From Blautia sp. Marseille-P3201T (GTDB taxonomy: Bacteria > Bacillota > Clostridia > Lachnospirales > Lachnospiraceae): 64,000 bases of DNA. The notes under the pieces were generated by a model that saw only the letters and a list, made by a program, of their open reading frames with translations, did not search any database and was not told the origin of the DNA. Every line of letters starts with the position of its first letter. The first letter of the stretch is position 1. Positions 1 through 64,000 of this stretch are shown piece by piece. The translations under genes and the position numbers were made by a program. The stretch spans positions 248,001 to 312,000 of the forward strand of contig NZ_LT635470.1 of NCBI RefSeq assembly GCF_900120295.1, given 5' to 3'.

Positions 1-1563
1 GTCAGCTCCTATAATGAAATTGTTCCGGGGCATATCAATTTAGATAAAATTGTTAATGCTGTAAAAATGGGGGTTGCCATGGCAGGAGGAACTCCGGTGG
101 TATTTCCGGCAATTGCAGTTTGTGATGGAATTGCTATGGGACACAGTGGCATGAAATATTCTCTTGTTACCAGAGATTTAATTGCAGACTCTACAGAAGC
201 GATGGCAATGGCGCATCAGTTTGATGCCCTTGTCATGGTTCCAAACTGTGATAAAAACGTGCCGGGACTTTTAATGGCAGCGGCTCGTATTAACGTACCG
301 ACTGTCTTTGTAAGCGGCGGTCCTATGCTGGCAGGCAGGGTAAGAGGTGAAAAGAGAAGTCTTTCTTCCATGTTTGAAGCCGTAGGCGCTTACAGTGCGG
401 GAACTATGACAGAGGAAGATGTTGAAGAATTTGAAAATAATGTATGTCCGACATGCGGTTCCTGTTCCGGTATGTATACTGCCAACAGTATGAACTGTCT
501 GACCGAAGTGTTGGGAATGGGATTAAAAGGAAACGGGACTATTCCGGCTGTATATTCTGAGCGTATAAAGCTGGCAAAACAGGCAGGTATGCAGGTCATG
601 GAAATGTACCGCAGAGATATACGTCCAAGAGATATTATGACAAAAGAAGCAGTTTTAAATGCTTTAACAGTAGATATGGCACTGGGATGTTCTACAAACA
701 GTATGCTTCATCTTCCTGCGATTGCTCATGAAATTGGTTGGGATTTTGATATTACTTTTGCCAATGAAATCAGTGAGAAAACACCAAACCTTTGTCATTT
801 AGCGCCGGCAGGTTATACCTACATGGAAGATTTAAATGAAGCAGGCGGCGTTTATGCTGTTATGAATGAGTTGACAAAGAAAAACCTGTTAAATCTGGAC
901 TGCATGACAGTGACAGGAAAAACAGTAGGTGAAAATATTGCCAACTGTGTGAATAAAAACCCGGAGGTTATCCGTCCGGTGGAAAATCCTTACAGTGAAA
1001 CAGGAGGACTGGCAGTATTAACAGGAAATTTAGCGCCTGACGGCGGTGTTGTAAAACGAAGCGCTGTCTGTGAAGAAATGATGGTACATGAGGGACCGGC
1101 AAGGGTATTTGATTGTGAAGAGGATGCTATTTGTGCAATTAAAGGCGGCGAAATCAAAGCAGGAGATGTAGTGGTAATTCGTTATGAAGGACCAAAAGGC
1201 GGCCCGGGTATGCGTGAAATGTTAAATCCTACTTCTGCTATTGCAGGTATGGGACTGGGTTCCAGCGTTGCATTGATTACAGACGGACGTTTTTCCGGAG
1301 CATCAAGAGGCGCTTCTATTGGACATATCTCACCGGAAGCAGCAGTGGGAGGCCCGATTGCACTGGTATGTGAAGGAGACCGTATTCGTGTGGACATTCC
1401 AAATACCAGACTGGAACTTCTTGTTTCTGATGAAGAATTGGAGAAGAGAAGAGCACAGTGGAAACCAAAAGAGCCAAAGGTGACCACAGGATATCTGGCG
1501 CGATATGCATCAATGGTAACCAGTGGAAACAGAGGTGCTGTATTGGAAATTCCGAAACAATAA
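1..1563 (+). CDS. ilvD: Dihydroxy-acid dehydratase, 5' end outside window
   Basis: The reading frame is open from base 1 and the N-terminus lies upstream of the window. The visible part is about 520 residues. IlvD dehydrates 2,3-dihydroxy-isovalerate and -methylvalerate to the keto acids of the valine/isoleucine pathway in the cytoplasm. Cluster-ligand motifs are visible: CDKNVPG near the start and [15 protein letters not shown] about 130 residues later, followed by the conserved GRFSGASRG segment near the C-terminus. ilvB follows after 20 bases in the same direction, so the two form a branched-chain operon. No frameshift is seen. Identification rests on strong family resemblance over the whole length. 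Confidence 0.96.
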
Positions 1564-1583
1564 GAAGAAGGGGAGGTTTTGCT

Positions 1584-3257
1584 ATGCAGATGACAGGAGC
1601 ACAGATTGTTATAGAATGTTTAAAGGAGCAGGGAGTAGATACTGTTTTTGGGTATCCCGGCGGAACAATTCTAAACATATACGATGAGTTATATAAACAT
1701 CAGGGAGAAATACGTCATGTACTCACCTCTCACGAGCAGGGGGCAGCTCATGCTGCAGACGGATATGCACGTTCTACCGGAAAAGTAGGGGTATGTCTGG
1801 CTACCAGTGGACCGGGAGCTACAAATTTGGTTACAGGTATTGCTACTGCACACATGGACTCTATTCCTATTGTTGCTATTACCTGTAATGTAGGATTACC
1901 TTTGCTTGGAAAAGATAGTTTTCAGGAAGTAGATATTGCGGGAGTGGTAATGCCTATTACGAAGCACAGCTTTATTGTAAAAGATGTTACAAAGCTGGCA
2001 AAGACCATTCGACGGGCTTTTGTAATTGCAAAAAGCGGAAGACCGGGACCGGTTCTGGTGGATATTCCAAAGGATATTACAGCAAATACAACGGAATTTA
2101 AACCATATACACCAACGCCTGTAAAGCCATATACAGCAGAAATTAAACAGGAAGATATTGAATGTGCAGTAGAATTGATTGAGAAATCAAAATGTCCGTT
2201 TCTTTTTATAGGAGGAGGAGCAGTAGCTTCCGGCGCATGGGAAGAAGTGCGTAAACTTTCGCATAACCTTCAAATTCCGGTGACGGACTCTCTAATGGGA
2301 AAAGGTGTATTCTCAGGAGAAGATCCTTATTATACAGGTATGTTAGGAATGCATGGAACAAAAGCTTCTAATCTGGGTGTGACAAAATGTGACCTTTTAA
2401 TTGCAGTAGGAGCCAGATTTTCAGACCGTGTCATTGGAAATCCAAGAAACTTTGCAAGAAATGCAAAAGTAATTCATATTGATGTAGATGCTGCGGAAAT
2501 TAACAAAAATATATTAGTGGACTGCAGTATTGTAGGAGATGCAAAAGAAATCCTCAAACAATTAAACGAAAGATTAAGTCCTTGTCAGAGAGAAGAATGG
2601 ATTCATTATATTGAACAGTTAAAAGAGAAATATCCTTTAAAATATAGACAGGAAGGGCTTACCGGACCGGCAATCATTGAAGAATTGTACAGACAGACAA
2701 AGGGAAATGCCATTATTGTTACAGAAGTAGGACAGCATCAGATGTGGGCAGCCCAGTATTATAAGTATAATATGCCGAGAACCTTTTTGTCCTCCGGAGG
2801 ACTGGGAACTATGGGATATGGATTGGGAGCTGCCATTGGAGCAAAAATGGGAAACCCTGACAAGATTGTCATCAATGTTGCAGGAGATGGTTGTTTCCGT
2901 ATGAATATGAATGAAATTGCCACAGCTACCAGAAACAATATGCCTCTTATTCAGGTAGTGGTTAATAATCAGGTATTGGGTATGGTACGTCAGTGGCAGA
3001 CTTTATTTTATGAGGGAAGATATTCAAATACAGTTTTACAGGATAAAGTAGATTTTGTGAAACTGGCTGAGGCAATGGGTGCAGTGGGTATTCGTGTTAC
3101 AACAAAAGAAGAATTGCCAAAAGCTATTGCAAAAGCCATTGAACTGAATACAACTGTGGTTTTAGATTGTATGATTGACAGTGATGATAAAGTATTTCCA
3201 ATGGTTCCGGCAGGAGCAAACATAGAAGATGCATTCGATGAAGATGATTTATCATAA
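1584..3257 (+). CDS. ilvB: Acetolactate synthase large subunit
   Basis: This 557-residue ThDP enzyme condenses pyruvate with pyruvate or 2-ketobutyrate, the first step of branched-chain amino acid synthesis. The start at 1584 is chosen because GGGGAGG lies 7-8 bases upstream; an in-frame start at 1458 would overlap ilvD by about 100 bases and has no site. The catalytic Glu51 sits in TSHEQGAAHA, and the ThDP/metal motif GDGCFRMNMNE is present in the C-terminal third. Three-domain order (PYR, central, PP) is as in the family. No ilvN small subunit follows; serC comes next behind its own promoter, so the regulatory subunit must be elsewhere or absent. Confidence 0.95.
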   Translation: MQMTGAQIVIECLKEQGVDTVFGYPGGTILNIYDELYKHQGEIRHVLTSHEQGAAHAADGYARSTGKVGVCLATSGPGATNLVTGIATAHMDSIPIVAITCNVGLPLLGKDSFQEVDIAGVVMPITKHSFIVKDVTKLAKTIRRAFVIAKSGRPGPVLVDIPKDITANTTEFKPYTPTPVKPYTAEIKQEDIECAVELIEKSKCPFLFIGGGAVASGAWEEVRKLSHNLQIPVTDSLMGKGVFSGEDPYYTGMLGMHGTKASNLGVTKCDLLIAVGARFSDRVIGNPRNFARNAKVIHIDVDAAEINKNILVDCSIVGDAKEILKQLNERLSPCQREEWIHYIEQLKEKYPLKYRQEGLTGPAIIEELYRQTKGNAIIVTEVGQHQMWAAQYYKYNMPRTFLSSGGLGTMGYGLGAAIGAKMGNPDKIVINVAGDGCFRMNMNEIATATRNNMPLIQVVVNNQVLGMVRQWQTLFYEGRYSNTVLQDKVDFVKLAEAMGAVGIRVTTKEELPKAIAKAIELNTTVVLDCMIDSDDKVFPMVPAGANIEDAFDEDDLS

Positions 3258-3286
3258 TTGTCTTCGACAAAAAGACAACTGTTTTT
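3258..3286 (+). terminator. Likely rho-independent terminator of the ilv operon
   Basis: A 7-bp stem (TTGTCTT at 3258-3264, AAGACAA at 3272-3278) follows the ilvB stop directly, with a short T run at 3282-3286. The stem is AT-rich and modest, so termination may be partial. Confidence 0.55.
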
Positions 3287-3287
3287 G

Positions 3288-3316
3288 TTGACAGCTATAA
3301 ATGAAAGGTTTATCAT
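3288..3316 (+). promoter_or_regulatory. serC promoter
   Basis: TTGACA at 3288-3293, a 17-base spacer, and TATCAT at 3311-3316. It lies between the ilvB terminator and serC, giving a leader of about 80 bases that contains a hairpin. Confidence 0.7.
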
Positions 3317-3326
3317 AAAGAGAAAG

Positions 3327-3372
3327 AAAAGTGGTGCCATGTATTCCCCGGAGGAGTAGATGGCACACTTTT
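3327..3372 (+). promoter_or_regulatory. Terminator-like hairpin in the serC leader
   Basis: Arms at 3327-3340 and 3360-3372 pair over 13 bp with one bulged G; the 3' arm ends in CTTTT. It lies downstream of the predicted serC start point and 30 bases before the serC start codon, so it could be an attenuator or a leader structure. No T-box or known riboswitch motif is recognisable around it. Confidence 0.5.
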
Positions 3373-3400
3373 GTAAAAGGCATTTAGAGGAGGATGAGTC

Positions 3401-4492
3401 ATGAGCAGAGTATATAATTTTTCAGCAGGACCTGCAGTATTACCGGAGGAAGTATTAAGAGAAGCATCGGAAGAAATGTTGGATTACAGAGGGTGCGGAA
3501 TGTCTGTGATGGAGATGAGTCATCGTTCGAAGATGTTTGAGAGCATTTTGGAAGAAGCAGAGGCAGATTTTCGAGAGCTGCTTCATATTCCCGATAATTA
3601 TAAAGTTTTATTCATGCAGGGCGGTGCCAGCCAGCAATTTGCGGCAATTCCCATGAACCTTATGAAAAATAAAGTGGCAGATTATATTGTAACGGGACAG
3701 TGGGCAAAAAAAGCATGGCAGGAAGCACAGAAATACGGAAAAGCAAACAAAATTGCATCATCTGAGGATAAAATGTACTCTTATATACCGGATTGCAGCG
3801 ATTTGGAAATTGACGAACAGGCAGATTATGTATATATCTGTGAGAATAATACTATTTATGGTACGAAGTTTAAAACACTTCCAAATACAAAGGGAAAACC
3901 ATTGGTGGCAGATGTGTCTTCCTGCTTTTTATCTGAACCGGTAGACATAGAGAAATATGGAATTATGTATGGTGGTGTACAGAAAAACATCGGACCTGCC
4001 GGTATGGTAATTTCTGTTATTCGAGAGGATTTGATTTCCGAAGACGTGATGCCGGAAACACCTACCATGTTGAAGTTTAAAACTCATGCAGATGCCAATT
4101 CTCTTTATAATACGCCTAATACTTATTGCATTTATATGTGCGGAAAGGTGTTTAAGTGGCTGAAAAACCAGGGTGGTCTGGAAGCTATGAAGACGTATAA
4201 TGAAGAGAAAGCACGGGTTTTATATGACTTTTTGGATAGTAGTAAGATGTTTCGGGGCACAGTAAGAAAAGAGGATCGTTCACTTATGAACATTCCTTTT
4301 ATCACCGGAAATAAAGAACTGGATGATAAGTTTGTAAAAGAAGCAGAAGCAGCAGGTCTGTATAATCTGAAAGGGCATCGTACCGTAGGCGGTATGCGCG
4401 CCAGCCTTTATAATGCAATGCCTATGGAGGGCGTGAAAGAACTGGTAGCATTTATGAAAAATTTTGAAGAGGGGAATTTAAAATATGTATGA
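3401..4492 (+). CDS. serC: Phosphoserine aminotransferase
   Basis: SerC (363 residues) transfers an amino group from glutamate to 3-phosphohydroxypyruvate, giving phosphoserine; it may also serve pyridoxine synthesis. The class V aminotransferase fold is clear. The PLP lysine is Lys195 in GGVQKNIGPAG, and the phosphate-binding region includes QGGASQQF at about 73-80. GGAGG lies upstream of the ATG at 3401. serA starts within the last eight bases of serC, implying translational coupling. Length is normal for the family. Confidence 0.96.
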   Translation: MSRVYNFSAGPAVLPEEVLREASEEMLDYRGCGMSVMEMSHRSKMFESILEEAEADFRELLHIPDNYKVLFMQGGASQQFAAIPMNLMKNKVADYIVTGQWAKKAWQEAQKYGKANKIASSEDKMYSYIPDCSDLEIDEQADYVYICENNTIYGTKFKTLPNTKGKPLVADVSSCFLSEPVDIEKYGIMYGGVQKNIGPAGMVISVIREDLISEDVMPETPTMLKFKTHADANSLYNTPNTYCIYMCGKVFKWLKNQGGLEAMKTYNEEKARVLYDFLDSSKMFRGTVRKEDRSLMNIPFITGNKELDDKFVKEAEAAGLYNLKGHRTVGGMRASLYNAMPMEGVKELVAFMKNFEEGNLKYV

Positions 4493-5648
4493 GTATTATT
4501 GTTTAAATCCGATTTCAGCAGTTGGTCTTGATAAGTTTCCGGCAAAATACGAAAATGCAGATTGTATGCAGGAAGCAGATGCCATATTGGTGAGAAGTGC
4601 TGACATGCACAATCTGGAAGTAGCAGAAAAAACAGCAGCAGTGGCAAGAGCCGGGGCAGGAGTGAATAATATTCCTTTGGAAAAAATGACAAAAAAGGGA
4701 GTTGTGGTATTTAACACACCGGGAGCAAATGCCAACGGAGTAAAAGAAATGGTAATTGCAGGAATGCTGCTGGCCTCCAGAGATATTATCGGAGGTATTG
4801 AATGGCTGGAAAAACAGGATGTTACAGAAGATCTTGCAAAAAGAGCAGAAAAGCAGAAAAAGCAATTTGCAGGATGTGAAATCAGTGGTAAAAAACTGGG
4901 TATTATAGGACTTGGCGCTATTGGAGTGCGTGTTGCAAATGCTGCCATTCATCTGGGGATGGAAGTATACGGATATGACCCATATATTTCAGTAGATGCG
5001 GCATGGAATTTATCAAGAAGTATCTATCATATCAATGATGTTAACATGATATATCGTGACTGTGATTATATTACTATTCACGTACCTTTGACAGATGCTA
5101 CAAAGAAGATGATTGGGAAAGAAGAAATTGCTCAGATGAAAGATGATATAGTGCTTTTGAATTTTGCCAGAGATTTGCTGGTAGACGAAGAAGCTGTCTG
5201 TGAAGCATTAAAAGCCGGAAAAATGAAAAAATATGTAACAGATTTCGCAAATCCTACTGTTGCCAATGCACCGAATACCTTAGTGACACCTCATCTTGGA
5301 GCTTCTACAGAAGAGTCTGAGGATAATTGTGCGGTTATGGCAGTAAAACAGATTATGGATTATCTGGAAAACGGAAATATTAAAAATTCTGTAAATTATC
5401 CTAGTTGTGACGGGGGTACCTGTATTGACGCAGGACGATTGACTATTAATCATAAAAATATTCCAAATATGATTTCTCAGTTCACAAAAGTACTAGGTGA
5501 TGCAGGAGTGAATATTGCCAATATGATTAACAAAAGTAAAGGTGATTTTGCTTATACTATGATTGATGTTACCACTCCAATTTCCAAAGAGGTGGCACAG
5601 GCATTAAAAGCAATTGAGGAAGTATATCGAGTACGAATTATAAAATAG
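4485..5648 (+). CDS. serA: D-3-phosphoglycerate dehydrogenase
   Basis: SerA (387 residues) oxidises 3-phosphoglycerate with NAD, the first step of serine synthesis. The NAD motif GLGAIG is at 142-147, the substrate arginine at about 230 (NFARD) and the catalytic histidine at 271 (TPHLGAS). The C-terminal part after about residue 310 has an ACT-type domain likely to sense serine. The catalytic loop is odd: the usual Asp-x-Phe-x-x-Glu-Pro reads as DFANP, so the triad glutamate is missing and the loop is about nine residues short. Homologues in related Firmicutes may share this. The serC overlap fixes the pathway assignment. Confidence 0.92.
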   Translation: MYEYYCLNPISAVGLDKFPAKYENADCMQEADAILVRSADMHNLEVAEKTAAVARAGAGVNNIPLEKMTKKGVVVFNTPGANANGVKEMVIAGMLLASRDIIGGIEWLEKQDVTEDLAKRAEKQKKQFAGCEISGKKLGIIGLGAIGVRVANAAIHLGMEVYGYDPYISVDAAWNLSRSIYHINDVNMIYRDCDYITIHVPLTDATKKMIGKEEIAQMKDDIVLLNFARDLLVDEEAVCEALKAGKMKKYVTDFANPTVANAPNTLVTPHLGASTEESEDNCAVMAVKQIMDYLENGNIKNSVNYPSCDGGTCIDAGRLTINHKNIPNMISQFTKVLGDAGVNIANMINKSKGDFAYTMIDVTTPISKEVAQALKAIEEVYRVRIIK

Positions 5649-5673
5649 AGCTTCCATGAGAAAGGAACAGAAA

Positions 5674-6693
5674 ATGAAAAAGAAAATAATGGCAATGTTA
5701 TTGACAGCAGCAATGATGGTTACAGCCTTTGCTGGATGTGGAAAAACAGAAAAGAAGGCAGAAGAGCCGAAAGAGACACGGGAAGAAGTGGCTGAACAAA
5801 CAGAAAAAGCACCAGTAGATGTGAATATTATGGCATTAAAAGGGCCAACAGCTATGGGGCTGGTGGAGATGATGGAAAATTCTGATTACAATTTTTCCAT
5901 AGCGGCTTCTGTAGATGAGGTTTCTCCAAAGCTTTTGCAGGGAGAAACAGATATTGCCGCAATTCCGGCAAATCTGGCTTCTGTTCTTTACAATAAAACA
6001 GAAGGAGAAATTCAGGTTCTGGCAATTAATACGTTAGGTGTGCTATATATTGTGGAAAATGGAGAAACCATACAAAGTGTGGCAGATTTAAAAGGAAAAA
6101 CCATTTATGCCAGTGGAAAAGGTGCAACACCGGAGTACGCTTTAAATTATATTTTATCTTCTAATGGGATAAACCCGGAGACAGATGTTACCATTGAATG
6201 GAAAAGCGAACATTCGGAATGTGTTGCAGCGTTGGCAAATGGCGAAAATAGTGTTGCCATGCTGCCTCAGCCTTTTGTAACTACGGCGCAGGCAAAAAAT
6301 CCGCAGATCAGAACTGCACTTGATTTGACAAAGGAATGGGATGTACTGCAAACAGACGAAGAAAAGAAAAGCAGTATGATTACAGGGGTAGTGGTTGCCC
6401 GCAAGGAATTTGTGGAAGAAAATCCAGAGGAAACTCAGGAGTTTTTAGAGGAATATCATACTTCTGTGGACTATGTAAATGAGAATGTAAAAGATGCTGC
6501 ACAGTTGATTGAAAAGTATGATATTGTACCGGCAGCAGTGGCAGAGAAAGCGCTTCCTGCCTGCAACATTGTATGTATAGACGGTGAGAAAATGGAAGAA
6601 AAACTTTCTGGATATCTGGAAGTTTTAAAAGCACAAAACCCTCAGGCAGTAGGAGGAGAAGTACCAAATCATGACTTCTATTACATCCAATAA
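5674..6693 (+). CDS. NitT/TauT-type ABC transporter substrate-binding lipoprotein
   Basis: A 339-residue extracytoplasmic binding protein. The N-terminus has a basic start, a hydrophobic segment and the lipobox AFAGC with Cys22 as the predicted lipid-modified residue. An acidic linker follows, then a two-lobed periplasmic-binding fold of the NMT1/SsuA kind. The start at 5674 is preferred to 5656 because AAAGGA precedes it and the signal peptide then begins normally. Permease and ATPase genes follow with overlap or a 3-base gap. The substrate (sulfonate, pyrimidine or thiamin precursor, or similar) cannot be told from sequence alone. Confidence 0.85.
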   Translation: MKKKIMAMLLTAAMMVTAFAGCGKTEKKAEEPKETREEVAEQTEKAPVDVNIMALKGPTAMGLVEMMENSDYNFSIAASVDEVSPKLLQGETDIAAIPANLASVLYNKTEGEIQVLAINTLGVLYIVENGETIQSVADLKGKTIYASGKGATPEYALNYILSSNGINPETDVTIEWKSEHSECVAALANGENSVAMLPQPFVTTAQAKNPQIRTALDLTKEWDVLQTDEEKKSSMITGVVVARKEFVEENPEETQEFLEEYHTSVDYVNENVKDAAQLIEKYDIVPAAVAEKALPACNIVCIDGEKMEEKLSGYLEVLKAQNPQAVGGEVPNHDFYYIQ

Positions 6694-7438
6694 GAAAAAC
6701 AGGAAAATAAAATTGTGGGCAGTACTTTTCTGGCTGTTTGTGTGGGAAATTGTCAGTATATGGCTTGGACAGGAGATACTTCTGGTATCTCCTGCTGCTG
6801 TTCTGAAAAGACTTGGCAGTTTTATTTTTGAAGTTTCTTTTTGGAAGACAATCCGCTTTTCCTTTTTTCGTATTATAGGTGGTTTTTTCCTGGCAGTATT
6901 GGCAGGAGCGCTGGGGGGAAGTATTGCATCAAGGTTTCAGAAAATGCAGGAGCTTTTTGCTCCTCTTATTCTTGCTATGAAATCTGTTCCGGTTGCATCT
7001 TTTGTCATTTTGATTTTAATTTGGGTTCCTTCCGAAAACCTCTCTGTGACCATTTCTTTTCTCATGGTATTTCCTGTGATTTATACCAATGTATTAAACG
7101 GTATTCAAAATACGGATGAAAATCTTCTGGAAATGGCACAGGTTTTTCAGGTATCAGGAAAAAATAAAATACGCTACATTTATCTTTCTGAAGTTTTACC
7201 TTTTTTTAGAGCAGGATGCAGTGTGTCTTTGGGATTATGCTGGAAAGCAGGAGTTGCTGCGGAAGTAATCGGAATTCCTGACGGTTCTATGGGCGAAAGA
7301 TTATACGAGGCAAAGGTATATTTGGATACTCCTGACCTTTTTGCCTGGACCATGGTAATTATTGTAGTCAGTATGATATTTGAAAAAATCTTTCTGGCAG
7401 TGCTGGATAAAGGCGTTCAGTGGATAGAAAGGATGTAA
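6671..7438 (+). CDS. ABC transporter permease (SsuC/TauC type)
   Basis: A 255-residue membrane protein with about six transmembrane helices and the inner-membrane-component EAA-like loop around LLEMAQVFQVSGKNKIRYIYL, which contacts the ATPase. It overlaps the binding-protein gene by 23 bases and precedes the ATPase gene by 3 bases, so the three form one transporter. The family takes up sulfonates, nitrate, taurine or thiamin precursors; specificity is unknown. Confidence 0.87.
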   Translation: MTSITSNKKNRKIKLWAVLFWLFVWEIVSIWLGQEILLVSPAAVLKRLGSFIFEVSFWKTIRFSFFRIIGGFFLAVLAGALGGSIASRFQKMQELFAPLILAMKSVPVASFVILILIWVPSENLSVTISFLMVFPVIYTNVLNGIQNTDENLLEMAQVFQVSGKNKIRYIYLSEVLPFFRAGCSVSLGLCWKAGVAAEVIGIPDGSMGERLYEAKVYLDTPDLFAWTMVIIVVSMIFEKIFLAVLDKGVQWIERM

Positions 7439-7441
7439 AGC

Positions 7442-8005
7442 ATGGCAATTAAGATAGAAAATTTGAGCAAAAGTTACGATGGCAGACAAGTGCTCGAAAA
7501 TCTGAACATGGAGCTGACAGAAGGACAGATAACCTGTATTATGGCGCCTTCAGGAAAAGGAAAAACCACATTGCTTCGTATTCTCATCGGACTGGAGCAG
7601 GCAGACAGGGGAAAGGTAACAGGAATAGAAGGCAAGGATATCAGCGTTGTTTTTCAGGAAGACAGGCTTTGCGAAAACTTAAATGTTCTTTCCAATATTC
7701 GCCTTGTACAAAAAGAAAAAACAGAAATTCGGGAAGGGTTAGAAGCAGTAGGACTTTGGGACTGCTGTCATCAGCCGGTAAGAGAATTATCCGGAGGAAT
7801 GAAAAGGCGGGTGGCAATTTTAAGGGCATTGTACGCAAAATGGGATATTCTGTTTTTAGACGAACCCTTTAAAGGTTTGGATAAAAAAATGAAAGAAAGA
7901 GTTATTCAGTTTTTGAAAAAAAGCTGTGAAGGAAAGACTGTAATCTGTATTACCCATGAGGAAAAAGAGACAGAAGCCCTGGGAGCGGTCATTCAATATT
8001 TATAA
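7442..8005 (+). CDS. ABC transporter ATP-binding protein, short form
   Basis: The ATPase of the same importer, only 187 residues against about 240-260 for SsuB/TauB. Walker A is APSGKGKTT (about 36-44), the signature is LSGGMKRR and Walker B is ILFLDEPF. The usual C-terminal tail after the switch histidine is missing; the protein ends soon after ITHEEKE. All catalytic motifs are intact, so it looks like a compact but functional subunit rather than a pseudogene. Confidence 0.87.
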   Translation: MAIKIENLSKSYDGRQVLENLNMELTEGQITCIMAPSGKGKTTLLRILIGLEQADRGKVTGIEGKDISVVFQEDRLCENLNVLSNIRLVQKEKTEIREGLEAVGLWDCCHQPVRELSGGMKRRVAILRALYAKWDILFLDEPFKGLDKKMKERVIQFLKKSCEGKTVICITHEEKETEALGAVIQYL

Positions 8006-8051
8006 CAATTCTTAATAAGATGTGAGCATTACAATCGCATTGAAAAAGGAG

Positions 8052-8102
8052 AACAGATGGAAAAATTATGCTATTAAAATGCAAATGTTCCATCTGTTTT
8101 TT
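8052..8102 (+). terminator. Rho-independent terminator of the ABC importer operon
   Basis: Perfect 11-bp arms AACAGATGGAA (8052-8062) and TTCCATCTGTT (8088-8098) with a 25-base loop and a T run to 8102. It lies between convergent genes, but only the plus strand has the T tract. Confidence 0.85.
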
Positions 8103-8106
8103 ATAT

Positions 8107-9276
8107 TTAATGCTCCTTGTTCAGCCAGTTATAGGCACAAGTTGCGTGTATTGCTGCGCCATACGGAAGAACAGCTTCGTCAAATAAAACGCCAGGGTTA
8201 TGATGTTGCACGTTACATCCATCCATTTTGCACACTATCATTACATAAGAAGTAGGAACATGCTCAGAAATAAATGCAAAGTTATCAGATGGTGTTACTT
8301 TGTAATCTGTATGATGGATAAAATTAGGTGTGATTTCATTTGCATAAGAAGCGAGTTCTTTTGTAAGTTCTGGATTAGAATACGTAGGCGGAACATTAGA
8401 AAGCTCCTCATAGTTTACATTTACGTGAAACATTGTTTCAGTAGCTTCACAGATATCATGTATTCGCTTTACAAGCCTCTGACGAAGTGCTTTGCTGTAA
8501 GTGCGAAGTGTTCCCATTAAAACAGCACTATCAGGAATGATATTTGCCGTAGAACACGCATTAAACGCACCAAAAGTCAAGCTTACCTTTTCTGCAGGAT
8601 CACATTCACGGGCAACCAGATTTTGAAATGCACTGTAAAGGTGAAGCCCGGCATTTATAGGATCTATTCCAAGATGTGGCATAGCACCGTGACATCCAGA
8701 ACCTTTGATTGTAATTTTAAATCCATCGCAGGAAGATGTGATAAATCCAGTCCCATAGTTGAACGATGGAACAGGAGTATCGAGTACAACATGTAAGCCA
8801 AGTGCTGCGTCAACAGTTGGATTTTGGAGAAGTCCGGCATCAATCATTTTTTGTGATCCGGTAAATAATTCTTCAGATGGCTGAAACATAAGCTTTACAT
8901 TCCCACAGAGTTCTTCACGACATTCGAATAAAATTTGAGCAGCTCCGAGAAGCATTGCTGTATGAAGGTCATGCCCGCAGTTATGAGCAGCGTCTGTAAC
9001 ACTTTTGAAAGGCAGATTGTTTGTCTCATTCATTGGAAGCGCATCCATGTCTGCACGAAGCAGTATTGTTTTACCTGACTTTCCGCCTTTAATCAAAGCG
9101 GTAACACCGGATTGGCAGATTTCTTCCGGTTCTAAACCAATCTGACGTAGATGTTCCATCACATATCTTGTTGTTTTTGGAAGATGTTCACCAGCTTCAG
9201 CATGCGTATGAAGATGATGACGGTATTCCTGCATAACTGCTTCAAGTTCTTTGGCACGTTGCAAAAAACGATTCAT
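8107..9276 (-). CDS. M20-family amidohydrolase (hippurate hydrolase/N-acyl amino acid deacylase type)
   Basis: A 389-residue di-zinc hydrolase that likely removes acyl groups from N-acyl amino acids or cleaves similar amides in the cytoplasm. Motifs include RADMDALPM, the metal-binding CGHDLHT and the FQPSEE acidic pair that holds the catalytic glutamate; a dimerisation domain lies in the middle (about 185-300). No signal peptide is visible. The start has AGGAGG upstream. It lies downstream of hydA in the same direction, separated by a hairpin region, and converges with the ABC importer. Exact substrate is not predictable. Confidence 0.88.
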   Translation of the reverse strand: MNRFLQRAKELEAVMQEYRHHLHTHAEAGEHLPKTTRYVMEHLRQIGLEPEEICQSGVTALIKGGKSGKTILLRADMDALPMNETNNLPFKSVTDAAHNCGHDLHTAMLLGAAQILFECREELCGNVKLMFQPSEELFTGSQKMIDAGLLQNPTVDAALGLHVVLDTPVPSFNYGTGFITSSCDGFKITIKGSGCHGAMPHLGIDPINAGLHLYSAFQNLVARECDPAEKVSLTFGAFNACSTANIIPDSAVLMGTLRTYSKALRQRLVKRIHDICEATETMFHVNVNYEELSNVPPTYSNPELTKELASYANEITPNFIHHTDYKVTPSDNFAFISEHVPTSYVMIVCKMDGCNVQHHNPGVLFDEAVLPYGAAIHATCAYNWLNKEH

Positions 9277-9317
9277 AAAATTACCTCCTCAGATGTTTTT
9301 AAAGATTTTTAAGATAT

Positions 9318-9413
9318 AAAATAAAAATATCTGTCCATTTTATGCTTAATCTGCGTTCACTCTGAGTCTCTGGTCTCAAAGCTGTACTCGATAAATTTGC
9401 AAAAACTGGACAG
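9318..9413 (-). promoter_or_regulatory. Hairpin with U-rich tail between hydA and the amidohydrolase
   Basis: On the minus strand, CTGTCCAG-TTTT (9413-9402) pairs with AAAATGGACAG (9341-9331) around a loop of about 60 bases, and a U-rich stretch follows (9330-9318). It begins about 25 bases after the hydA stop and ends about 40 bases before the amidohydrolase start. It may be the hydrogenase terminator or a leader element of the amidohydrolase. No known riboswitch motif is recognised. Confidence 0.5.
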
Positions 9414-9437
9414 ACATTTTTGAAATTAAAAGTGGTT

Positions 9438-11126
9438 TTAGTATTTATCTACATGAAGCAGTTCATGTGCTTTATCTTTTAATAAAGTATCATAAAGAGA
9501 GAGGATTAATGGATTTTCATCTGCTTTTCGGATACTGGTCACATGGTCTGCCTGATACAGTCCGTCACGGCGGGCTGATTTGGTACGGTCACCGGCTCTT
9601 GGAGGCTGTCCGCCGCCCATGATACATCCTCTGCGGCATGCCATGATTTCAATAATATGGTAATGCTTTCTTCCGTTTTTCACATCTTCCATAACAGTCT
9701 GTGCATTGGCAAGTCCGCTGGCAACGCAGACATTCAAATCTGTACCTTTATAATTTACAGTAAACTCTTTAATTCCCTCATCACCACGAGCGCCTGCTTC
9801 CGCAATGGCATCCATAGTCGCTTTATTATGGTCGTCAGCAAGACGGCGAAGCATAGCTTCTGTAACACCGCCGGTTACGCCGAAGATAGCACCTGCACCG
9901 GAACCAAATCCAAATGGCATATCGCAGGCCTCTGTTTCCTGAGATGCAAAATCAATACCGGAATTGTTGATCATACGGATGATTTCCGTAGTGGTCAGTA
10001 CAATATCTGTATCCTGTTCTCCGTGCGTAAAATTATTGGAGCGCAGAATTTCCATTTTCTTTGCTGTACATGGCATAATAGAAACCACAAAAGTCTTTTT
10101 GCCCTGATTTTTTTCCGGGTTTTTATAGTACTCCTTAATAACTGCTGAGAACATTCCCTGTGGGGAACGGCAGGTAGATAAATTATCTTTAAATTCAGGA
10201 TACTGATCACATACAAATTTGACCCAGGCAGGACAGCAGGAAGTCAGCAGAGGCAGTTTTTCATTCTTTTCTACACGATTTAAAAATTCCTTGGACTCTT
10301 CCATGATGGTGAGGTCTGCTGCAAAAGTAGTATCGTAAACTTCATCAAAGCCCATACGGTGAAGAACAGCTACCAGTTTGCCCATAACACTGTGTCCTTT
10401 TGTCAATCCAAAAGCATCACCGACAGCTACACGGACAGCAGGAGCAACTTGTGCTACAACTCGTGTATTTGGATCATTGATAGCGTCCCAAACTTCATCC
10501 ATATTGGTGCGAATGCTGATTGCACCGGTAGGACAGAATACACGGCACTGCCCGCAGCTTACACAGTCTGTTTCAGAAAGCGGTTTATCAAAGGCAGGTG
10601 TAACCATGGCATCTGTACCACGATGAGTAAAGCCTAATACCTCCAATCCCTGAAGCTCACGGCAAGCTCGAACACAGTTTCCGCAGAGAATACATTTATT
10701 CGGGTCACGAATAAGTGCAGGAGAGCTTGTGTCTAAAGGTCTTTCCTCTCTGGTATTCTGGAAACGAACAGTAGTAATATTCATTCTGTGAGCCAGTTCC
10801 TGTAATTTACATTCGCCGCTTTTCACACAAGTAGTACAGTCACGGCAGTGTGCAGAAAGGAGCAGCTCAACAATCATTTTACGATATTTTTTAATTCTTC
10901 CGGAATTGGTGTAAATTACCATGCCGTCTCTTGGTTCCTCTGAACAGGAAGCAAAAGTGCGTCCTCTGTCATCTTCTACCGTACATAAGCGACAGGCGCC
11001 AAAGGTGGACAGTTCAGAGTGATAGCAAAGTGTAGGTAAATCAATACCGGCTTTTCGAATGACAGAAAGTACATTTTTTTCATCGGTAAATTCTACTTTT
11101 CTGCCGTCTATTGTCATAAATCCCAT
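9438..11126 (-). CDS. hydA: [FeFe] hydrogenase catalytic subunit HydA (bifurcating type)
   Basis: The 562-residue catalytic subunit reduces protons to H2 (or the reverse) at the H-cluster. Domains in order: an N-terminal [2Fe-2S] ferredoxin-like domain, a His-Cys3 cluster region (near HCRDCTTC), two [4Fe-4S] clusters (CILCGNC, CVSCGQC), then the H-cluster domain with TSCCPAW (about 295), MPCTAKKME (about 351) and MACRRGCIMGGGQP (about 495). The start at 11126 is chosen because AGGAGGG is seven bases away; the ATG six bases earlier touches it. It follows hydB by 11 bases. Clustering with NuoF- and NuoE-like subunits indicates the NADH/ferredoxin electron-bifurcating group A3 enzyme. Confidence 0.95.
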   Translation of the reverse strand: MGFMTIDGRKVEFTDEKNVLSVIRKAGIDLPTLCYHSELSTFGACRLCTVEDDRGRTFASCSEEPRDGMVIYTNSGRIKKYRKMIVELLLSAHCRDCTTCVKSGECKLQELAHRMNITTVRFQNTREERPLDTSSPALIRDPNKCILCGNCVRACRELQGLEVLGFTHRGTDAMVTPAFDKPLSETDCVSCGQCRVFCPTGAISIRTNMDEVWDAINDPNTRVVAQVAPAVRVAVGDAFGLTKGHSVMGKLVAVLHRMGFDEVYDTTFAADLTIMEESKEFLNRVEKNEKLPLLTSCCPAWVKFVCDQYPEFKDNLSTCRSPQGMFSAVIKEYYKNPEKNQGKKTFVVSIMPCTAKKMEILRSNNFTHGEQDTDIVLTTTEIIRMINNSGIDFASQETEACDMPFGFGSGAGAIFGVTGGVTEAMLRRLADDHNKATMDAIAEAGARGDEGIKEFTVNYKGTDLNVCVASGLANAQTVMEDVKNGRKHYHIIEIMACRRGCIMGGGQPPRAGDRTKSARRDGLYQADHVTSIRKADENPLILSLYDTLLKDKAHELLHVDKY

Positions 11127-11137
11127 AATCATCCCTC

Positions 11138-13012
11138 CTAATATTCAACATAAACTGCATCAAATGCACAGTTATCACGGCAAGAATCACATTTGATACA
11201 AAGATCCGGATTGATGTGGTAAGCTTCCTTGCGTACACCGGTAATTGCACCTACCGGACAGTTCTTTGCACATTTGCCACAGCCTTTACAAAATTCAGGA
11301 TTGATTACATATTTTCTCATGGCAGTACAGTTTTTGGCAGCACATTTATGATCTACGATATGCTCCTCATACTCTTTACGGAAAGTTTTTAAAGTACTGA
11401 TAACCGGAAGAGGAGCGCTTTTTCCGAGACCGCATAAAGCCATGTTTTTCACCATAGCAGCAAGTTCTTCCAGAGTGTCTAAATCTTCCAGCTTGCCTTC
11501 GCCATTTACAATTCTCTCCAGAATTTCCAGCATACGTTTTGTTCCTTCGCGGCATGGAACACATTTACCACAGGACTCTCTTTGGGTAAAGCTCATAAAG
11601 AAACGGGCAACTTCTACCATACAGGTGTTTTCATCCATGACAACAAGACCGCCGGAACCCATAATGGCATTGTATTTTTTTACGCTGTCAAAATCCAGCT
11701 CAACGTCAAGATGTTCTTTTGTCAGACATCCGCCGGAAGGACCGCCAATCTGAATGGCTTTAAAATCACCGCCGCCTTTGATGCCGCCGCCGATGTCATA
11801 GATAATCTCTCTTAAAGTAGTACCCATAGGCACTTCAATCAGCCCTGTATTTTCAATGGCACCGGTAATGGAGAAGGTCTTTGTTCCGGGACTTCCTTCT
11901 GTACCGATGGTTTTGAACCAGTCAGCGCCTTTTAATACAATTCCCGGTACATTGGCAAAGGTTTCTACATTATTTAAAACCGTAGGCTTTGCCCAAAGAC
12001 CTTTGTCAACAGTACGAGGCGGTTTTACACGAGGCATACCTCTGTCGCCTTCAATAGAAGCAGTAAGAGCAGAACCCTCGCCGCATACAAATGCTCCTGC
12101 ACCACGGTTGATGTGCATGTGGAACTGGAAATCCGTACCTAAAATATGGTCGCCTAAAAGCCCTTTTTCTTCCGCCTGTCGGATTGCCTTGCGAAGTCTT
12201 GCAACGGAAAGAGGATATTCGGCACGAACATAAATATAACCATTTTGAGCGCCTGTTGCGTAAGCGGCAATAGTCATACCTTCAATCAGACGGTATGGGT
12301 CGCCTTCCATAACACTGCCGTCCATGAAAGCGCCGGGGTCGCCTTCGTCTCCGTTACATACCACAAAATGTTCCGCTACATCCTTGTGAGCTGCAACCTG
12401 TTTCCATTTGCGTCCCGTAGGGAAGCCGCCGCCTCCTCTTCCGCGAAGTTTGGATTTATCTACTTCATCTAAAACTTCTTCCGGAGTCATGTCAAAAAGT
12501 GCTTTTGATAAAGCTTCATAACCACCGGAAGCAATATATTCATCAAGAGACTCTGCATCAAACTTACCGCAGTTTTCCAATGCAATACGAGTTTGTTTTG
12601 CAATAAAAGGAATTTCATCAGGAGTAGGGTAAGATTTACCGCCTTTTTTATAGAAGAGGCGTTCTACAGGTTCCTGATTTAAAACTGTGCGCTGGAAAAT
12701 TTCAGCACAGTCTTCTTCCTGTACTTTTACATACTGATAGTGATAAGGTTCAATGCGTACCAAAGGTCCCAGTTCACAAATTCCCTGACATCCTGTTTTT
12801 ACTGTGCCGATATGTGGAACATCTTTCTGGAATTCTACAGAAACACCTTCTAAGTCCTGACAAAGATCTAACATTTTCTGATAAATTTTTTCAGAACCGG
12901 AGGCTACACAGCCGGTTCCTGCACAGACTAAAATACGACATTTATAAGAAGCCAGTTCTTCACATGCTGCTTCTCTTTCTTTTAATAAAGCTTCTCTGCT
13001 TTCAATGATCAT
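11138..13012 (-). CDS. hydB: Bifurcating hydrogenase subunit HydB (NuoF-like)
   Basis: This 624-residue subunit carries the FMN and NADH sites. An N-terminal thioredoxin-like [2Fe-2S] domain (about 1-110) is followed by the NuoF core with GRGGGGFPTGRKW (NADH/FMN) and a [4Fe-4S] ligand set ESCGKCVPC, then a C-terminal pair of [4Fe-4S] motifs (CKGCGKCAKNCPVG and CIKCDSCRDNC). That layout is typical of HydB from electron-bifurcating hydrogenases. Its ATG overlaps the hydC stop (ATGA, 13012-13009). It supplies the exchange of electrons between NADH, ferredoxin and the H-cluster subunit. Confidence 0.95.
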   Translation of the reverse strand: MIIESREALLKEREAACEELASYKCRILVCAGTGCVASGSEKIYQKMLDLCQDLEGVSVEFQKDVPHIGTVKTGCQGICELGPLVRIEPYHYQYVKVQEEDCAEIFQRTVLNQEPVERLFYKKGGKSYPTPDEIPFIAKQTRIALENCGKFDAESLDEYIASGGYEALSKALFDMTPEEVLDEVDKSKLRGRGGGGFPTGRKWKQVAAHKDVAEHFVVCNGDEGDPGAFMDGSVMEGDPYRLIEGMTIAAYATGAQNGYIYVRAEYPLSVARLRKAIRQAEEKGLLGDHILGTDFQFHMHINRGAGAFVCGEGSALTASIEGDRGMPRVKPPRTVDKGLWAKPTVLNNVETFANVPGIVLKGADWFKTIGTEGSPGTKTFSITGAIENTGLIEVPMGTTLREIIYDIGGGIKGGGDFKAIQIGGPSGGCLTKEHLDVELDFDSVKKYNAIMGSGGLVVMDENTCMVEVARFFMSFTQRESCGKCVPCREGTKRMLEILERIVNGEGKLEDLDTLEELAAMVKNMALCGLGKSAPLPVISTLKTFRKEYEEHIVDHKCAAKNCTAMRKYVINPEFCKGCGKCAKNCPVGAITGVRKEAYHINPDLCIKCDSCRDNCAFDAVYVEY

Positions 13013-13488
13013 ACATTATCACCTCTCAGTTCTGCAATTAAATCCAGAGCTTTTTCCGGCGTCATGGAAGGATAAACTTCGTTATTTACTGTCATGGTAG
13101 GTGCTAATCCGCAGGCACCGAGACAGGAAACAGTTTCTACAGTAAAAAGCATATCATCTGTAGTATGCTTTTTCTTACTAAGTCCCAGCTCTTTTTGAAG
13201 AGCTTCCAGAATAGGAATAGATTTGCGGACATGACAGGCAGTCCCGTCACAAACTTTAATTATGTATTTTCCTTTTGGCTCAAAAGAAAAATTTTCATAG
13301 AAAGTTGCTACACTGTAGGCTTTTGCCTCACGTACTCCGATTTCTTTCGCAACATAAGTCAGCAGTTCTCCTGGCAGATAGCGATATTCTGCCTGAATAT
13401 CCTGCATAATGGGAATTAATGAACTTGCTTTACGGCCATAAAATTCGATGATTTCATCGGTTTTTTCATAGTAACTTTGGTCAAGCAT
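13009..13488 (-). CDS. hydC: Bifurcating hydrogenase subunit HydC (NuoE-like)
   Basis: A 159-residue thioredoxin-fold [2Fe-2S] protein, the first gene of the hydCBA operon. Ligand cysteines are visible in CDGTACHVR and CLGACGLAP. The start at 13488 (MLDQ) is preferred over the longer frame from 13545 because AGGAGG lies just upstream; the longer form would add 19 residues unlike the family. Overlaps hydB by four bases. Confidence 0.93.
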   Translation of the reverse strand: MLDQSYYEKTDEIIEFYGRKASSLIPIMQDIQAEYRYLPGELLTYVAKEIGVREAKAYSVATFYENFSFEPKGKYIIKVCDGTACHVRKSIPILEALQKELGLSKKKHTTDDMLFTVETVSCLGACGLAPTMTVNNEVYPSMTPEKALDLIAELRGDNV

Positions 13489-13562
13489 GCTTTGATACCT
13501 CCTCCTAATAGTCAAATACGCAGCCAAAGGGAAATAAACCTTCACTTTGCGAAGCTATTTTT

Positions 13563-13591
13563 ATTATACTTGATATGTATAAAATCTACAA
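13563..13591 (-). promoter_or_regulatory. Candidate hydCBA promoter
   Basis: On the minus strand a perfect TATAAT (13568-13563) lies 17 bases from a weak -35 TTGTAG (13591-13586). The transcript would have a leader of about 65 bases before hydC. Confidence 0.45.
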
Positions 13592-13709
13592 TCATTTTCT
13601 GTTATAAAAACAAAAAATGTACAATTTATATATACAAATCCCCTCAAGGTATGGGGGAAACTTTACAATTCACCAGATTGATGATAAGATAAAAAAAAGG
13701 AGGCGTAAT

Positions 13710-16001
13710 ATGTCTGGGGAATTATATAATTTAATGGATTGGCAAAAGATAGAGGCTCTTGTTTATTCAGAGGAAAGTGAGCCGCAGAAAACACTTGGAG
13801 CAAAAATTACAAAAAATGGTATTCTGTTTCAATGTTTTTTTCCGGGGGCACGGAAAGTAAAGCTTCTTTTTGGAAAAAAGAAACGGGAATATAAGATGGA
13901 GATGCAGGATGAAGCAGGATTTTTTGCTTGCCTGATACCAGAAAAACAGATTTTAAACTATGAATATCAAGTGCTGTGGGAAAATGGTGAGAAAAAGGTA
14001 ATACAGGATCCCTATTATTTTGAAAGTCAGATTACAAAAGAAGAAGAAAAAAAGTTCCGTGCTGGAATTTGTTATGACATATATGAAAAATTAGGAGCAC
14101 ATTATCAAAAGATAAAAGGAGTCTGGGGTGTACATTTTGCAGTCTGGGCGCCTAATGCATTGCGTGTCAGTGTAGTGGGGGATTTTAATCATTGGGATGG
14201 CAGAATACATCAGATGAACCGGCTTTCCCAGTCAGGGATTTTTGAGTTGTTCATTCCCGGTGTAAAACCTTTGGATTTATACAAATATGAAATTAAGACA
14301 AAAGATTTGAGAGTATTTTTAAAATCAGATCCTTATGCAAATCAGGCAGAAGTTCGTCCATGTAATGCTTCTGTAGTAACAGACTTATCCAATTATCAAT
14401 GGGAAGATAAATTGTGGATGAAGAAAAGAAATAAGCTTCACGCAGAGAATAAACCACTTTCTGTATATGAAGTACATTTAGGCTCATGGAAAAAATCGGA
14501 AGACGGCAGAGAATTTTATAATTACCGGGAACTGGCGAAAATGCTGTGTGAATACGTGAAAGAGATGGGATATACCCATGTAGAATTACTTCCGGTTATG
14601 GAACATCCTTTAGATGAGTCATGGGGCTATCAGGTGACGGGATATTATGCGCCCACCAGCCGTTATGGAAATTGTGAGGATTTCATGTATTTTGTGGATT
14701 ATATGCACCGCAATGATATTGGCGTGATTTTAGACTGGGTTCCGGCACATTTTCCAAAAGACGATTTTGCGTTGGCTGGATTTGACGGTACACCTCTTTA
14801 CGAGTATGCCCAGCCGGATAAGGCAGAACATCCCCACTGGGGAACTCTGGTGTTTGATTATGCCAGTCCTGAAGTGAAAAATTTCCTTATATCCAATGCT
14901 TTGTTCTGGGCAGAAAAATACCATGTAGATGGTATTCGTATGGATGCTGTGGCATCTATGCTCTATCTGGATTACGGCAGGCAGGAGGGGCAGTGGCAGC
15001 CCAATATTTATGGCGGTAATGAAAATCTGGAAGCAGTAGAATTTTTAAAACATTTGAATTCTATTTTTAAAAAGAAATATCCCGATGCACTTTTAATTGC
15101 AGAGGAGTCTACAGCCTGGCCGGCAGTTACAGGTGATTTAGATGATAATGGTTTGGGATTTGACAGAAAATGGAATATGGGATGGCAGAATGATTTTCTG
15201 GATTATATGGGCAAAGATCCGATTTTCAGAAGCGGTGTTCATGATGAGCTGACTTTTAGTATGTTGTATGCATATAGTGAAAAATTCTTGCTTAGTTTTT
15301 CCCATGATGAAGTAGTACATGGAAAAGGTTCTTTCCTTAATAAAATGCCTGGCGAAAAGGACAGAAAACTGGCAAATTTGCGGGCTGCTTATGGTTTCTG
15401 GATGACACATCCTGGCAAAAAGCTTTTGTTTATGGGACAGGATTTTGCTCAGGAAAAAGAATGGTCTGAAAAGTCCTCCTTGGATTGGGAACTGTTAAAT
15501 GAAAAAGAACATAAGCAGATGCAGGATTATGTAAAAGCATTATTGAAACTTTATAAGGATTATCCGGCATTATATGAATATGACGATACTCCTGATGGTT
15601 TTGAATGGATTAATCATATAGAAGCAGAAAAGAATATGCTTACATTCCTTAGAAAAGGTGAGAAAAAATCAGATACATTAGTAGTTGTATGTAATTTTTC
15701 TGATTTGGTATATGAAGATTATGTTATGGGTGTTCCTTATGCAGGAGAATATAAAGAAATTTTTAACAGTGATGAGATTATTTTTGGTGGAACAGGTATA
15801 AAAAATACAAAAATCCTGAAATCCCGCAAGGCAGAGCAGGATGAAAGACCTTATTCCATAAAAATTCAGGCAGCACCTCTTTCTGTACAGATTTTTTCTA
15901 TCAGAGAATGCAGTGAAAAGGTTATAAAAGAGTCTAAAATACGTAAAGAATTGGAACAGAAAATAAAAGAAGAACACATAAAAGAGGAAAATAGAATATG
16001 A
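13710..16001 (+). CDS. glgB: 1,4-alpha-glucan branching enzyme
   Basis: GlgB (763 residues) introduces alpha-1,6 branches into glycogen. An N-terminal carbohydrate-binding/early-set region precedes the GH13 barrel. EVHLGSW marks the barrel start, VDGIRMDAV contains the nucleophile aspartate, LLIAEEST the acid glutamate and SHDEVVHG the third conserved region. The start at 13710 has AAGGAGG upstream; the frame continues to 13617 but without a site. The last 30 residues are a charged Lys/Glu tail. It is the only glycogen gene in the window and overlaps mscS by four bases. Confidence 0.94.
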   Translation: MSGELYNLMDWQKIEALVYSEESEPQKTLGAKITKNGILFQCFFPGARKVKLLFGKKKREYKMEMQDEAGFFACLIPEKQILNYEYQVLWENGEKKVIQDPYYFESQITKEEEKKFRAGICYDIYEKLGAHYQKIKGVWGVHFAVWAPNALRVSVVGDFNHWDGRIHQMNRLSQSGIFELFIPGVKPLDLYKYEIKTKDLRVFLKSDPYANQAEVRPCNASVVTDLSNYQWEDKLWMKKRNKLHAENKPLSVYEVHLGSWKKSEDGREFYNYRELAKMLCEYVKEMGYTHVELLPVMEHPLDESWGYQVTGYYAPTSRYGNCEDFMYFVDYMHRNDIGVILDWVPAHFPKDDFALAGFDGTPLYEYAQPDKAEHPHWGTLVFDYASPEVKNFLISNALFWAEKYHVDGIRMDAVASMLYLDYGRQEGQWQPNIYGGNENLEAVEFLKHLNSIFKKKYPDALLIAEESTAWPAVTGDLDDNGLGFDRKWNMGWQNDFLDYMGKDPIFRSGVHDELTFSMLYAYSEKFLLSFSHDEVVHGKGSFLNKMPGEKDRKLANLRAAYGFWMTHPGKKLLFMGQDFAQEKEWSEKSSLDWELLNEKEHKQMQDYVKALLKLYKDYPALYEYDDTPDGFEWINHIEAEKNMLTFLRKGEKKSDTLVVVCNFSDLVYEDYVMGVPYAGEYKEIFNSDEIIFGGTGIKNTKILKSRKAEQDERPYSIKIQAAPLSVQIFSIRECSEKVIKESKIRKELEQKIKEEHIKEENRI

Positions 16002-16882
16002 GAATTATCTTGACAGATGCATTAACAGAACCACTGGAAATTGCAGGGGTTGAAGAATTTTTCAGGCAATATCTCACATGGGAATATTGGAGTCAGAAGC
16101 TGCCGTTAATTGGAAGTTTCGCAGGGAGAGTTTTGCTGGCAATTCTGGTCTATGTAGTTGCCAGTAAAATTATTCATAAGCTTTGCAAGCTGATTGTGGC
16201 ATCCATGAACAGAGCAAATGCAGATACAGGTGTCACACAATTTGTGTCTTCCTTTGCAAAAGCAGCTATGTACTTTTTCCTGATTGTTTCCATTGCTACC
16301 AGCTTTGGGGTGAAAGAGTCTTCCATTGCTGCACTTTTGGCATCCAGTGGTGTTGCGATTGGTCTTGCTCTGCAGGGGGGATTGTCAAACCTTGCAGGAG
16401 GAGTGATTATACTGATTTTAAGACCATTTGTAATCGGAGATTATATTATTGAAAATTCAGGAAATCAAGAGGGGACAGTTGTGAAAATTGACCTTTTTTA
16501 TACAACTTTATCAACTGTGGACAACAGAAGAATTACCGTTCCCAACGGAACCCTGACAAACTCCAGTATCGTTAATGTAACCGCAAAGGATAACCGCAAG
16601 TTAGAAATTAAAGTGGGAATTTCTTATCAGGCAGATTTAAAAAAAGCAAAGAAAATTTTAGAAACATTACTTCACGAGGATGCCAGTATCATGTCAGATC
16701 AGGAAATGCAGGTGTTTGTAGATGAACTGGCAGCAGACAGTGTGATTTTAGGACTTCGGGCATGGGTAAAGACAGAGGAATACTGGGCTACAAAATGGCG
16801 TTTGAATGAAAAAATCAAGCTCACCTTTGATGAACAGGGAATTGAAATTCCATTTCCTCAGTTGGATGTGCATATTAAATAA
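15998..16882 (+). CDS. Small-conductance mechanosensitive channel (MscS family)
   Basis: A 294-residue membrane channel that releases solutes on hypo-osmotic shock. Three predicted transmembrane helices: one at about 45-65, one at about 85-105, and the pore-lining glycine/alanine-rich helix at about 110-150 (SSGVAIGLALQGGLSNLAGG). The cytoplasmic beta domain follows, with PNGTLTNSSIVN. Its ATG overlaps the glgB stop (ATGA), so the two genes are probably translated together. An osmolyte or glycogen link is only suggested by position. Confidence 0.9.
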   Translation: MRIILTDALTEPLEIAGVEEFFRQYLTWEYWSQKLPLIGSFAGRVLLAILVYVVASKIIHKLCKLIVASMNRANADTGVTQFVSSFAKAAMYFFLIVSIATSFGVKESSIAALLASSGVAIGLALQGGLSNLAGGVIILILRPFVIGDYIIENSGNQEGTVVKIDLFYTTLSTVDNRRITVPNGTLTNSSIVNVTAKDNRKLEIKVGISYQADLKKAKKILETLLHEDASIMSDQEMQVFVDELAADSVILGLRAWVKTEEYWATKWRLNEKIKLTFDEQGIEIPFPQLDVHIK

Positions 16883-16997
16883 AGTTCATGAAGGAAAAAC
16901 TTTATAGAGAGTTTAGAGTTTTTAAGAATTAAGAAATATTATTTCTATTGTTTTGTGATAAAATACTATTATGACAACAATAGAAGGGAAGATGAAC

Positions 16998-17522
16998 ATG
17001 AAAACGCAGGTATTGTACAAGAGCAGAACCGGCAATACGGAAAAGCTGGCAAAAGCAATTTTTGAGGCTGTTCCCGGACAGTGTAAGGATATTGCACCTT
17101 TAGAAGGACAGACAGATTATGAAATGGGTGACATATATTTTATAGGATTTTGGACGGACAGAGGAAGCGCCAGCGTGGAGGTGTTGGATTATCTGAGCAG
17201 CCTTCAGGGAAAGAAGATTGCCTTATTCGGTACTTGTGGAATGGGAAATGATGTAGAATATTATAAAAAAATAGAAGAAAATATACGCGTCTTTATTGAA
17301 GATGATAATGAATATCTGGGCGCTTATATTTGTCAGGGAAAGATGCCGATTTCTGTGAGAGAGAAATATCTCAGTATGAAGACAAAGAAAAATGAAAAGA
17401 TGATAAATGCCATGCTTCGTAATTTTGATATGGCCATGCTTCATCCTGACACAAAGGATTTAGAAGGCGCCAAAGCCTTTGTAAAAAAAGTATTTGAAGA
17501 TATCAGGAAGGAAGAATTGTAG
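16998..17522 (+). CDS. Flavodoxin-like protein
   Basis: A 174-residue single-domain protein. The FMN phosphate loop is SRTGNTEK near the N-terminus, followed by the alternating beta/alpha pattern of flavodoxins (GDIYFIGFWTDRGSAS, KKIALFGTCG). The start at 16998 is chosen for its spacing from GAAGGGA; 16971 and 16992 are alternatives. Flavodoxin-like proteins of this size in gut Firmicutes include BilS, the proposed partner of the bilirubin reductase BilR, but I see no BilR gene here, so that function is not claimed. Confidence 0.8.
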   Translation: MKTQVLYKSRTGNTEKLAKAIFEAVPGQCKDIAPLEGQTDYEMGDIYFIGFWTDRGSASVEVLDYLSSLQGKKIALFGTCGMGNDVEYYKKIEENIRVFIEDDNEYLGAYICQGKMPISVREKYLSMKTKKNEKMINAMLRNFDMAMLHPDTKDLEGAKAFVKKVFEDIRKEEL

Positions 17523-17523
17523 T

Positions 17524-17940
17524 ATGAATAAAATAAGAGAAGCGTTTCAGCGATTTATGTGTGGAAGATATGGCAGTGATCGTTTAAATCAGGTTTTACT
17601 TATTGTTTTTCTGGTTTGTGCAGTATTAGATATTTTTGTGGATAATGTATATTTTAGTGTATTGCTTACTTCATGGGAATTTTTACTTATTATCGGTATT
17701 TATTTCCGTATGTTTTCCAGAAATGTTTCAAAGAGATATGCGGAAAACCAAAAGTATTTAATTTTTGAAAACAAGATACGCAGGTTTTTCGGAAAGACAA
17801 AATACATACAGCAGCAGAGAAAAGACTTTCACATTTATACTTGTCCCCAATGTAAACAGAAAATCCGTATTCCAAAAGGGAAAGGCAAGATTAGCGTAAG
17901 ATGTCCGAAATGTGGAGCAGAGTTTGTGAAAAACAGTTAA
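17524..17940 (+). CDS. Small membrane protein with C-terminal zinc ribbon
   Basis: A 138-residue protein starting one base after the flavodoxin gene ends. Two hydrophobic segments lie at about residues 20-55, then a basic region, then a zinc ribbon (CPQCKQKIRIP and CPKCGAEF) near the C-terminus. This form recalls bacterial zinc-ribbon membrane proteins of unknown role. The start at 17524 avoids an overlap of 29 bases. Function unknown; co-transcription with the flavodoxin is likely. Confidence 0.75.
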   Translation: MNKIREAFQRFMCGRYGSDRLNQVLLIVFLVCAVLDIFVDNVYFSVLLTSWEFLLIIGIYFRMFSRNVSKRYAENQKYLIFENKIRRFFGKTKYIQQQRKDFHIYTCPQCKQKIRIPKGKGKISVRCPKCGAEFVKNS

Positions 17941-17957
17941 AAAAACAGTTAAAAAAA

Positions 17958-17996
17958 CAGGAAAAGCACAGTTTTAGTGTTTTTCCTGTTTTTTTT
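17958..17996 (+). terminator. Strong rho-independent terminator
   Basis: Arms CAGGAAAAGCAC (17958-17969) and GTGTTTTTCCTG (17977-17988) pair over 12 bp with one G-U, a 7-base loop, and an eight-base T run. It closes the flavodoxin/zinc-ribbon operon. Confidence 0.92.
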
Positions 17997-18040
17997 GCGA
18001 AATTATGCTCCTTATATAAAGTTTATCCTCTAAATGGAAT

Positions 18041-18051
18041 TGGTTATACCA
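18041..18051. promoter_or_regulatory. FadR/GntR-type operator candidate, distal site
   Basis: TGGT-tat-ACCA is a perfect short palindrome with flanking AATTGGT and, ten bases on, ACCAATT. It has the t-GGT-N-ACC-a form bound by FadR-subfamily GntR regulators and lies about 90 bases upstream of the hypB -35 box. Confidence 0.5.
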
Positions 18052-18132
18052 GATACCAATTTAAAAAACAAGATGAAATATGGTGAAAAAAAGAGAAAAA
18101 CAGTATAAAATACATGAAAAATAGAAGTTATA

Positions 18133-18161
18133 TTGACAAAAAATCGTCATAATAATATAAT
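18133..18161 (+). promoter_or_regulatory. Consensus promoter of the hypB operon
   Basis: TTGACA (18133-18138), 17 bases, TATAAT (18156-18161): a perfect sigma-A promoter. The predicted start is about 10 bases upstream of a 17-base operator palindrome. Confidence 0.85.
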
Positions 18162-18177
18162 GTGAATAAAATAACAA

Positions 18178-18194
18178 AATTGGTACAACCAATT
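18178..18194. promoter_or_regulatory. FadR/GntR-type operator, proximal site
   Basis: AATTGGT-aca-ACCAATT is a perfect 7-bp inverted repeat with a 3-base centre, just after the predicted transcription start and before the hypB ribosome site. Its core TGGT-N3-ACCA is the same as the distal site. A repressor here would block initiation. A GntR-family regulator with an FCD-type C-terminus is encoded at 23919-24626. Confidence 0.65.
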
Positions 18195-18211
18195 AGAAGG
18201 GAGGGAATGAA

Positions 18212-18880
18212 ATGGATAAATTCAAAGTTCTGGAAATTAAAAAAAGTGTTTTTTCCAGTAATGAGAAGCGTGCTGATGAGCTTCGGAATGAACTAAAGGA
18301 TAAAAAATTGTTTTTATTAAACTTGATGTCCTCTCCGGGTTCAGGAAAGACTACAACTCTTACCAGAACCATTGAAGCTTTAAAAGAGGAAATTCGCATT
18401 GGTGTCATGGAAGCAGATATTGACTCTGATGTAGATGCAAAGACCATATCCGACTTAGGTGTGAAAACCATTCAGCTTCATACAGGCGGTATGTGTCATT
18501 TAGATGCCGGTATGACGGCACAGGGGCTGGAAGGTCTTGAGGCAGATGAACTGGATCTGGCAATTTTAGAAAACGTGGGAAACTTAGTCTGCCCTGCAGA
18601 ATTTGACACCGGAGCAGTAAAAAATGCCATGATTTTAAGTGTGCCGGAAGGTCATGATAAACCACTAAAATATCCTTTGATGTTTTCTGTGTGTGATGTG
18701 GTTTTGATTAATAAAATTGATGTAATTCCATATTTTGACTTTGATATGGAGCAATGTAAAAAGAACATTCTGATGCGTAATCCGAAAGCTAAAATTATTC
18801 CTGTCAGTGCAAAGACAAGGGAAGGAATGCAGCAGTGGATAGATTGGCTTTTAGATGAAGTAAAGCATTGGAAAGAGTAG
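18212..18880 (+). CDS. hypB: Nickel-insertion GTPase HypB
   Basis: A 222-residue SIMIBI-class GTPase that loads nickel together with HypA. The P-loop SPGSGKTT is at 41-48, the switch region at about EADIDSDVD, and the base-recognition motif NKID at 167-170. The inter-domain metal ligands Cys95-His96 (GMCHLDAG) and Cys127 are present. There is no N-terminal histidine-rich stretch, so it cannot store much nickel. It is the first gene of a hypB-flavoprotein-hypA operon. No hypCDEF or [NiFe] hydrogenase gene lies in the window. Confidence 0.94.
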   Translation: MDKFKVLEIKKSVFSSNEKRADELRNELKDKKLFLLNLMSSPGSGKTTTLTRTIEALKEEIRIGVMEADIDSDVDAKTISDLGVKTIQLHTGGMCHLDAGMTAQGLEGLEADELDLAILENVGNLVCPAEFDTGAVKNAMILSVPEGHDKPLKYPLMFSVCDVVLINKIDVIPYFDFDMEQCKKNILMRNPKAKIIPVSAKTREGMQQWIDWLLDEVKHWKE

Positions 18881-18904
18881 AAATAAAGAAAGGGAGAGTC
18901 GCAC

Positions 18905-21610
18905 ATGGCAGAAAAAAGAGAGTTGATTTTAAAGCTGGGGCAGAAAATCACAGACCGTATTGGACATAAGGTTACTGTGGATGATCCGGAATACTGGGGG
19001 CTTGCCTGTATTGTAACAGATGAAATGGCAGAAGTTGCACTGAAGATGAAAGTACGTAAACCTATGACATTTCCTCAGATTTTAAAAGCTACAGGAAAAG
19101 AAGAAAAAGAGCTGGAAAAACTTTTAGAAGAAATGAGTGTTGTAGGACTTCTGGAATATAATTGGGAAAATCCTCAAAAGGAAAAACAGTACATACTCCC
19201 TATGTTTGTTCCGGGCAGTGCAGAATTTACCAATATGAACCGCAAACAGCTGGAAGAACATCCGGAGCTGGGCAGATTTTTTGAGAGAATGTCAAGGCTT
19301 CCATTAGAGAAAGTAACTCCAATGGTGCCGCCTGGAGGGGCAGGGATTGGTATGCATGTTATTCCGGTAGAAAAAGCAATTGAGATGGAAAACCAGTCCA
19401 TTGACATTGAGCATATTTCTCATTGGCTGAAAAAATATGAAGGAAAATATGCGGCAAGTCCATGTTCCTGCAGATTATCAAGGCAGACTTATGAAGAGGG
19501 CTGTGCAGATGATCCGGAAGACTGGTGTATAGCAGTTGGTGATATGGCAGATTATGTAGTAGAAACACAAAAGGGCGGACGATATATTACTTACGAAGAG
19601 GTATTAGATATTTTAAAACGGGCAGAGGACAATGGATTTGTTCATCAGATTACCAATATTGATGGAAAGAATAAAATCTTTGCTATTTGTAACTGTAACG
19701 TAAATGTGTGCTATGCACTGCGTACTTCTCAGTTATTTAATACACCGAATATGTCCAGATCTGCTTATGTTGCCCATGTTAAGACGGAAAATTGTGTTGC
19801 CTGCGGAAGATGTGTGGAATATTGCCCTGCAGGAGCTGTAAAACTGGGACAGAAGCTTTGTACTAAAGACGGACCAATAGAATATCCAAAACATGAGCTT
19901 CCTGATGCAGTGAAATGGGGACCGGAGAAATGGGATGAAAACTATCGAGATAACAATAGAATTAATTGTTATGATACAGGTACGGCTCCTTGTAAAACAG
20001 CATGTCCTGCCCATATTGCAGTACAGGGATATCTGAAAAAAGCAGCGCAGGGGAAATACAGGGAAGCGCTGGCTCTGATTAAGAAAGAAAATCCATTTCC
20101 GGCAGTGTGTGGACACATCTGTAATCGTAGATGTGAAGATGCCTGTACAAGAGGAACCATTGACCAGGCAGTTGCCATTGATGAAGTAAAGAAATTTATT
20201 GCAAAGCAGGACTTAACAGCCGAGAACCGTTATATTCCGCCGATTATTCCACCTACTACAGGCAGATTGTTTGAAGAAAAAATTGCCATTATCGGTGGCG
20301 GCCCGGCAGGACTCAGCTGTGCCTTTTATCTTGCGGAAAAGGGTTACAAACCTACTGTTTTTGAAAAGAATGAAAAACCGGGCGGTATGCTGGTCTATGG
20401 AATTCCTTCTTTTAAACTGGAAAAAGACGTAGTAGAAGCCGAAATTGATGTAATGCGCCAGATGGGCGTGGAAATCAAATGTGGTATTGAAGTAGGAAAA
20501 GATATTACATTGGATGAACTGCGTAAACAGGGATATAAAGCCTTTTATCTTGCAATTGGATGTCAGGGTGGAAGAAAAGCAAATATTCCGGGAGAAGATG
20601 CAGAAGGCGTTATGACTGCTGTAGATTTTCTTCGCACAGTAGGAGAAAATCAGAATTATCAGGTGGAAGGCCGTACGGTAGTCGTAGGAGGCGGAAATGT
20701 GGCTATAGACGTAGCACGAACCAGCAGTCGCTGCGGAGCATCTGAAGTTTCTATGTTTTGTCTGGAAAGCAGAGATGTTATGCCTGCATCAGAAGAAGAA
20801 ATTGCAGAGGCACAGGAAGAGGGCATTACACTGAATTGTGGTTGGGGCCCTAAGGAAATTTTAACACAAAATGGAGAAGTCAAAGGAATTGTGTTTAAAA
20901 AATGTCTTTCTGTATTTGATGAAAAGAAACGTTTTGCTCCTAAATTTGATGAAAATATAACGATGACTGTACCATGTGAAAGAGTATTTTTAAGTATTGG
21001 ACAGAGCATTATTTGGGGCAATTTGTTAGAAGGCTCTAAAGTAGAATTAGGCAGAGGAAATGGTGCGGTAGCAGATAAAGTAACATATCAGACCGCAGAG
21101 CCGGATATTTTTGTAGGCGGCGACGTTTATACAGGACCCAAATTTGCCATTGATGCCATTGCGGCAGGTAAAGAGGGCGCAATTTCCATTCATCGTTTTG
21201 TTCAGCCTCACAGCAGCTTAACAATCGGAAGAAACAGACGTCAGTTTATTGAACTTGACAAGAATAATGTTCAAATAGAAGAATACGATAATTCTTCCCG
21301 TCAGATACCGGGGGTGAAGAAAGATATTGATGCTCATAAATCTTTTAGAGATGCAAAAGAAACTTTTACAGAAGAACAGGTAAGAAAAGAAACTGCACGT
21401 TGCCTGGGCTGTGGAGCTTCGGTAGTAGATGAAAATAAATGTATTGGCTGTGGTGTTTGTACTACAAAATGTGAATTTGACGCTATTCATTTATACAGAG
21501 AGCATCCGGAATGTAGTACCATGCATAAATCAGAGGATAAGATGAAGGTAATTCTTCCTTATGCATTTAAACGCGAGATGAAAATCCGCTTTGGAAAAAA
21601 GGAGAAATAG
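18905..21610 (+). CDS. Large Fe-S flavoprotein: ferredoxin-like N-terminus fused to a GltD-like NAD(P)H oxidoreductase
   Basis: A 901-residue cytoplasmic protein between hypB and hypA. Residues 1-280 form an unrecognised module with a helical N-terminus and several cysteines (CSC at 187-189, and CNCNVNVC at about 262-269). A ferredoxin motif CVACGRCVEYCP follows at about 297-308. Then come a GltD-type N-terminal cluster domain (CKTACPAH, CGHICNRRCEDAC), an FAD fold (IIGGGPAG, about 462-469), an NAD(P) fold (VVGGGNVA, about 593-600) and a C-terminal ferredoxin-like region (CLGCG, CIGCGVCTTKC). It probably moves electrons between NAD(P)H and ferredoxin or an unknown acceptor; no glutamate synthase large subunit is nearby. 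The real reaction is unknown. Confidence 0.85.
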   Translation: MAEKRELILKLGQKITDRIGHKVTVDDPEYWGLACIVTDEMAEVALKMKVRKPMTFPQILKATGKEEKELEKLLEEMSVVGLLEYNWENPQKEKQYILPMFVPGSAEFTNMNRKQLEEHPELGRFFERMSRLPLEKVTPMVPPGGAGIGMHVIPVEKAIEMENQSIDIEHISHWLKKYEGKYAASPCSCRLSRQTYEEGCADDPEDWCIAVGDMADYVVETQKGGRYITYEEVLDILKRAEDNGFVHQITNIDGKNKIFAICNCNVNVCYALRTSQLFNTPNMSRSAYVAHVKTENCVACGRCVEYCPAGAVKLGQKLCTKDGPIEYPKHELPDAVKWGPEKWDENYRDNNRINCYDTGTAPCKTACPAHIAVQGYLKKAAQGKYREALALIKKENPFPAVCGHICNRRCEDACTRGTIDQAVAIDEVKKFIAKQDLTAENRYIPPIIPPTTGRLFEEKIAIIGGGPAGLSCAFYLAEKGYKPTVFEKNEKPGGMLVYGIPSFKLEKDVVEAEIDVMRQMGVEIKCGIEVGKDITLDELRKQGYKAFYLAIGCQGGRKANIPGEDAEGVMTAVDFLRTVGENQNYQVEGRTVVVGGGNVAIDVARTSSRCGASEVSMFCLESRDVMPASEEEIAEAQEEGITLNCGWGPKEILTQNGEVKGIVFKKCLSVFDEKKRFAPKFDENITMTVPCERVFLSIGQSIIWGNLLEGSKVELGRGNGAVADKVTYQTAEPDIFVGGDVYTGPKFAIDAIAAGKEGAISIHRFVQPHSSLTIGRNRRQFIELDKNNVQIEEYDNSSRQIPGVKKDIDAHKSFRDAKETFTEEQVRKETARCLGCGASVVDENKCIGCGVCTTKCEFDAIHLYREHPECSTMHKSEDKMKVILPYAFKREMKIRFGKKEK

Positions 21611-21613
21611 AAG

Positions 21614-21958
21614 ATGCATGAGCTGGGAATTGTTTTTCATATTATTGACAGTTTAAAAGAAGTGGGGGAAGAAAATCATTTACAGCAGATTGCGGGGGTA
21701 ACTCTGGAAATAGGGGAAGTTTCGGGAGTTTTGGAAGACTATCTGCAAAGCTGTTGGCGCTGGGCCTCAGACAGAACAGAACTTTTAAAAGGAGCAGCGC
21801 TTACCGTAGAACAAATTCCGGCAGTGACCTTTTGTGAGGACTGTAAAAAGACTTATTCTACAACAGAATTTGGAAAAACCTGTCCTTATTGTAAAAGTGA
21901 AAACACATATCTTGTGACCGGAAATGAGTTTAATATTAAAGAGATAACTGCCTGCTGA
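21614..21958 (+). CDS. hypA: Nickel-delivery metallochaperone HypA
   Basis: A 114-residue zinc protein. The N-terminal Met-His-Glu supplies the nickel-binding motif, and four zinc-loop cysteines are present in two pairs (Cys74/Cys77, Cys90/Cys93). It starts three bases after the flavoprotein gene, so both belong to the hypB operon. HypA with HypB usually serves [NiFe] hydrogenase; without one here the client may be CO dehydrogenase/acetyl-CoA synthase, lactate racemase or another nickel enzyme. Confidence 0.94.
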   Translation: MHELGIVFHIIDSLKEVGEENHLQQIAGVTLEIGEVSGVLEDYLQSCWRWASDRTELLKGAALTVEQIPAVTFCEDCKKTYSTTEFGKTCPYCKSENTYLVTGNEFNIKEITAC

Positions 21959-21971
21959 AATCGGCAGGCAG
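21948..21971 (+). other. Hairpin spanning the hypA stop codon
   Basis: CTGCCTGC (21948-21955) and GCAGGCAG (21964-21971) form a perfect 8-bp GC-rich stem with no T tract. It could slow transcription or stabilise the upstream message between hypA and the next gene. Confidence 0.6.
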
Positions 21972-21992
21972 AAAGAGAAAGGAAGGGATTTT

Positions 21993-23033
21993 ATGTTATT
22001 TCAGATTTATGGAGATAACACTATATGGCAGATTTTAGGCTGGATTTTAGTATTTGCAGGGCTTATTCTCATGAATGAGCTGGCAAGAAGAAGCAAAACA
22101 GGAGGAATTTTTTGCTTTTTGATTTTACCTGCGGTATTGACCGTATATTTTGTGGCAATTTATGCAGGAGCGGCTATGGGGGCAGATTGGGCACTTCATA
22201 ATCAGACTTATCTTCACATGACAAGCTGGTTCCATTATGCAAAGCTCTATGCGGCAACTGCAGGATGTATCGGCTTTATGATGATTAAATACAAGTGGGG
22301 AATTGGAAAACAGGAATGGTTTAAACTGTTTCCGTTTCTCATTGTGGCAATTAACATTTTAATTGCAGTAGTCAGTGATTTTGAGTCCGGTGTCAGAGGT
22401 ATGATGGCAATGGCAGAATACGGAGACCGTTGGTGGTTGTCATCTGAAAACGTATGGCTGTATGGCGGCTGGTGGAACTGGGTAAACGGTATTTCCGGTT
22501 TAATCAATATTTTCTGTATGACAGGATGGCTGGGAATTTATGTTTCCAAGGATAAAAAAGATATGCTGTGGCCGGATATGACATGGTGCTTTATTCTGGC
22601 TTATGATTTATGGAACTTTGAATATACTTATAACAATCTGCCTACACACGCATGGTACTGCGGACTGGCGCTTCTCTTAGCACCGACAGTTGCCAATGCC
22701 CTTTGGAATAAAGGCGGCTGGATACAGAACAGAGCAAACACTCTGGCTTTATGGTGTATGTTTGCACAGGTATTTCCATTGTTTCAGGATGCCAGCAGAT
22801 TTACCACCATACCGGTGCTGTATGCAGATGGATTTATGGACGCTGCCACAAGACCATCCGCAGCAAATCCCACAATGCAGGGTGTGGTAGCAGTTATTGC
22901 ACTGATTGCTAATATTGCATGTATGGCAATGATTATCAAACGTGCAAAACAGCAGAAGAAAAATCCATATACACATGAGATTTTCACAGACCAGAAAGAC
23001 TTTAAGCTGGCTATGGAAAGAGCAGAGAGATAA
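21993..23033 (+). CDS. Multi-pass membrane protein, possibly DUF5692 family
   Basis: A 346-residue integral membrane protein with about nine hydrophobic segments and many tryptophans and aromatic residues in its loops (WWLSSENVWLYGGWWNWVNG). AAGGAAGG precedes the start. From memory it resembles the DUF5692 membrane family, but no function is established. It lies 34 bases behind hypA in the same direction and before a strong terminator, so it is probably the last gene of the hypB operon. A role in nickel uptake or anchoring the flavoprotein would be guesswork. Confidence 0.7.
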   Translation: MLFQIYGDNTIWQILGWILVFAGLILMNELARRSKTGGIFCFLILPAVLTVYFVAIYAGAAMGADWALHNQTYLHMTSWFHYAKLYAATAGCIGFMMIKYKWGIGKQEWFKLFPFLIVAINILIAVVSDFESGVRGMMAMAEYGDRWWLSSENVWLYGGWWNWVNGISGLINIFCMTGWLGIYVSKDKKDMLWPDMTWCFILAYDLWNFEYTYNNLPTHAWYCGLALLLAPTVANALWNKGGWIQNRANTLALWCMFAQVFPLFQDASRFTTIPVLYADGFMDAATRPSAANPTMQGVVAVIALIANIACMAMIIKRAKQQKKNPYTHEIFTDQKDFKLAMERAER

Positions 23034-23041
23034 AAAAGAAA

Positions 23042-23098
23042 AACTGTTGTATGAGCAGTTATTGATAGTTCAATAGCTGTTCTATACAGCAGTTTTTT
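23042..23098 (+). terminator. Very strong rho-independent terminator of the hypB operon
   Basis: A nearly continuous stem of about 24 bp (23042-23065 with 23070-23094, a few G-U pairs and one bulge) with a 4-base TAGT loop and six Ts (23093-23098). Confidence 0.93.
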
Positions 23099-23099
23099 G

Positions 23100-23128
23100 T
23101 TGTAGTCAATATAAGTAACTGATATAAT
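23100..23128 (+). promoter_or_regulatory. Candidate promoter for the 23163 gene
   Basis: TATAAT at 23123-23128 with a weak -35 TTGTAG at 23100-23105 and a 17-base spacer, directly behind the terminator T run. Confidence 0.45.
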
Positions 23129-23162
23129 ACAGATAAAGATTTGAATAGAAAAAGGGGATATT

Positions 23163-23798
23163 ATGATAATTTGGGTTGTATTTTTTCTGATTGTTTTGTG
23201 GGTGAATTTACCATCAATTATACAAAAGCAGCTTGCTGATAAATTCGCAAACGGAGATTATCGTTCAAGTGATTGTCCAATTAAAATGATAGAATGGTTT
23301 AGACTTTATCCGTTAAAAAAATGTATATTAGTTTTTTTATGGCTGCTTAGTCTTTACCCATCTGTAAGAGGCTGTATATTAGTATGGGTGAAAAATGAAA
23401 AAGAGTTTCTTGAGGTTGCATTGTTTTTTATTTCCATCACTGTTTTAACCGCATATCCCATTTGGAGATACGTCAGAAGACCGTATCATTGTGCAATTAT
23501 TTTAAATCGTTTTTTTTCTAAAGACGAACTGGAAAACAAATTAAGAAATGAAAGGTTTGAAAGAGTAAAATTTGAAAGTCCTGCTTTGCGGAGGGAGTAT
23601 ATGTTTGTAAGCAGAAATTGGTTGGTTATAAACGGAATACTTTACGAGAAACGATACATGAAGAATTTTCAATACATATATTCAGGAAAAGCACGTGGCG
23701 TATGGATTACCTATTATAATGATAAAGGCTTAGCGCTTCCTTTTTCACGCATAGGAGACAGAGGGGGAGAAATTGAAAGAACAATGGATATTATTTAG
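23163..23798 (+). CDS. Hypothetical membrane protein
   Basis: A 211-residue protein I do not recognise. Three hydrophobic segments are visible (about residues 1-17, 45-70 and 80-103), followed by a soluble C-terminal half rich in Arg, Tyr and Phe. AAAGGGGA precedes the ATG. It is monocistronic, between the hypB operon terminator and the convergent GntR gene. Its codon use looks AT-richer than its neighbours, which may mean a less conserved gene. Confidence 0.6.
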   Translation: MIIWVVFFLIVLWVNLPSIIQKQLADKFANGDYRSSDCPIKMIEWFRLYPLKKCILVFLWLLSLYPSVRGCILVWVKNEKEFLEVALFFISITVLTAYPIWRYVRRPYHCAIILNRFFSKDELENKLRNERFERVKFESPALRREYMFVSRNWLVINGILYEKRYMKNFQYIYSGKARGVWITYYNDKGLALPFSRIGDRGGEIERTMDII

Positions 23799-23918
23799 AT
23801 ACTATGTCAAAAGTACATTATAGTATATAAAAATATATCCGAATGTTCGAAATCTGAAACTGACAGAAATGAAAGATATATTTCAAAAATCAAATATATT
23901 GAAAACAATACAAAATAA

Positions 23919-24626
23919 TCAGTCAAAATAAATCTGTGTATCTCCATCAATACATTGCTTCAGAGAATGCTCAATCCAATCTACTGCTCCCTGTGTATCT
24001 CGGTTTTTTATATAAGTCCACATGGTGTAATTGCGGTTGTACAGTGTTTCTATACCATAGAGTTCACAAAAACGTTCCCACATAGTAAAGATAGGGGCAT
24101 GGAAGGATTGGAAAATCAGTGGTATTAAAGTGTTTTTGGAGGACAGGGCAAATTCGTGCTGAAAAGCAAAAGCAGCCTCAATAGCTTTCTGGACATTTGT
24201 AGTATTTTGAATTGCATCTACTTTTTCGAAAAGAATTTGAATTTCCTCATCTGTGATTATGGGAATGCTCAGTCTGGCAATTAGAGTGTCAAGAGCAATA
24301 CGTACTTCTAAAATGGAGCGGATTTCTTCCCTGCGAATACGTCCTCCATTATACTTCATAATAGCAACTAAAGTTTCTACTGTGCCCTTTCTGCGATAGT
24401 CTGCTACAAAAGTTCCACTTCGCGGTTTGACAATTAAGAACCCCTTTTTTTCTAATTCTGCAATTCCGCTGTTTACTACAGCACGGCTGACCTGCATCAT
24501 TTGGGCAAGCTGTCGTTCAGGAGGAAGTTTTTCGCCGATTTTCAGCTTTCCTGACAAAATCATATTTTCTAATTGGTCTACAAAAAGTTCCCGAAGAGAA
24601 GGGGAACTGATTTTCTCAAATTCCAT
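23919..24626 (-). CDS. GntR-family transcriptional regulator, FadR-like
   Basis: A 235-residue DNA-binding protein. The N-terminal winged helix has GEKLPPERQLAQMMQVSRAVVNSGIAELEKKG-like features typical of GntR (helix-turn-helix at about residues 30-65), followed by a helical C-terminal ligand domain of the FCD kind. It is divergent from lysC. Its effector is unknown. The two TGGT-N3-ACCA palindromes upstream of hypB have the form FadR-subfamily proteins bind, so this is a candidate regulator of that operon; no such palindrome is seen at its own or the lysC promoter. Confidence 0.87.
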   Translation of the reverse strand: MEFEKISSPSLRELFVDQLENMILSGKLKIGEKLPPERQLAQMMQVSRAVVNSGIAELEKKGFLIVKPRSGTFVADYRRKGTVETLVAIMKYNGGRIRREEIRSILEVRIALDTLIARLSIPIITDEEIQILFEKVDAIQNTTNVQKAIEAAFAFQHEFALSSKNTLIPLIFQSFHAPIFTMWERFCELYGIETLYNRNYTMWTYIKNRDTQGAVDWIEHSLKQCIDGDTQIYFD

Positions 24627-24658
24627 AATATTTCTCCAAAACAGTAAAATTTGAATTT

Positions 24659-24687
24659 ATTATATTGCGAAATAAAAGAAACTGCAA
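24659..24687 (-). promoter_or_regulatory. GntR gene promoter
   Basis: On the minus strand, TTGCAG (24687-24682), 17 bases, TATAAT (24664-24659). It is divergent from and close to the lysC promoter. Confidence 0.65.
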
Positions 24688-24705
24688 GAGCTTTCTTATT
24701 TTTAA

Positions 24706-24734
24706 TTGACCGCAGTGAAATGGTATAGTATTAT
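24706..24734 (+). promoter_or_regulatory. lysC promoter
   Basis: TTGACC (24706-24711), 17 bases, TATTAT (24729-24734). The leader is only about 50 bases and contains a 6-bp hairpin (AACAGC 24759-24764, GCTGTT 24772-24777) beside the ribosome site; it is too short for a lysine riboswitch. Confidence 0.75.
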
Positions 24735-24792
24735 ATAGTTGTTTTACAATTTAGAAAAAACAGCGGGATAAGCTGTTGAGCAGGAGGAAACC

Positions 24793-26010
24793 ATGTTAAT
24801 TGTTAAGAAGTTTGGAGGAACCTCTGTTGCCGATAAGGAGCGCATTTTTAATGTGGCAAAACGGTGTATTGAGGACTATGAAAAAGGAAATGATGTTGTG
24901 GTTGTTTTGTCTGCGATGGGGAAATATACGGATGAATTGATTGAAAAAGCTCATGATATCAATCCTAATCCACCTAAGCGGGAAATGGATATGTTATTTA
25001 CTATTGGTGAGCAGATGTCTGTATCCCTTATGGCAATGGCAATGGCACAGTTGGGAGTGAGAGCTGTTTCCTTAAATGCTTTTCAAGTACCTATGCATAC
25101 AACCAGCAGTTATGGAAATGCAAGGTTAAAGAAAATCGACACAGAGAGAATTAAAAGAGAACTGGAAGACCGAAAAATTGTAATTGTAACAGGCTTTCAG
25201 GGTGTAAATAAATATGATGATTATACAACGCTGGGCAGAGGCGGTTCTGATACCACAGCAGTAGCTTTGGCAGCAGTTCTTCATGCAGATGCCTGTGAAA
25301 TTTATACAGATGTAGATGGTGTTTACACAGCAGATCCTCGTCTTGTACCAACAGCGAAAAAGTTAAAAGCAATTACTTATGATGAAATGCTGGATTTGGC
25401 TACATTGGGAGCAGGAGTGTTACATAATCGCTCTGTAGAAATGGCAAAAAAATATGGCGTACGCCTTGTAGTACGTTCAAGTTTAAATAACTCAGAAGGA
25501 ACAGTGGTAAAGGAGGTTGTAAATAAAGTGGAAAGAATGATTATCAGCGGGGTTGCATTAGATAAAAATGCAGATAGAATTTCAGTAATCGGTATTCAGG
25601 ATATGCCGGGAAGTGCATTTAAACTTTTCAACACATTGGCAAAGAAAAATATTAATGTAGATATTATTATCCAGTCAGTAGGAAGGGATGGAACAAAAGA
25701 TATTTCCTTTACAGTTTCCCATGAAAATCTGGAAGAAGCTATTGCACTTTTAGAAGAGAAGAAAGAAGCATTGGGCTTTGAGAAAGTAGAGTATAACTGC
25801 GATGTTGCCAAGCTTTCTATTGTAGGAGCAGGTATGATGTCTAATCCGGGTGTTGCAGCAAAAATGTTTGAATGTCTGTATAATCAGGATGTAAATATTA
25901 ACATGATTGCCACTTCAGAAATCAGAATTACAGTTTTAGTAGCACAGAAGGACGCAGTGGCAGCTATGAATGCAGTTCATGATGCATTTGGTTTATCTGA
26001 GAGAAACTAA
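24793..26010 (+). CDS. lysC: Aspartate kinase
   Basis: A 405-residue enzyme phosphorylating aspartate, the entry to lysine, threonine and methionine synthesis. The amino-acid kinase domain begins with VKKFGGTSVAD and contains GRGGSDTTAVALAA. Two C-terminal ACT domains follow (about 265-400; SVIGIQDMPGSAFKLF and LSIVGAGMMSNPGVAAKMF), the site of feedback inhibition. GCAGGAGG precedes the ATG. It is monofunctional, with no homoserine dehydrogenase part, and stands alone rather than in an asd/dap operon. Confidence 0.95.
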   Translation: MLIVKKFGGTSVADKERIFNVAKRCIEDYEKGNDVVVVLSAMGKYTDELIEKAHDINPNPPKREMDMLFTIGEQMSVSLMAMAMAQLGVRAVSLNAFQVPMHTTSSYGNARLKKIDTERIKRELEDRKIVIVTGFQGVNKYDDYTTLGRGGSDTTAVALAAVLHADACEIYTDVDGVYTADPRLVPTAKKLKAITYDEMLDLATLGAGVLHNRSVEMAKKYGVRLVVRSSLNNSEGTVVKEVVNKVERMIISGVALDKNADRISVIGIQDMPGSAFKLFNTLAKKNINVDIIIQSVGRDGTKDISFTVSHENLEEAIALLEEKKEALGFEKVEYNCDVAKLSIVGAGMMSNPGVAAKMFECLYNQDVNINMIATSEIRITVLVAQKDAVAAMNAVHDAFGLSERN

Positions 26011-26071
26011 TAAAAGCAGGATGGTATAGCGTCTCCTGAGTTAAGCGTTTGGAAAAGGAAGATAGATAAAT

Positions 26072-27088
26072 ATGGATGCCAAAGAAAGAAAGCGGCTGCT
26101 TCGAAAAAGAGCAGTGAGAAGGCAATTAGGGATGATAGCAGCAGTCCTTTTCGTTATAGGACTCAGTATCTATTTTGTGTCCTGCATTACATCTGCAAGA
26201 GCAGAGGCGAAGGAAGAAAAAGCAAAAAAGGAAGCCCAGATTGCCAAAGAAGAAGCAAAAGAGGCAGCCGTTAAAGTGCGCCAGAAAGAGCACGAAAAGG
26301 AAGCAAAAGAGCGAGAAGAATTAATGAAAAATCTCCAGAAGGAAACGGAAAAAATGGTAAGCGGATTTGCGGGAGACTGGAGTGTATATATTCAGGAAAT
26401 GGATTATGGAAATGAAATTTTGTTAAATAATGAACCCATGTATCCGGCGAGTTTAGTAAAGCTGTTTGTTATGGCTGCTACTTATGAAAATCTGGATGAG
26501 GTTATGGAAACTCAGACAGAGTACTACGGAAGTACAAAGAAAGCTTGGAAAGAAACAAAGAAGCTTTTAGAGGAAATGATAGAGGTTTCCGATAATGAAG
26601 CATATAATGAGCTGATAAAAGTTCAATCTTCTGATCGAAGCTTTGTAGAAGGAGCTGCTAAAATTAATGAATATCTGGAAGAAAATGGATATGAGGATAC
26701 AGGAATACATACTACGTTACATCCGGCATACTCTAAGTCTGAAAAAGACGGTAAAGGAGATAATGTAACTACGGTAAAAGACTGTGGAAAGCTTTTAGAG
26801 AAAATCTATACGGGAAATTGTGTCAGTCATGAAAAATCAGGAAGTATGCTGCATTTATTGCTAAACCAGGAAAATACTATCAAAATCCCTCAGGGACTGC
26901 CAGATGGAACAAAGGTTGCCAATAAAACAGGAGAAACTTCTGAGGTACAGCATGATGCAGCAATCGTATATGGAGATAGCACAGATTTTATTTTATGTAT
27001 TATGACAAAAGATACCAATGGAGCGGAAGAAGTATATGGAGATATCCATGAACTTACGGAAATGGTATATGGTACTTTAAATCCATGA
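26072..27088 (+). CDS. Membrane-anchored serine hydrolase with beta-lactamase fold
   Basis: A 338-residue protein with a basic N-terminus, one transmembrane helix (about 18-38), a Lys/Glu/Ala-rich coiled coil (about 42-95) and an extracytoplasmic class-A-like domain. The triad motifs are present: Ser127-x-x-Lys130 (SLVK), Ser173-Asp174-Asn175 and Lys285-Thr286-Gly287. I do not find a clear class A omega-loop ExxLN between SDN and KTG, so it is more likely a wall-related penicillin-binding-like hydrolase than a true beta-lactamase. It follows lysC by 61 bases and ends at its own terminator. Confidence 0.82.
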   Translation: MDAKERKRLLRKRAVRRQLGMIAAVLFVIGLSIYFVSCITSARAEAKEEKAKKEAQIAKEEAKEAAVKVRQKEHEKEAKEREELMKNLQKETEKMVSGFAGDWSVYIQEMDYGNEILLNNEPMYPASLVKLFVMAATYENLDEVMETQTEYYGSTKKAWKETKKLLEEMIEVSDNEAYNELIKVQSSDRSFVEGAAKINEYLEENGYEDTGIHTTLHPAYSKSEKDGKGDNVTTVKDCGKLLEKIYTGNCVSHEKSGSMLHLLLNQENTIKIPQGLPDGTKVANKTGETSEVQHDAAIVYGDSTDFILCIMTKDTNGAEEVYGDIHELTEMVYGTLNP

Positions 27089-27089
27089 G

Positions 27090-27138
27090 AATAAGAGCTG
27101 TTGTGTCAGGAAAATCCTTGATACAGCAGCTCTTATTT
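27090..27138 (+). terminator. Rho-independent terminator
   Basis: Long arms around AATAAGAGCTG (27090-27100) and CAGCTCTTATT (27127-27137), extended inward by TGTGTC with GATACA to about 21 bp with G-U pairs and one bulge, around an AAAAT loop. The tail (TTATTT) is only moderately T-rich. Confidence 0.85.
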
Positions 27139-27216
27139 ATGTGTCAGGAAATAGATTTTTTATAGAGAATTTTAGGATAAACTGGGAGTAAAAATAATTA
27201 AGGAAGGAGTAAAAAG

Positions 27217-27885
27217 ATGGGTTGCAGGATTTTAATTGTCGATGATGAGACAGGAATTTTACAGCTTTTAAAGGATTATTTTGAAATACAGGGATATGAA
27301 GTTTTAACTGCCCAAAATGGAAAGGAAGCCATAGACAAATCTATGGAGGATTTAGATTTGATTTTACTTGATATCAATTTACCGGATATTGATGGTCTGC
27401 ATGTGTGTCAGGAAATCAGAGAAAAAATTCAGTGTCCTATTTTGTTTTTAACTGCGAAAATAGAAGAACAGGACAGGATTAATGGCTTTTTAATGGGTGG
27501 TGATGATTATATTTTAAAGCCTTTCTCCATAGAGGAATTAGGTGCAAGAGTCATGGCACATATTAGAAGAGAAAAGCGACATCAGCCTGGAAAGGAGTCT
27601 CAAAAGGGCTTTGTAATTTCTTATAGTCAGCGGAGTATTTTTTATGATGGAACGCCTATTACATTTACAAAAACAGAGTTTAATATTTTGGAATTGTTGT
27701 CTATGAACCCCGGACAGATATTTAGTAAGGAGCAGATTTATGAGCAGGTAAGAGGCATTGACGGTACAGGAGATAACACCATTATTACAGAGCATATCAG
27801 GCGTATTCGCAATAAAATCAGTGCATATACAGACAGAGAGTATATTAAAACGGTATGGGGAGTGGGGTATCAATGGATTGGATAG
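27217..27885 (+). CDS. OmpR/PhoB-family response regulator
   Basis: A 222-residue regulator. The receiver domain has Asp9-Asp10, the phospho-acceptor Asp52 (LLLDINLP) and Lys at about 101 (LKPFS). A winged-helix DNA-binding domain fills about 130-222 (FTKTEFNILELL, EHIRRIRNKI). It begins an operon with a histidine kinase and an ABC exporter, which it probably controls in response to a cell-envelope or peptide signal. Confidence 0.93.
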   Translation: MGCRILIVDDETGILQLLKDYFEIQGYEVLTAQNGKEAIDKSMEDLDLILLDINLPDIDGLHVCQEIREKIQCPILFLTAKIEEQDRINGFLMGGDDYILKPFSIEELGARVMAHIRREKRHQPGKESQKGFVISYSQRSIFYDGTPITFTKTEFNILELLSMNPGQIFSKEQIYEQVRGIDGTGDNTIITEHIRRIRNKISAYTDREYIKTVWGVGYQWIG

Positions 27886-29018
27886 ACGTAAAGCTTGAAA
27901 ACTTGAAAAGGCGAATACAGGAAATGTCTTTATTCCGTGGGATTTTATGCTATTTTCTTATCTACGGAGGGGCTGCATTCATACTTACCATTCTCACAGT
28001 GCGTATTTGCGACAGACGGCTTTTGATGTGGCATACAGGAAGAATAGAATTGGAGAATTGGCAGGTGATTTTATGGGGAATAAGTTCCAGATTTTCCGGC
28101 TTTTTCTACTTGGCAGTATCGGTAATTTTTATGCTGAAACAATTTTATAAGAACAGATTAAAGATGCCTTTTGCGCTTTTAGAAAAGGGAGTTCTGGAAA
28201 TACAAAATCAGAATTTACAGTTTTCTCTGGAATATGAAAGTCAGGATGAGATGGGACAGCTTTTAAAATCCATGGATAAAATGAGGGAAACTTTGATAGA
28301 AAATTATGAGTATATGTGGAAGCTCATAGAGGAACAAAAACAGTTAAATGCAGCATTTGCCCATGATTTACGCACACCTTTAACGGTTTTAAAAGGATAC
28401 TGTGAGTTTTTAAGCAGGTATCTGCCTCAAGGGGCAGTGAGCCAGGAAAAGATGGCAGATATTTTGCTTTTAATGACAAAACAGTTGGAACGTTTGTCTG
28501 ATTTCAGCAAGACCATGAAAGAAGTTCGCAATCTGGATGAATATCCTATTGAAAAGGAAAATACAGAACTGTTCCATTTTTGTAAAACCATAGAAGGTAT
28601 TACAGAAGCTCTGAATATGGGAGGAGATGTTACACTTTCTGTAAAATATTTATCTGAGGAAATGGAAAAACAGAAGGTATTTTTTGATGAAAATATTGTG
28701 CTGGAAGTTTTAGACAACCTGTTATCCAATGCCATTCGTTTTGCCAAGAGTCAGGTCATTGTGTCCATTGAAATTGAAGAAAAAGCAATGGGAAAATACA
28801 TGTATTTATATGTAGAGGATGACGGAAAAGGCTTTTTAGACAGTGAATTGCATAAAGCTATTGCACCATATTACAGCAGCGAACAGGAAGAGGAACATTT
28901 CGGGATTGGACTTTATATCTGTAATATACTCTGTAATTTACACGGAGGAACAGTCAGTCTGGCAAACAGAATAGACGGAAATGGAGCAATTATTTCAGCC
29001 TCCTTTTTGATTTCTTAA
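27873..29018 (+). CDS. Sensor histidine kinase
   Basis: A 381-residue membrane kinase overlapping the regulator gene by 13 bases. The start at 27873 has GGGAGTGGGG seven bases upstream; 27855 is a possible earlier start. Two transmembrane segments lie at about 22-45 and 65-88, so the external loop is short (about 20 residues). A HAMP-like region, then the H-box with His164 (FAHDLRTPLT), N-box (NLLSNAIRF) and G-boxes (DDGKGF, GIGLYI) follow. The small sensor loop is typical of kinases that sense through the membrane or through their ABC partner. Confidence 0.92.
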   Translation: MDWIDVKLENLKRRIQEMSLFRGILCYFLIYGGAAFILTILTVRICDRRLLMWHTGRIELENWQVILWGISSRFSGFFYLAVSVIFMLKQFYKNRLKMPFALLEKGVLEIQNQNLQFSLEYESQDEMGQLLKSMDKMRETLIENYEYMWKLIEEQKQLNAAFAHDLRTPLTVLKGYCEFLSRYLPQGAVSQEKMADILLLMTKQLERLSDFSKTMKEVRNLDEYPIEKENTELFHFCKTIEGITEALNMGGDVTLSVKYLSEEMEKQKVFFDENIVLEVLDNLLSNAIRFAKSQVIVSIEIEEKAMGKYMYLYVEDDGKGFLDSELHKAIAPYYSSEQEEEHFGIGLYICNILCNLHGGTVSLANRIDGNGAIISASFLIS

Positions 29019-29098
29019 AGAATTTTTAGGAAAAAGTAGATAGAATGTAGAGTTTTTTCTTTTAAGATAAGAACATCAAAGAAAAGGGAGATGAAATT

Positions 29099-29986
29099 AT
29101 GAGTTTAGAAATTGAAATAAAAAACCTGAGTAAAAATTATGGAAAAAAACAGGCGCTTGACCATGTAAATCTTACGATTTCACAGGGCATGTTCGGACTT
29201 TTGGGAAGAAACGGAGCAGGGAAAACCACGTTGATGAAAACTCTTGTAACCCTTCTGAAAAAGCAGCAGGGAAGTATTACGATTTGCGGAATACCTGTGG
29301 AAGAAACCGCAGAAATCAGAGAAATAGTGGGCTATCTGCCACAGGATTTTTCCATGTATCCCAATATGACGGTGTATGAGGCGATGGATTATCTGGGCGT
29401 TTTGTCCGGTATGTCAAAAGAGGAGAGAAGAAAAAGAATACCTAAGCTTTTGAAACGTGTAAATCTTCAGGATGACAGAGGAAAGAAAGTAAAGGCTTTG
29501 TCAGGAGGAATGAGAAGAAGACTGGGGATTGCACAGGCAATTCTTCATAATCCAAAGGTACTGATTGTAGATGAGCCTACCGCCGGTCTGGACCCGGAGG
29601 AACGAGTACGTTTTCGAAATCTTTTAAGTGAAATTGCAGAAGAAAGAATTGTAATTTTATCTACTCATATCGTAGGAGATATTGAAGCTACCTGCGAAAA
29701 TATTGCAGTTATGGATGGGGGAAAAATCCTTTTTAAAGGTACGGTAGAGGACTTCCTTTCTCTGGCAGAAGGCAAAGTTTATACAGTAAAAGTCAGCAAA
29801 AAGGAACTGCCTCGATTAAAGAGGGAATATCGTGTGACAGGTATGCTTACTACGGGAAATAACGTTTCTGTAAGATTTATTTCTGATGAGAGACCGCCGT
29901 TTGCAGCAGAAATATGTACGGCAGGAGTGGAGGACGCTTATATGTATCTCATGGGAGAAAAGGCAGGTGAGATGGATGTTCTTTAA
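29099..29986 (+). CDS. ABC exporter ATP-binding protein
   Basis: A 295-residue ATPase with Walker A GRNGAGKTT (about 36-44), signature LSGGMRRRLG and Walker B LIVDEPTAGLDP, followed by a roughly 70-residue C-terminal extension common in drug/peptide exporters. It lies behind the two-component genes and overlaps the first permease gene. The likely cargo is an antibiotic, peptide or lipid; specificity is not visible. Confidence 0.9.
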   Translation: MSLEIEIKNLSKNYGKKQALDHVNLTISQGMFGLLGRNGAGKTTLMKTLVTLLKKQQGSITICGIPVEETAEIREIVGYLPQDFSMYPNMTVYEAMDYLGVLSGMSKEERRKRIPKLLKRVNLQDDRGKKVKALSGGMRRRLGIAQAILHNPKVLIVDEPTAGLDPEERVRFRNLLSEIAEERIVILSTHIVGDIEATCENIAVMDGGKILFKGTVEDFLSLAEGKVYTVKVSKKELPRLKREYRVTGMLTTGNNVSVRFISDERPPFAAEICTAGVEDAYMYLMGEKAGEMDVL

Positions 29987-31223
29987 GCTATTGCAAAAGG
30001 AATGTATGCAGACTTTTAAAAGTCTGATTTATTGGATTTATGTAATTTGTGTGTTGCTGTTTTTCTTTACGCAGATGGGAAGTCCGGAGTTTGATGCAAA
30101 GAAACCTGTAAAAACAGAAAACGGAGTATATGGAACTGTTTTTTCAAAAGATGAAAAGGATATTCAGGAAGTTTTGTTAGGGGAACTGGCACAGGACTTT
30201 TATGAAAATAGCTGGAGAACGTATCCGGCAGGTTTTATCAAATATGTGAAGTTAGATGAAAAAGAAACACAGGAAATCGATAATATTCTGGAGGAAATGA
30301 CAGGACTTACAGAAGAACAGAGAAGGATGTCAATCGAAAAATTTGAAGAAGAAATTTCACAGCCTTATATGTCTCCTGATTTTCGTCTTCCTGTAAAAGA
30401 GGGTGTTTCTTATGAAACTTTTAAGGAAAATATGAAAAAAGTATGCGTTATTTTAGGAGCGGGTTCCTCTTATGAGGAGGGTAAATTCAGTCAGGGTGTA
30501 GAAGTTCCGGCAGATTATGAAGATGCTGTGGCAGAGTATGAAAATCTCATAGAAAAGGATAAATTTACAGGAGGATATGCAAGACTCTTCAGTGATTATC
30601 TGGGTATTGTTTTAGGAATTATGCCTGTGTTCGTAGCTGTTACAAGATGTATGCGAGACAGAAGAGCAAAAATGCAGGAACTGATTTATGTTCGTAAAGT
30701 TTCTTCCGGTACCGTAATCTTAAGCAGATATATCGCTATGGTAGTGACCATGCTTTTACCGGTAATTTTTGCAGCCCTTTATACTTTGATGCAATGTATT
30801 GGTTATACAAAAGGTATGGATATTGCCATTGATTATCTGGCATTTGTACCTTCTGTATTTGTCTGGCTGCTGCCGGAAATTATGGTAGTATCTGCACTTG
30901 GTATGTTTTTGACAGAGCTTACAGATACAGCCATTGCGGTTCTCGTGCAGGCAGTATGGTGGTATACCGGTGTATTTATGCAGGGAGATGTTTTAACTTC
31001 CGGAGATTTTGGTTTCCATCTGGTTATACGTCATAACAGCGTATTAGATTATCAGGTGTTTGCAGACCATTATCAGGAATTTATTATAAACAGAGCCTTT
31101 TATGCAGGAGTGGCATTGTTTTTCGTTGTACTGTCTGTATGGGTTTACAGTATGAAAAGAAAAGGAGCGTGGGATTTTTATGGAAAGATACTTCGTGGTA
31201 GCAAAAGAAAATCAAAAGCATAA
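29976..31223 (+). CDS. ABC-2-type exporter permease, large subunit
   Basis: A 415-residue membrane protein. One N-terminal helix (about 13-30) precedes an external domain of about 190 residues and then about six helices. The start at 29976 (MFFKLLQKE) overlaps the ATPase stop by 11 bases; the open frame extends upstream but would overlap by 100 bases. It pairs with the next, smaller permease. Family resemblance is to ABC-2 permeases without close assignment. Confidence 0.8.
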   Translation: MFFKLLQKECMQTFKSLIYWIYVICVLLFFFTQMGSPEFDAKKPVKTENGVYGTVFSKDEKDIQEVLLGELAQDFYENSWRTYPAGFIKYVKLDEKETQEIDNILEEMTGLTEEQRRMSIEKFEEEISQPYMSPDFRLPVKEGVSYETFKENMKKVCVILGAGSSYEEGKFSQGVEVPADYEDAVAEYENLIEKDKFTGGYARLFSDYLGIVLGIMPVFVAVTRCMRDRRAKMQELIYVRKVSSGTVILSRYIAMVVTMLLPVIFAALYTLMQCIGYTKGMDIAIDYLAFVPSVFVWLLPEIMVVSALGMFLTELTDTAIAVLVQAVWWYTGVFMQGDVLTSGDFGFHLVIRHNSVLDYQVFADHYQEFIINRAFYAGVALFFVVLSVWVYSMKRKGAWDFYGKILRGSKRKSKA

Positions 31224-31800
31224 TCTACGGATACCATTTTTACTTTGTAGTTTACTTCTTATAGTTTCCCCTCTTTTTCTGGGGATGGAAAACCTTACAG
31301 AGCCGGAAACTGCAAAAGTTTTGGAATATTATGTGGCACTTATCAGTGTGATTTTATTGCCGGCAGTTTTCCTGCCGGAACAAGACAAAGACATTAGAGA
31401 TTTGTTATCATCAAAGTATACGCCCATGGCAAAGTTGTATGGCATTCGGATTATACAGGCGATGCTCTATTTAATGTTACTTTTAGGCGTTTATATGTGT
31501 ATTTTAAAAGCAGGAAATTGTGAATTTGCTTTTGGAAAATTGTATATGGGCGAGCTGGCAACTATGGTATTCTTAGGAGGAATGGGCGTTTTTTTCTATG
31601 CACTGACGGATCAGGTAGTGGTGGGCTATATGATACCGCTTCTGTATTATATGTTGAATATTACCATTCCCATTAACAGGATAGGCACATTTTATCTGTT
31701 TTCCATGAGTATTGGCAAATATGAGTGGAAATGGACTTTGGGAATGGCAGGTGTTGTGCTTTTGGCTGCAGGAATAGCTATTCGCTCCAAAAGAAAATAA
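31180..31800 (+). CDS. Membrane protein, second permease subunit of the exporter
   Basis: A 206-residue protein with about six transmembrane helices that overlaps the previous permease gene by 44 bases. The ATG has AAAAGGAGCG upstream. It has no recognised domain; the overlap and membrane topology suggest it completes the ABC exporter. Confidence 0.7.
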   Translation: MERYFVVAKENQKHNLRIPFLLCSLLLIVSPLFLGMENLTEPETAKVLEYYVALISVILLPAVFLPEQDKDIRDLLSSKYTPMAKLYGIRIIQAMLYLMLLLGVYMCILKAGNCEFAFGKLYMGELATMVFLGGMGVFFYALTDQVVVGYMIPLLYYMLNITIPINRIGTFYLFSMSIGKYEWKWTLGMAGVVLLAAGIAIRSKRK

Positions 31801-31828
31801 ATATTTATCGAAAAACGATAAAAAAATA

Positions 31829-31857
31829 TTGAAAAACAAAAAGTTCTGTGGTATTCT
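31829..31857 (+). promoter_or_regulatory. Promoter of the DUF2975 operon
   Basis: TTGAAA (31829-31834), 17 bases, TATTCT (31852-31857). It overlaps the left arm of the upstream operon's terminator. Confidence 0.6.
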
Positions 31858-31886
31858 TTGGTAAAGAAAAATCACAGAACTTTTTT
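31838..31886 (+). terminator. Rho-independent terminator of the two-component/ABC operon
   Basis: Perfect 13-bp arms AAAAAGTTCTGTG (31838-31850) and CACAGAACTTTTT (31873-31885) with a T run to 31886, immediately followed by the next gene's GCAGGAGG. Confidence 0.9.
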
Positions 31887-31900
31887 GCAGGAGGTAAAAC

Positions 31901-32353
31901 ATGAATTGGAACAAGGATAAAAGCTTAAAATTTACAAGAGTTTGTATTTATTTGTTTGCAGTCATTCTTGTGGGAATGTGCATTGGCGCTCCGTGGCTGT
32001 ATCGAGGTTTTTTGGAACTTCGCAGTCCTCTTTTAGACGGAAGGCTGCCGTACTTTTTAGTAACAAATTATACCACAGCAGTTCCCGTTGGAATTGCACT
32101 TTACAAAATGAATGGTTTGTTGAAAAACATCAGTGCAAATGAGGTGTTCATCTCTGAAAATACAGAATATTTAAGACAGCTGTCCTGGTGTTGTGTGGCA
32201 GCAGGAATGATTTTTGCAGCCAGCGGTTTTTATTATTTTCCGTTTTGGTTTTTATGCGGGACAGCCATGTTTATGGCTTTGATACTGCGTGTGATAAAGA
32301 ATGTTTTTGCACAGGCAGAAGAAATTAAAAGAGAAAATGATTATACCATATAG
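31901..32353 (+). CDS. DUF2975-family membrane protein
   Basis: A 150-residue protein with four predicted transmembrane helices (about 13-35, 55-75, 95-115 and 118-138). This family is regularly encoded next to a small YozG-like HTH regulator, as here. Function is unknown. The GCAGGAGG site abuts the upstream terminator. Confidence 0.82.
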   Translation: MNWNKDKSLKFTRVCIYLFAVILVGMCIGAPWLYRGFLELRSPLLDGRLPYFLVTNYTTAVPVGIALYKMNGLLKNISANEVFISENTEYLRQLSWCCVAAGMIFAASGFYYFPFWFLCGTAMFMALILRVIKNVFAQAEEIKRENDYTI

Positions 32354-32367
32354 GAAGGGTGATAAGA

Positions 32368-32583
32368 ATGCCTATTGTAGTTAATCTTGATGTAGTTATG
32401 GCAAAGAGAAAAATCAGCGCAGGAGATTTGGCAAAAGCCATTGACATTACACCTGCCAATTTATCTGTGTTAAAAAACGGAAAGGCAAAAGCAGTTCGTT
32501 TTACTACTTTGGAAGCTCTTTGTAAGACCTTGGAGTGCCAGCCGGGAGATATTCTGGAGTATGTTTCTGAGGAAGAATTCTAA
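32368..32583 (+). CDS. YozG-like Cro/CI-family regulator
   Basis: A 71-residue helix-turn-helix protein (GDLAKAIDITPANLSVLKNGKAKAVRF-type HTH at about 20-45). The ATG at 32368 has AGGAAGGG eight bases upstream; a GTG at 32359 is inside that site. It is the usual partner of DUF2975 proteins and probably autoregulates the operon. Confidence 0.87.
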   Translation: MPIVVNLDVVMAKRKISAGDLAKAIDITPANLSVLKNGKAKAVRFTTLEALCKTLECQPGDILEYVSEEEF

Positions 32584-32610
32584 ACAGTTTTCAGAAAGTG
32601 AGGAAGAAGA

Positions 32611-33915
32611 ATGGAAGATAAAAATCAGGTAAGTACAGAAATGGGCTTACCTTTAGAAAGTGAACCCTTTTTTAAGGAAATGAAGGTAGATAAATGGGAT
32701 AAAATTTTTGCAGCAGCTTATTTGGTTTTAGGATATGTATTGTGGAAAACAGGACAGTATGACTCTTTTTTTAATATATCAGGCTTTGTTGTTCTTTATA
32801 TTGCAGTAGTTTCTCTGTATTGTTTTGTGAAAGGTTTTCATATAAATGGTGAAAAGATATTTTGGAGTATTATTTTGCTGGGAGTTGGAATACCTTACGG
32901 GTATTATTCAATCATGCCTCTGACACAGTTGGGGATGCTGGGAGTTGTGGGAGCATATTGGACTTTGGTTATGACAGAAGCTCTTGTCTCGGAAGGCAAA
33001 ACCTCTTCGTGGGTACTTCTTGATGTCTGGTATGCTCTGATAATTTTGCCGCTTTCTAATTTTTTATGTCAAATCAGAGTGTTGCTGCAAAGTCTGTTCA
33101 GTAAATCGCAGAAAAGAACAGGAGTTATGATTTTATTGGGGATTGGGATTTCTCTGCCGGTACTTGTTATTATTTTGCCGGTTTTATCCCAGGCAGACGC
33201 AGGATTTTCTCAGATGCTTGGCAGAGCTTTGGGAAATATTTTTGATGGAGGACTTTTCCTTCAGCTATGTATAGAAATTCCTATTGTGCTTATTCTTTCT
33301 TCTCTGATGTTTGGCACTGTTTATGGGGGAATTTATCAGAGAAATATAGAAAAAGGCCTCTGTAAAGAACATCATGAAATATCAGGAGAAGGTTTGCATA
33401 TAATACCGGATGTGGCAATTTATACCTTTGCCGGAATTATCGGATTTACTTATGTTTTGTTTATCGCTTTTCAGGCAAAATATCTTTTTTCTGCCTGTGC
33501 AGGTATTTTACCGGAGAGCTTTACTTATGCGGAATATGCAAGACAGGGCTTTTTTGAGCTCTGCGGAATTACTGCTTTTAATGTACTTCTTCTCCTTTTT
33601 ATGAATGTTTTTACAAGAACCATAACAAGAGAAAACAAAGTACTTTCTGTAATAAATGTAGCTTTTTCCACAGTGACAATTTTACTTTTGATTACGGCAA
33701 TGAGTAAGATGGGAATGTATATTGCAGTTTATGGTTTTACCATAAAGAGAATACAGGCAAGTGTATTTATGATATGGCTGTTTCTTGTTCTTGCTATGAT
33801 TATCTATCATCAGAAAAAGAAAATTCCATTGGTTCGCCGGGCTGTTTTTTCAGGTGCGGTTCTCTTTACCTTGCTGTGTATATTGCCTTTGGAAGCGATG
33901 CTTTCACTGTACTAG
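32611..33915 (+). CDS. DUF4153/DUF4173-like integral membrane protein
   Basis: A 434-residue protein with about eleven hydrophobic segments and no catalytic motif I can name. The pattern of N-terminal paired helices and a loop around 240-265 resembles the DUF4153/DUF4173 group, from memory and with low certainty. GTGAGGAAGAAG precedes the ATG, and the gene follows the HTH gene by 27 bases, so it is likely in the same operon. Confidence 0.65.
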   Translation: MEDKNQVSTEMGLPLESEPFFKEMKVDKWDKIFAAAYLVLGYVLWKTGQYDSFFNISGFVVLYIAVVSLYCFVKGFHINGEKIFWSIILLGVGIPYGYYSIMPLTQLGMLGVVGAYWTLVMTEALVSEGKTSSWVLLDVWYALIILPLSNFLCQIRVLLQSLFSKSQKRTGVMILLGIGISLPVLVIILPVLSQADAGFSQMLGRALGNIFDGGLFLQLCIEIPIVLILSSLMFGTVYGGIYQRNIEKGLCKEHHEISGEGLHIIPDVAIYTFAGIIGFTYVLFIAFQAKYLFSACAGILPESFTYAEYARQGFFELCGITAFNVLLLLFMNVFTRTITRENKVLSVINVAFSTVTILLLITAMSKMGMYIAVYGFTIKRIQASVFMIWLFLVLAMIIYHQKKKIPLVRRAVFSGAVLFTLLCILPLEAMLSLY

Positions 33916-33935
33916 AAAAACAACAGAAAAAGTGG

Positions 33936-33964
33936 TTGCCAGAAACTCTATACTTGTATATACT
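33936..33964 (+). promoter_or_regulatory. Promoter of the first MATE gene
   Basis: TTGCCA (33936-33941), 17 bases, TATACT (33959-33964). Confidence 0.6.
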
Positions 33965-34002
33965 ATATTTTTACAGAAACAAACTATACAGGTGAGGTGT
34001 TT

Positions 34003-35355
34003 ATGGAAACAAAGGATTTTATGACAAAACCGGTAAAAGGGTTATTTTTTCATTATTTAATCCCGTCTATTATGGGCACAATGGTAACTTCCATTTATGT
34101 TCTGGCAGATACCATTATTATCGGAAAAGGGTTGGGAAGTGTAGCGATGGCAGCATTAAATATTGCACTTCCCATTTATAATGTGTTCTTTGGATTAGGA
34201 CTTTTGTTTGGTGTCGGTGGTTCTGTTCTGATGTCTATTTTCAGAGGACGAGGAGAGAAAGAAAAGGCAGATGCGTATTTTACAGCTTCCTTTCTTTTAA
34301 ACATTCTTGTATGGCTTTTGCTCCTTGTGGTAAGTGTAGTTTTTATGGAGGATATTGCATGGATTTTAGGAGGAACAGAGGAAACCATGCCTTATATTAT
34401 GGACTATATTCCTTACATTATATGGGGAATGGGAGCATATTTCCTCTCTGCTTTTTTACAGACTTTTGTAAGAAATGACGGCGCTCCGAAGCTGGCAATG
34501 AATGGTGTAATTGCCGGAGGAATTACCAATATTGTATTGGATTATGTGTTTGTATTTCCAATGAAAATGGGTATGGCAGGAGCTGCAATCGCAACAGTCA
34601 TTGGGTCTTATTTAACCGTAGGAATTTTACTTATTCATTTCTTTACAAAGAAAAATCAGTTGAAATTTAATTTCCGCGGTATTCGTTTGAGCTATATTAA
34701 AGATATTATGGTGAACGGAACGGCCAGTTTTTTAATTGAAGTTTCATCAGGAATTACGATTTTTGTGTTTAATTTACAGCTTTTAAAATATGTGGGAAAC
34801 TTAGGGGTTACCGTATTTGGAATTATCTGTAATACATCTATTGTAGTTATGGGATTATGTAAAGGTGTTAATCAGGCATCCCAACCTATTATTTCTATAA
34901 ATCATGGTGCAGGTCAGTTTGAAAGAACTTTTTCTGTAAGAAAACTGACGATGATTACATCTATTATTGTCTGTGGTGTGATTGTAGCGGTTGGAATTTT
35001 TGCACCTGATTTCTTTACCTATATTTTCTTAAATCCTGATAAGGAAATCCTTTCCATGTCAGGAGATGCAGTGCGGATTTACTTTATCGGATTTTTATTT
35101 ACAGCAGTAAATATGGTGTATATCTGTTATTTTCAGTCTGTGGTAGAAAATGGATATTCCTTGCTGCTATGTCTTTTAAGAGGCTGTATTTTGGTGTTGA
35201 TTTTTGTGTATGTACTACCTGTTTTTATGGGGGTTACAGGAATTTGGCTGGCATATCCGGTGGCAGAATTATGTACCATGACAGTGGGAATGTTTGTAAT
35301 AAAGAAAACAGACAGAAAAAATTTTCAAAAAATAGTTGACAAAAGACAAAGTTAA
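34003..35355 (+). CDS. MATE-family efflux transporter
   Basis: A 450-residue, twelve-helix antiporter expected to export drugs or other organic cations using a Na+ or H+ gradient. The two six-helix halves are visible (DTIIIGKGLGSVAMAALNIALP near the start; NGTASFLIEVSSGITIFVFN at the half boundary). The start at 34003 is preferred to GTG 33997 for spacing from GGTGAGG. The Trp T-box promoter lies inside the last 20 bases. Substrate unknown. Confidence 0.9.
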   Translation: METKDFMTKPVKGLFFHYLIPSIMGTMVTSIYVLADTIIIGKGLGSVAMAALNIALPIYNVFFGLGLLFGVGGSVLMSIFRGRGEKEKADAYFTASFLLNILVWLLLLVVSVVFMEDIAWILGGTEETMPYIMDYIPYIIWGMGAYFLSAFLQTFVRNDGAPKLAMNGVIAGGITNIVLDYVFVFPMKMGMAGAAIATVIGSYLTVGILLIHFFTKKNQLKFNFRGIRLSYIKDIMVNGTASFLIEVSSGITIFVFNLQLLKYVGNLGVTVFGIICNTSIVVMGLCKGVNQASQPIISINHGAGQFERTFSVRKLTMITSIIVCGVIVAVGIFAPDFFTYIFLNPDKEILSMSGDAVRIYFIGFLFTAVNMVYICYFQSVVENGYSLLLCLLRGCILVLIFVYVLPVFMGVTGIWLAYPVAELCTMTVGMFVIKKTDRKNFQKIVDKRQS

Positions 35356-35364
35356 GCATAAAAT
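35336..35364 (+). promoter_or_regulatory. Promoter of the T-box/trpXYZ transcript
   Basis: TTGACA (35336-35341), 17 bases, TAAAAT (35359-35364). The -35 box lies within the last codons of the MATE gene. Confidence 0.8.
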
Positions 35365-35370
35365 GATACC

Positions 35371-35652
35371 AACAAAAGCAAAACCGATGAGAAAGAGGAG
35401 TAAGCTTGAAACGAAATTACAGAGAGCGGCAGGTGGTGGAATTGCCGTATGGACTTTGAAGTTGAATGGACTTTCGAGGGCAGCCCGAAATGAAAAGAGT
35501 AGGCGTTGTCGGGAACCGAACCCGTTATCAATCAGGCGTGTATGTCAGTACATGGTAGAGTGGACATTTGGCAATGTCAAGTTGAGTGGTACCGCGATAA
35601 TAAAGGATTTTATTACCGTCTCAAGTTAGTTTCTAACTTGAGGCGTTTTTTT
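35371..35652 (+). promoter_or_regulatory. T-box riboswitch, tryptophan-specific
   Basis: The T-box core GAGTGGTACCGCG lies at about 35584-35596. Stem I parts include GGAGTAAGC and AGAGAG; stem III is CGGG-aaccgaa-CCCG followed by TTATCA. The likely specifier codon is TGG (Trp) at 35467-35469 in GAATGGACTTTCGAG; a second TGGACTTT occurs at 35450. A terminator (CTCAAGTTAG 35620-35629, CTAACTTGAG 35633-35642, T run 35646-35652) competes with the antiterminator. Uncharged tRNA-Trp should therefore turn on the downstream importer. Confidence 0.93.
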
Positions 35653-35683
35653 ATTGTATAGGAAATTGCGTCCTACACAATAA
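35651..35683 (+). repeat. Hairpin repeat copy A (AAATTGCGTC core)
   Basis: Arms 35651-35663 and 35671-35683 (13 bp, one mismatch) around the loop AATTGCG. The same core recurs at 58280-58312 and 62521-62548, each directly after a terminator T run. Confidence 0.8.
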
Positions 35684-35739
35684 AAGGCCCTTGCACATCG
35701 GAATGTAAAAAGAAAAGCAAAGAAAAGGAGAAAAAAATT

Positions 35740-36747
35740 ATGAAGAAAAAAGTATTTGTTATGATTTTAGGAGCAATTTTAACAACAGGTCTTTTCACCG
35801 GATGCAAAGGCGAAAATAAAGAGAGTAAAGAAAGTGTTTATCACATTGGTATTTCTCAGTTTGCAGAACATGGTTCTTTGGATAACTGTCGGGAAGGTTT
35901 TTTGGAAGGATTAAAAGAAGAAGGCATTGAAGAGGGAAAAAATCTGGAGATTGATTTGGATAATGCCAATTCCGATACTGCCACAGCAGCACAGATTTCA
36001 GATAAATTTGTGTCAGATAAGGTAGATTTGATTTGTGCCATTGCAACACCAAGCGCACAGGCAGCTTATAACAGTGCAGCAAACACAGAAATTCCTGTTG
36101 TGTATACAGCAGTGACTAATCCGGAAGAAGCTGAGCTTGCAGGTGAGGATAAAACACCGGTGGGAAGAGTAACAGGAACAAGCGACCAGCTTCCCGTAGA
36201 GGCACAGTTGAAGATGATACGTGAAATGCTTCCGGATGCAAAAACAATCGGTATTTTATATACAACCAGCGAAGCAAATTCTGTTCACAGTATTAAAGAA
36301 TATGAAAAATATGCCAAAGAATATGGATTTACTTTAGAGACAGCAGGTGTTACCAATACTTCCGAGGTGTCTTTGGCAGCAGCAGGATTGCTGGAAAAGG
36401 TAGATTGTCTTACCAATCTTACAGACAATACGGTTGTCAGTGTTCTGCCAACAATTTTAGAGCAGGCAAATAAAAAAGGTATTCCTGTTTTCGGCAGTGA
36501 AATCGAACAGGTAAAACTGGGATGTCTGGCAGCCGAAGGTTTAGACTATATCAACCTTGGTAAAGAAACTGGAAAAATGGCGGCAAAAATCTTAAAAGGT
36601 GAGGCAAAAGCAGAAGAAATGCCTTACGAGCTTTTAGAAGGAAGCAGTCTTTACATCAACGAAAAAGCAGCAGAAAACTTAAAAATAGAACTTCCGGAAG
36701 AACTGAAAAACAGAGCAGAAGAAGTATTTACAGAGATTGAAGGATAA
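35740..36747 (+). CDS. trpX: Tryptophan-type ABC importer, substrate-binding lipoprotein (TrpX-like)
   Basis: A 335-residue member of the ABC_sub_bind family. The signal peptide ends with the lipobox LFTGC (Cys22). Family features include IGISQFAEHGSLDNCREGF and VYTAVTNPEEA. It is the first gene after the Trp T-box, followed by a permease and an ATPase. In streptococci the same three-gene set with a Trp T-box is called trpXYZ and is inferred to bring in tryptophan or a precursor; the T-box codon gives that specificity here. Confidence 0.87.
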   Translation: MKKKVFVMILGAILTTGLFTGCKGENKESKESVYHIGISQFAEHGSLDNCREGFLEGLKEEGIEEGKNLEIDLDNANSDTATAAQISDKFVSDKVDLICAIATPSAQAAYNSAANTEIPVVYTAVTNPEEAELAGEDKTPVGRVTGTSDQLPVEAQLKMIREMLPDAKTIGILYTTSEANSVHSIKEYEKYAKEYGFTLETAGVTNTSEVSLAAAGLLEKVDCLTNLTDNTVVSVLPTILEQANKKGIPVFGSEIEQVKLGCLAAEGLDYINLGKETGKMAAKILKGEAKAEEMPYELLEGSSLYINEKAAENLKIELPEELKNRAEEVFTEIEG

Positions 36748-36765
36748 GAACAGAGGGGGAGAAAA

Positions 36766-37665
36766 ATGGATTTTGCAATCAGTATTATTGAGCAGGGATT
36801 GATTTACGGCATTTTGGCTTTAGGTGTATATATTACTTATAAAATTTTAGATTTTCCTGATTTAACAGTAGACGGAAGCTTTCCATTGGGAGCAGCCGTA
36901 ACAGCAGCGCTTTTAAAATCCGGTGTAAACCCATATCTTACATTGCCTGTGGCATTTTTGGCAGGGGCAGCAGCCGGACTTTGTACAGGTCTTATTCATG
37001 TAAAATGTAAGGTGCGGGATTTGCTTTCCGGGATTATTATGATGACAGCTTTATATACGGTAAATTTAATGGTAGCAGGAACAAATAATGTCCCTTTATT
37101 TTCTAAGGAAACCATTTTTAAAAATGAGTTTTTATCCGGTATATTCAGCGGAGGAATTTCCAAATACAGCAATTTGATGATTATTTTGCTGATTGTTCTT
37201 ATCAGTAAATTTGCACTGGACGGATATCTGAAAACAAAGTCAGGATACTTGTTAAGAGCAGTAGGTGATAATGAAAATCTGGTTACTTCTCTTGCTAAAA
37301 ACAAGGGAAATGTGAAAATTTTAGGTCTTTCCATTGCCAATGGACTGGTTGCATTAAGCGGCTGTATTTCCTGCCAGCAGCAGGGTGTGTTTGAAATTTC
37401 TTCCGGTACAGGAGCTATTGTCGTGGGGCTTGCAAGTGTTATTGTTGGAACCAGCCTTTATAAAATGCTGAAAAAAATATCCTTTATTAAAGTTACTACC
37501 TTTGTATTTTTAGGAGCAATTCTTTATAAAGCGTGTACGGGAATTGCTATTTTATATTTCCCGCCACAGGCAATGAAAATGATTTCTGCATTGTTCCTTT
37601 TAGGTGTATTAATCTTAATTCTGGTTGTTGATAAAAAAGAGAAGAGAGGGAAAAGCCATGCTTGA
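36766..37665 (+). CDS. trpY: Tryptophan-type ABC importer permease (TrpY-like)
   Basis: A 299-residue protein with about eight hydrophobic segments of the branched-chain amino acid/ribose permease superfamily (ILALGVYITYKILDFPDLTVDGSFPLGAA-type N-terminus). GAGGGGGAG precedes the ATG. It overlaps the ATPase gene by eight bases. Function follows from the T-box operon. Confidence 0.87.
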   Translation: MDFAISIIEQGLIYGILALGVYITYKILDFPDLTVDGSFPLGAAVTAALLKSGVNPYLTLPVAFLAGAAAGLCTGLIHVKCKVRDLLSGIIMMTALYTVNLMVAGTNNVPLFSKETIFKNEFLSGIFSGGISKYSNLMIILLIVLISKFALDGYLKTKSGYLLRAVGDNENLVTSLAKNKGNVKILGLSIANGLVALSGCISCQQQGVFEISSGTGAIVVGLASVIVGTSLYKMLKKISFIKVTTFVFLGAILYKACTGIAILYFPPQAMKMISALFLLGVLILILVVDKKEKRGKSHA

Positions 37666-38431
37666 ATTAAAACATATTCATAAATATTATAATCCGGGAA
37701 CCGTTCATGAAATGTGCCTGTTTGAAGATTTTAATCTGACCATAGAAAAAGGGGAATTTGTGTCTATTGTAGGCAGTAATGGTTCTGGAAAAACTTCTCT
37801 TTTAAACATTATTTGTGGAAGTATTGAATTAGATGAAGGAAATATACTGGTAGATGGAAAGGACATTACAAAGCAAAAAGAATACAAACGTCTGGAAAAA
37901 ATAGGACGTGTGTATCAAAATCCGGCTATGGGAACCTGTCCTTCTATGACAATTCTGGAAAATATGGCAATGGCAGATAATAAGGGGAAAGCCTTTGGAT
38001 TGAAAAGAGGAACAGATAAGAAACGCATTGCTTTTTATAAAGAAGAGCTGTCTAAATTACAGCTTGGACTGGAAGATAAGCTGAATACAAAAGTAGGGGC
38101 TCTTTCAGGAGGACAAAGACAGGCATTGGCTCTTTTAATGAGTACCATGACACCTATTGATTTCCTGATTTTAGATGAACATACAGCAGCTTTAGATCCT
38201 AAGACAGCAGATTTAATTATGGAATTAACAGAGAAAATTGTGAGAGAAAAACATCTGACAGCTATTATGGTAACGCATAATCTTCGTTATGCCGTAGAAT
38301 ACGGGGACAGACTTCTCATGATGCATCAGGGAAATGCAGTTATGGATGCGGCAGCAGAAGAGAAAAAAGAAATAAAAATTGAGGATATTTTGGAAAAGTT
38401 TAATGAGATTAGCATAGAATGCGGAAATTAA
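37658..38431 (+). CDS. trpZ: Tryptophan-type ABC importer ATPase (TrpZ-like)
   Basis: A 257-residue ATPase with Walker A GSNGSGKTS, signature LSGGQRQAL and Walker B FLILDEHTAALDP. The start at 37658 has GAGAGGG upstream and overlaps the permease gene by eight bases; the longer frame from 37625 is unlikely. Together with the two upstream genes it completes the importer controlled by the T-box. Confidence 0.9.
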   Translation: MLELKHIHKYYNPGTVHEMCLFEDFNLTIEKGEFVSIVGSNGSGKTSLLNIICGSIELDEGNILVDGKDITKQKEYKRLEKIGRVYQNPAMGTCPSMTILENMAMADNKGKAFGLKRGTDKKRIAFYKEELSKLQLGLEDKLNTKVGALSGGQRQALALLMSTMTPIDFLILDEHTAALDPKTADLIMELTEKIVREKHLTAIMVTHNLRYAVEYGDRLLMMHQGNAVMDAAAEEKKEIKIEDILEKFNEISIECGN

Positions 38432-38437
38432 CAACCC

Positions 38438-38466
38438 TTGAAATAAACTATATATCGTGTTAATAT
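38438..38466 (+). promoter_or_regulatory. nrdJ promoter
   Basis: TTGAAA (38438-38443), 17 bases, TAATAT (38461-38466). The spacer is occupied by the first NrdR box. Confidence 0.8.
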
Positions 38467-38491
38467 CATATATATTGACTAAATATAGTGG
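38445..38491. promoter_or_regulatory. Paired NrdR boxes
   Basis: Two 16-base boxes at 38445-38460 (core CTATATATCGTGT) and 38476-38491 (core CTAAATATAGTGG) match the NrdR consensus (acaCwAtATaTwGtgt) closely. They are spaced 31 bp apart, three helical turns, as NrdR pairs usually are. One overlaps the promoter spacer and the other lies after the start point, so NrdR should repress nrdJ when dATP is high. Confidence 0.85.
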
Positions 38492-38502
38492 AGGGTGAAA
38501 AG

Positions 38503-40770
38503 ATGAATGTTGAAGAATGGCTGGGCAGAGAAAATCAGCTTGGAATGGATATTTGGAATAAAAAGTATCGGAATGAAGAAGAGGATTTTGAGAACTGGGT
38601 TACACGTATCAGCGGCGGAAATGAAGAAATTGCAAAGTACATAAAAGAGAAAAAATTTCTTTTCGGAGGAAGAATTTTATCCAATCGAGGACTGGATAAG
38701 CAGGGGAAAAAGGTTACTTATTCTAACTGTTATGTAGTAGAACCGCCGGAAGATAACATAGAGAGTATTTTCGACTGTGCCAAAAAGCTGGCACGTACTT
38801 ACAGCTACGGAGGCGGCTGCGGTGTGGATATTTCCAAACTCAGTCCAAGAGGCGCGAAAATCAATAATGCGGCGAAAGAAACCAGCGGAGCTGTGTCTTT
38901 TATGGAGTTATATTCTCTTGTGACTTCTTTAATCGGACAAAACGGAAGAAGGGGAGCGTTGATGATTTCCATTGACTGCTCCCATCCTGACGTTCCAGAA
39001 TTTATTGAGCTGAAAACCGATTTGGAAAAAGTAAATACAGCGAATATTTCCGTGCGTATCCATGAAGATTTCATGGAAGCAGTAAAGAAAAATGAAGAGT
39101 ATTGTCTGCATTACACAAGAGAAGAGACAGGACAAGTTATTGAACGTATGGTAAATGCCAGAGAGCTGTTCCATCGAATTACAGAAACTAACTGGGATTA
39201 TGCGGAACCGGGCGCATTGTTCTGGGATCGGATTACCGGTTGGAATTTACTGAGTAATACAAAAGAATTTTCTTATGCCGGTGTAAATCCCTGTGCTGAA
39301 GAACCTTTGCCGGCAGGGGGAAGCTGCCTTTTAGGAAGTATCAACCTTTCTGCTTTTGTAGAAAATCCTTTTACAGAAGATGCCTATTTTGATTTTGAAG
39401 AATTTAAACGATGCGTACAGGCATCTGTAAAAGCTTTAAATGAAGTATTGGAAGAAGGTTTGCCTCTACATCCTCTTCCGGAGCAGAGAGAAAGTGTCAG
39501 TCAGTGGCGTCAGATCGGGCTGGGAATTATGGGCCTTGCAGATGCATTGATTAAGTTAGGGCTTACCTATGGAGAGGAAGATGCAGTTGCCATGTGTGAC
39601 AGAATTGGTTTTTCCATGGCAGACACTGCGATTGCGGCTTCTGCAAAGCTTGCCAAGGAGTTGGGCACATTTCCAAAATGCAACGTAGAGGAAATTATGG
39701 AAACTCCATATTTTCTGGCAAATACAACAGAGGGAACGAAAGAATTAGTTCGTAAATATGGACTTCGAAACTCTCAGCTTTTAACCATTGCACCTACAGG
39801 TACACTGTCTACGATGTTGGGAATTTCCGGAGGAATTGAGCCGATTTATGCTAATTATTATGAGAGGAAAACAGAGTCCTTACATGGTGAAGATGTATAT
39901 TATAAGGTTTATACAAAGATTGTTAAAGACTTCATGGATGGACATGGAATTTCAGATGACAGATTATTGCCGGATTATTTTGTAACAGCTATGACATTGG
40001 ACTATCATCAGAGAATAGATATGCAGTCAATCTGGCAGAGACATATTGACGCATCCATCAGTTCTACAGTAAATGTACCTTCCGGTTTTACAGTAGAAGA
40101 AACAGAAAATCTTTATTTATATGCTTTTGAGCAGGGATTAAAGGGAATTACTATTTTCCGAGACGGATGTAAGCGTGTAGGAATTTTAAATACAAAAGAA
40201 ACAAAGAAAATCACAGCAGGAGAGGGACTGAAACGAGGAGAAATTATTCTTGTTACAGACGATGTGGTAGGCAAGAAAAGAAAGCTGATTACAGGCTGCG
40301 GAAGTCTTCACTGCATTGCTTTATTTGATCCGCATACAGGAGCGCTTCTGGAAACGTATTTAAGTAAGGGTTCTACCGGAGGATGCAACAACTTTATGGT
40401 AGGTCTTTCCAGAATGATTTCCATCAGCGCCAGAGGCGGAATTGATATTGAAACCATTGTGGATCAGTTAAATTCCAGCGGTTCCTGTCCTTCTTATACA
40501 GCCCGCAGAGTAACCAGAAAGGATACAAGTAAAGGCGCATGCTGTCCAATGGCAGTAGGAAATGCTTTAATGGATATGTATAAGGAAATGCAGGAGGAAT
40601 TAAGTCAGAAGGAAGGAAAAGAAGAAAAAGGCAAAAAAATTCCGAAGCCAAAAGCAGTTCCTGTTAGAGAAGAAACAGATAAAATGTATTGTCCGGAGTG
40701 TGGGGAGCCACTTGTTTTTGAAGAAGGATGTAATATTTGTAAAAGCTGTGGCTGGAGTAAATGTCACTGA
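38503..40770 (+). CDS. nrdJ: Adenosylcobalamin-dependent (class II) ribonucleotide reductase
   Basis: A 755-residue enzyme that makes deoxyribonucleotides with a B12 radical, without oxygen. Features include SNCYVVEPP (first redox cysteine region), GGGCGVDISKLSPRG, the active-site NPCAEEPLP (Cys and Glu radical residues) and PTGTLSTMLGISGGIEP. A C-terminal zinc-ribbon-like end (CPECGEPLVF, CKSCGWSKC) carries the shuttle cysteines. The start at 38503 follows GGAGGG; a GTG at 38488 is inside the operator. It is controlled by paired NrdR boxes. Confidence 0.95.
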   Translation: MNVEEWLGRENQLGMDIWNKKYRNEEEDFENWVTRISGGNEEIAKYIKEKKFLFGGRILSNRGLDKQGKKVTYSNCYVVEPPEDNIESIFDCAKKLARTYSYGGGCGVDISKLSPRGAKINNAAKETSGAVSFMELYSLVTSLIGQNGRRGALMISIDCSHPDVPEFIELKTDLEKVNTANISVRIHEDFMEAVKKNEEYCLHYTREETGQVIERMVNARELFHRITETNWDYAEPGALFWDRITGWNLLSNTKEFSYAGVNPCAEEPLPAGGSCLLGSINLSAFVENPFTEDAYFDFEEFKRCVQASVKALNEVLEEGLPLHPLPEQRESVSQWRQIGLGIMGLADALIKLGLTYGEEDAVAMCDRIGFSMADTAIAASAKLAKELGTFPKCNVEEIMETPYFLANTTEGTKELVRKYGLRNSQLLTIAPTGTLSTMLGISGGIEPIYANYYERKTESLHGEDVYYKVYTKIVKDFMDGHGISDDRLLPDYFVTAMTLDYHQRIDMQSIWQRHIDASISSTVNVPSGFTVEETENLYLYAFEQGLKGITIFRDGCKRVGILNTKETKKITAGEGLKRGEIILVTDDVVGKKRKLITGCGSLHCIALFDPHTGALLETYLSKGSTGGCNNFMVGLSRMISISARGGIDIETIVDQLNSSGSCPSYTARRVTRKDTSKGACCPMAVGNALMDMYKEMQEELSQKEGKEEKGKKIPKPKAVPVREETDKMYCPECGEPLVFEEGCNICKSCGWSKCH

Positions 40771-40788
40771 TAAATAAAGGGAGAATAT

Positions 40789-41259
40789 ATGAAGCTTTTA
40801 TTTAAACAAAGGATTTTTTCATGGCTTGACAGCTATGATATTTATAATGAACAGGGAGAAAAAGTCTACACAGTAAAAGGCGAACTGGCATGGGGACATT
40901 GTCTGAAAATCATGGATCAATATGGTCAGAATATTGGTACAGTAAAAGAAAAAGTAATGACTTTCCTTCCTAAATTTGAGCTTTATGCAGGAGAGCAGTA
41001 TTTAGGGTGTGTACAGAAAGAATTTACTTTTTTTAAGCCTAAATTTGCCATTGATTTTAATGGCTGGAGTGTACAGGGAAATGTATTAGAATGGGACTAT
41101 GAAATACAGGATCAGACCGGAAGAGCAGTAGCTTTGGTAAATAAGGAGGTCTTTTCTCTGGCAGACACTTATGTAATGGAAATTGACAGACCGGAAGAGG
41201 CATTATATGTGTTAATGCTGGTTCTGGCTATTGATGCGGAAAAATGTTCCAGACAGTGA
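40789..41259 (+). CDS. LURP-one-related (YxjI-like) protein
   Basis: A 156-residue soluble protein of the tubby-like LOR family (KQRIFSWLDSYDIYNEQGEKVYTV; the family fold is a 12-stranded barrel around one helix). Its role is unknown. It starts 18 bases after nrdJ and 20 bases before the next small gene, so it may be co-transcribed with nrdJ. Confidence 0.82.
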   Translation: MKLLFKQRIFSWLDSYDIYNEQGEKVYTVKGELAWGHCLKIMDQYGQNIGTVKEKVMTFLPKFELYAGEQYLGCVQKEFTFFKPKFAIDFNGWSVQGNVLEWDYEIQDQTGRAVALVNKEVFSLADTYVMEIDRPEEALYVLMLVLAIDAEKCSRQ

Positions 41260-41279
41260 TAAGAAAGGGAAAGTAGAAA

Positions 41280-41519
41280 ATGAGACTAGAAAAATTACAA
41301 AGGCTGTTAAAAGAAAAAGGATTTCCCTTTACTTATTCTGAGGAAGAAGGATGTGGAAGCATTGATTTCGAATATCGCGGAGTCGCTTACCATGTATGGG
41401 AATTTTTGGATGATAATATATGGGGAGCAGAAACCAATGTGAAAAACATGGGAAGACATGAAGACTTGTTCGGAGATTATGAACAGGAAATCGTAGATAT
41501 TGTTCAGACATGGAATTAA
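41280..41519 (+). CDS. Small conserved-looking hypothetical protein
   Basis: A 79-residue acidic protein (many Glu/Asp, plus Trp/Tyr) with no recognised domain, membrane segment or metal motif. GAAAGGGAAAG precedes the ATG. It lies directly behind the YxjI-like gene and before a new promoter at 41536. Confidence 0.6.
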   Translation: MRLEKLQRLLKEKGFPFTYSEEEGCGSIDFEYRGVAYHVWEFLDDNIWGAETNVKNMGRHEDLFGDYEQEIVDIVQTWN

Positions 41520-41535
41520 AAAATAAAAAACAGTC

Positions 41536-41566
41536 TTGACATTGACGCAGCGGAAACTGTTATGGT
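41536..41566 (+). promoter_or_regulatory. MerR-type promoter with 19-base spacer
   Basis: TTGACA (41536-41541) and TATGGT (41561-41566) are 19 bases apart, the long spacing that MerR activators correct by twisting DNA. The spacer carries a loose dyad. Autoactivation by the gene product is likely. Confidence 0.72.
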
Positions 41567-41596
41567 AATTGTACAGAAAGAAAAGGAGGAAGAAAT

Positions 41597-42358
41597 ATGG
41601 AGTACAGTATCAGGCAGTTGGCAGATATCGCAGGGGTAAGTACCAGAACCCTTCGCTATTATGATGAAAGAGGTCTGTTAAAACCCAACAGAGTAAATGA
41701 GCAGGGCTGCCGCTACTATGAACAGGAGCAGGTGGACCTGCTGCAGCAAATTTTATTTTACCGGGAAAGAAATCTGGGGCTAGATGTAATTAAAGAAATT
41801 GTCAGTAACCCTCAATTTGATGCGGCACAAGCGCTTGAGGAACACTTAAATGCTCTTATGGAACAGGAAGAACATATTTCTGCCTTAATTCAGACTGTAA
41901 AAAATACCATTGCAGACATGAAAGGAGAAAGAAGTATGAGTGATAAAGAGAAATTTGAGGGCTTTAAGCGAGAGCTGATAGAGGAGAAAGAAAGACTTTA
42001 CGGGAAAGAAGCCAGAGAAAAATACGGAGAAAAGGCTGTTGATGAGGCAAATCAGAGAATTGTGGGATTGTCAGAGGCAGATTACGAGAGATTTGAAAAT
42101 CTGGGAAAGGAAGTTTGCTGTCAACTGGAAGAAGCTGTAAGAAACAAAGATTTGCCTGAAAGTGAAACAGGACACAGAATTGTGCTTTTACATAAGGACT
42201 GGCTGGGATATACATGGAAGGAATATTCTGCTCAGGCACATAAAGGTCTTGCGTCTATGTATATACAGGACGAAAGATTTCTCGCATACTATGACAAGAA
42301 CTTAAAAGGCTGTGGTGAGTTCCTTGTAAAAGCTGTGAACTATTGGGCAGGAAGATAA
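41597..42358 (+). CDS. MerR-family regulator with TipAS-type antibiotic-binding domain
   Basis: A 253-residue regulator. The N-terminal MerR winged helix (SIRQLADIAGVSTRTLRYYD) and dimerisation coiled coil fill about 1-110, and a TipAS-like helical domain about 130-253. In Streptomyces TipA this domain binds thiopeptides; related proteins are Mta and SkgA. AAAGGAGG precedes the ATG. No adjacent target gene is in the same direction, so it may control only itself and distant genes. Confidence 0.88.
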   Translation: MEYSIRQLADIAGVSTRTLRYYDERGLLKPNRVNEQGCRYYEQEQVDLLQQILFYRERNLGLDVIKEIVSNPQFDAAQALEEHLNALMEQEEHISALIQTVKNTIADMKGERSMSDKEKFEGFKRELIEEKERLYGKEAREKYGEKAVDEANQRIVGLSEADYERFENLGKEVCCQLEEAVRNKDLPESETGHRIVLLHKDWLGYTWKEYSAQAHKGLASMYIQDERFLAYYDKNLKGCGEFLVKAVNYWAGR

Positions 42359-42386
42359 AAGGATAAGGTATCGGCATTAATTTGAA

Positions 42387-42458
42387 AGATGCTGTCGCAT
42401 TAAGTGCATATCCGGAATATTTATACATTTTTGGATAATGTTTAAGGCGACAGCATCT
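42387..42458. terminator. Bidirectional hairpin between convergent genes
   Basis: Perfect 12-bp arms AGATGCTGTCGC (42387-42398) and GCGACAGCATCT (42447-42458) with further inner pairing (CATATCC with GGATAATG). It ends both the MerR and the DUF4143 ATPase genes; T tracts are weak on both sides. Confidence 0.7.
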
Positions 42459-42466
42459 AATTATAT

Positions 42467-43681
42467 TTAGTTCCATTCTTCAGTCAAGAGAAAATCACGG
42501 ATATTGCGATGCTTGATACCATTGTGGCTCATATCAAATTCATCTAAAGAAACCACATATTTCGGGAAATTGTCTCGGATTGTATCGTATACTCCGAATT
42601 CACGTTGAACAGTTTCCTCGGAGGCAAGCAGATAGGCAACCTGAACATATAATTTTTCATCTCGTTTATGGCAGACAAAATCAATTTCTTTATCGCCGGT
42701 TTTTCCTACTGTGACATTATAACCACGACGTAAAAGCTCCAGATAAACAATGTTTTCTAAAGTAAGATTGATTTCTTTCAAATTACCGCCAAAAACAGCT
42801 TCTCGGATACCGTGGTCGGCAATATAATATTTTTCGTTGGATGCAAGGATTTGTTTACCTTGTAAGTCTTCTCGTTTTACCTGATAAAACAAATAAGCAT
42901 CGCAACAGTATTTGATATAATTTAAGATGGTTTCAGGAGCAACGGTACGCTGTTCGCTTTTGAAAAATTTTGCTAAGGATGCTGCTGAAAAGGTGTTTCC
43001 TACGTTTGCCATTACATAAGCAATAATGCGTTCCAGTAAATCAATATCTCGAATTTTATTTCGCTGTACAATATCTTTTAGCTGTACAGAGTTAAAAAGG
43101 TCGTGAAGATATTGTTTTGTTGGCTCATCTGCATAATGTATATTTGCAAGATAAGGCATACCGCCGGACAAAAGATATTTTTGAAAACATTTTTGAGCGG
43201 ACGTATCAGGAAAAATAGTTTTATATAGTTCCATAAATTCTGAAAAAGAGAAGGGGTAAATAACAAATTCTACATAACGTCCTCCGAGATAAGTGGCAAG
43301 TTCACCGGATAATAATTTGGCATTAGAACCGGTAATATAAATGTCACAATCCAGAGAAACCCGAAAGGAATTTATACATTTTTCCCAGTCTTTTACCTCC
43401 TGAATTTCATCAAAGAAAAGGTAAATCTTGCCGTTTATATGAGAGGCTCTTTTGGTGATTTCTTCATGCAGCGCTTTTGCAGTTTGTAAATGTGTATAGT
43501 TCATATCTTCAAAGTTGATGGAAATAAACTGAGCAGGATTGATGCCGGATGCAGCAAGTTCTTGCTTAATGAGTTCCAGCATAACAGACTTTCCGCAGCG
43601 GCGAATACCGGTCATAACTTTTATCAAGTCTGTTCCCATAAATGGGCGAATACGGTTCATATACATTTCTCGTTTAATCAT
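42467..43681 (-). CDS. AAA-type ATPase with DUF4143 nuclease-like C-terminus
   Basis: A 404-residue protein. An N-terminal P-loop ATPase has Walker A GIRRCGKSVM and Walker B LFFDEIQEV, with sensor region YITGSNAKLLS. The C-terminal DUF4143 part contains a PD-(D/E)xK-like pattern (DKEIDFV then YVQVAY). The start at 43681 (MIKREMY) is preferred to 43723, which adds 14 unusual residues. Such ATPases are widespread in gut anaerobes and of unknown role, sometimes discussed as defence or mobile-linked. A 32-base perfect palindrome lies just upstream. Confidence 0.87.
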   Translation of the reverse strand: MIKREMYMNRIRPFMGTDLIKVMTGIRRCGKSVMLELIKQELAASGINPAQFISINFEDMNYTHLQTAKALHEEITKRASHINGKIYLFFDEIQEVKDWEKCINSFRVSLDCDIYITGSNAKLLSGELATYLGGRYVEFVIYPFSFSEFMELYKTIFPDTSAQKCFQKYLLSGGMPYLANIHYADEPTKQYLHDLFNSVQLKDIVQRNKIRDIDLLERIIAYVMANVGNTFSAASLAKFFKSEQRTVAPETILNYIKYCCDAYLFYQVKREDLQGKQILASNEKYYIADHGIREAVFGGNLKEINLTLENIVYLELLRRGYNVTVGKTGDKEIDFVCHKRDEKLYVQVAYLLASEETVQREFGVYDTIRDNFPKYVVSLDEFDMSHNGIKHRNIRDFLLTEEWN

Positions 43682-43752
43682 GAAAAATAGTCCCCCTTTT
43701 TTGTATTGCATATAGCATAACATATTTATAACTTATAAACAATCAACAAAAG

Positions 43753-43784
43753 TATATTTCTTCAGTTATAACTGAAGAAATATA
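43753..43784. promoter_or_regulatory. 32-base perfect palindrome
   Basis: 14-bp arms (43753-43766 and 43771-43784) meet at a TATA centre. It lies between two minus-strand genes: 30 bases after the MATE gene's stop and 70 bases before the ATPase start. It may be the MATE terminator or an operator of the ATPase gene. Confidence 0.7.
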
Positions 43785-43816
43785 AAAAATAACAGAAATC
43801 ATCAGATATAAAATAA

Positions 43817-45178
43817 TTAGTTCTTTAAAGCAACAGGGGTATTGCGATTTAAAATTGTTTTAAAGAAAATTACGCAAACCACAGCAGACAATAAAGAACC
43901 GGCAGCAGTAGCAAGTCCCATAGGAAACAAGGTTTCAGGGAAAAGCAGGGATGTCAAATACACGCCCGGAACACGCACCAGCAAAATTGCCAGAATATTG
44001 TGTATAAAAGAAAGCATGGATTTTCCGCAGGCACAGAAATAACCACTGAAGCTAAAATGAATTCCAGCAAACATGCAATCCCATACATACCCTCGCAAAT
44101 ACTGCTCTCCAAGAAGAATGGTTTTTGCGCCGTCTGATGTTGCCTCATCTGTGAAAAGGGCTACCACAGGTTCGGCAAAAAATTGCATTACAATGGCAAC
44201 AATAAGACCAAAACATACTGTGATTATAGTTGCGTAGCGAAGAGTCTGCTTTGCCCGTTCCTGCTTTCCTGCGCCGATATTTTGTGCTCCCAAGGCAGAA
44301 ACTGTGGAAAGCATGGAAAAAGGAACTAAAAACAGAAAACTGATAATTTTTTCTACAATACCTACAGCTGCAGCATCATTTAATCCACGACTATTGGCAA
44401 TAATTGTAATGATAAGAAAAGAAATTTGAATAAACCCATCTTGCAATGCAATAGGAATTCCCACATTCAGAATTTTTTTCATTACAATCCGATTAGGCTT
44501 GAAATCCTCTTTTTTTACGGCCATCTCATTTTTTCGTTTAAAAATAATGATAAGAGAAATCAGAACACTGCAAGCCTGTGACAAAACAGTTCCTAACGCC
44601 GCACCGGAAGGCCCCATTTGAAAAACTCCCATAAACAGATAATCCAGTCCAATGTTTATGATGCAGGCAACAGCAATAAAGTACATAGGGGTCTTGGAGT
44701 CGCCCATACCGCGGAATATAGAACTGATGATGTTGTATGCAGTAATGAATGGAATTCCAATAAAGCAAATGGTTAAATAGTCAACTGTACCGGAAACGGC
44801 TTCCGGAGGTGTTGACATTATAGAAACAACAGGATTTACAAAAATAAGCAATACAGCTGTTAAAATAAGGGAAATTATCATAAACAAAGCGACGGTATTT
44901 CCAATATTTTCAGAGACGCTTTTTTTATCGTTTCTGCCTACAGCTTGTCCAATGGAAACCGTAGACCCCATTGCAAGTCCCACAATCATTACAGTCAGCA
45001 GATGCATGACCTGTGAGCCAATGGATACGGCAGTTGTTGCGGAAACATCTGCAAACTGTCCGATAATAAATAAATCTGCCATGCCATAAAGGGTTTGCAG
45101 AAAATAAGAGAGAAGATATGGAAGTGAAAAAAAGAGAATACCTTTTAACACACTTCCGGTAGTAAAATTTTTTCCCAT
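43817..45178 (-). CDS. MATE-family efflux transporter
   Basis: A 453-residue, twelve-helix multidrug/organic-cation antiporter. Family features are LSYFLQTLYGMADLFIIGQFADV near the start (first helix pair), GMGDSKTPMYFIAVA in the middle and the repeated PFSMLSTVSALGAQNIGAGK region. An AGAAAGAGG site precedes the ATG. It is divergent from nadA. Substrate unknown. Confidence 0.9.
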   Translation of the reverse strand: MGKNFTTGSVLKGILFFSLPYLLSYFLQTLYGMADLFIIGQFADVSATTAVSIGSQVMHLLTVMIVGLAMGSTVSIGQAVGRNDKKSVSENIGNTVALFMIISLILTAVLLIFVNPVVSIMSTPPEAVSGTVDYLTICFIGIPFITAYNIISSIFRGMGDSKTPMYFIAVACIINIGLDYLFMGVFQMGPSGAALGTVLSQACSVLISLIIIFKRKNEMAVKKEDFKPNRIVMKKILNVGIPIALQDGFIQISFLIITIIANSRGLNDAAAVGIVEKIISFLFLVPFSMLSTVSALGAQNIGAGKQERAKQTLRYATIITVCFGLIVAIVMQFFAEPVVALFTDEATSDGAKTILLGEQYLRGYVWDCMFAGIHFSFSGYFCACGKSMLSFIHNILAILLVRVPGVYLTSLLFPETLFPMGLATAAGSLLSAVVCVIFFKTILNRNTPVALKN

Positions 45179-45301
45179 TTTTCATAACCTCTTTCTTTGG
45201 TATATCTTTAACATTATACTTCATAAAACCACTAGGAAGTCAAGGGATTTTAGTAAATCTACTGACTGAAACTACTGTAAAGATAAAAATTAACAACTGT
45301 C

Positions 45302-45330
45302 TTGTCACTTGTAAAAACATGGTGTATAAT
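45302..45330 (+). promoter_or_regulatory. nadA promoter and candidate NiaR site
   Basis: TTGTCA (45302-45307), 17 bases, TATAAT (45325-45330). The surrounding CTGTCTTGTCACTTGT has TGTC/ACTTGT elements reminiscent of NiaR operators, but the dyad is imperfect, so operator assignment is tentative. Confidence 0.7.
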
Positions 45331-45363
45331 AGCTGTCAAATGCTTGGCAGGAGGAAAGAGAAA

Positions 45364-46272
45364 ATGAAAGCCATGAAAGAGGAAATCGAACAGCTTAAAA
45401 AAGAAAAAAATGCAGTGATTTTAGCACATTATTACGTTCCAAAAGATGTTCAGGAAGTTGCGGATTTTGTAGGTGACTCTTATTATTTAGCGAAAAAAGC
45501 AAGGGAAACGAAAGCAGAAATTATTGTTTTTGCAGGTGTTTCTTTTATGGGGGAAAGTGCAAAGATTTTAAATCCCACAAAGAAAGTATTATTGCCGGAT
45601 GCAGATGCAGATTGTGCAATGGCACACATGGCATCAGCGAAAAAAGTGCAGGAAATGAGAGAAAAGTACGAAGATTTGGCAGTAGTATGTTACATTAATT
45701 CAACGGCAGCTTTAAAGACAGTTTCTGATGTATGTGTTACCTCATCAAATGCGGTGAAGATTGTAAAAGCGTTGCCAAATAAAAATATTTTCTTTATTCC
45801 AGATGAAAATCTGGGAAACTATGTGGCAAAACAGGTACCGGAGAAAAACATTATTTTAAATGATGGATATTGTCCGGTACATAAACAGATTACAGTGGAA
45901 ACTGTAAGACAGGCAAAAGCTAAATATCCACAGGCTGAATTTCTGGCACATCCGGAATGTACAGAGGGAATTCTGGCAGAGGCAGACTTTATCGGAAGCA
46001 CTTCCGATATTATCAATTATGCAGAAAAGTCTTCCGAAAAGGAATTTTTAATCGGTACAGAAGAGGGAGTTTTTGCAGAACTTATGAAAAAATGTCCTGA
46101 TAAAACTTTTTATTCTGTTATGCAGGGACAGTGCTGTGCAGACATGAAAAAGGTTACTCTCAAGAAGGTGCGCGATTGTATAAAAGAAGAACAATATGAG
46201 GTAAAAATTATAGAAGACACCAGAGAAAAAGCGCAAAAAGCATTGGACAGAATGCTGGAGCTGGCAAAGTAG
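45364..46272 (+). CDS. nadA: Quinolinate synthase A
   Basis: A 302-residue [4Fe-4S] enzyme that joins iminoaspartate and dihydroxyacetone phosphate to quinolinate. Expected cysteines are visible in DADCAMA, VCVTSSNA and QGQCCADM, with HPECTEG near 210. The start at 45364 has GGAGGAAAG upstream; the frame runs on to 45319 but crosses the promoter. First gene of nadABC-niaR. Confidence 0.95.
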   Translation: MKAMKEEIEQLKKEKNAVILAHYYVPKDVQEVADFVGDSYYLAKKARETKAEIIVFAGVSFMGESAKILNPTKKVLLPDADADCAMAHMASAKKVQEMREKYEDLAVVCYINSTAALKTVSDVCVTSSNAVKIVKALPNKNIFFIPDENLGNYVAKQVPEKNIILNDGYCPVHKQITVETVRQAKAKYPQAEFLAHPECTEGILAEADFIGSTSDIINYAEKSSEKEFLIGTEEGVFAELMKKCPDKTFYSVMQGQCCADMKKVTLKKVRDCIKEEQYEVKIIEDTREKAQKALDRMLELAK

Positions 46273-46283
46273 GAGGTGTTTTC

Positions 46284-47591
46284 ATGAATAAGATAAAAAC
46301 AGATGTATTAATTGTAGGAACAGGAGCCAGTGGATTATTTGCAGCCCTTCATATTCCCTCTGATTTGCAGGTGGTTTTGATTACAAAAGATGAAATCAAA
46401 AATAGTGACTCTTATCTGGCACAAGGCGGAATTTGTGTTTTAAGAGATGAAAATGACTATGAAAGTTTTATGGAAGATACCTTGAAGGCAGGACATTATG
46501 AGAACAGAAAAGAGTCTGTGGATATTATGATACGCTCTTCAAGAGACGTTATTGATGAGCTGATTTTTTATGGGGTAGACTTTGCAAAGCGTGATGGAGA
46601 GCTGGATTATACAAGAGAAGGCTGTCATTCTAAAGCCAGGATTTTGTTTCATGAGGATATTACAGGAGAAGAAATTACCAGTAAGCTTTTGACGGCAGTG
46701 AAAAAGCTTCCAAATGTAAAAATCATGGAGCATACTACAATGCTGGACTTAATTGAAAAGGATAATACCTGTTTTGGAATTATTGCAGAAACAGAAAATG
46801 AGGAATGCATAGGAATTCAGGCAGAGCATACTATTTTGGCCAGTGGTGGAATAGGAGGTTTGTATCAACATTCTACTAATTATCCACATTTAACAGGAGA
46901 TGCTCTGGCAGTTGCCATGCGTCATAAAGTAGAACTTGAAAATATTGACTATATTCAAATTCATCCAACTACTTTATATTCATTAAAACCGGGAAGACGT
47001 TTTTTGATTTCGGAGTCTGTGCGGGGCGAAGGAGCAAAGCTGTATAATGCCAAGGGTGAGCGTTTTGCAAATGAGGTCTTGCCCAGAGATCTTATGACAC
47101 AGGCAATCCGCAAGCAGATGGAACTAGATAACAAGCCTTATGTATGGCTGGATATGACTGTTTTAGGAGAAAAAGTGATTTTAAATCATTTTCCTCACAT
47201 CTATGAAAGATGTCTGGAGGAAGGCTATGATGTAACAAAAGAATGGATACCGGTAGTACCTGCTCAACACTATTTTATGGGTGGTATTCATGTGGATGCA
47301 AATAGTAAAACAACGATGAACCAGCTGTATGCAGTAGGAGAAACCAGTTGTAACGGTGTTCATGGAGCCAATCGTCTGGCAAGTAACTCCTTGTTGGAAA
47401 GTTTGGTTTTTGCAGAAAGGGCAGCGAAAGATATCGAAAAAAATAAGAAAAAATGCAAGACAAATGATGCTGATTTTGATAAACTATATCAAGAGGTACA
47501 GGATTGTATTGTGAGTCAGAAGGAATGTCTGGCAGAAGTGTATAAGAACGAAATTCTGAAAGAAATAGAAAGAGAGAGACAGGCAAAATGA
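46284..47591 (+). CDS. nadB: L-aspartate oxidase
   Basis: A 435-residue FAD enzyme that oxidises aspartate to iminoaspartate for NadA. The FAD motif is VGTGASGLFAAL near the N-terminus and the family motif THGANRLASNSLLES (here CNGVHGANRLASNSL) lies near 365. It lacks most of the roughly 100-residue C-terminal helical domain of the E. coli enzyme, as in other clostridial NadB. The TGA overlaps the nadC ATG. Confidence 0.93.
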   Translation: MNKIKTDVLIVGTGASGLFAALHIPSDLQVVLITKDEIKNSDSYLAQGGICVLRDENDYESFMEDTLKAGHYENRKESVDIMIRSSRDVIDELIFYGVDFAKRDGELDYTREGCHSKARILFHEDITGEEITSKLLTAVKKLPNVKIMEHTTMLDLIEKDNTCFGIIAETENEECIGIQAEHTILASGGIGGLYQHSTNYPHLTGDALAVAMRHKVELENIDYIQIHPTTLYSLKPGRRFLISESVRGEGAKLYNAKGERFANEVLPRDLMTQAIRKQMELDNKPYVWLDMTVLGEKVILNHFPHIYERCLEEGYDVTKEWIPVVPAQHYFMGGIHVDANSKTTMNQLYAVGETSCNGVHGANRLASNSLLESLVFAERAAKDIEKNKKKCKTNDADFDKLYQEVQDCIVSQKECLAEVYKNEILKEIERERQAK

Positions 47592-48439
47592 ACGATATTA
47601 CAATGAAATTAAATGCAGATAATTTGATAAAAATGGCATTGCAGGAAGACATCAGCAGTGAAGATGTTACTACAAATGCAGTTATGCGAAGCAGGAAACA
47701 GGGAGAAGTTCAGCTGATCTGCAAGCAGGATGGAATTATTGCCGGATTGGGTGTGTTTGAGCGTGTCTTTAAGCTTTTGGATGAAACAACAGAAGTAGAA
47801 TTTTATGCAGAAGACGGCGATAAGGTGAAGAATAAACAGCTTTTGGGAGTAATACGTGGAGATATCCGTGTACTTCTTTCCGGAGAGCGTACTGCGCTGA
47901 ATTATTTGCAGAGAATGAGCGGAATTGCAACTTATACACACCAGATTGCAGAGCTTTTAAAAGAAACAAAAATTAAACTTTTAGATACCAGAAAAACAAC
48001 ACCGAACATGCGTATTTTTGAAAAATATGCAGTAAAAGTAGGGGGAGGTTATAATCACAGATATAACCTTTCTGACGGAATTTTACTGAAAGATAATCAT
48101 ATCGGAGCAGCAGGGAGTGTGAAAAAGGCTGTAGAAATGGCAAAAGAATATGCCCCTTTTGTGCGTAAGATAGAGATTGAAACAGAAAATCTGGAAATGG
48201 TAAAAGAGGCGGTAGAAGCCGGTGCAGACATTATTATGCTGGATAATATGACACCGGAAGTGATGAAAGAAGCGGTGAAGCTGATTGGAGGCAGAGCTGA
48301 AACAGAGTGTTCCGGTAATGTTACAAAAGAAAATATTGAACGTCTGGTAGAAGTTGGAGTAGATTACATTTCCAGCGGAGCACTGACACATTCCTCTCCG
48401 ATTTTAGACCTGTCCTTAAAAAATCTTCATGAGGTATAA
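47588..48439 (+). CDS. nadC: Nicotinate-nucleotide pyrophosphorylase (quinolinate phosphoribosyltransferase)
   Basis: A 283-residue enzyme converting quinolinate and PRPP to nicotinate mononucleotide. Characteristic segments are RTALNYLQRMSGIAT, LDTRKTTPNMR, GGGYNHRYNLSDGILLKDNH and SSGALTHS. It overlaps nadB by four bases (ATGA). Length and motifs are normal. Confidence 0.95.
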   Translation: MNDITMKLNADNLIKMALQEDISSEDVTTNAVMRSRKQGEVQLICKQDGIIAGLGVFERVFKLLDETTEVEFYAEDGDKVKNKQLLGVIRGDIRVLLSGERTALNYLQRMSGIATYTHQIAELLKETKIKLLDTRKTTPNMRIFEKYAVKVGGGYNHRYNLSDGILLKDNHIGAAGSVKKAVEMAKEYAPFVRKIEIETENLEMVKEAVEAGADIIMLDNMTPEVMKEAVKLIGGRAETECSGNVTKENIERLVEVGVDYISSGALTHSSPILDLSLKNLHEV

Positions 48440-48466
48440 GAGCGAGGAGGAAGGGGATTTTTCAGA

Positions 48467-49471
48467 ATGGTTGGAGAAACACGCAGAAAAGAAATTTTAA
48501 AGTATATTTCAGAAAGTGACAAACCAGTGTCAGGGACAAAACTGGCAGAAATTTTTCATGTGAGCAGGCAGGTCATTGTGCAGGATATTGCATTACTGCG
48601 TGCAGCAGATTGTGAAATCCTGTCTACGAATAGAGGGTATATTTGTCAGGGAGTAAAGAAATTTGTCCGGGTTTTTCGAGTATGTCATACGGACGAAAAA
48701 ATTGAAGATGAGTTAAATGCAGTGGTGGACTGCGGAGGAACGGTTATAGATGTTTTTGTACAGCATCATGTCTATGGCGAATTAAGAGCCCCTTTGCAAA
48801 TTAAATTCAGAAGGCAGGTTAAGCAGTTTGTGGATGATATTCGTACAGGAAAATCACGTCCTCTTACAAATATTACATCAGGACATCACTGTCATACAAT
48901 CAGTGCAGACAGTGAAGAAGTTTTGGAACTTATCGAAGAAGCATTTAAGAAAATGGGAATTTATGAGGATGACAGAAAAGATATGGAAATTACAATCAGA
49001 AATGCAAAATTAGAAGAAGCTTCTGTACTGGCGCAGATTGAAGCAGAGTGTTTTCCTAAGGCAGAGGCAGCGTCAGCAGAAGAAATCCAAAAACGCATGA
49101 ATACATTTTTAGAATGCTTTTTTGTGGCAGAAGTGCAGGGGAAAATTGCCGGTTTTATTAACGGAGCAGTGACAGATAAGCCTTCTTTACCGGATGAGCT
49201 TTATCATAATGTTGCATTGCATAAGCCTGACGGAGCTTATCAAACAGTATTTGGATTAGACGTAAGAGAAGCATACAGAAATCAGGGAATTGCCGGAAAA
49301 CTTTTGGATTATCTTTCCGATACAGCAAAAGAAAGAGGAAAAAAAGGTGTACTTTTAACCTGCAAGGAACATTTATTAAAGTTTTACGGAAGTCATGGAT
49401 TTGAGAATTTTGGCGTGGCAGACTCCACACATGGGGGAGCTTGCTGGTATGATATGAGAAAAATGTTTTAA
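48467..49471 (+). CDS. niaR: NiaR-type NAD repressor fused to a GNAT acetyltransferase
   Basis: A continuous 334-residue frame. Residues 1-172 form a NiaR/YrxA regulator: an HTH (KPVSGTKLAEIFHVSRQVIV) and the metal-binding 3H domain with His74, Glu82, His141 and His143, matching the spacing in Thermotoga NiaR. Residues 173-334 form a GNAT domain of the arylalkylamine type (EAYRNQGIAGKLLDYL, acetyl-CoA loop). The junction is MGIYEDDRKD-MEITIRNA; the Met at 173 (base 48983) has no strong site, so a fusion rather than two genes is likely. It should repress nadABC when nicotinate is available; the acetyltransferase role is unknown. Confidence 0.9.
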   Translation: MVGETRRKEILKYISESDKPVSGTKLAEIFHVSRQVIVQDIALLRAADCEILSTNRGYICQGVKKFVRVFRVCHTDEKIEDELNAVVDCGGTVIDVFVQHHVYGELRAPLQIKFRRQVKQFVDDIRTGKSRPLTNITSGHHCHTISADSEEVLELIEEAFKKMGIYEDDRKDMEITIRNAKLEEASVLAQIEAECFPKAEAASAEEIQKRMNTFLECFFVAEVQGKIAGFINGAVTDKPSLPDELYHNVALHKPDGAYQTVFGLDVREAYRNQGIAGKLLDYLSDTAKERGKKGVLLTCKEHLLKFYGSHGFENFGVADSTHGGACWYDMRKMF

Positions 49472-49525
49472 AAAAACTGCTGTAAGAGATGCGTAAAGTT
49501 GTTAGCATTTCGTACAGCAGTTTTT
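49472..49525 (+). terminator. Rho-independent terminator of the nad operon
   Basis: Arms AAAAACTGCTGTA (49472-49484) and TACAGCAGTTTTT (49513-49525) pair perfectly over 13 bp with further inner pairing. Confidence 0.9.
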
Positions 49526-49658
49526 ATATGATTTTCCAAAGAAGTTCTGGCAATGAATTAATCTTTTAAAGTATTATTTGCTAGCTGGAATTATATTGTG
49601 TAGCCTATGCTCTTTTAAATGAAAGTGGATTAAAAAAATCTAAATTTCTTTATAAGAA
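49526..49658. other. Intergenic stretch without recognisable element
   Basis: About 130 bases between the nad terminator and the pot promoter. I see no ORF, repeat or structured element. Confidence 0.6.
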
Positions 49659-49688
49659 TTGACAAAAATAGTAAACTTGTGCCATTAT
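49659..49688 (+). promoter_or_regulatory. potABCD promoter
   Basis: TTGACA (49659-49664), 18 bases, CATTAT (49683-49688). Confidence 0.6.
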
Positions 49689-49729
49689 AGAAGCTGACAA
49701 CAGGTTGAAATGAAAAAGAAGGTAAAAAA

Positions 49730-50794
49730 ATGAGTGAACAGTTACTGGAATTAAAGAATATTAAAAAAGGATTTGGAGAAACCGATGTTTTAAACGGAAT
49801 TACTTTATCCATTGAAAAAGGAGAATTTATTACCTTTTTAGGGGCATCCGGATGTGGTAAAACAACAACTTTGCGTATTATTGCAGGCTTGGAAACACCA
49901 GACAGCGGAAGGGTGTTTTTAGATGGAAAGGACGTTACCTCTGTTCCTCCCAATCAGCGAGATGTGAATACGGTTTTCCAGAATTATGCATTATTTCCTC
50001 ATATGAATGTGGAAGCGAATGTGGGATATGGACTTAAAATTAAGAGAGTGCCAAAAGCAGAGATTAAGAAAAAAGTAGCAGAAATTTTAGAATTAGTACA
50101 GTTGACAGGATATGAAAAACGTATGCCTTCCGAGCTTTCAGGAGGGCAAAAACAAAGGGTAGCCATTGCAAGAGCACTGGTAAACAGTCCAAAGCTTTTA
50201 CTCTTAGATGAGCCTTTGGGAGCACTGGACTTGAAGCTTCGCCGTACCATGCAGATTGAGTTAAAACGATTACAGAAGAAGCTGGGCATCACCTTTTTAT
50301 ACATTACTCATGATCAGGAAGAAGCCATCAATATGTCAGACAGAATTGTGGTCATGAAAGACGGAAGGTTTGAACAGATTGGAACGCCGGATGAAATTTA
50401 CAATCATCCCAAAACCAGTTATGTGGCGGATTTTGTGGGAAATGCAAATGTGATTTCCGGTGTGGTGCAGAAGGTAACAGAAACAGAAGCGCAGGTACTG
50501 ATAGAAAATCAGATGATGTATGCAGAACCGATTACCGGAATTTGTGAGGGAATGAAGGTAAATCTGGCGGTGCGCAGAGAGAACTTAAAAGTTTGTACTG
50601 AGTGTAAGGAAGGGCTGGAAGCTGTTTTAGAAGATAAATCCTTTACAGCGGGGCAGCTTCATCTGACCTTAAAGCTGAAGTCAGGAAAGACCTTGGTGTC
50701 CTGTCGATATGGTATGGATGCGGACTTAAAAGCAGGCGATAAGGTCTGTGTGGGCTGGAAACCGGAGCATGCGGTATTTGTGGATTTAGAGTAG
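49730..50794 (+). CDS. potA: Spermidine/putrescine ABC importer ATPase
   Basis: A 354-residue ATPase with Walker A GASGCGKTT, signature LSGGQKQRV and Walker B LLLLDEPLGALDLK. The C-terminal regulatory TOBE-type domain fills about 240-354. It is first in a complete potABCD operon, which fixes the polyamine assignment. Transport powers uptake of spermidine or putrescine. Confidence 0.94.
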   Translation: MSEQLLELKNIKKGFGETDVLNGITLSIEKGEFITFLGASGCGKTTTLRIIAGLETPDSGRVFLDGKDVTSVPPNQRDVNTVFQNYALFPHMNVEANVGYGLKIKRVPKAEIKKKVAEILELVQLTGYEKRMPSELSGGQKQRVAIARALVNSPKLLLLDEPLGALDLKLRRTMQIELKRLQKKLGITFLYITHDQEEAINMSDRIVVMKDGRFEQIGTPDEIYNHPKTSYVADFVGNANVISGVVQKVTETEAQVLIENQMMYAEPITGICEGMKVNLAVRRENLKVCTECKEGLEAVLEDKSFTAGQLHLTLKLKSGKTLVSCRYGMDADLKAGDKVCVGWKPEHAVFVDLE

Positions 50795-50806
50795 GAGGCG
50801 AGGAAG

Positions 50807-51661
50807 ATGAAAAAGAAAAAATCAGGTTTGTTTCTTACAGTTCTCCCTCTTTATCTTTTTACTTTGTGTTTTGTAGTAGGACCTCTCCTTTATATGGTGG
50901 CGTTGAGCTTTACCACCAACGGAAGCGGTTCTTCTACAATATGGAATTTTACTCTGGAAAATTATAAAAAGATTGCGGAACCTGTGTATTTGAAAAGTTT
51001 TGTGCAATCTTTTCAGCTTGCTATTACCAGTACGCTGTTGATTGTACTTATGGGATATCCTTTTGGATATTTTATGGCAAAGCTTTCCGCTAAATGGAAA
51101 AAACGGATGATGCTTTTGATTATGGTGCCTTTTTGGACCAGTTCTTTAATCCGTATGTATGGCTGGATTTTAATTTTGCAGGCAAAAGGTGTTTTAAATG
51201 GTTTTCTCATGAAACTGGGACTCATTGAAGAACCCCTGAAAATCCTTTATTCTTATCCTGCAGTAGTTATTGGTATGGTGTATGCTCTTTTGCCTTTTAT
51301 GGTCTTATCAGTGTATTCCAGTGTGGAAAAGATGGATTGGTCTTATGTGGAGGCGGCCAGAGATTTAGGTGCAAATTCTATAAAAGCATTTTTTACCATA
51401 ACTTTTAAACTCACTCTGCCGGGGCTTTTGACCGGTGTTATTCTCACCTTTATTCCTTCTATGGGTTTGTTTTTTATAGCAGATATTTTAGGAGGAAATA
51501 AGATTGTGCTGGTGGGAAGTGTCATTCAGGATCAGCTTACCAGAGGAAGCAACTGGCCTTTTGCAGCAGCCCTTGCAGTGGTTTTGATGTTGCTTACTTC
51601 TCTTATGATGTTTGTATATAGAAGAGTTACTCATGTAAAGGATTTGGAGGGATTATTTTGA
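50807..51661 (+). CDS. potB: Spermidine/putrescine ABC importer permease PotB
   Basis: A 284-residue permease with six predicted helices and the EAA-type loop DWSYVEAARDLGANSIKAFF. AGGAGGCGAGGAAG precedes the ATG. Its stop overlaps the potC start. Confidence 0.93.
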   Translation: MKKKKSGLFLTVLPLYLFTLCFVVGPLLYMVALSFTTNGSGSSTIWNFTLENYKKIAEPVYLKSFVQSFQLAITSTLLIVLMGYPFGYFMAKLSAKWKKRMMLLIMVPFWTSSLIRMYGWILILQAKGVLNGFLMKLGLIEEPLKILYSYPAVVIGMVYALLPFMVLSVYSSVEKMDWSYVEAARDLGANSIKAFFTITFKLTLPGLLTGVILTFIPSMGLFFIADILGGNKIVLVGSVIQDQLTRGSNWPFAAALAVVLMLLTSLMMFVYRRVTHVKDLEGLF

Positions 51662-52440
51662 AAAAGAAATGGAAATGGTCAAATTTATATTTGGCAATTA
51701 TGATTTTGCTGATGTATTTTCCTCTTGTTATGGTAGTGATTTTTTCCTTTAATGAGTCAAAACTTTCAGCTAATTTTACAGGCTTTTCTTTGAAATGGTA
51801 TGAGACTTTAGCCAATGACAGAGATTTAAAGGAGGCGCTTCTTAACAGTATTTTGCTTGGAGTTTTAAGCTGTGGAATTTCTGCGGTAATCGGAACTTTA
51901 GGGGCTGTGGGAATGGCAAGAGTGAAATATAAAACCAAGGGAATGATGGAATATCTTTCCACAATTCCCATTATGATACCGGAGATTATTCTGGGAATGG
52001 TTTTTCTTGTGTTCTTTTCTATGTTAAATCTGCCTTTTGGTATGACAACACTGGTAATTGCACATACTACATTTTGTATTCCCTATATTTTTATGATGGT
52101 GAAAGCGCGTCTGGTGGGAATTGATAAATCTCTTGAAGAAGCGGCAAGAGATTTGGGCGCGGGACCGATAAGAACCTTTTTTGATATTACCATGCCTCTT
52201 ATTGCACCGGCTGTTTTATCAGGAAGTTTACTGGCATTTGCTATGTCTTTTGATGATGTGGTAATCAGTATTTTCGTAAATGGTCCAAGGCTGAATACCC
52301 TGCCAGTAAAAGTGTATGCACAACTAAAAACAGGGGTAACACCGGAAATCAATGCTCTTTGTACCATTATTTTAGTAGTAATTACAATAGTTTTGCTTGT
52401 TTCCTCATTTTTGAGCAAAAGAGCAGAAAAGAAATATTAA
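51658..52440 (+). CDS. potC: Spermidine/putrescine ABC importer permease PotC
   Basis: A 260-residue permease with six helices and the EAA loop SLEEAARDLGAGPIRTFF. The start is a TTG at 51658 overlapping the potB stop (TTGA), with GGAGGG upstream. Pairs with PotB as the membrane channel. Confidence 0.93.
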   Translation: MKKKWKWSNLYLAIMILLMYFPLVMVVIFSFNESKLSANFTGFSLKWYETLANDRDLKEALLNSILLGVLSCGISAVIGTLGAVGMARVKYKTKGMMEYLSTIPIMIPEIILGMVFLVFFSMLNLPFGMTTLVIAHTTFCIPYIFMMVKARLVGIDKSLEEAARDLGAGPIRTFFDITMPLIAPAVLSGSLLAFAMSFDDVVISIFVNGPRLNTLPVKVYAQLKTGVTPEINALCTIILVVITIVLLVSSFLSKRAEKKY

Positions 52441-52463
52441 TATTTAGAAAGTGAGATGTGAAA

Positions 52464-53504
52464 ATGAAGAAAAAAATAGTTTCTATGATTTTATGTACAG
52501 CTTTAGCAGGAAGTATGCTGGCAGGCTGCGGAGAAAAAAAGACAGAGGACGATAAAGAACTGGTGCTCTATACCTGGGAGGGCTTGTTTCCTCAGGAAGT
52601 TTTGACAGATTTTGAAGATGAAACAGGTATTCGTATTATCAGCTCGAACTTTGACTCTAACGAAACCATGTTAGAGAAAGTGCAGCAGTCTGATGGAAAA
52701 GATTATGACCTTGTAATCGGTGATGATTATATTATTGAGCAGATTGTAAATAACGGACTGGCAAAAGAGCTGGATAAAGAAAAGCTGGAAAATTATGACA
52801 ATATCAATCCACTGTATCAGAGCCAGTTTTATGATCCGGAAAATAAATATACTATACCACACGGAGCAGGCATCCCTTTGATTGTATATGATCCGGAACA
52901 GGTGGATTTTGAAATTCAGGGATATGAAGACTTATGGAACCCGGCGCTGGAAGATAAGATTGCAACTATTGCCAGCTATCGTGCCGTAGAGGGTATGGTA
53001 CTTCTCACTATGGGAAAAAGCATGAATGAAGAAGATCCTGCGGTGATTAAAGAAGCAGGAGAAAAGTTAAAAGAATTAGCGCCGAATATTCGTATGATAC
53101 AGGATACAAACACACAGAATGCTCTGTTAAACGGAGAAGCTTCCGTAGGTATTTTATATACTTCACAGGTCATTGCGGCATTGGCAGAAAATCCGGATTT
53201 AAAAGTTGTTTATCCAAAAGAAGGATTGGGATTTGGAATTATGAACTTCTTTATTCCGAAAAATGCACCGGATACAGAAGAAGCTTATGCATTTTTAGAC
53301 TATATTTTAGAGCCGGAAGTAGCAGCAAAATGCTTTGACTTTGTAGGATATTACTGTACAAATAAAGCGGCAGATGAACTGGTAAATCCTGATTTGGTTG
53401 TTCCGGACTCTGTGACAAAAGGAGAAATTATTCAAAATGTAAGTGAAGAGGCAGAAGAAGTATATAACCAGAACTGGACAGAATTTAAAGCAGCCTGCGA
53501 CTAA
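52464..53504 (+). CDS. potD: Spermidine/putrescine-binding lipoprotein PotD
   Basis: A 346-residue extracytoplasmic binding protein. The signal peptide ends at the lipobox MLAGC (Cys21). The mature part has the PotD/PotF fold (LVLYTWEGLFPQEVL near the start, ALLNGEASVGILY). The start at 52464 is preferred to GTG 52458 for signal peptide length. Last gene of potABCD. Confidence 0.93.
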   Translation: MKKKIVSMILCTALAGSMLAGCGEKKTEDDKELVLYTWEGLFPQEVLTDFEDETGIRIISSNFDSNETMLEKVQQSDGKDYDLVIGDDYIIEQIVNNGLAKELDKEKLENYDNINPLYQSQFYDPENKYTIPHGAGIPLIVYDPEQVDFEIQGYEDLWNPALEDKIATIASYRAVEGMVLLTMGKSMNEEDPAVIKEAGEKLKELAPNIRMIQDTNTQNALLNGEASVGILYTSQVIAALAENPDLKVVYPKEGLGFGIMNFFIPKNAPDTEEAYAFLDYILEPEVAAKCFDFVGYYCTNKAADELVNPDLVVPDSVTKGEIIQNVSEEAEEVYNQNWTEFKAACD

Positions 53505-53524
53505 GCTTTCGGAGGTACATAAAG

Positions 53525-54367
53525 TTGGAAGAATGTAGAAAAGAGGGTGCTTTGGCATCCTCTTTGCCGCCTTATGCTTATTCTCCGTGGAAAGCAGGGC
53601 GAAGCAAAGAGGAGCAAAGAGAATTTACAGAAATAGAAGAAATTGAGATACCACAGGGAATTGAAATTCTGGGAAAATATACCTTTTATGGATGCAGAAA
53701 TTTAAAAACCTTAAAGCTTTTTGATGATGTAAAGGAAATCGGAGGAGGCTCTTTTACTGGCTGTTCCTCCCTTAGAAATCTAGTCATGTTTTTAAAAGAA
53801 GAAGGCGCTTCCTGCATCAAAGATGTTGTCAGTGAAACCTTTCACGAGATGTATGTAAGTATTATTTTTCTCAATACGGATAAAAGAGCAGAGCTGATTT
53901 TTCCTGAATATTATGAAGAAGGTGTGGAAAATACCCCAGCCAGAATTCTGGAAACACATTTTCATGGGTGCGGCTATAAATACCGTCAGTGCTTCACGGA
54001 CAAGAAAGTAGATTATAAGCGGTATGACAGTTTATTTTCCACAGCCTTGGTGTATGAAAAAGAGGAAATTTTAATTCCCATGGCAGTGGGCAGGATTTTA
54101 TATCCCTATCAGCTTGCCGAAGAAGCAGAAAAAAATTATGAAGATTATGTGAGAAAAAATCTGGAAAAATGTGCACGTTTTTATCTGGACAGCCCTAATT
54201 GGCATGAAGTGTATGAGTATTTCAGCAGAGAAAATTTCTGGAGCAGAGAAGCTTTAGAAAACATCATAGAGGAGGCTTCCAGAAAAAAAGCAGTGGATAT
54301 TGCCGGGTATCTCATGGAAGAAAAAAGGAAAAAATTTGCAGGAAAGGAGAAACGGTTTGAGCTATGA
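53525..54367 (+). CDS. Leucine-rich-repeat-containing protein of a VWA/MoxR operon
   Basis: A 280-residue protein starting at TTG 53525, eight bases after CGGAGG. Two LRR_5/BspA-like repeats are visible (IPQGIEILGKYTFYGCRNLK and DVKEIGGGSFTGCSSLRNL) at about 41-95. The rest is charged and helical, without a signal peptide, so it is cytoplasmic. It overlaps the next gene by 11 bases, forming an operon with a VWA/metallopeptidase-like protein and a MoxR ATPase. It is perhaps an adaptor; no function is established. Confidence 0.72.
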   Translation: MEECRKEGALASSLPPYAYSPWKAGRSKEEQREFTEIEEIEIPQGIEILGKYTFYGCRNLKTLKLFDDVKEIGGGSFTGCSSLRNLVMFLKEEGASCIKDVVSETFHEMYVSIIFLNTDKRAELIFPEYYEEGVENTPARILETHFHGCGYKYRQCFTDKKVDYKRYDSLFSTALVYEKEEILIPMAVGRILYPYQLAEEAEKNYEDYVRKNLEKCARFYLDSPNWHEVYEYFSRENFWSREALENIIEEASRKKAVDIAGYLMEEKRKKFAGKEKRFEL

Positions 54368-55703
54368 AAAAGAGAAACGCATAGAAGAAATTAATCTGAA
54401 AATTCTGGTATCAGCCAGAAATGAGTTGTATCTTCACTTGCGGTTTTTAGATGTTGCTTTATCTACTTTGCACTATCAAATGGATGTAGAAACAGAGACC
54501 ATAGGAACAGACGGAATTGGACTTTATTATCATCCGGCTTATCTGGGAGGACTGTATCGAGACGGCCGAAGAGAAGTAAACAGAGCTTATCTTCACGTGA
54601 TTTTACACTGTATTTTCGGGCATTTATGGAAGAAAACAGAGCATCGAAAAAAACGTGCGTGTAAATATCTGGACAGAGAAATCGTGGACATTCTTTGGAA
54701 TACAGCCTGTGATATTGCAGTAGAGTCTGTTATAGACGGCCTGCCTTTTCATTGTGTGAAAAAGCCCATGAGCAGGGAAAAAAAGAATTTATATGCGTGG
54801 TTAAAAAAACGGAGAAATGTGCTTCATGCAGAAGGGATTTTTCAGGAACTGACAGAGAAAAAACCGGATATAGAAACTGCAAAAAGGTGGGAAAAGGAGT
54901 TTCATACAGACAATCACGGACTCTGGGAAAGAAGGAACAAAAACCAGCCTCCCAATGAAAGACCAAAGGAGAATTGGGAAGATATTCGTGATAAAATGGA
55001 GACAGAAATGGAAACTTTCGGACAGGATTTGTCAGAGGGTTCTCCGGGTTTTTTAGAGCAGATTAAAGTAGAAAACAGGGAAACCTTTGATTATAGAAAT
55101 TTTTTGAAGAAGTTTGCCGTGGTAAAGGAAGAAGCGCATTTAGACCCGGATGCTTTTGATTATGTATTTTACAGCTATGGTTTGTCTGTTTATGGAAATA
55201 TGCCGTTGATTGAACCGCAGGAAACAAGAGAAATAAAGAAAATAGAAGAATTTGTCATTGCCATTGACACCTCTATGTCCTGTTCCGGAGAGGCAGTGAA
55301 GAGATTTTTACAGGAAACTTATGGAATATTAAAGGAAGAAGAAAGCTTTTTCAGGAAGGTTAACATTCATATTCTTCAATGTGACGAAAGAATTCAAAAA
55401 GATGAAAAAATCACTTCAAAAGAAGAGCTGGAGGACTATATGAATAATCTGGAGCTGGCAGGACAGGGAGGTACGGATTTTCGCCCTGTTTTCTCCTATA
55501 TTCAGAAGCTGCAGGAAAAAAAGGAGCTGACAGGATTAAAGGGACTTTTATATTTCACAGATGGGCAGGGAATTTTTCCCAATAAAATGCCCTCGTATGA
55601 CACTGCTTTTATTCTTATGCAGAAGGATTACCAGGAAGTAGAAGTGCCGCCTTGGGCAATGAAAATTTATATACAGGAGGAAGGAGCAGAGTATGAATAT
55701 TAA
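54357..55703 (+). CDS. VWA-domain protein with DUF2201-type metallopeptidase-like N-terminus
   Basis: A 448-residue protein. The TTG start at 54357 has AAAGGAG seven bases upstream; the open frame extends to 54300 only by overlap. The N-terminal putative metallopeptidase region has His80, His84 and His89 (HVILHCIFGH) and Asp118 (ACDIAVE), the ligand pattern of DUF2201; the usual glutamate next to the first histidine is not present, so activity is uncertain. The C-terminal VWA fold has the MIDAS motif DTSMS (304-308), Thr373 and Asp402. VWA proteins of this type act with a MoxR ATPase, encoded next. Confidence 0.85.
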   Translation: MSYEKEKRIEEINLKILVSARNELYLHLRFLDVALSTLHYQMDVETETIGTDGIGLYYHPAYLGGLYRDGRREVNRAYLHVILHCIFGHLWKKTEHRKKRACKYLDREIVDILWNTACDIAVESVIDGLPFHCVKKPMSREKKNLYAWLKKRRNVLHAEGIFQELTEKKPDIETAKRWEKEFHTDNHGLWERRNKNQPPNERPKENWEDIRDKMETEMETFGQDLSEGSPGFLEQIKVENRETFDYRNFLKKFAVVKEEAHLDPDAFDYVFYSYGLSVYGNMPLIEPQETREIKKIEEFVIAIDTSMSCSGEAVKRFLQETYGILKEEESFFRKVNIHILQCDERIQKDEKITSKEELEDYMNNLELAGQGGTDFRPVFSYIQKLQEKKELTGLKGLLYFTDGQGIFPNKMPSYDTAFILMQKDYQEVEVPPWAMKIYIQEEGAEYEY

Positions 55704-57213
55704 ACGTGCAAAACAGGAAATCAAAGATACCATAGAAGCATATTTATTAAAGGATGAACGGGGAGAATACTGTATTCCGTCTATCAGACAAAGACCTGTG
55801 CTTTTAATCGGACCGCCGGGTATTGGAAAAACACAGATTATGGAGCAGATTGCCAGAGAGTGTAAGATTAATCTGGTATCCTATACCATTACCCATCATA
55901 CAAGGCAAAGCGCCATGGGATTACCTTTTATTCGGGAAAAAGAATATGGGGGAGAAAACCGTTCTGTAACAGAATATACCATGAGTGAAATTATTTCTGC
56001 GGTGTATGATAAGATGAAGGAAACAGGGATAGAAGAAGGTATTTTATTTATTGATGAAATTAACTGCGTATCAGAAACTCTGGCTCCTGCCATGCTGCAG
56101 TTTTTACAGTGTAAAACCTTTGGAAATCAACAGGTGCCAAAAGGCTGGGTGATTGTAACAGCAGGAAATCCTCCTGAATATAATAAGTCTGTTCGTGAAT
56201 TTGATGTAGTGACTTTAGACAGAATAAAAAAGATAGAGGTGCAGGAAAACTTTAGTGTATGGAAGGAGTATGCTTATGAAGCAGGCATTCATCCTGCAGT
56301 GATTTCTTATCTGGATATTCGTAAAGAAAATTTCTACCGTATGGAAACCAGTGTAAACGGCAGAATGTTTGCTACTGCCAGAGGCTGGGAGGATTTATCT
56401 GAGCTTTTATATGTATATGAAAAGCTTGGAAAAACAGTAGATAGAGAAGTTATCATGCAGTATATCCAGCACTGGAAAATTGCCAAGGATTTTGCAAATT
56501 ATCTGGAATTGTTTGAAAAATATCAGACAGATTATCAGATTGATGCAGTTCTTGCAGGAACTTTCGCAAGCTTTGCAGTAGAAAAGCTTCGTGTGGCAGC
56601 TTTTGATGAACGGTTCAGTGTGGTTGGACTTCTCATTGGAAAATTAAATGAAAAATTCCGAAACTATCATGACAACGAAGTATATATGGAAATGTTATTT
56701 GAGCTGCTGAAAAACTGGAAAGAAGCGCTTTTGGATGAGCGGAAAGCCTCAGTCTCCATGGGAGATATTCTGGATATGGAAAATCAGGCACTGGAGGAGA
56801 AGAAAGTTGCAGGACAGCTTACAAAAGAAGCAGAATATATTTGGTTAAGAGTGATTGAGTGTTTCAGAGATTATAAGGAGACTGCAGATACACTGGATAT
56901 TGTAGGAGAGAGTAAAGAAGTCATTTTTGATGCGGTAAAGGAAAGATTTCAAGAAGAAAAGGAAAAAAGAGAAAAAGATATTGAAACTCTCCGTGATAAT
57001 CTTCAAAATGCCTTTGACTTCCTGGAGGCGGCTTTTGCAGACGGACAGGAAATGGTTATCTTTGTGACAGAGCTGAATACCAGCCCATACAGCTTAAAAT
57101 TTATCAGCGAATACGGATGCGACAGCTATTATAAATACAATAAAAAGCTGTTATTCCATGAAGAATATACGGAAATTTTAGATGAATTAAATGAGATTGA
57201 GCAGGAATTATAA
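55693..57213 (+). CDS. MoxR-family AAA+ ATPase
   Basis: A 506-residue AAA+ protein overlapping the VWA gene by 11 bases. Walker A is LIGPPGIGKT (38-47) and Walker B ILFIDE (117-122), followed by the sensor VTAGNPPEYN. After about residue 290 a long helical region with a coiled coil (about 420-470) distinguishes it from typical 320-residue MoxR. MoxR/VWA pairs act as chaperones that insert metals or cofactors, or remodel complexes. With the LRR gene this makes a three-gene module. Confidence 0.87.
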   Translation: MNIKRAKQEIKDTIEAYLLKDERGEYCIPSIRQRPVLLIGPPGIGKTQIMEQIARECKINLVSYTITHHTRQSAMGLPFIREKEYGGENRSVTEYTMSEIISAVYDKMKETGIEEGILFIDEINCVSETLAPAMLQFLQCKTFGNQQVPKGWVIVTAGNPPEYNKSVREFDVVTLDRIKKIEVQENFSVWKEYAYEAGIHPAVISYLDIRKENFYRMETSVNGRMFATARGWEDLSELLYVYEKLGKTVDREVIMQYIQHWKIAKDFANYLELFEKYQTDYQIDAVLAGTFASFAVEKLRVAAFDERFSVVGLLIGKLNEKFRNYHDNEVYMEMLFELLKNWKEALLDERKASVSMGDILDMENQALEEKKVAGQLTKEAEYIWLRVIECFRDYKETADTLDIVGESKEVIFDAVKERFQEEKEKREKDIETLRDNLQNAFDFLEAAFADGQEMVIFVTELNTSPYSLKFISEYGCDSYYKYNKKLLFHEEYTEILDELNEIEQEL

Positions 57214-57218
57214 AGCAG

Positions 57219-57261
57219 AAAGACTGCATTTTACAAATAGCTGTAAAATGTGGTCTTTTTT
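57219..57261 (+). terminator. Strong rho-independent terminator of the MoxR operon
   Basis: A 17-bp stem (57219-57235 with 57242-57258, two G-U pairs), a 6-base loop and a T run to 57261. Confidence 0.92.
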
Positions 57262-57375
57262 CTGTCTTTTAGACAATTTCTCTTGAGGAAAGAGATAAAA
57301 TGAACTATAATTCAGATAAAGAAAATATGAAATGTGTAGGTTTCTTTATTAAGTAAATGAAGTGGGGCGTAAAAT

Positions 57376-58110
57376 ATGATAGTGATTTGGATAATAATTG
57401 CCTTATGCGGCATTTGCTCACTGATTTTATTATCAGGACGAGGCAGTATTTTTATTGCCGGTTATAATACCATGCCAAAGGAAGACAAGGAGCAATATGA
57501 TGAGAAAAAACTTTGCCGTATTACAGGAGCGGGTATGCTGGTCATTACCATACTTACGGCAATTCTGGAAACTTTTGGTGAAAAGATACCGGATTGGTTC
57601 TGGATATTCTATGCTGTTTTGGTCATCCTTATTGCAGTAGGAATTATGATTTTGAGCAATACAATCTGTAAGATAAAAGAAAATATAGGAAGTAAAAAGA
57701 AACGCTATAACAAAGTAGTTATTTGCGTTATAGCAGCATCTATGGTGTTTTCCGGTTTGATTATGGGCATTGTTTTCAGTAAAGGCAAGATTGAAATTAC
57801 AGTATCAGCAAGTCATCTTAACATTGAAGGATATTGGTGGAACGATTATGAGATAAAAACAGAAGATATTGAGAAAATAGAACTTACAGAGAATTTTCAG
57901 GCAGGAACAAGAACCAATGGATTTTCCGGTGCGACTTTGCTGCAAGGGGAATTTGAAAACGAAGAACAGGGGGCATATACTCTGTATGCGTATAAAGACT
58001 GTAAAGCGTACATAATCCTGCACACAAAAAAAGGAGATGTGGTAATAAACGAAAAAACAGAGAAGGAGACAAGAGAACTCTATCATGAAATAGAAAAAAC
58101 TTTAAAATAA
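57376..58110 (+). CDS. Membrane protein with DUF3784-like N-terminus and PH-like C-terminal domain
   Basis: A 244-residue protein. Four hydrophobic segments (about 1-20, 50-68, 76-96 and 112-132) include the DUF3784-type GSIFIAGYNTM motif near 25-35. The C-terminal about 100 residues are beta-rich and resemble a bacterial PH-like domain (SASHLNIEGYWWNDYEIKTE). AAGTGGGG precedes the start. Function unknown; it is monocistronic before a candidate RNA gene. Confidence 0.72.
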   Translation: MIVIWIIIALCGICSLILLSGRGSIFIAGYNTMPKEDKEQYDEKKLCRITGAGMLVITILTAILETFGEKIPDWFWIFYAVLVILIAVGIMILSNTICKIKENIGSKKKRYNKVVICVIAASMVFSGLIMGIVFSKGKIEITVSASHLNIEGYWWNDYEIKTEDIEKIELTENFQAGTRTNGFSGATLLQGEFENEEQGAYTLYAYKDCKAYIILHTKKGDVVINEKTEKETRELYHEIEKTLK

Positions 58111-58129
58111 TGGTCTCTTATTGTACAAT
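58101..58129 (+). promoter_or_regulatory. Promoter of the candidate RNA
   Basis: TTTAAA (58101-58106), 17 bases, TACAAT (58124-58129). The predicted start (about 58136) coincides with the foot of the closing stem of the RNA. Confidence 0.55.
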
Positions 58130-58135
58130 GGCTTT

Positions 58136-58284
58136 ACCCAAAGAATTATTGAAGTAGAGATTGTGCTGCTATGCACCCACAGGGTTAAAAGAAATGCGGG
58201 ATGGGGCACACCCGCCAATAATTCTTTGGTTAAGCAAATATAGATGATTGATACCACCGAATAATTGGTCGGTGGTATTTTATT
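58136..58284 (+). ncRNA. Candidate structured non-coding RNA, family unknown
   Basis: A perfect 14-bp closing stem (CCAAAGAATTATTG 58138-58151, CAATAATTCTTTGG 58216-58229) encloses 64 bases that hold a GTGC-tgctat-GCAC hairpin and GCGGG paired with CCCGC (58196-58215). A promoter starts two bases before the stem, and a terminator (ATACCACCGA 58251-58260, TCGGTGGTAT 58269-58278, then T-rich) ends it. No ORF of note and no ribosome site. I do not recognise 6S, SRP, tmRNA, T-box or a known riboswitch. Confidence 0.65.
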
Positions 58285-58312
58285 TCATAGAAAATTGCGT
58301 CTTATGGAATAA
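58280..58312 (+). repeat. Hairpin repeat copy B (AAATTGCGTC core)
   Basis: Arms TTATTTCATAGA (58280-58291) and TCTTATGGAATAA (58300-58312) around AAATTGCG. It follows the candidate RNA terminator directly. Confidence 0.75.
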
Positions 58313-58320
58313 AAACTATT

Positions 58321-58403
58321 CCGCAAGGATTGCACTGCGGCGGATGGGTATCATGTTGCCAGAGCAACCCGCCGCAGGCGGAGAATTCTGCAAAGCAGAA
58401 TTC
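58321..58403. repeat. GC-rich stem-loop cluster, probable dispersed intergenic repeat
   Basis: Two perfect hairpins: CTGCGGCGG (58335-58343) with CCGCCGCAG (58369-58377), and GAATTCTGC-aaa-GCAGAATTC (58383-58403) followed by CTTTTC. The GC content is far above the surroundings. It sits at the tail of the Sel1 gene and may end its transcript. Confidence 0.7.
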
Positions 58404-58412
58404 CTTTTCATT

Positions 58413-59060
58413 TTATTGATTTTCAGCCGGCTTTTCAATTTCATCAATAGCCATGCGGAAACCATTCTGAGCAGCTTTCATTCTCCAAAAATCTGCTTTT
58501 TCCAAGTCTTTTTCAGTTCCTTCTCCATAGCGGTATAAGACAGAAAGGTTGTACTGAGCAGCCGGAATATTGGCATTTGCTGCTTTTTCAAAAAGCTGAA
58601 AAGCTTTTGCAGGTTCATAGGGAACAGGATTTCCTGTAAGGAAATATCCGCCCATACAGCACATGGCACGAAAATCACCTTCAGCAGCAGCTTTTTTGTA
58701 CCAGTCAAAGGCTTTTGACAAATCCTGCTTTACACCAATTCCTTCTTCATAACAGCGTCCTACATTATACAGGGCATTAGTATTTCCGGCTTTTGCAGCC
58801 TGTTCCATATAAGAAAAAGCCTTTTTCTCATTTTTTTCAACACCTGTGCCTTGTGCGTAGAGAAGAGCCAGATGCATGGCTGCTTCTGCGTGACCTTTCT
58901 TGGCAGCTTTTTCATACCACACAGCAGCTTCAGGTAAATTGACAGAGGTACGAATACCATTTTCGTAATAATATCCTACGGCATAGATAAAATCCTTCTG
59001 GCCGTTTTCTGCAAGAATTTTTAATTCTTCTACTGTAAAATTCAAATTTTTAATATCCAT
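58413..59060 (-). CDS. Sel1-like (SLR/TPR-type) repeat protein
   Basis: A 215-residue protein made of about five Sel1-like repeats of 36 residues (A..WYEKAAKKGHAEAAMHLALLYAQG, and similar at YMEQAAKAGNTNALYNVG, YKKAAAEGDFRAMCCMG, FEKAANANIPAAQYNLS, WRMKAAQNG). No signal peptide or membrane segment, so it is a cytoplasmic protein-protein scaffold. Its leader contains three competing hairpin arms. Partner unknown. Confidence 0.88.
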   Translation of the reverse strand: MDIKNLNFTVEELKILAENGQKDFIYAVGYYYENGIRTSVNLPEAAVWYEKAAKKGHAEAAMHLALLYAQGTGVEKNEKKAFSYMEQAAKAGNTNALYNVGRCYEEGIGVKQDLSKAFDWYKKAAAEGDFRAMCCMGGYFLTGNPVPYEPAKAFQLFEKAANANIPAAQYNLSVLYRYGEGTEKDLEKADFWRMKAAQNGFRMAIDEIEKPAENQ

Positions 59061-59089
59061 AAATTAAATCTCCGTATTTCATAAATTTT

Positions 59090-59152
59090 CAAGCCGTGGC
59101 TTGCCGGTATAATCCGACACCTTTGTGGCGGCAAGCCAATTTTATTGGCTTG
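59090..59152 (-). promoter_or_regulatory. Leader with mutually exclusive hairpins upstream of the Sel1 gene
   Basis: On the minus strand, CAAGCCAAT (59152-59144) pairs with ATTGGCTTG (59140-59132), and CAAGCC (59103-59098) with GGCTTG (59095-59090). A competing stem pairs GGCTTGCCG (59137-59129) with CGGCAAGCC (59106-59098) and uses one arm of each. All arms are perfect. This is the layout of an RNA switch, with no known class recognised. Confidence 0.55.
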
Positions 59153-59199
59153 AATTGCACATCGTGCAATTATTATACCATGAATTGAGAAAATGTAAA
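59153..59199 (-). promoter_or_regulatory. Sel1 gene promoter with palindrome at the start point
   Basis: On the minus strand, TTTACA (59199-59194), 16 bases, TATAAT (59177-59172). Directly downstream is a palindrome AATTGCAC-gat-GTGCAATT (59171-59153) covering the predicted start: a candidate operator. Confidence 0.6.
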
Positions 59200-59215
59200 T
59201 AAAAGGCAAAAGGCA

Positions 59216-59244
59216 TTTACAACTGGAATACAGAATTATATAAT
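59216..59244 (+). promoter_or_regulatory. smsCB promoter
   Basis: TTTACA (59216-59221), 17 bases, TATAAT (59239-59244). Confidence 0.75.
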
Positions 59245-59296
59245 AGAAAACGGATTGCAAATCAAGATGATTTATGATATACAGGGAGGAAGAAAA

Positions 59297-60043
59297 ATGC
59301 TGGAATTACGGAACGTTTCCTTTCGAGTTGCAGAAGGTTCTAAAGACGAAGAAAAAGGAATTTTAGAAAATGTAAGCTTTACTCTTGAGGATAATAAATT
59401 CGTGGCTATCACAGGACCAAACGGAGGAGGAAAATCAACTCTTGCAAAAATTATTGCAGGAATTGAAAAACCTACGCAAGGACAGATTTTATTAGACGGA
59501 GAGGATATTACAGACTGGAGTATCACAGAAAGAGCGAAGCACGGAATTAGCTATGCTTTTCAGCAGCCTGTGCGCTTTAAGGGCGTTACAGTTTTTGATT
59601 TAATCAATCTGGCAGCGGGAAAAGAGATTTCTTTGTCCGGAGCATGTCAGTATCTTTCAGAAGTAGGACTTTGTGCAAAAGACTACATTAACAGAGAAGT
59701 CAATGCCAGCTTGTCAGGCGGGGAAATGAAGCGCATTGAGATTGCAACAGTGATGGCAAGAGGCACAAAGCTGTCTGTCTTTGATGAACCGGAGGCAGGA
59801 ATTGATTTATGGAGCTTTCAAAATTTAATACAGGTATTTGAAAAGATGCACAAGGAAAAGAAAGGCTCTATTTTGATTATTTCTCATCAGGAGCGTATTT
59901 TAAATACCGCAGATGAAATTCTTGTAATTGCAGACGGAAAACTGGTAAAAAGAGGAAGCAAGGAAGATGTGCTGCCTGCATTATTAGATGCGGCACAGGC
60001 AGATACTGGCTGTGAAATGTGGCAGAAGGGAGTGCAGAGATAA
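59297..60043 (+). CDS. sufC: Fe-S cluster assembly ATPase SufC/SmsC
   Basis: A 248-residue ABC-type ATPase of cluster assembly, working in the cytoplasm with SufB/SmsB. Walker A is GPNGGGKST, the signature LSGGEMKRIE and Walker B LSVFDEPEAGID. The start at 59297 follows GGAGGAAG; the frame upstream to 59255 is not needed. Only the SufB-like partner follows; no sufD, sufS or sufU lies in the window, so this is the two-gene SMS form. Confidence 0.93.
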   Translation: MLELRNVSFRVAEGSKDEEKGILENVSFTLEDNKFVAITGPNGGGKSTLAKIIAGIEKPTQGQILLDGEDITDWSITERAKHGISYAFQQPVRFKGVTVFDLINLAAGKEISLSGACQYLSEVGLCAKDYINREVNASLSGGEMKRIEIATVMARGTKLSVFDEPEAGIDLWSFQNLIQVFEKMHKEKKGSILIISHQERILNTADEILVIADGKLVKRGSKEDVLPALLDAAQADTGCEMWQKGVQR

Positions 60044-60960
60044 TGGATAACGTACAAAAAGAGCTGTTAAAGCAAATTGCAGGACTGCATGAAATTCCTG
60101 TGGGCGCATATAACATCAGAACAAACGGAAAAACAGAGGCGAGAAACAGCACCGAACATATTGAAATTGTTCCGAAAGAGGGAAGTGACGGCATTGTGAT
60201 TAAAATCAAAGCCGGAACAAAAAACGAGAGTATCCATATTCCTGTTGTGTTAAGCGAAGCCGGATTAAAGGAAACCGTTTACAATGATTTTTATATCGGA
60301 GATAACTGTGATGTGACAATTATTGCAGGCTGCGGTATTCACTGCGGAACAGATGACTCCAGCGAGCATGACGGAATTCACACCTTTTTTATCGGTAAAA
60401 ATTCAAAGGTAAAATATGTGGAAAAACACTACGGAAGCGGTGACGGAAAAGGGCAGAGAATTATGAACCCGGAAACTATCGTAGAAGTAGGGGAAAACAG
60501 TTATATGGAAATGGATACTGCCCAGATTAAAGGTGTGGACTCTACCATTCGTAAAACAACCGTAAAGCTGGACAAAAATGCCAGCGTCAAGGTGATGGAA
60601 CGCTTGATGACTCATGGAGAACAGAGAGCAGAAAGCCGTTTTGTGGTGGATTTAAACGGAGAAAATTCAGGGGCTAATATTATTTCTCGCTCTGTTGCAA
60701 AGGACAATTCCTATCAGCTGTTCCAATCTGTACTTAACGGAAACGAAAAGTGCAGCGGACATACAGAATGTGATGCAATTATTGTAGGAAATGCGAAAAT
60801 CAGTTCCATTCCTGAAATTACTGCCAATAATTCAGATGCAGCGCTTATTCATGAGGCTGCTATCGGAAAAATCGCAGGAGAGCAGATTATTAAGCTGATG
60901 ACTCTGGGACTGACAGAGGAAGAAGCGGAAGAACAGATTATCAGCGGATTTTTAAAATAA
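60043..60960 (+). CDS. sufB: SufB/SufD-family Fe-S scaffold (SmsB)
   Basis: A 305-residue scaffold, much shorter than E. coli SufB (about 495). It keeps the beta-helix core (GDNCDVTIIAGCGIHCGT, GENSYMEMDTAQIKG) and the conserved C-terminal helix region with HEAAIGKIAGEQ. The N-terminal domain of SufB is absent. ATG at 60043 overlaps the sufC stop by one base (TAATG). The pair forms an SmsC-SmsB complex that builds clusters for the many Fe-S enzymes nearby. Confidence 0.9.
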   Translation: MDNVQKELLKQIAGLHEIPVGAYNIRTNGKTEARNSTEHIEIVPKEGSDGIVIKIKAGTKNESIHIPVVLSEAGLKETVYNDFYIGDNCDVTIIAGCGIHCGTDDSSEHDGIHTFFIGKNSKVKYVEKHYGSGDGKGQRIMNPETIVEVGENSYMEMDTAQIKGVDSTIRKTTVKLDKNASVKVMERLMTHGEQRAESRFVVDLNGENSGANIISRSVAKDNSYQLFQSVLNGNEKCSGHTECDAIIVGNAKISSIPEITANNSDAALIHEAAIGKIAGEQIIKLMTLGLTEEEAEEQIISGFLK

Positions 60961-60996
60961 TATAAGTTTTCTTTGTTTTTCAAAGCTAAAAATGAA

Positions 60997-61052
60997 AAAA
61001 TCGCTGTATCCATTGTGCGTAAAGGGCACTGAAAGTGGGGTACGGCGATTTT
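60997..61052 (+). terminator. Terminator after smsCB
   Basis: Arms AAAATCGCTGTA (60997-61008) and TACGGCGATTTT (61041-61052), 12 bp with one G-U, long loop containing a GTGC/GCAC hairpin. Confidence 0.75.
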
Positions 61053-61086
61053 GCCATTTCTGTAATTTTAGAAGGAGTAGAAAAAT

Positions 61087-62475
61087 ATGAATTCTGTGTC
61101 AAAGAAAAATAAATATGAAATCGATATGTGCAACGGTTCTATTATGGATAAATTGATTTCGTTTTCTCTGCCATTGATGCTTTCGGGAATTTTGCAGTTG
61201 ATGTTTAATGCCGTGGATATTGTGGTAGTGGGGAGATTTAGCGGCAGTCAGGCATTGGCGGCAGTGGGGTCAACCTCTGCGCTGATAAATATGTTCACTA
61301 ATTTATTTATAGGGGTTTCCCTGGGAGCAAACGTACTGGCAGCTCGCTTTTACGCATCGGGACGCTCCAAGGAAATGTCAGAGACCGTTCACACCTCTAT
61401 TACCTTTGCTTTAATCAGTGGAATTGTAATGGTGTTTGTAGGGCTGTTTTTTTCCAGATTTGCATTGGAGCTTATGGCAACGCCCTCAGATGTCATTGAG
61501 CAGGCAGCTCTTTACATGAAAATTTATTTTTTGGGAATGCCGTTTTTCATGTTGTATAATTATGGGGCGGCGATTTTAAGAGCCGTGGGAGATACAAAGC
61601 GCCCGTTGTTTTTCCTGATTGCTGCCGGTTTAATCAATGCAGGCTTAAATATGATACTGGTTATCGTCTTTCACATGGGCGTAGCAGGAGTGGCGATTGC
61701 TACGGTAATTTCCCAATTTGTCTCCTGTGTTTTGGTATTACGATGTCTTTATCAGTCAGACAGCAGTTATCAGCTTCGATTTTCCAAGCTTACCTTAAAG
61801 AAAAACCATTTAAAACAGATTTTTCAGGTGGGAATTCCGGCGGGAATTCAGAGCACAGTCATTAATTTTTCCAATGTATTGCTCCAATCCTCTGTGAATT
61901 CTTTTGGTTCTATTGCAATGGCAGGATATACGGCAGCCAACAATATTTTTGGCTTTTTGTTTGTTGCGGTAAATTCCGTTACGCAGGCATGTATGAGCTT
62001 TACCAGCCAGAATTTCGGCGTTGGAAAATGGAAGCGTATGGATAAGGTTTTGTGGAATTGTATTATTCTCTCTGTTATTGTTGCGGTACTTTTAGGCGGA
62101 GGCGCTTATATTTTCGGACCGGAGCTTTTGCGGATTTATACAAAAGACCCGCAGGTTATTCAATGTGGAGTGGAAATTTTACTTTACACCACAGTTACTT
62201 ATTTTCTCTGCGGGCTTATGGATTTATTTCCCGGAGCTTTACGTGGGATGGGACATTCGGCAGTACCGATGTTCTTATCTGTAATCGGAACAGTGGGAAC
62301 CAGAATTCTTTGGATTTTCTGGGTATTTCCGGAGCATCGTTCATTGGACTGGCTGTTTATTTCCTATCCGGCGTCATGGATTGTAACCATTGTACTTCAG
62401 GTTATTTGTTTTTGGTTTGTAAGAAGAAGCGTTCAAAGGAAATTGAAAATAAAGAGAGAAGAAGCTGGAGAATAA
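61087..62475 (+). CDS. MATE-family efflux transporter
   Basis: A 462-residue, twelve-helix antiporter. Family features are PLMLSGILQLMFNAVDIVVVGRF, GAAILRAVGDTKRPLFFLI and the second-half GIPAGIQSTVINFSNVLLQ. GAAGGAG precedes the ATG. It is the third MATE gene of the window, monocistronic between two terminators; substrate unknown. Confidence 0.92.
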   Translation: MNSVSKKNKYEIDMCNGSIMDKLISFSLPLMLSGILQLMFNAVDIVVVGRFSGSQALAAVGSTSALINMFTNLFIGVSLGANVLAARFYASGRSKEMSETVHTSITFALISGIVMVFVGLFFSRFALELMATPSDVIEQAALYMKIYFLGMPFFMLYNYGAAILRAVGDTKRPLFFLIAAGLINAGLNMILVIVFHMGVAGVAIATVISQFVSCVLVLRCLYQSDSSYQLRFSKLTLKKNHLKQIFQVGIPAGIQSTVINFSNVLLQSSVNSFGSIAMAGYTAANNIFGFLFVAVNSVTQACMSFTSQNFGVGKWKRMDKVLWNCIILSVIVAVLLGGGAYIFGPELLRIYTKDPQVIQCGVEILLYTTVTYFLCGLMDLFPGALRGMGHSAVPMFLSVIGTVGTRILWIFWVFPEHRSLDWLFISYPASWIVTIVLQVICFWFVRRSVQRKLKIKREEAGE

Positions 62476-62481
62476 ATAAGG

Positions 62482-62519
62482 GATTGCATCACAATTCTAC
62501 TGTGATGCAGTCTTTTTTT
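62482..62519 (+). terminator. Rho-independent terminator of the third MATE gene
   Basis: Arms GATTGCATCACA (62482-62493) and TGTGATGCAGTC (62501-62512) with one G-U, a 7-base loop and seven Ts. Confidence 0.92.
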
Positions 62520-62520
62520 G

Positions 62521-62548
62521 TTTTATAGGAAATTGCGTCCTATGAAAA
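62521..62548 (+). repeat. Hairpin repeat copy C (AAATTGCGTC core)
   Basis: Arms TTTTATAGGA (62521-62530) and TCCTATGAAAA (62538-62548) around AATTGCG, directly after the terminator T run. Confidence 0.8.
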
Positions 62549-62585
62549 AAATGCTCTATCAGAAATGTACAGTTATATAGATACA

Positions 62586-62718
62586 TGTGATTGAATATGA
62601 GCGAAATGTGATTAAATCAATCATCTTTATGATTTAAAATGATTGATTGTGAAAAATATATAAAAAATAACAGAAAATATTGTGAATTAGTGTGATTGAA
62701 AATGAATGATTGTGAGCG
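62586..62718. promoter_or_regulatory. Operator cluster upstream of fruK (DeoR/FruR-like)
   Basis: TGATTGAA/T occurs at 62588, 62640 and 62693, and GATTGTGA at 62645 and 62708. A perfect 10-bp inverted repeat (62615-62624 with 62639-62648) lies between. The last copies overlap the fruK -35 and spacer. Repeated sites of this form suit a DeoR-family FruR repressor; no regulator gene lies beside it in the window. Confidence 0.65.
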
Positions 62719-62724
62719 TATAAT
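62696..62724 (+). promoter_or_regulatory. fruK promoter
   Basis: TTGAAA (62696-62701), 17 bases, TATAAT (62719-62724). Confidence 0.85.
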
Positions 62725-62760
62725 ACAGGTATAAAGAAAAGAGACAGGAGGCAGGAAAGG

Positions 62761-63669
62761 ATGGTTTACACAGTTACCTTTAATCCTTCTTTGGATTACA
62801 TTATTTCTTTACAGGGATTTCAAATGGGAATGACAAACAGAACGAAGGAAGAACAGATGCTTCCCGGAGGAAAAGGAATTAATGTTTCTACGGTGCTTCA
62901 AAATCTTGGGATAGAGAATACGGCGTTGGGATTTACGGCAGGATTTACCGGACAGGAAATTGAGCGCATGGTAAAAGAGATTGGATTTCAATGTGATTTT
63001 ATCAGGACAAGGACAGGATTTTCCAGAATTAATGTAAAATTGAAGGATTATGACGGAACAGAGATTAACGGAATAGGTCCGGTAATTGAAAGAGAAGAAG
63101 CAGAAGAGCTAATGGAAAAGCTCAAGCAGTTACAGGAAGGTGACGTTTTAGTTCTGGCAGGAAGTATACCGGAGAGTCTTCCGAATTCTATTTACAGAGA
63201 TATCTTGGCAGAGCTTCAGGATAGAGGAATTCTTTTCGTTGTAGATGCCACAAAAGATTTGCTTTTACATGTGTTGGAATATCGTCCGTTTTTAATTAAA
63301 CCGAATAATCATGAGCTGGGGGAAATTTTTGATGTGGAATTAAAGACAAGAAAGTCTGTAATTCCTTATGCAAAAAAACTTCAGGAAAAAGGAGCAAGAA
63401 ATGTGCTGGTATCTATGGCTGGTGAGGGGGCTGTTCTTGTGGCGGAAAACCAAGAAGTATTCATGCTTCCGGCACCAAAGGGAACATTGGTAAATGCTGT
63501 GGGAGCAGGTGACTCCATGGTAGCCGGTTTTATAGCCGGATGGCTGGAAAAACAGTCGTATTCTCATGCGTTTTGCATGGGAGTTGCAACCGGAAGCGCC
63601 AGTGCGTTTTCAAATTTTCTGGCTACGAAAGAAGAAATTCAAGCTGTTTATAAACAATTAGGAAAATAG
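62761..63669 (+). CDS. fruK: 1-phosphofructokinase
   Basis: A 302-residue PfkB-family kinase that phosphorylates fructose 1-phosphate to the 1,6-bisphosphate. PGGKGINVS (about 35-43) and the catalytic GAGDSMVAGF with Asp251 are clear. AGGAGGCAGGAAAGG precedes the ATG. The fructose PTS gene follows by 21 bases, which supports FruK over tagatose-6-phosphate kinase. Expression is probably fructose-induced through the upstream operator cluster. Confidence 0.92.
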   Translation: MVYTVTFNPSLDYIISLQGFQMGMTNRTKEEQMLPGGKGINVSTVLQNLGIENTALGFTAGFTGQEIERMVKEIGFQCDFIRTRTGFSRINVKLKDYDGTEINGIGPVIEREEAEELMEKLKQLQEGDVLVLAGSIPESLPNSIYRDILAELQDRGILFVVDATKDLLLHVLEYRPFLIKPNNHELGEIFDVELKTRKSVIPYAKKLQEKGARNVLVSMAGEGAVLVAENQEVFMLPAPKGTLVNAVGAGDSMVAGFIAGWLEKQSYSHAFCMGVATGSASAFSNFLATKEEIQAVYKQLGK

Positions 63670-63690
63670 TGAAAGAAGGAGGCAATATAT

Positions 63691-64000
63691 ATGCGGATAA
63701 CAGATTTACTGGATAAACGAAGTATTTCCCTGGACGCATCCCCGGCTTCCAAAAAAGAAGCTCTGGATTATGCAGTGGCATTAATGGTGAAAAGTGGAAA
63801 AATCAGCGATGAGGAAGCCTATCGGAAACAGGTATATTTAAGAGAAGAAGAAAGCACAACAGGAATTGGAGAGGGAATTGCCATTCCCCATGGAAAATGT
63901 GATGCAGTTGTAAAACCGGGACTGGCCGCTATGGTGGTAAAAAATGGTGTAGATTTTAATTCTCTGGATGGTGAACCGGTTCATCTTATATTTTTGATTG
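63691..64000 (+). CDS. fruA: Fructose PTS EIIA domain, 3' end outside window
   Basis: The first 103 residues of a PTS transporter subunit. The EIIA(Fru) domain is visible, with the phosphorylated histidine at residue 67 in AIPHGK and TGIGEG just before. GAAGGAGG precedes the ATG. In this gene order it is usually a fused EIIABC (FruA), but only the EIIA part can be seen. Confidence 0.87.
   Translation, partial: MRITDLLDKRSISLDASPASKKEALDYAVALMVKSGKISDEEAYRKQVYLREEESTTGIGEGIAIPHGKCDAVVKPGLAAMVVKNGVDFNSLDGEPVHLIFLI

Follow-up and report, generated by a model that had tools for sequence, protein, structure and literature searches.

A solitary skipping-rope RNA gene from a family that pairs with predicted PBECR2/PBECR3 RNases, probably as their antitoxin

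We begin by considering a short stretch of the window (the whole 64,000 nt of DNA analysed here) for which an earlier note had proposed a self-contained transcription unit producing a stand-alone structured RNA. The features of this locus, all on the plus strand, are as follows.

57376-58110, plus strand: gene of 244 aa directly 5' of the RNA, with DUF3784 and a bacterial PH domain (Pfam: PF12650, 6.5e-26; PF10882, 1.1e-7)
58101-58129, plus strand: sigma-70-type promoter-like site, TTTAAA (58101-58106), 17 nt, TACAAT (58124-58129)
58138-58151, plus strand: 5' strand of the closing stem P1, 14 bp with 58216-58229 (folding; covariation among relatives)
58144-58223, plus strand: match to the skipping-rope RNA, RF02924, model positions 1-80 (55.8 bits; gathering score 36.7)
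58154-58172, plus strand: hairpin P2, 58154-58157 paired with 58169-58172, its loop holding UGUGC (58162-58166)
58162-58210, plus strand: kissing-loop pseudoknot, UGUGC (58162-58166) with GCACA (58206-58210) (own-versus-swapped loop test)
58174-58191, plus strand: hairpin P3, 58174-58178 paired with 58182-58185 and 58191
58196-58215, plus strand: hairpin P4, 58196-58200 paired with 58211-58215, its loop holding GCACA (58206-58210)
58216-58229, plus strand: 3' strand of the closing stem P1 (folding; covariation among relatives)
58250-58289, plus strand: intrinsic terminator, an 11-pair hairpin (58250-58279) with a T-rich tail

The elements from which the earlier note had assembled its unit are borne out one after the other. 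The perfect 14-bp closing stem is present and encloses the folded 64-base interior; the RNA as a whole consists of this stem and the three hairpins P2 to P4. A 98-nt stretch folds at -34.8 kcal/mol, whereas its dinucleotide-shuffled versions average -21.4 +/- 3.7 (z -3.6, none of 200 as good), and when the terminator is included z becomes -5.3, again with none of 200 shuffles as good. The promoter-like site matches the consensus at 9 of 12 positions; such a match by itself is weak evidence (a consensus search of the region lists four sites, two of which are this same site, with 1.7 expected), and the -10 box is kept in the sister species, where it reads TATAAT. The intrinsic terminator is found as described. 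The claim of no coding content also stands: the two that overlap the RNA in a mechanical ORF listing, of 51 and 40 aa, have no support as genes. No tRNA or tmRNA is found in the 64,000-nt window, and at 58000-58450 the other Rfam families give sub-threshold matches only. Two neighbouring features may be recorded here. A dispersed repeat at 58278-58411, matched in whole or in part at 16 or more further places of the same genome, is present in close relatives and absent from the sister species at the RNA locus, and a T-box leader (RF00230, 109.6 bits) lies at 35378-35626 of the window.

The part of the earlier note that does not survive is its novelty. It had recognised no known class and had proposed an Rfam/Infernal search, naming a hit to a known family as the result that would speak against it; that search (cmscan) returns RF02924, the skipping-rope family, well above the gathering score and over the full model. 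All four helices of the family, P1 to P4, are present in the window RNA, and so is the family's pseudoknot between the first and the third hairpin loop; the Rfam 14 paper (PMC7779021) illustrates a pseudoknot for this family. The window copy differs from the family in its 14-bp P1, and it has GAAAUG where most of 40 aligned RF02924 members have GAGAUG. Besides the family itself, the earlier note lacks the kissing loop, the two further copies that this genome carries, and the family's partner gene.

Does the family as a whole preserve this structure? The stem covariation in relatives that the note had proposed to examine is found: in an alignment of 94 members (90 distinct rows), which had itself been fitted to the structure, 84.2% of the cells of 28 scored pairs are paired versus 62.0% after shuffling, with none of 500 shuffles as high, and 27 of the 28 pairs change on both sides. 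A self-contained unit for a structured RNA is thus well supported. Hairpin P3 is poorly aligned across the family (51% of cells paired). The kissing-loop sequences are widely variable and covarying; for the 67 distinct loop pairs among the 94 aligned members, each loop paired with its own partner gives a mean score of 12.4 versus 10.06 +/- 0.26 for swapped partners, the top of 200 swaps being 11.06.

The family is said to have been described originally by Weinberg et al. in 2017. In the open literature that we searched, a scope outside which that description falls, we find neither a published function for skipping-rope nor a link between it and the partner described below, and literature on the phage annotation 'spbA' yielded nothing useful. 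The portions of the Rfam 14 paper and of PMC8501573 drawn on here give no function either; in the latter, skipping-rope makes up 1% of the phage non-coding RNAs used by a phage-host method. The RNA occurs in 70 of the 392 genomes of the window genome's order, at 89 places, and in 21 of 299 genomes drawn from the phylum; weak RNA matches are lost through the stricter filters applied in searches of over 40 genomes, so that all counts of RNA absence are upper bounds. The window genome has three copies including that of the window, and tandem RNAs, two or three copies each, are found at four loci (L071, L056, L094, L114).

We turn our attention to what lies beside these RNAs. A comparison of the neighbours of 96 RNA places (the 89 and 7 further ones) yields one dominant protein cluster, mostly of about 110-170 aa, which usually ends shortly 5' of the RNA on the same strand and which Pfam assigns to PBECR3 (down to 5.7e-25) or PBECR2; on 34 RNA-linked proteins, PBECR2 is matched in all 34 and PBECR3 in 25. 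PBECR domains are predicted RNases of phage polyvalent proteins, found also solo or fused to MuF or portal domains, with a predicted catalytic His in an N-terminal helix and a Ser/Thr near the C-terminus (PMC5512222). By our own residue mapping, of 130 full-length domains linked to the RNA, 127 retain the His and all 130 the Ser/Thr. An AlphaFold2 model of a PBECR protein (pLDDT 91) places the predicted catalytic His in a helix, and the Foldseek matches of this model in the PDB are all weak: a contact-dependent-inhibition entry at rank 1 (E 0.12), eight unrelated entries, and HigBA at rank 10 (E 1.1). This result is compatible with a BECR toxin and is not proof of one; searched by sequence, the PDB gives chance-level matches only, and PADLOC on the 34 proteins gives single weak matches only, each from one protein. 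Judging from the conserved residues, the PBECR protein looks active. The domain may also be carried on a larger protein. In the case of L114 a phage minor capsid protein bears it at the C-terminus (Pfam; a minor head protein by PHROG), and more than 200 aa precede it in 7 of 56 RNA-linked proteins from the order, 16 of 42 from viral contigs and 9 of 61 from genome contigs.

Counted from the protein side, 44 of the 51 PBECR2/3 genes found in the order's 392 genomes are followed on their own strand by the RNA, at no more than 400 nt; the 51 are those over the Pfam cut-off, and six more lie below it, one of them with RNA. By genome, 41 have both RNA and PBECR, 29 the RNA only, 5 PBECR only and 317 neither, a co-occurrence with a Fisher value of 5e-31 when relatedness is ignored. 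The seven PBECR genes without RNA comprise two at contig ends, four from one genus and one followed by a terminator; a search behind them with our own model finds no RF02924-like RNA, two of the places being those contig ends. The four from one genus (G086, G207, G233, G244) are PBECR3 genes, the downstream gene is deoC-like in three of them, and they are possibly domesticated.

Counted from the RNA side, a profile search of the 700 nt before the RNA, same strand, finds PBECR at 160 of 250 RNA places (96 from the order, 76 from viral contigs and 78 from genome contigs picked by the pattern of the window subtype), and none at any of the three control positions, the downstream and opposite-strand stretches of the same 250 places. 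The 160 matches are 133 full-length ones and 27 fragments; seven of the fragments are near an edge (600-nt limit), a few enter the count twice or three times, one gene being shared by tandem RNAs, and some are maybe assembly errors. The 90 places without an upstream match include the window copy, and five of them are near a contig or extract edge. At 98 of 159 places (an earlier count) gene and RNA are 33-46 nt apart, and on the genome contigs of the window subtype 61 of 78 places have PBECR upstream. The fragments adjoin RNAs that still match RF02924 (L379, for example); of two plasmids of B. velezensis NJAU-Z9, one has a full-length PBECR gene, and in the other the gene is cut to 258 nt with the RNA kept.

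The pairing extends beyond the order. Eight of the 12 PBECR3 over the cut-off found there have the RNA, six on the same strand and two convergent in one genome, and each of the four that lack it lies in an ORF of 1,413-2,356 aa. Of the RNA places outside the order, 8 of 22 have an upstream PBECR within the limits set; one more (L357) overlaps the frame end, and two others are convergent. Those convergent places lie on one contig (G691, C11), an arrangement like that of the Bacillus plasmids below. Among 20 named records (7 phage and 13 plasmid) found by tblastn with PBECR queries taken from RNA-linked proteins, 19 have RF02924 beside the PBECR gene, and the single one without it, Javan254, ends with that gene. 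Near-copies are among the 20 (Streptococcus suis phages, Bacillus plasmids, and pairs from Fusobacterium, Macrococcus and Priestia), and one, MT835941, was already known through its RNA. The pair is seen on Streptococcus phages as well as in plasmids from Bacillus, Brevibacillus, Macrococcus, Priestia, Sporosarcina, Fusobacterium and Treponema. The Bacillus-plasmid RNA (RF01691) adjoins the pair on each of the four Bacillus plasmids, at 1777-1832 of L374, which is pTA1060, and also on L377-L379. The genomic pairing of skipping-rope with PBECR is close to certain. Distances among the RNAs and among their PBECR partners correlate as well (r 0.83 for 130 pairs; largest of 999 permutations 0.13), as expected from physical linkage alone.

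The RNA carries transcription signals of its own. Among the distinct RNAs, an exact TATAAT stands shortly upstream in 104 of the 142 that are linked to PBECR (mean 15.9 and maximum 28 in shuffles) and in 21 of the 86 that are not (mean 7.1, maximum 14); with one mismatch allowed the counts are 132 of 142 (mean 85, maximum 98) and 53 of 86 (mean 42, maximum 54), the latter hardly over chance. A terminator follows 90 of 136 PBECR-linked RNAs and 45 of 85 orphans, compared with 0-5 in shuffles. RNA and PBECR gene are in convergent orientation on pTA1060 and on three plasmids of B. velezensis, and on pTA1060 a promoter-like sequence (TTGAAA and TATAAT, recognised by eye) precedes the RNA.

Where does the window copy stand in this family? 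The profile search finds no PBECR within 4 kb of it and we find no PBECR remnant beside it; the DUF3784/PH gene occupies the position held by PBECR in many relatives and is not itself a PBECR gene. Both other copies in the same genome are paired in the usual way (contig coordinates): PBECR3 at 466504-466800 with the RNA at 466349-466426, both minus, and PBECR3 at 780826-781146 with the RNA at 781237-781305, both plus. Among 249 other RNAs the closest to that of the window (91 of 100 bases) is on a viral contig, L144, where PBECR lies upstream; judged by eye, the similarity runs from about the -10 box to the terminator and leaves the toxin gene outside. The second-closest, L053, is likewise an orphan. 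In the sister species (G008) the same locus lacks 24 nt from the core of the RNA (58178-58201 in the window), so the window copy, which retains stem, kissing loop and core, may be a relic. Other orphans of the window's subtype occur on two viral contigs (L146, L147), where a near-identical frame for a 117-aa acidic protein ends about 32 nt before the RNA.

Combining this information, we favour with reasonable confidence a reading in which the window holds a solitary skipping-rope gene of a family that forms the RNA half of a module with a PBECR2/PBECR3 RNase and works by an antitoxin mechanism. The protein half would be a small predicted RNase, alone or at the C-terminus of phage head proteins, and presumably toxic. 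The RNA would be transcribed from its own promoter as a separate transcript of 100-150 nt, fold into a four-helix junction locked by the kissing loop, and bind and block the RNase in trans, as type III antitoxins block ToxN, thereby protecting the host of the phage or plasmid against the toxin carried. That skipping-rope neutralises the PBECR RNase we infer as quite probable, and it would most likely do so by direct binding, type III-like in action and outside type III in classification. The balance of losses points the same way. RNAs with a fragment or no toxin account for 117 of 250 places, edges included, compared with 7 of 51 toxins without RNA, and this is the asymmetry expected of an antidote. 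The window copy, taken from its -10 box through its terminator, would then represent the antitoxin part of a phage module of this kind, with the toxin gone; if expressed, it would be at most an orphan antidote against a PBECR2-type RNase delivered by phage.

The data on pairing would serve equally well a reading in which the RNA serves the nuclease as cofactor or guide or is its substrate, activating it, aiming it or being cut by it, and the widely variable, covarying kissing loops could reflect a specificity for targets. A cofactor, however, is expected to vanish with its enzyme or soon after, whereas the RNA is common without an intact PBECR and PBECR is less so without the RNA; orphan and tandem copies exist, and the terminators kept behind about half of the orphans argue in the same direction. 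We consider this reading unlikely. Quite unlikely, in our estimate, is an unrelated trans-acting function in phages or hosts, of which PBECR would be one neighbour among several and the orphans would show the main use. The 90 places without PBECR do leave room for another use of the RNA, and the neighbours are varied (an XRE-type regulator at L063, RelB-YafQ at L058, RelB-ParE at L117, a PIN-domain protein at L127); set against this are the 44 of 51 PBECR genes and the 19 of 20 records reached through the protein that have the RNA, always on the 3' side of the gene.

Two further explanations place the action of the RNA on the PBECR messenger. As a cis-acting structure of the 3'-UTR, affecting stability or termination, it would be well placed at its usual short distance behind the gene on the same strand. 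This is contradicted by the convergent copies on the four Bacillus plasmids and at two places of one genome, and the frequent exact TATAAT and the orphan and tandem copies also stand against it; on pTA1060, convergent orientation with a promoter-like sequence of its own excludes such a role, and we regard the explanation as extremely improbable overall. A promoter-like sequence adjoining a toxin gene would suit an antisense RNA, as in type I systems, where the antitoxin RNA is complementary to the toxin messenger. With the 65 usable of 130 unique RNA-PBECR pairs, the start region pairs slightly better with its own RNA (-27.3 versus -26.3 +/- 0.4 kcal/mol for swapped, about 2 sd), but the coding sequence gains nothing (-42.3 versus -42.3), and the conserved elements are intramolecular helices and the kissing loop. 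Antisense action on the messenger is unsupported and very unlikely.

Returning to the antitoxin reading, we compare the module with known systems. In type III systems the antitoxin is an RNA with a pseudoknot that binds an RNase, and its gene consists of tandem repeats ahead of the toxin (PMC5086642, PMC4147584). The likeness to these systems (ToxIN, CptIN, TenpIN) is a pseudoknotted RNA encoded beside a predicted endoribonuclease. In type III, however, the RNA is upstream of the toxin in tandem repeats, with a terminator between and one promoter, whereas in the PBECR module it is downstream, mostly single, has its own promoter-like sequence and is sometimes convergent. The toxin here is PBECR2/3 by Pfam with no ToxN-type family listed, and skipping-rope has a junction and a kissing loop instead of the H-type pseudoknot of short tandem repeats. 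Gene order, copy number, the family of the toxin and the fold of the RNA all differ, and we therefore do not file the module under type III. The PBECR domain of phage polyvalent proteins (PMC5512222) is the protein partner here, occurring by itself or joined to a minor-head protein; an RNA partner is not mentioned in the portion of that account used here, and the four domains in very long ORFs of our search lack the RNA. The MuF polymorphic toxins (PMC5576092) likewise have a toxin domain on a phage head protein with a presumed immunity determinant directly after it, a small protein as proposed there in the part that we cite, whereas in the PBECR module it would be an RNA.

The RNA family was already known as RF02924; for the pairing with the partner gene we find no earlier account in the open literature searched. 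As that gene is almost always found with the RNA, the function of RF02924 becomes directly testable, for example on the B. subtilis plasmid pTA1060, whose PBECR protein is WP_010890193.1. If the antitoxin reading is true, it extends RNA antitoxins to another RNase family, in a gene order invisible to type III searches that look for tandem repeats before the toxin, and suggests an RNA-based immunity against head-borne phage toxins. It is an even question whether all this amounts to an undescribed, widespread kind of PBECR toxin-antitoxin system, in which phages would carry both a free module and a head toxin with its immunity RNA, and bacteria would keep orphan antidotes, such as the window copy, against phage-injected RNases.

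We note finally that at three of the loci with other neighbours (L058, L117 and L127) skipping-rope lies directly behind genes resembling type II toxin-antitoxin pairs; at the last of these it is, by our own reading, the gene preceding the PIN-domain protein that resembles RelB. YafQ is a member of the RelE/ParE superfamily. This superfamily has the BECR fold (PMC11980606).
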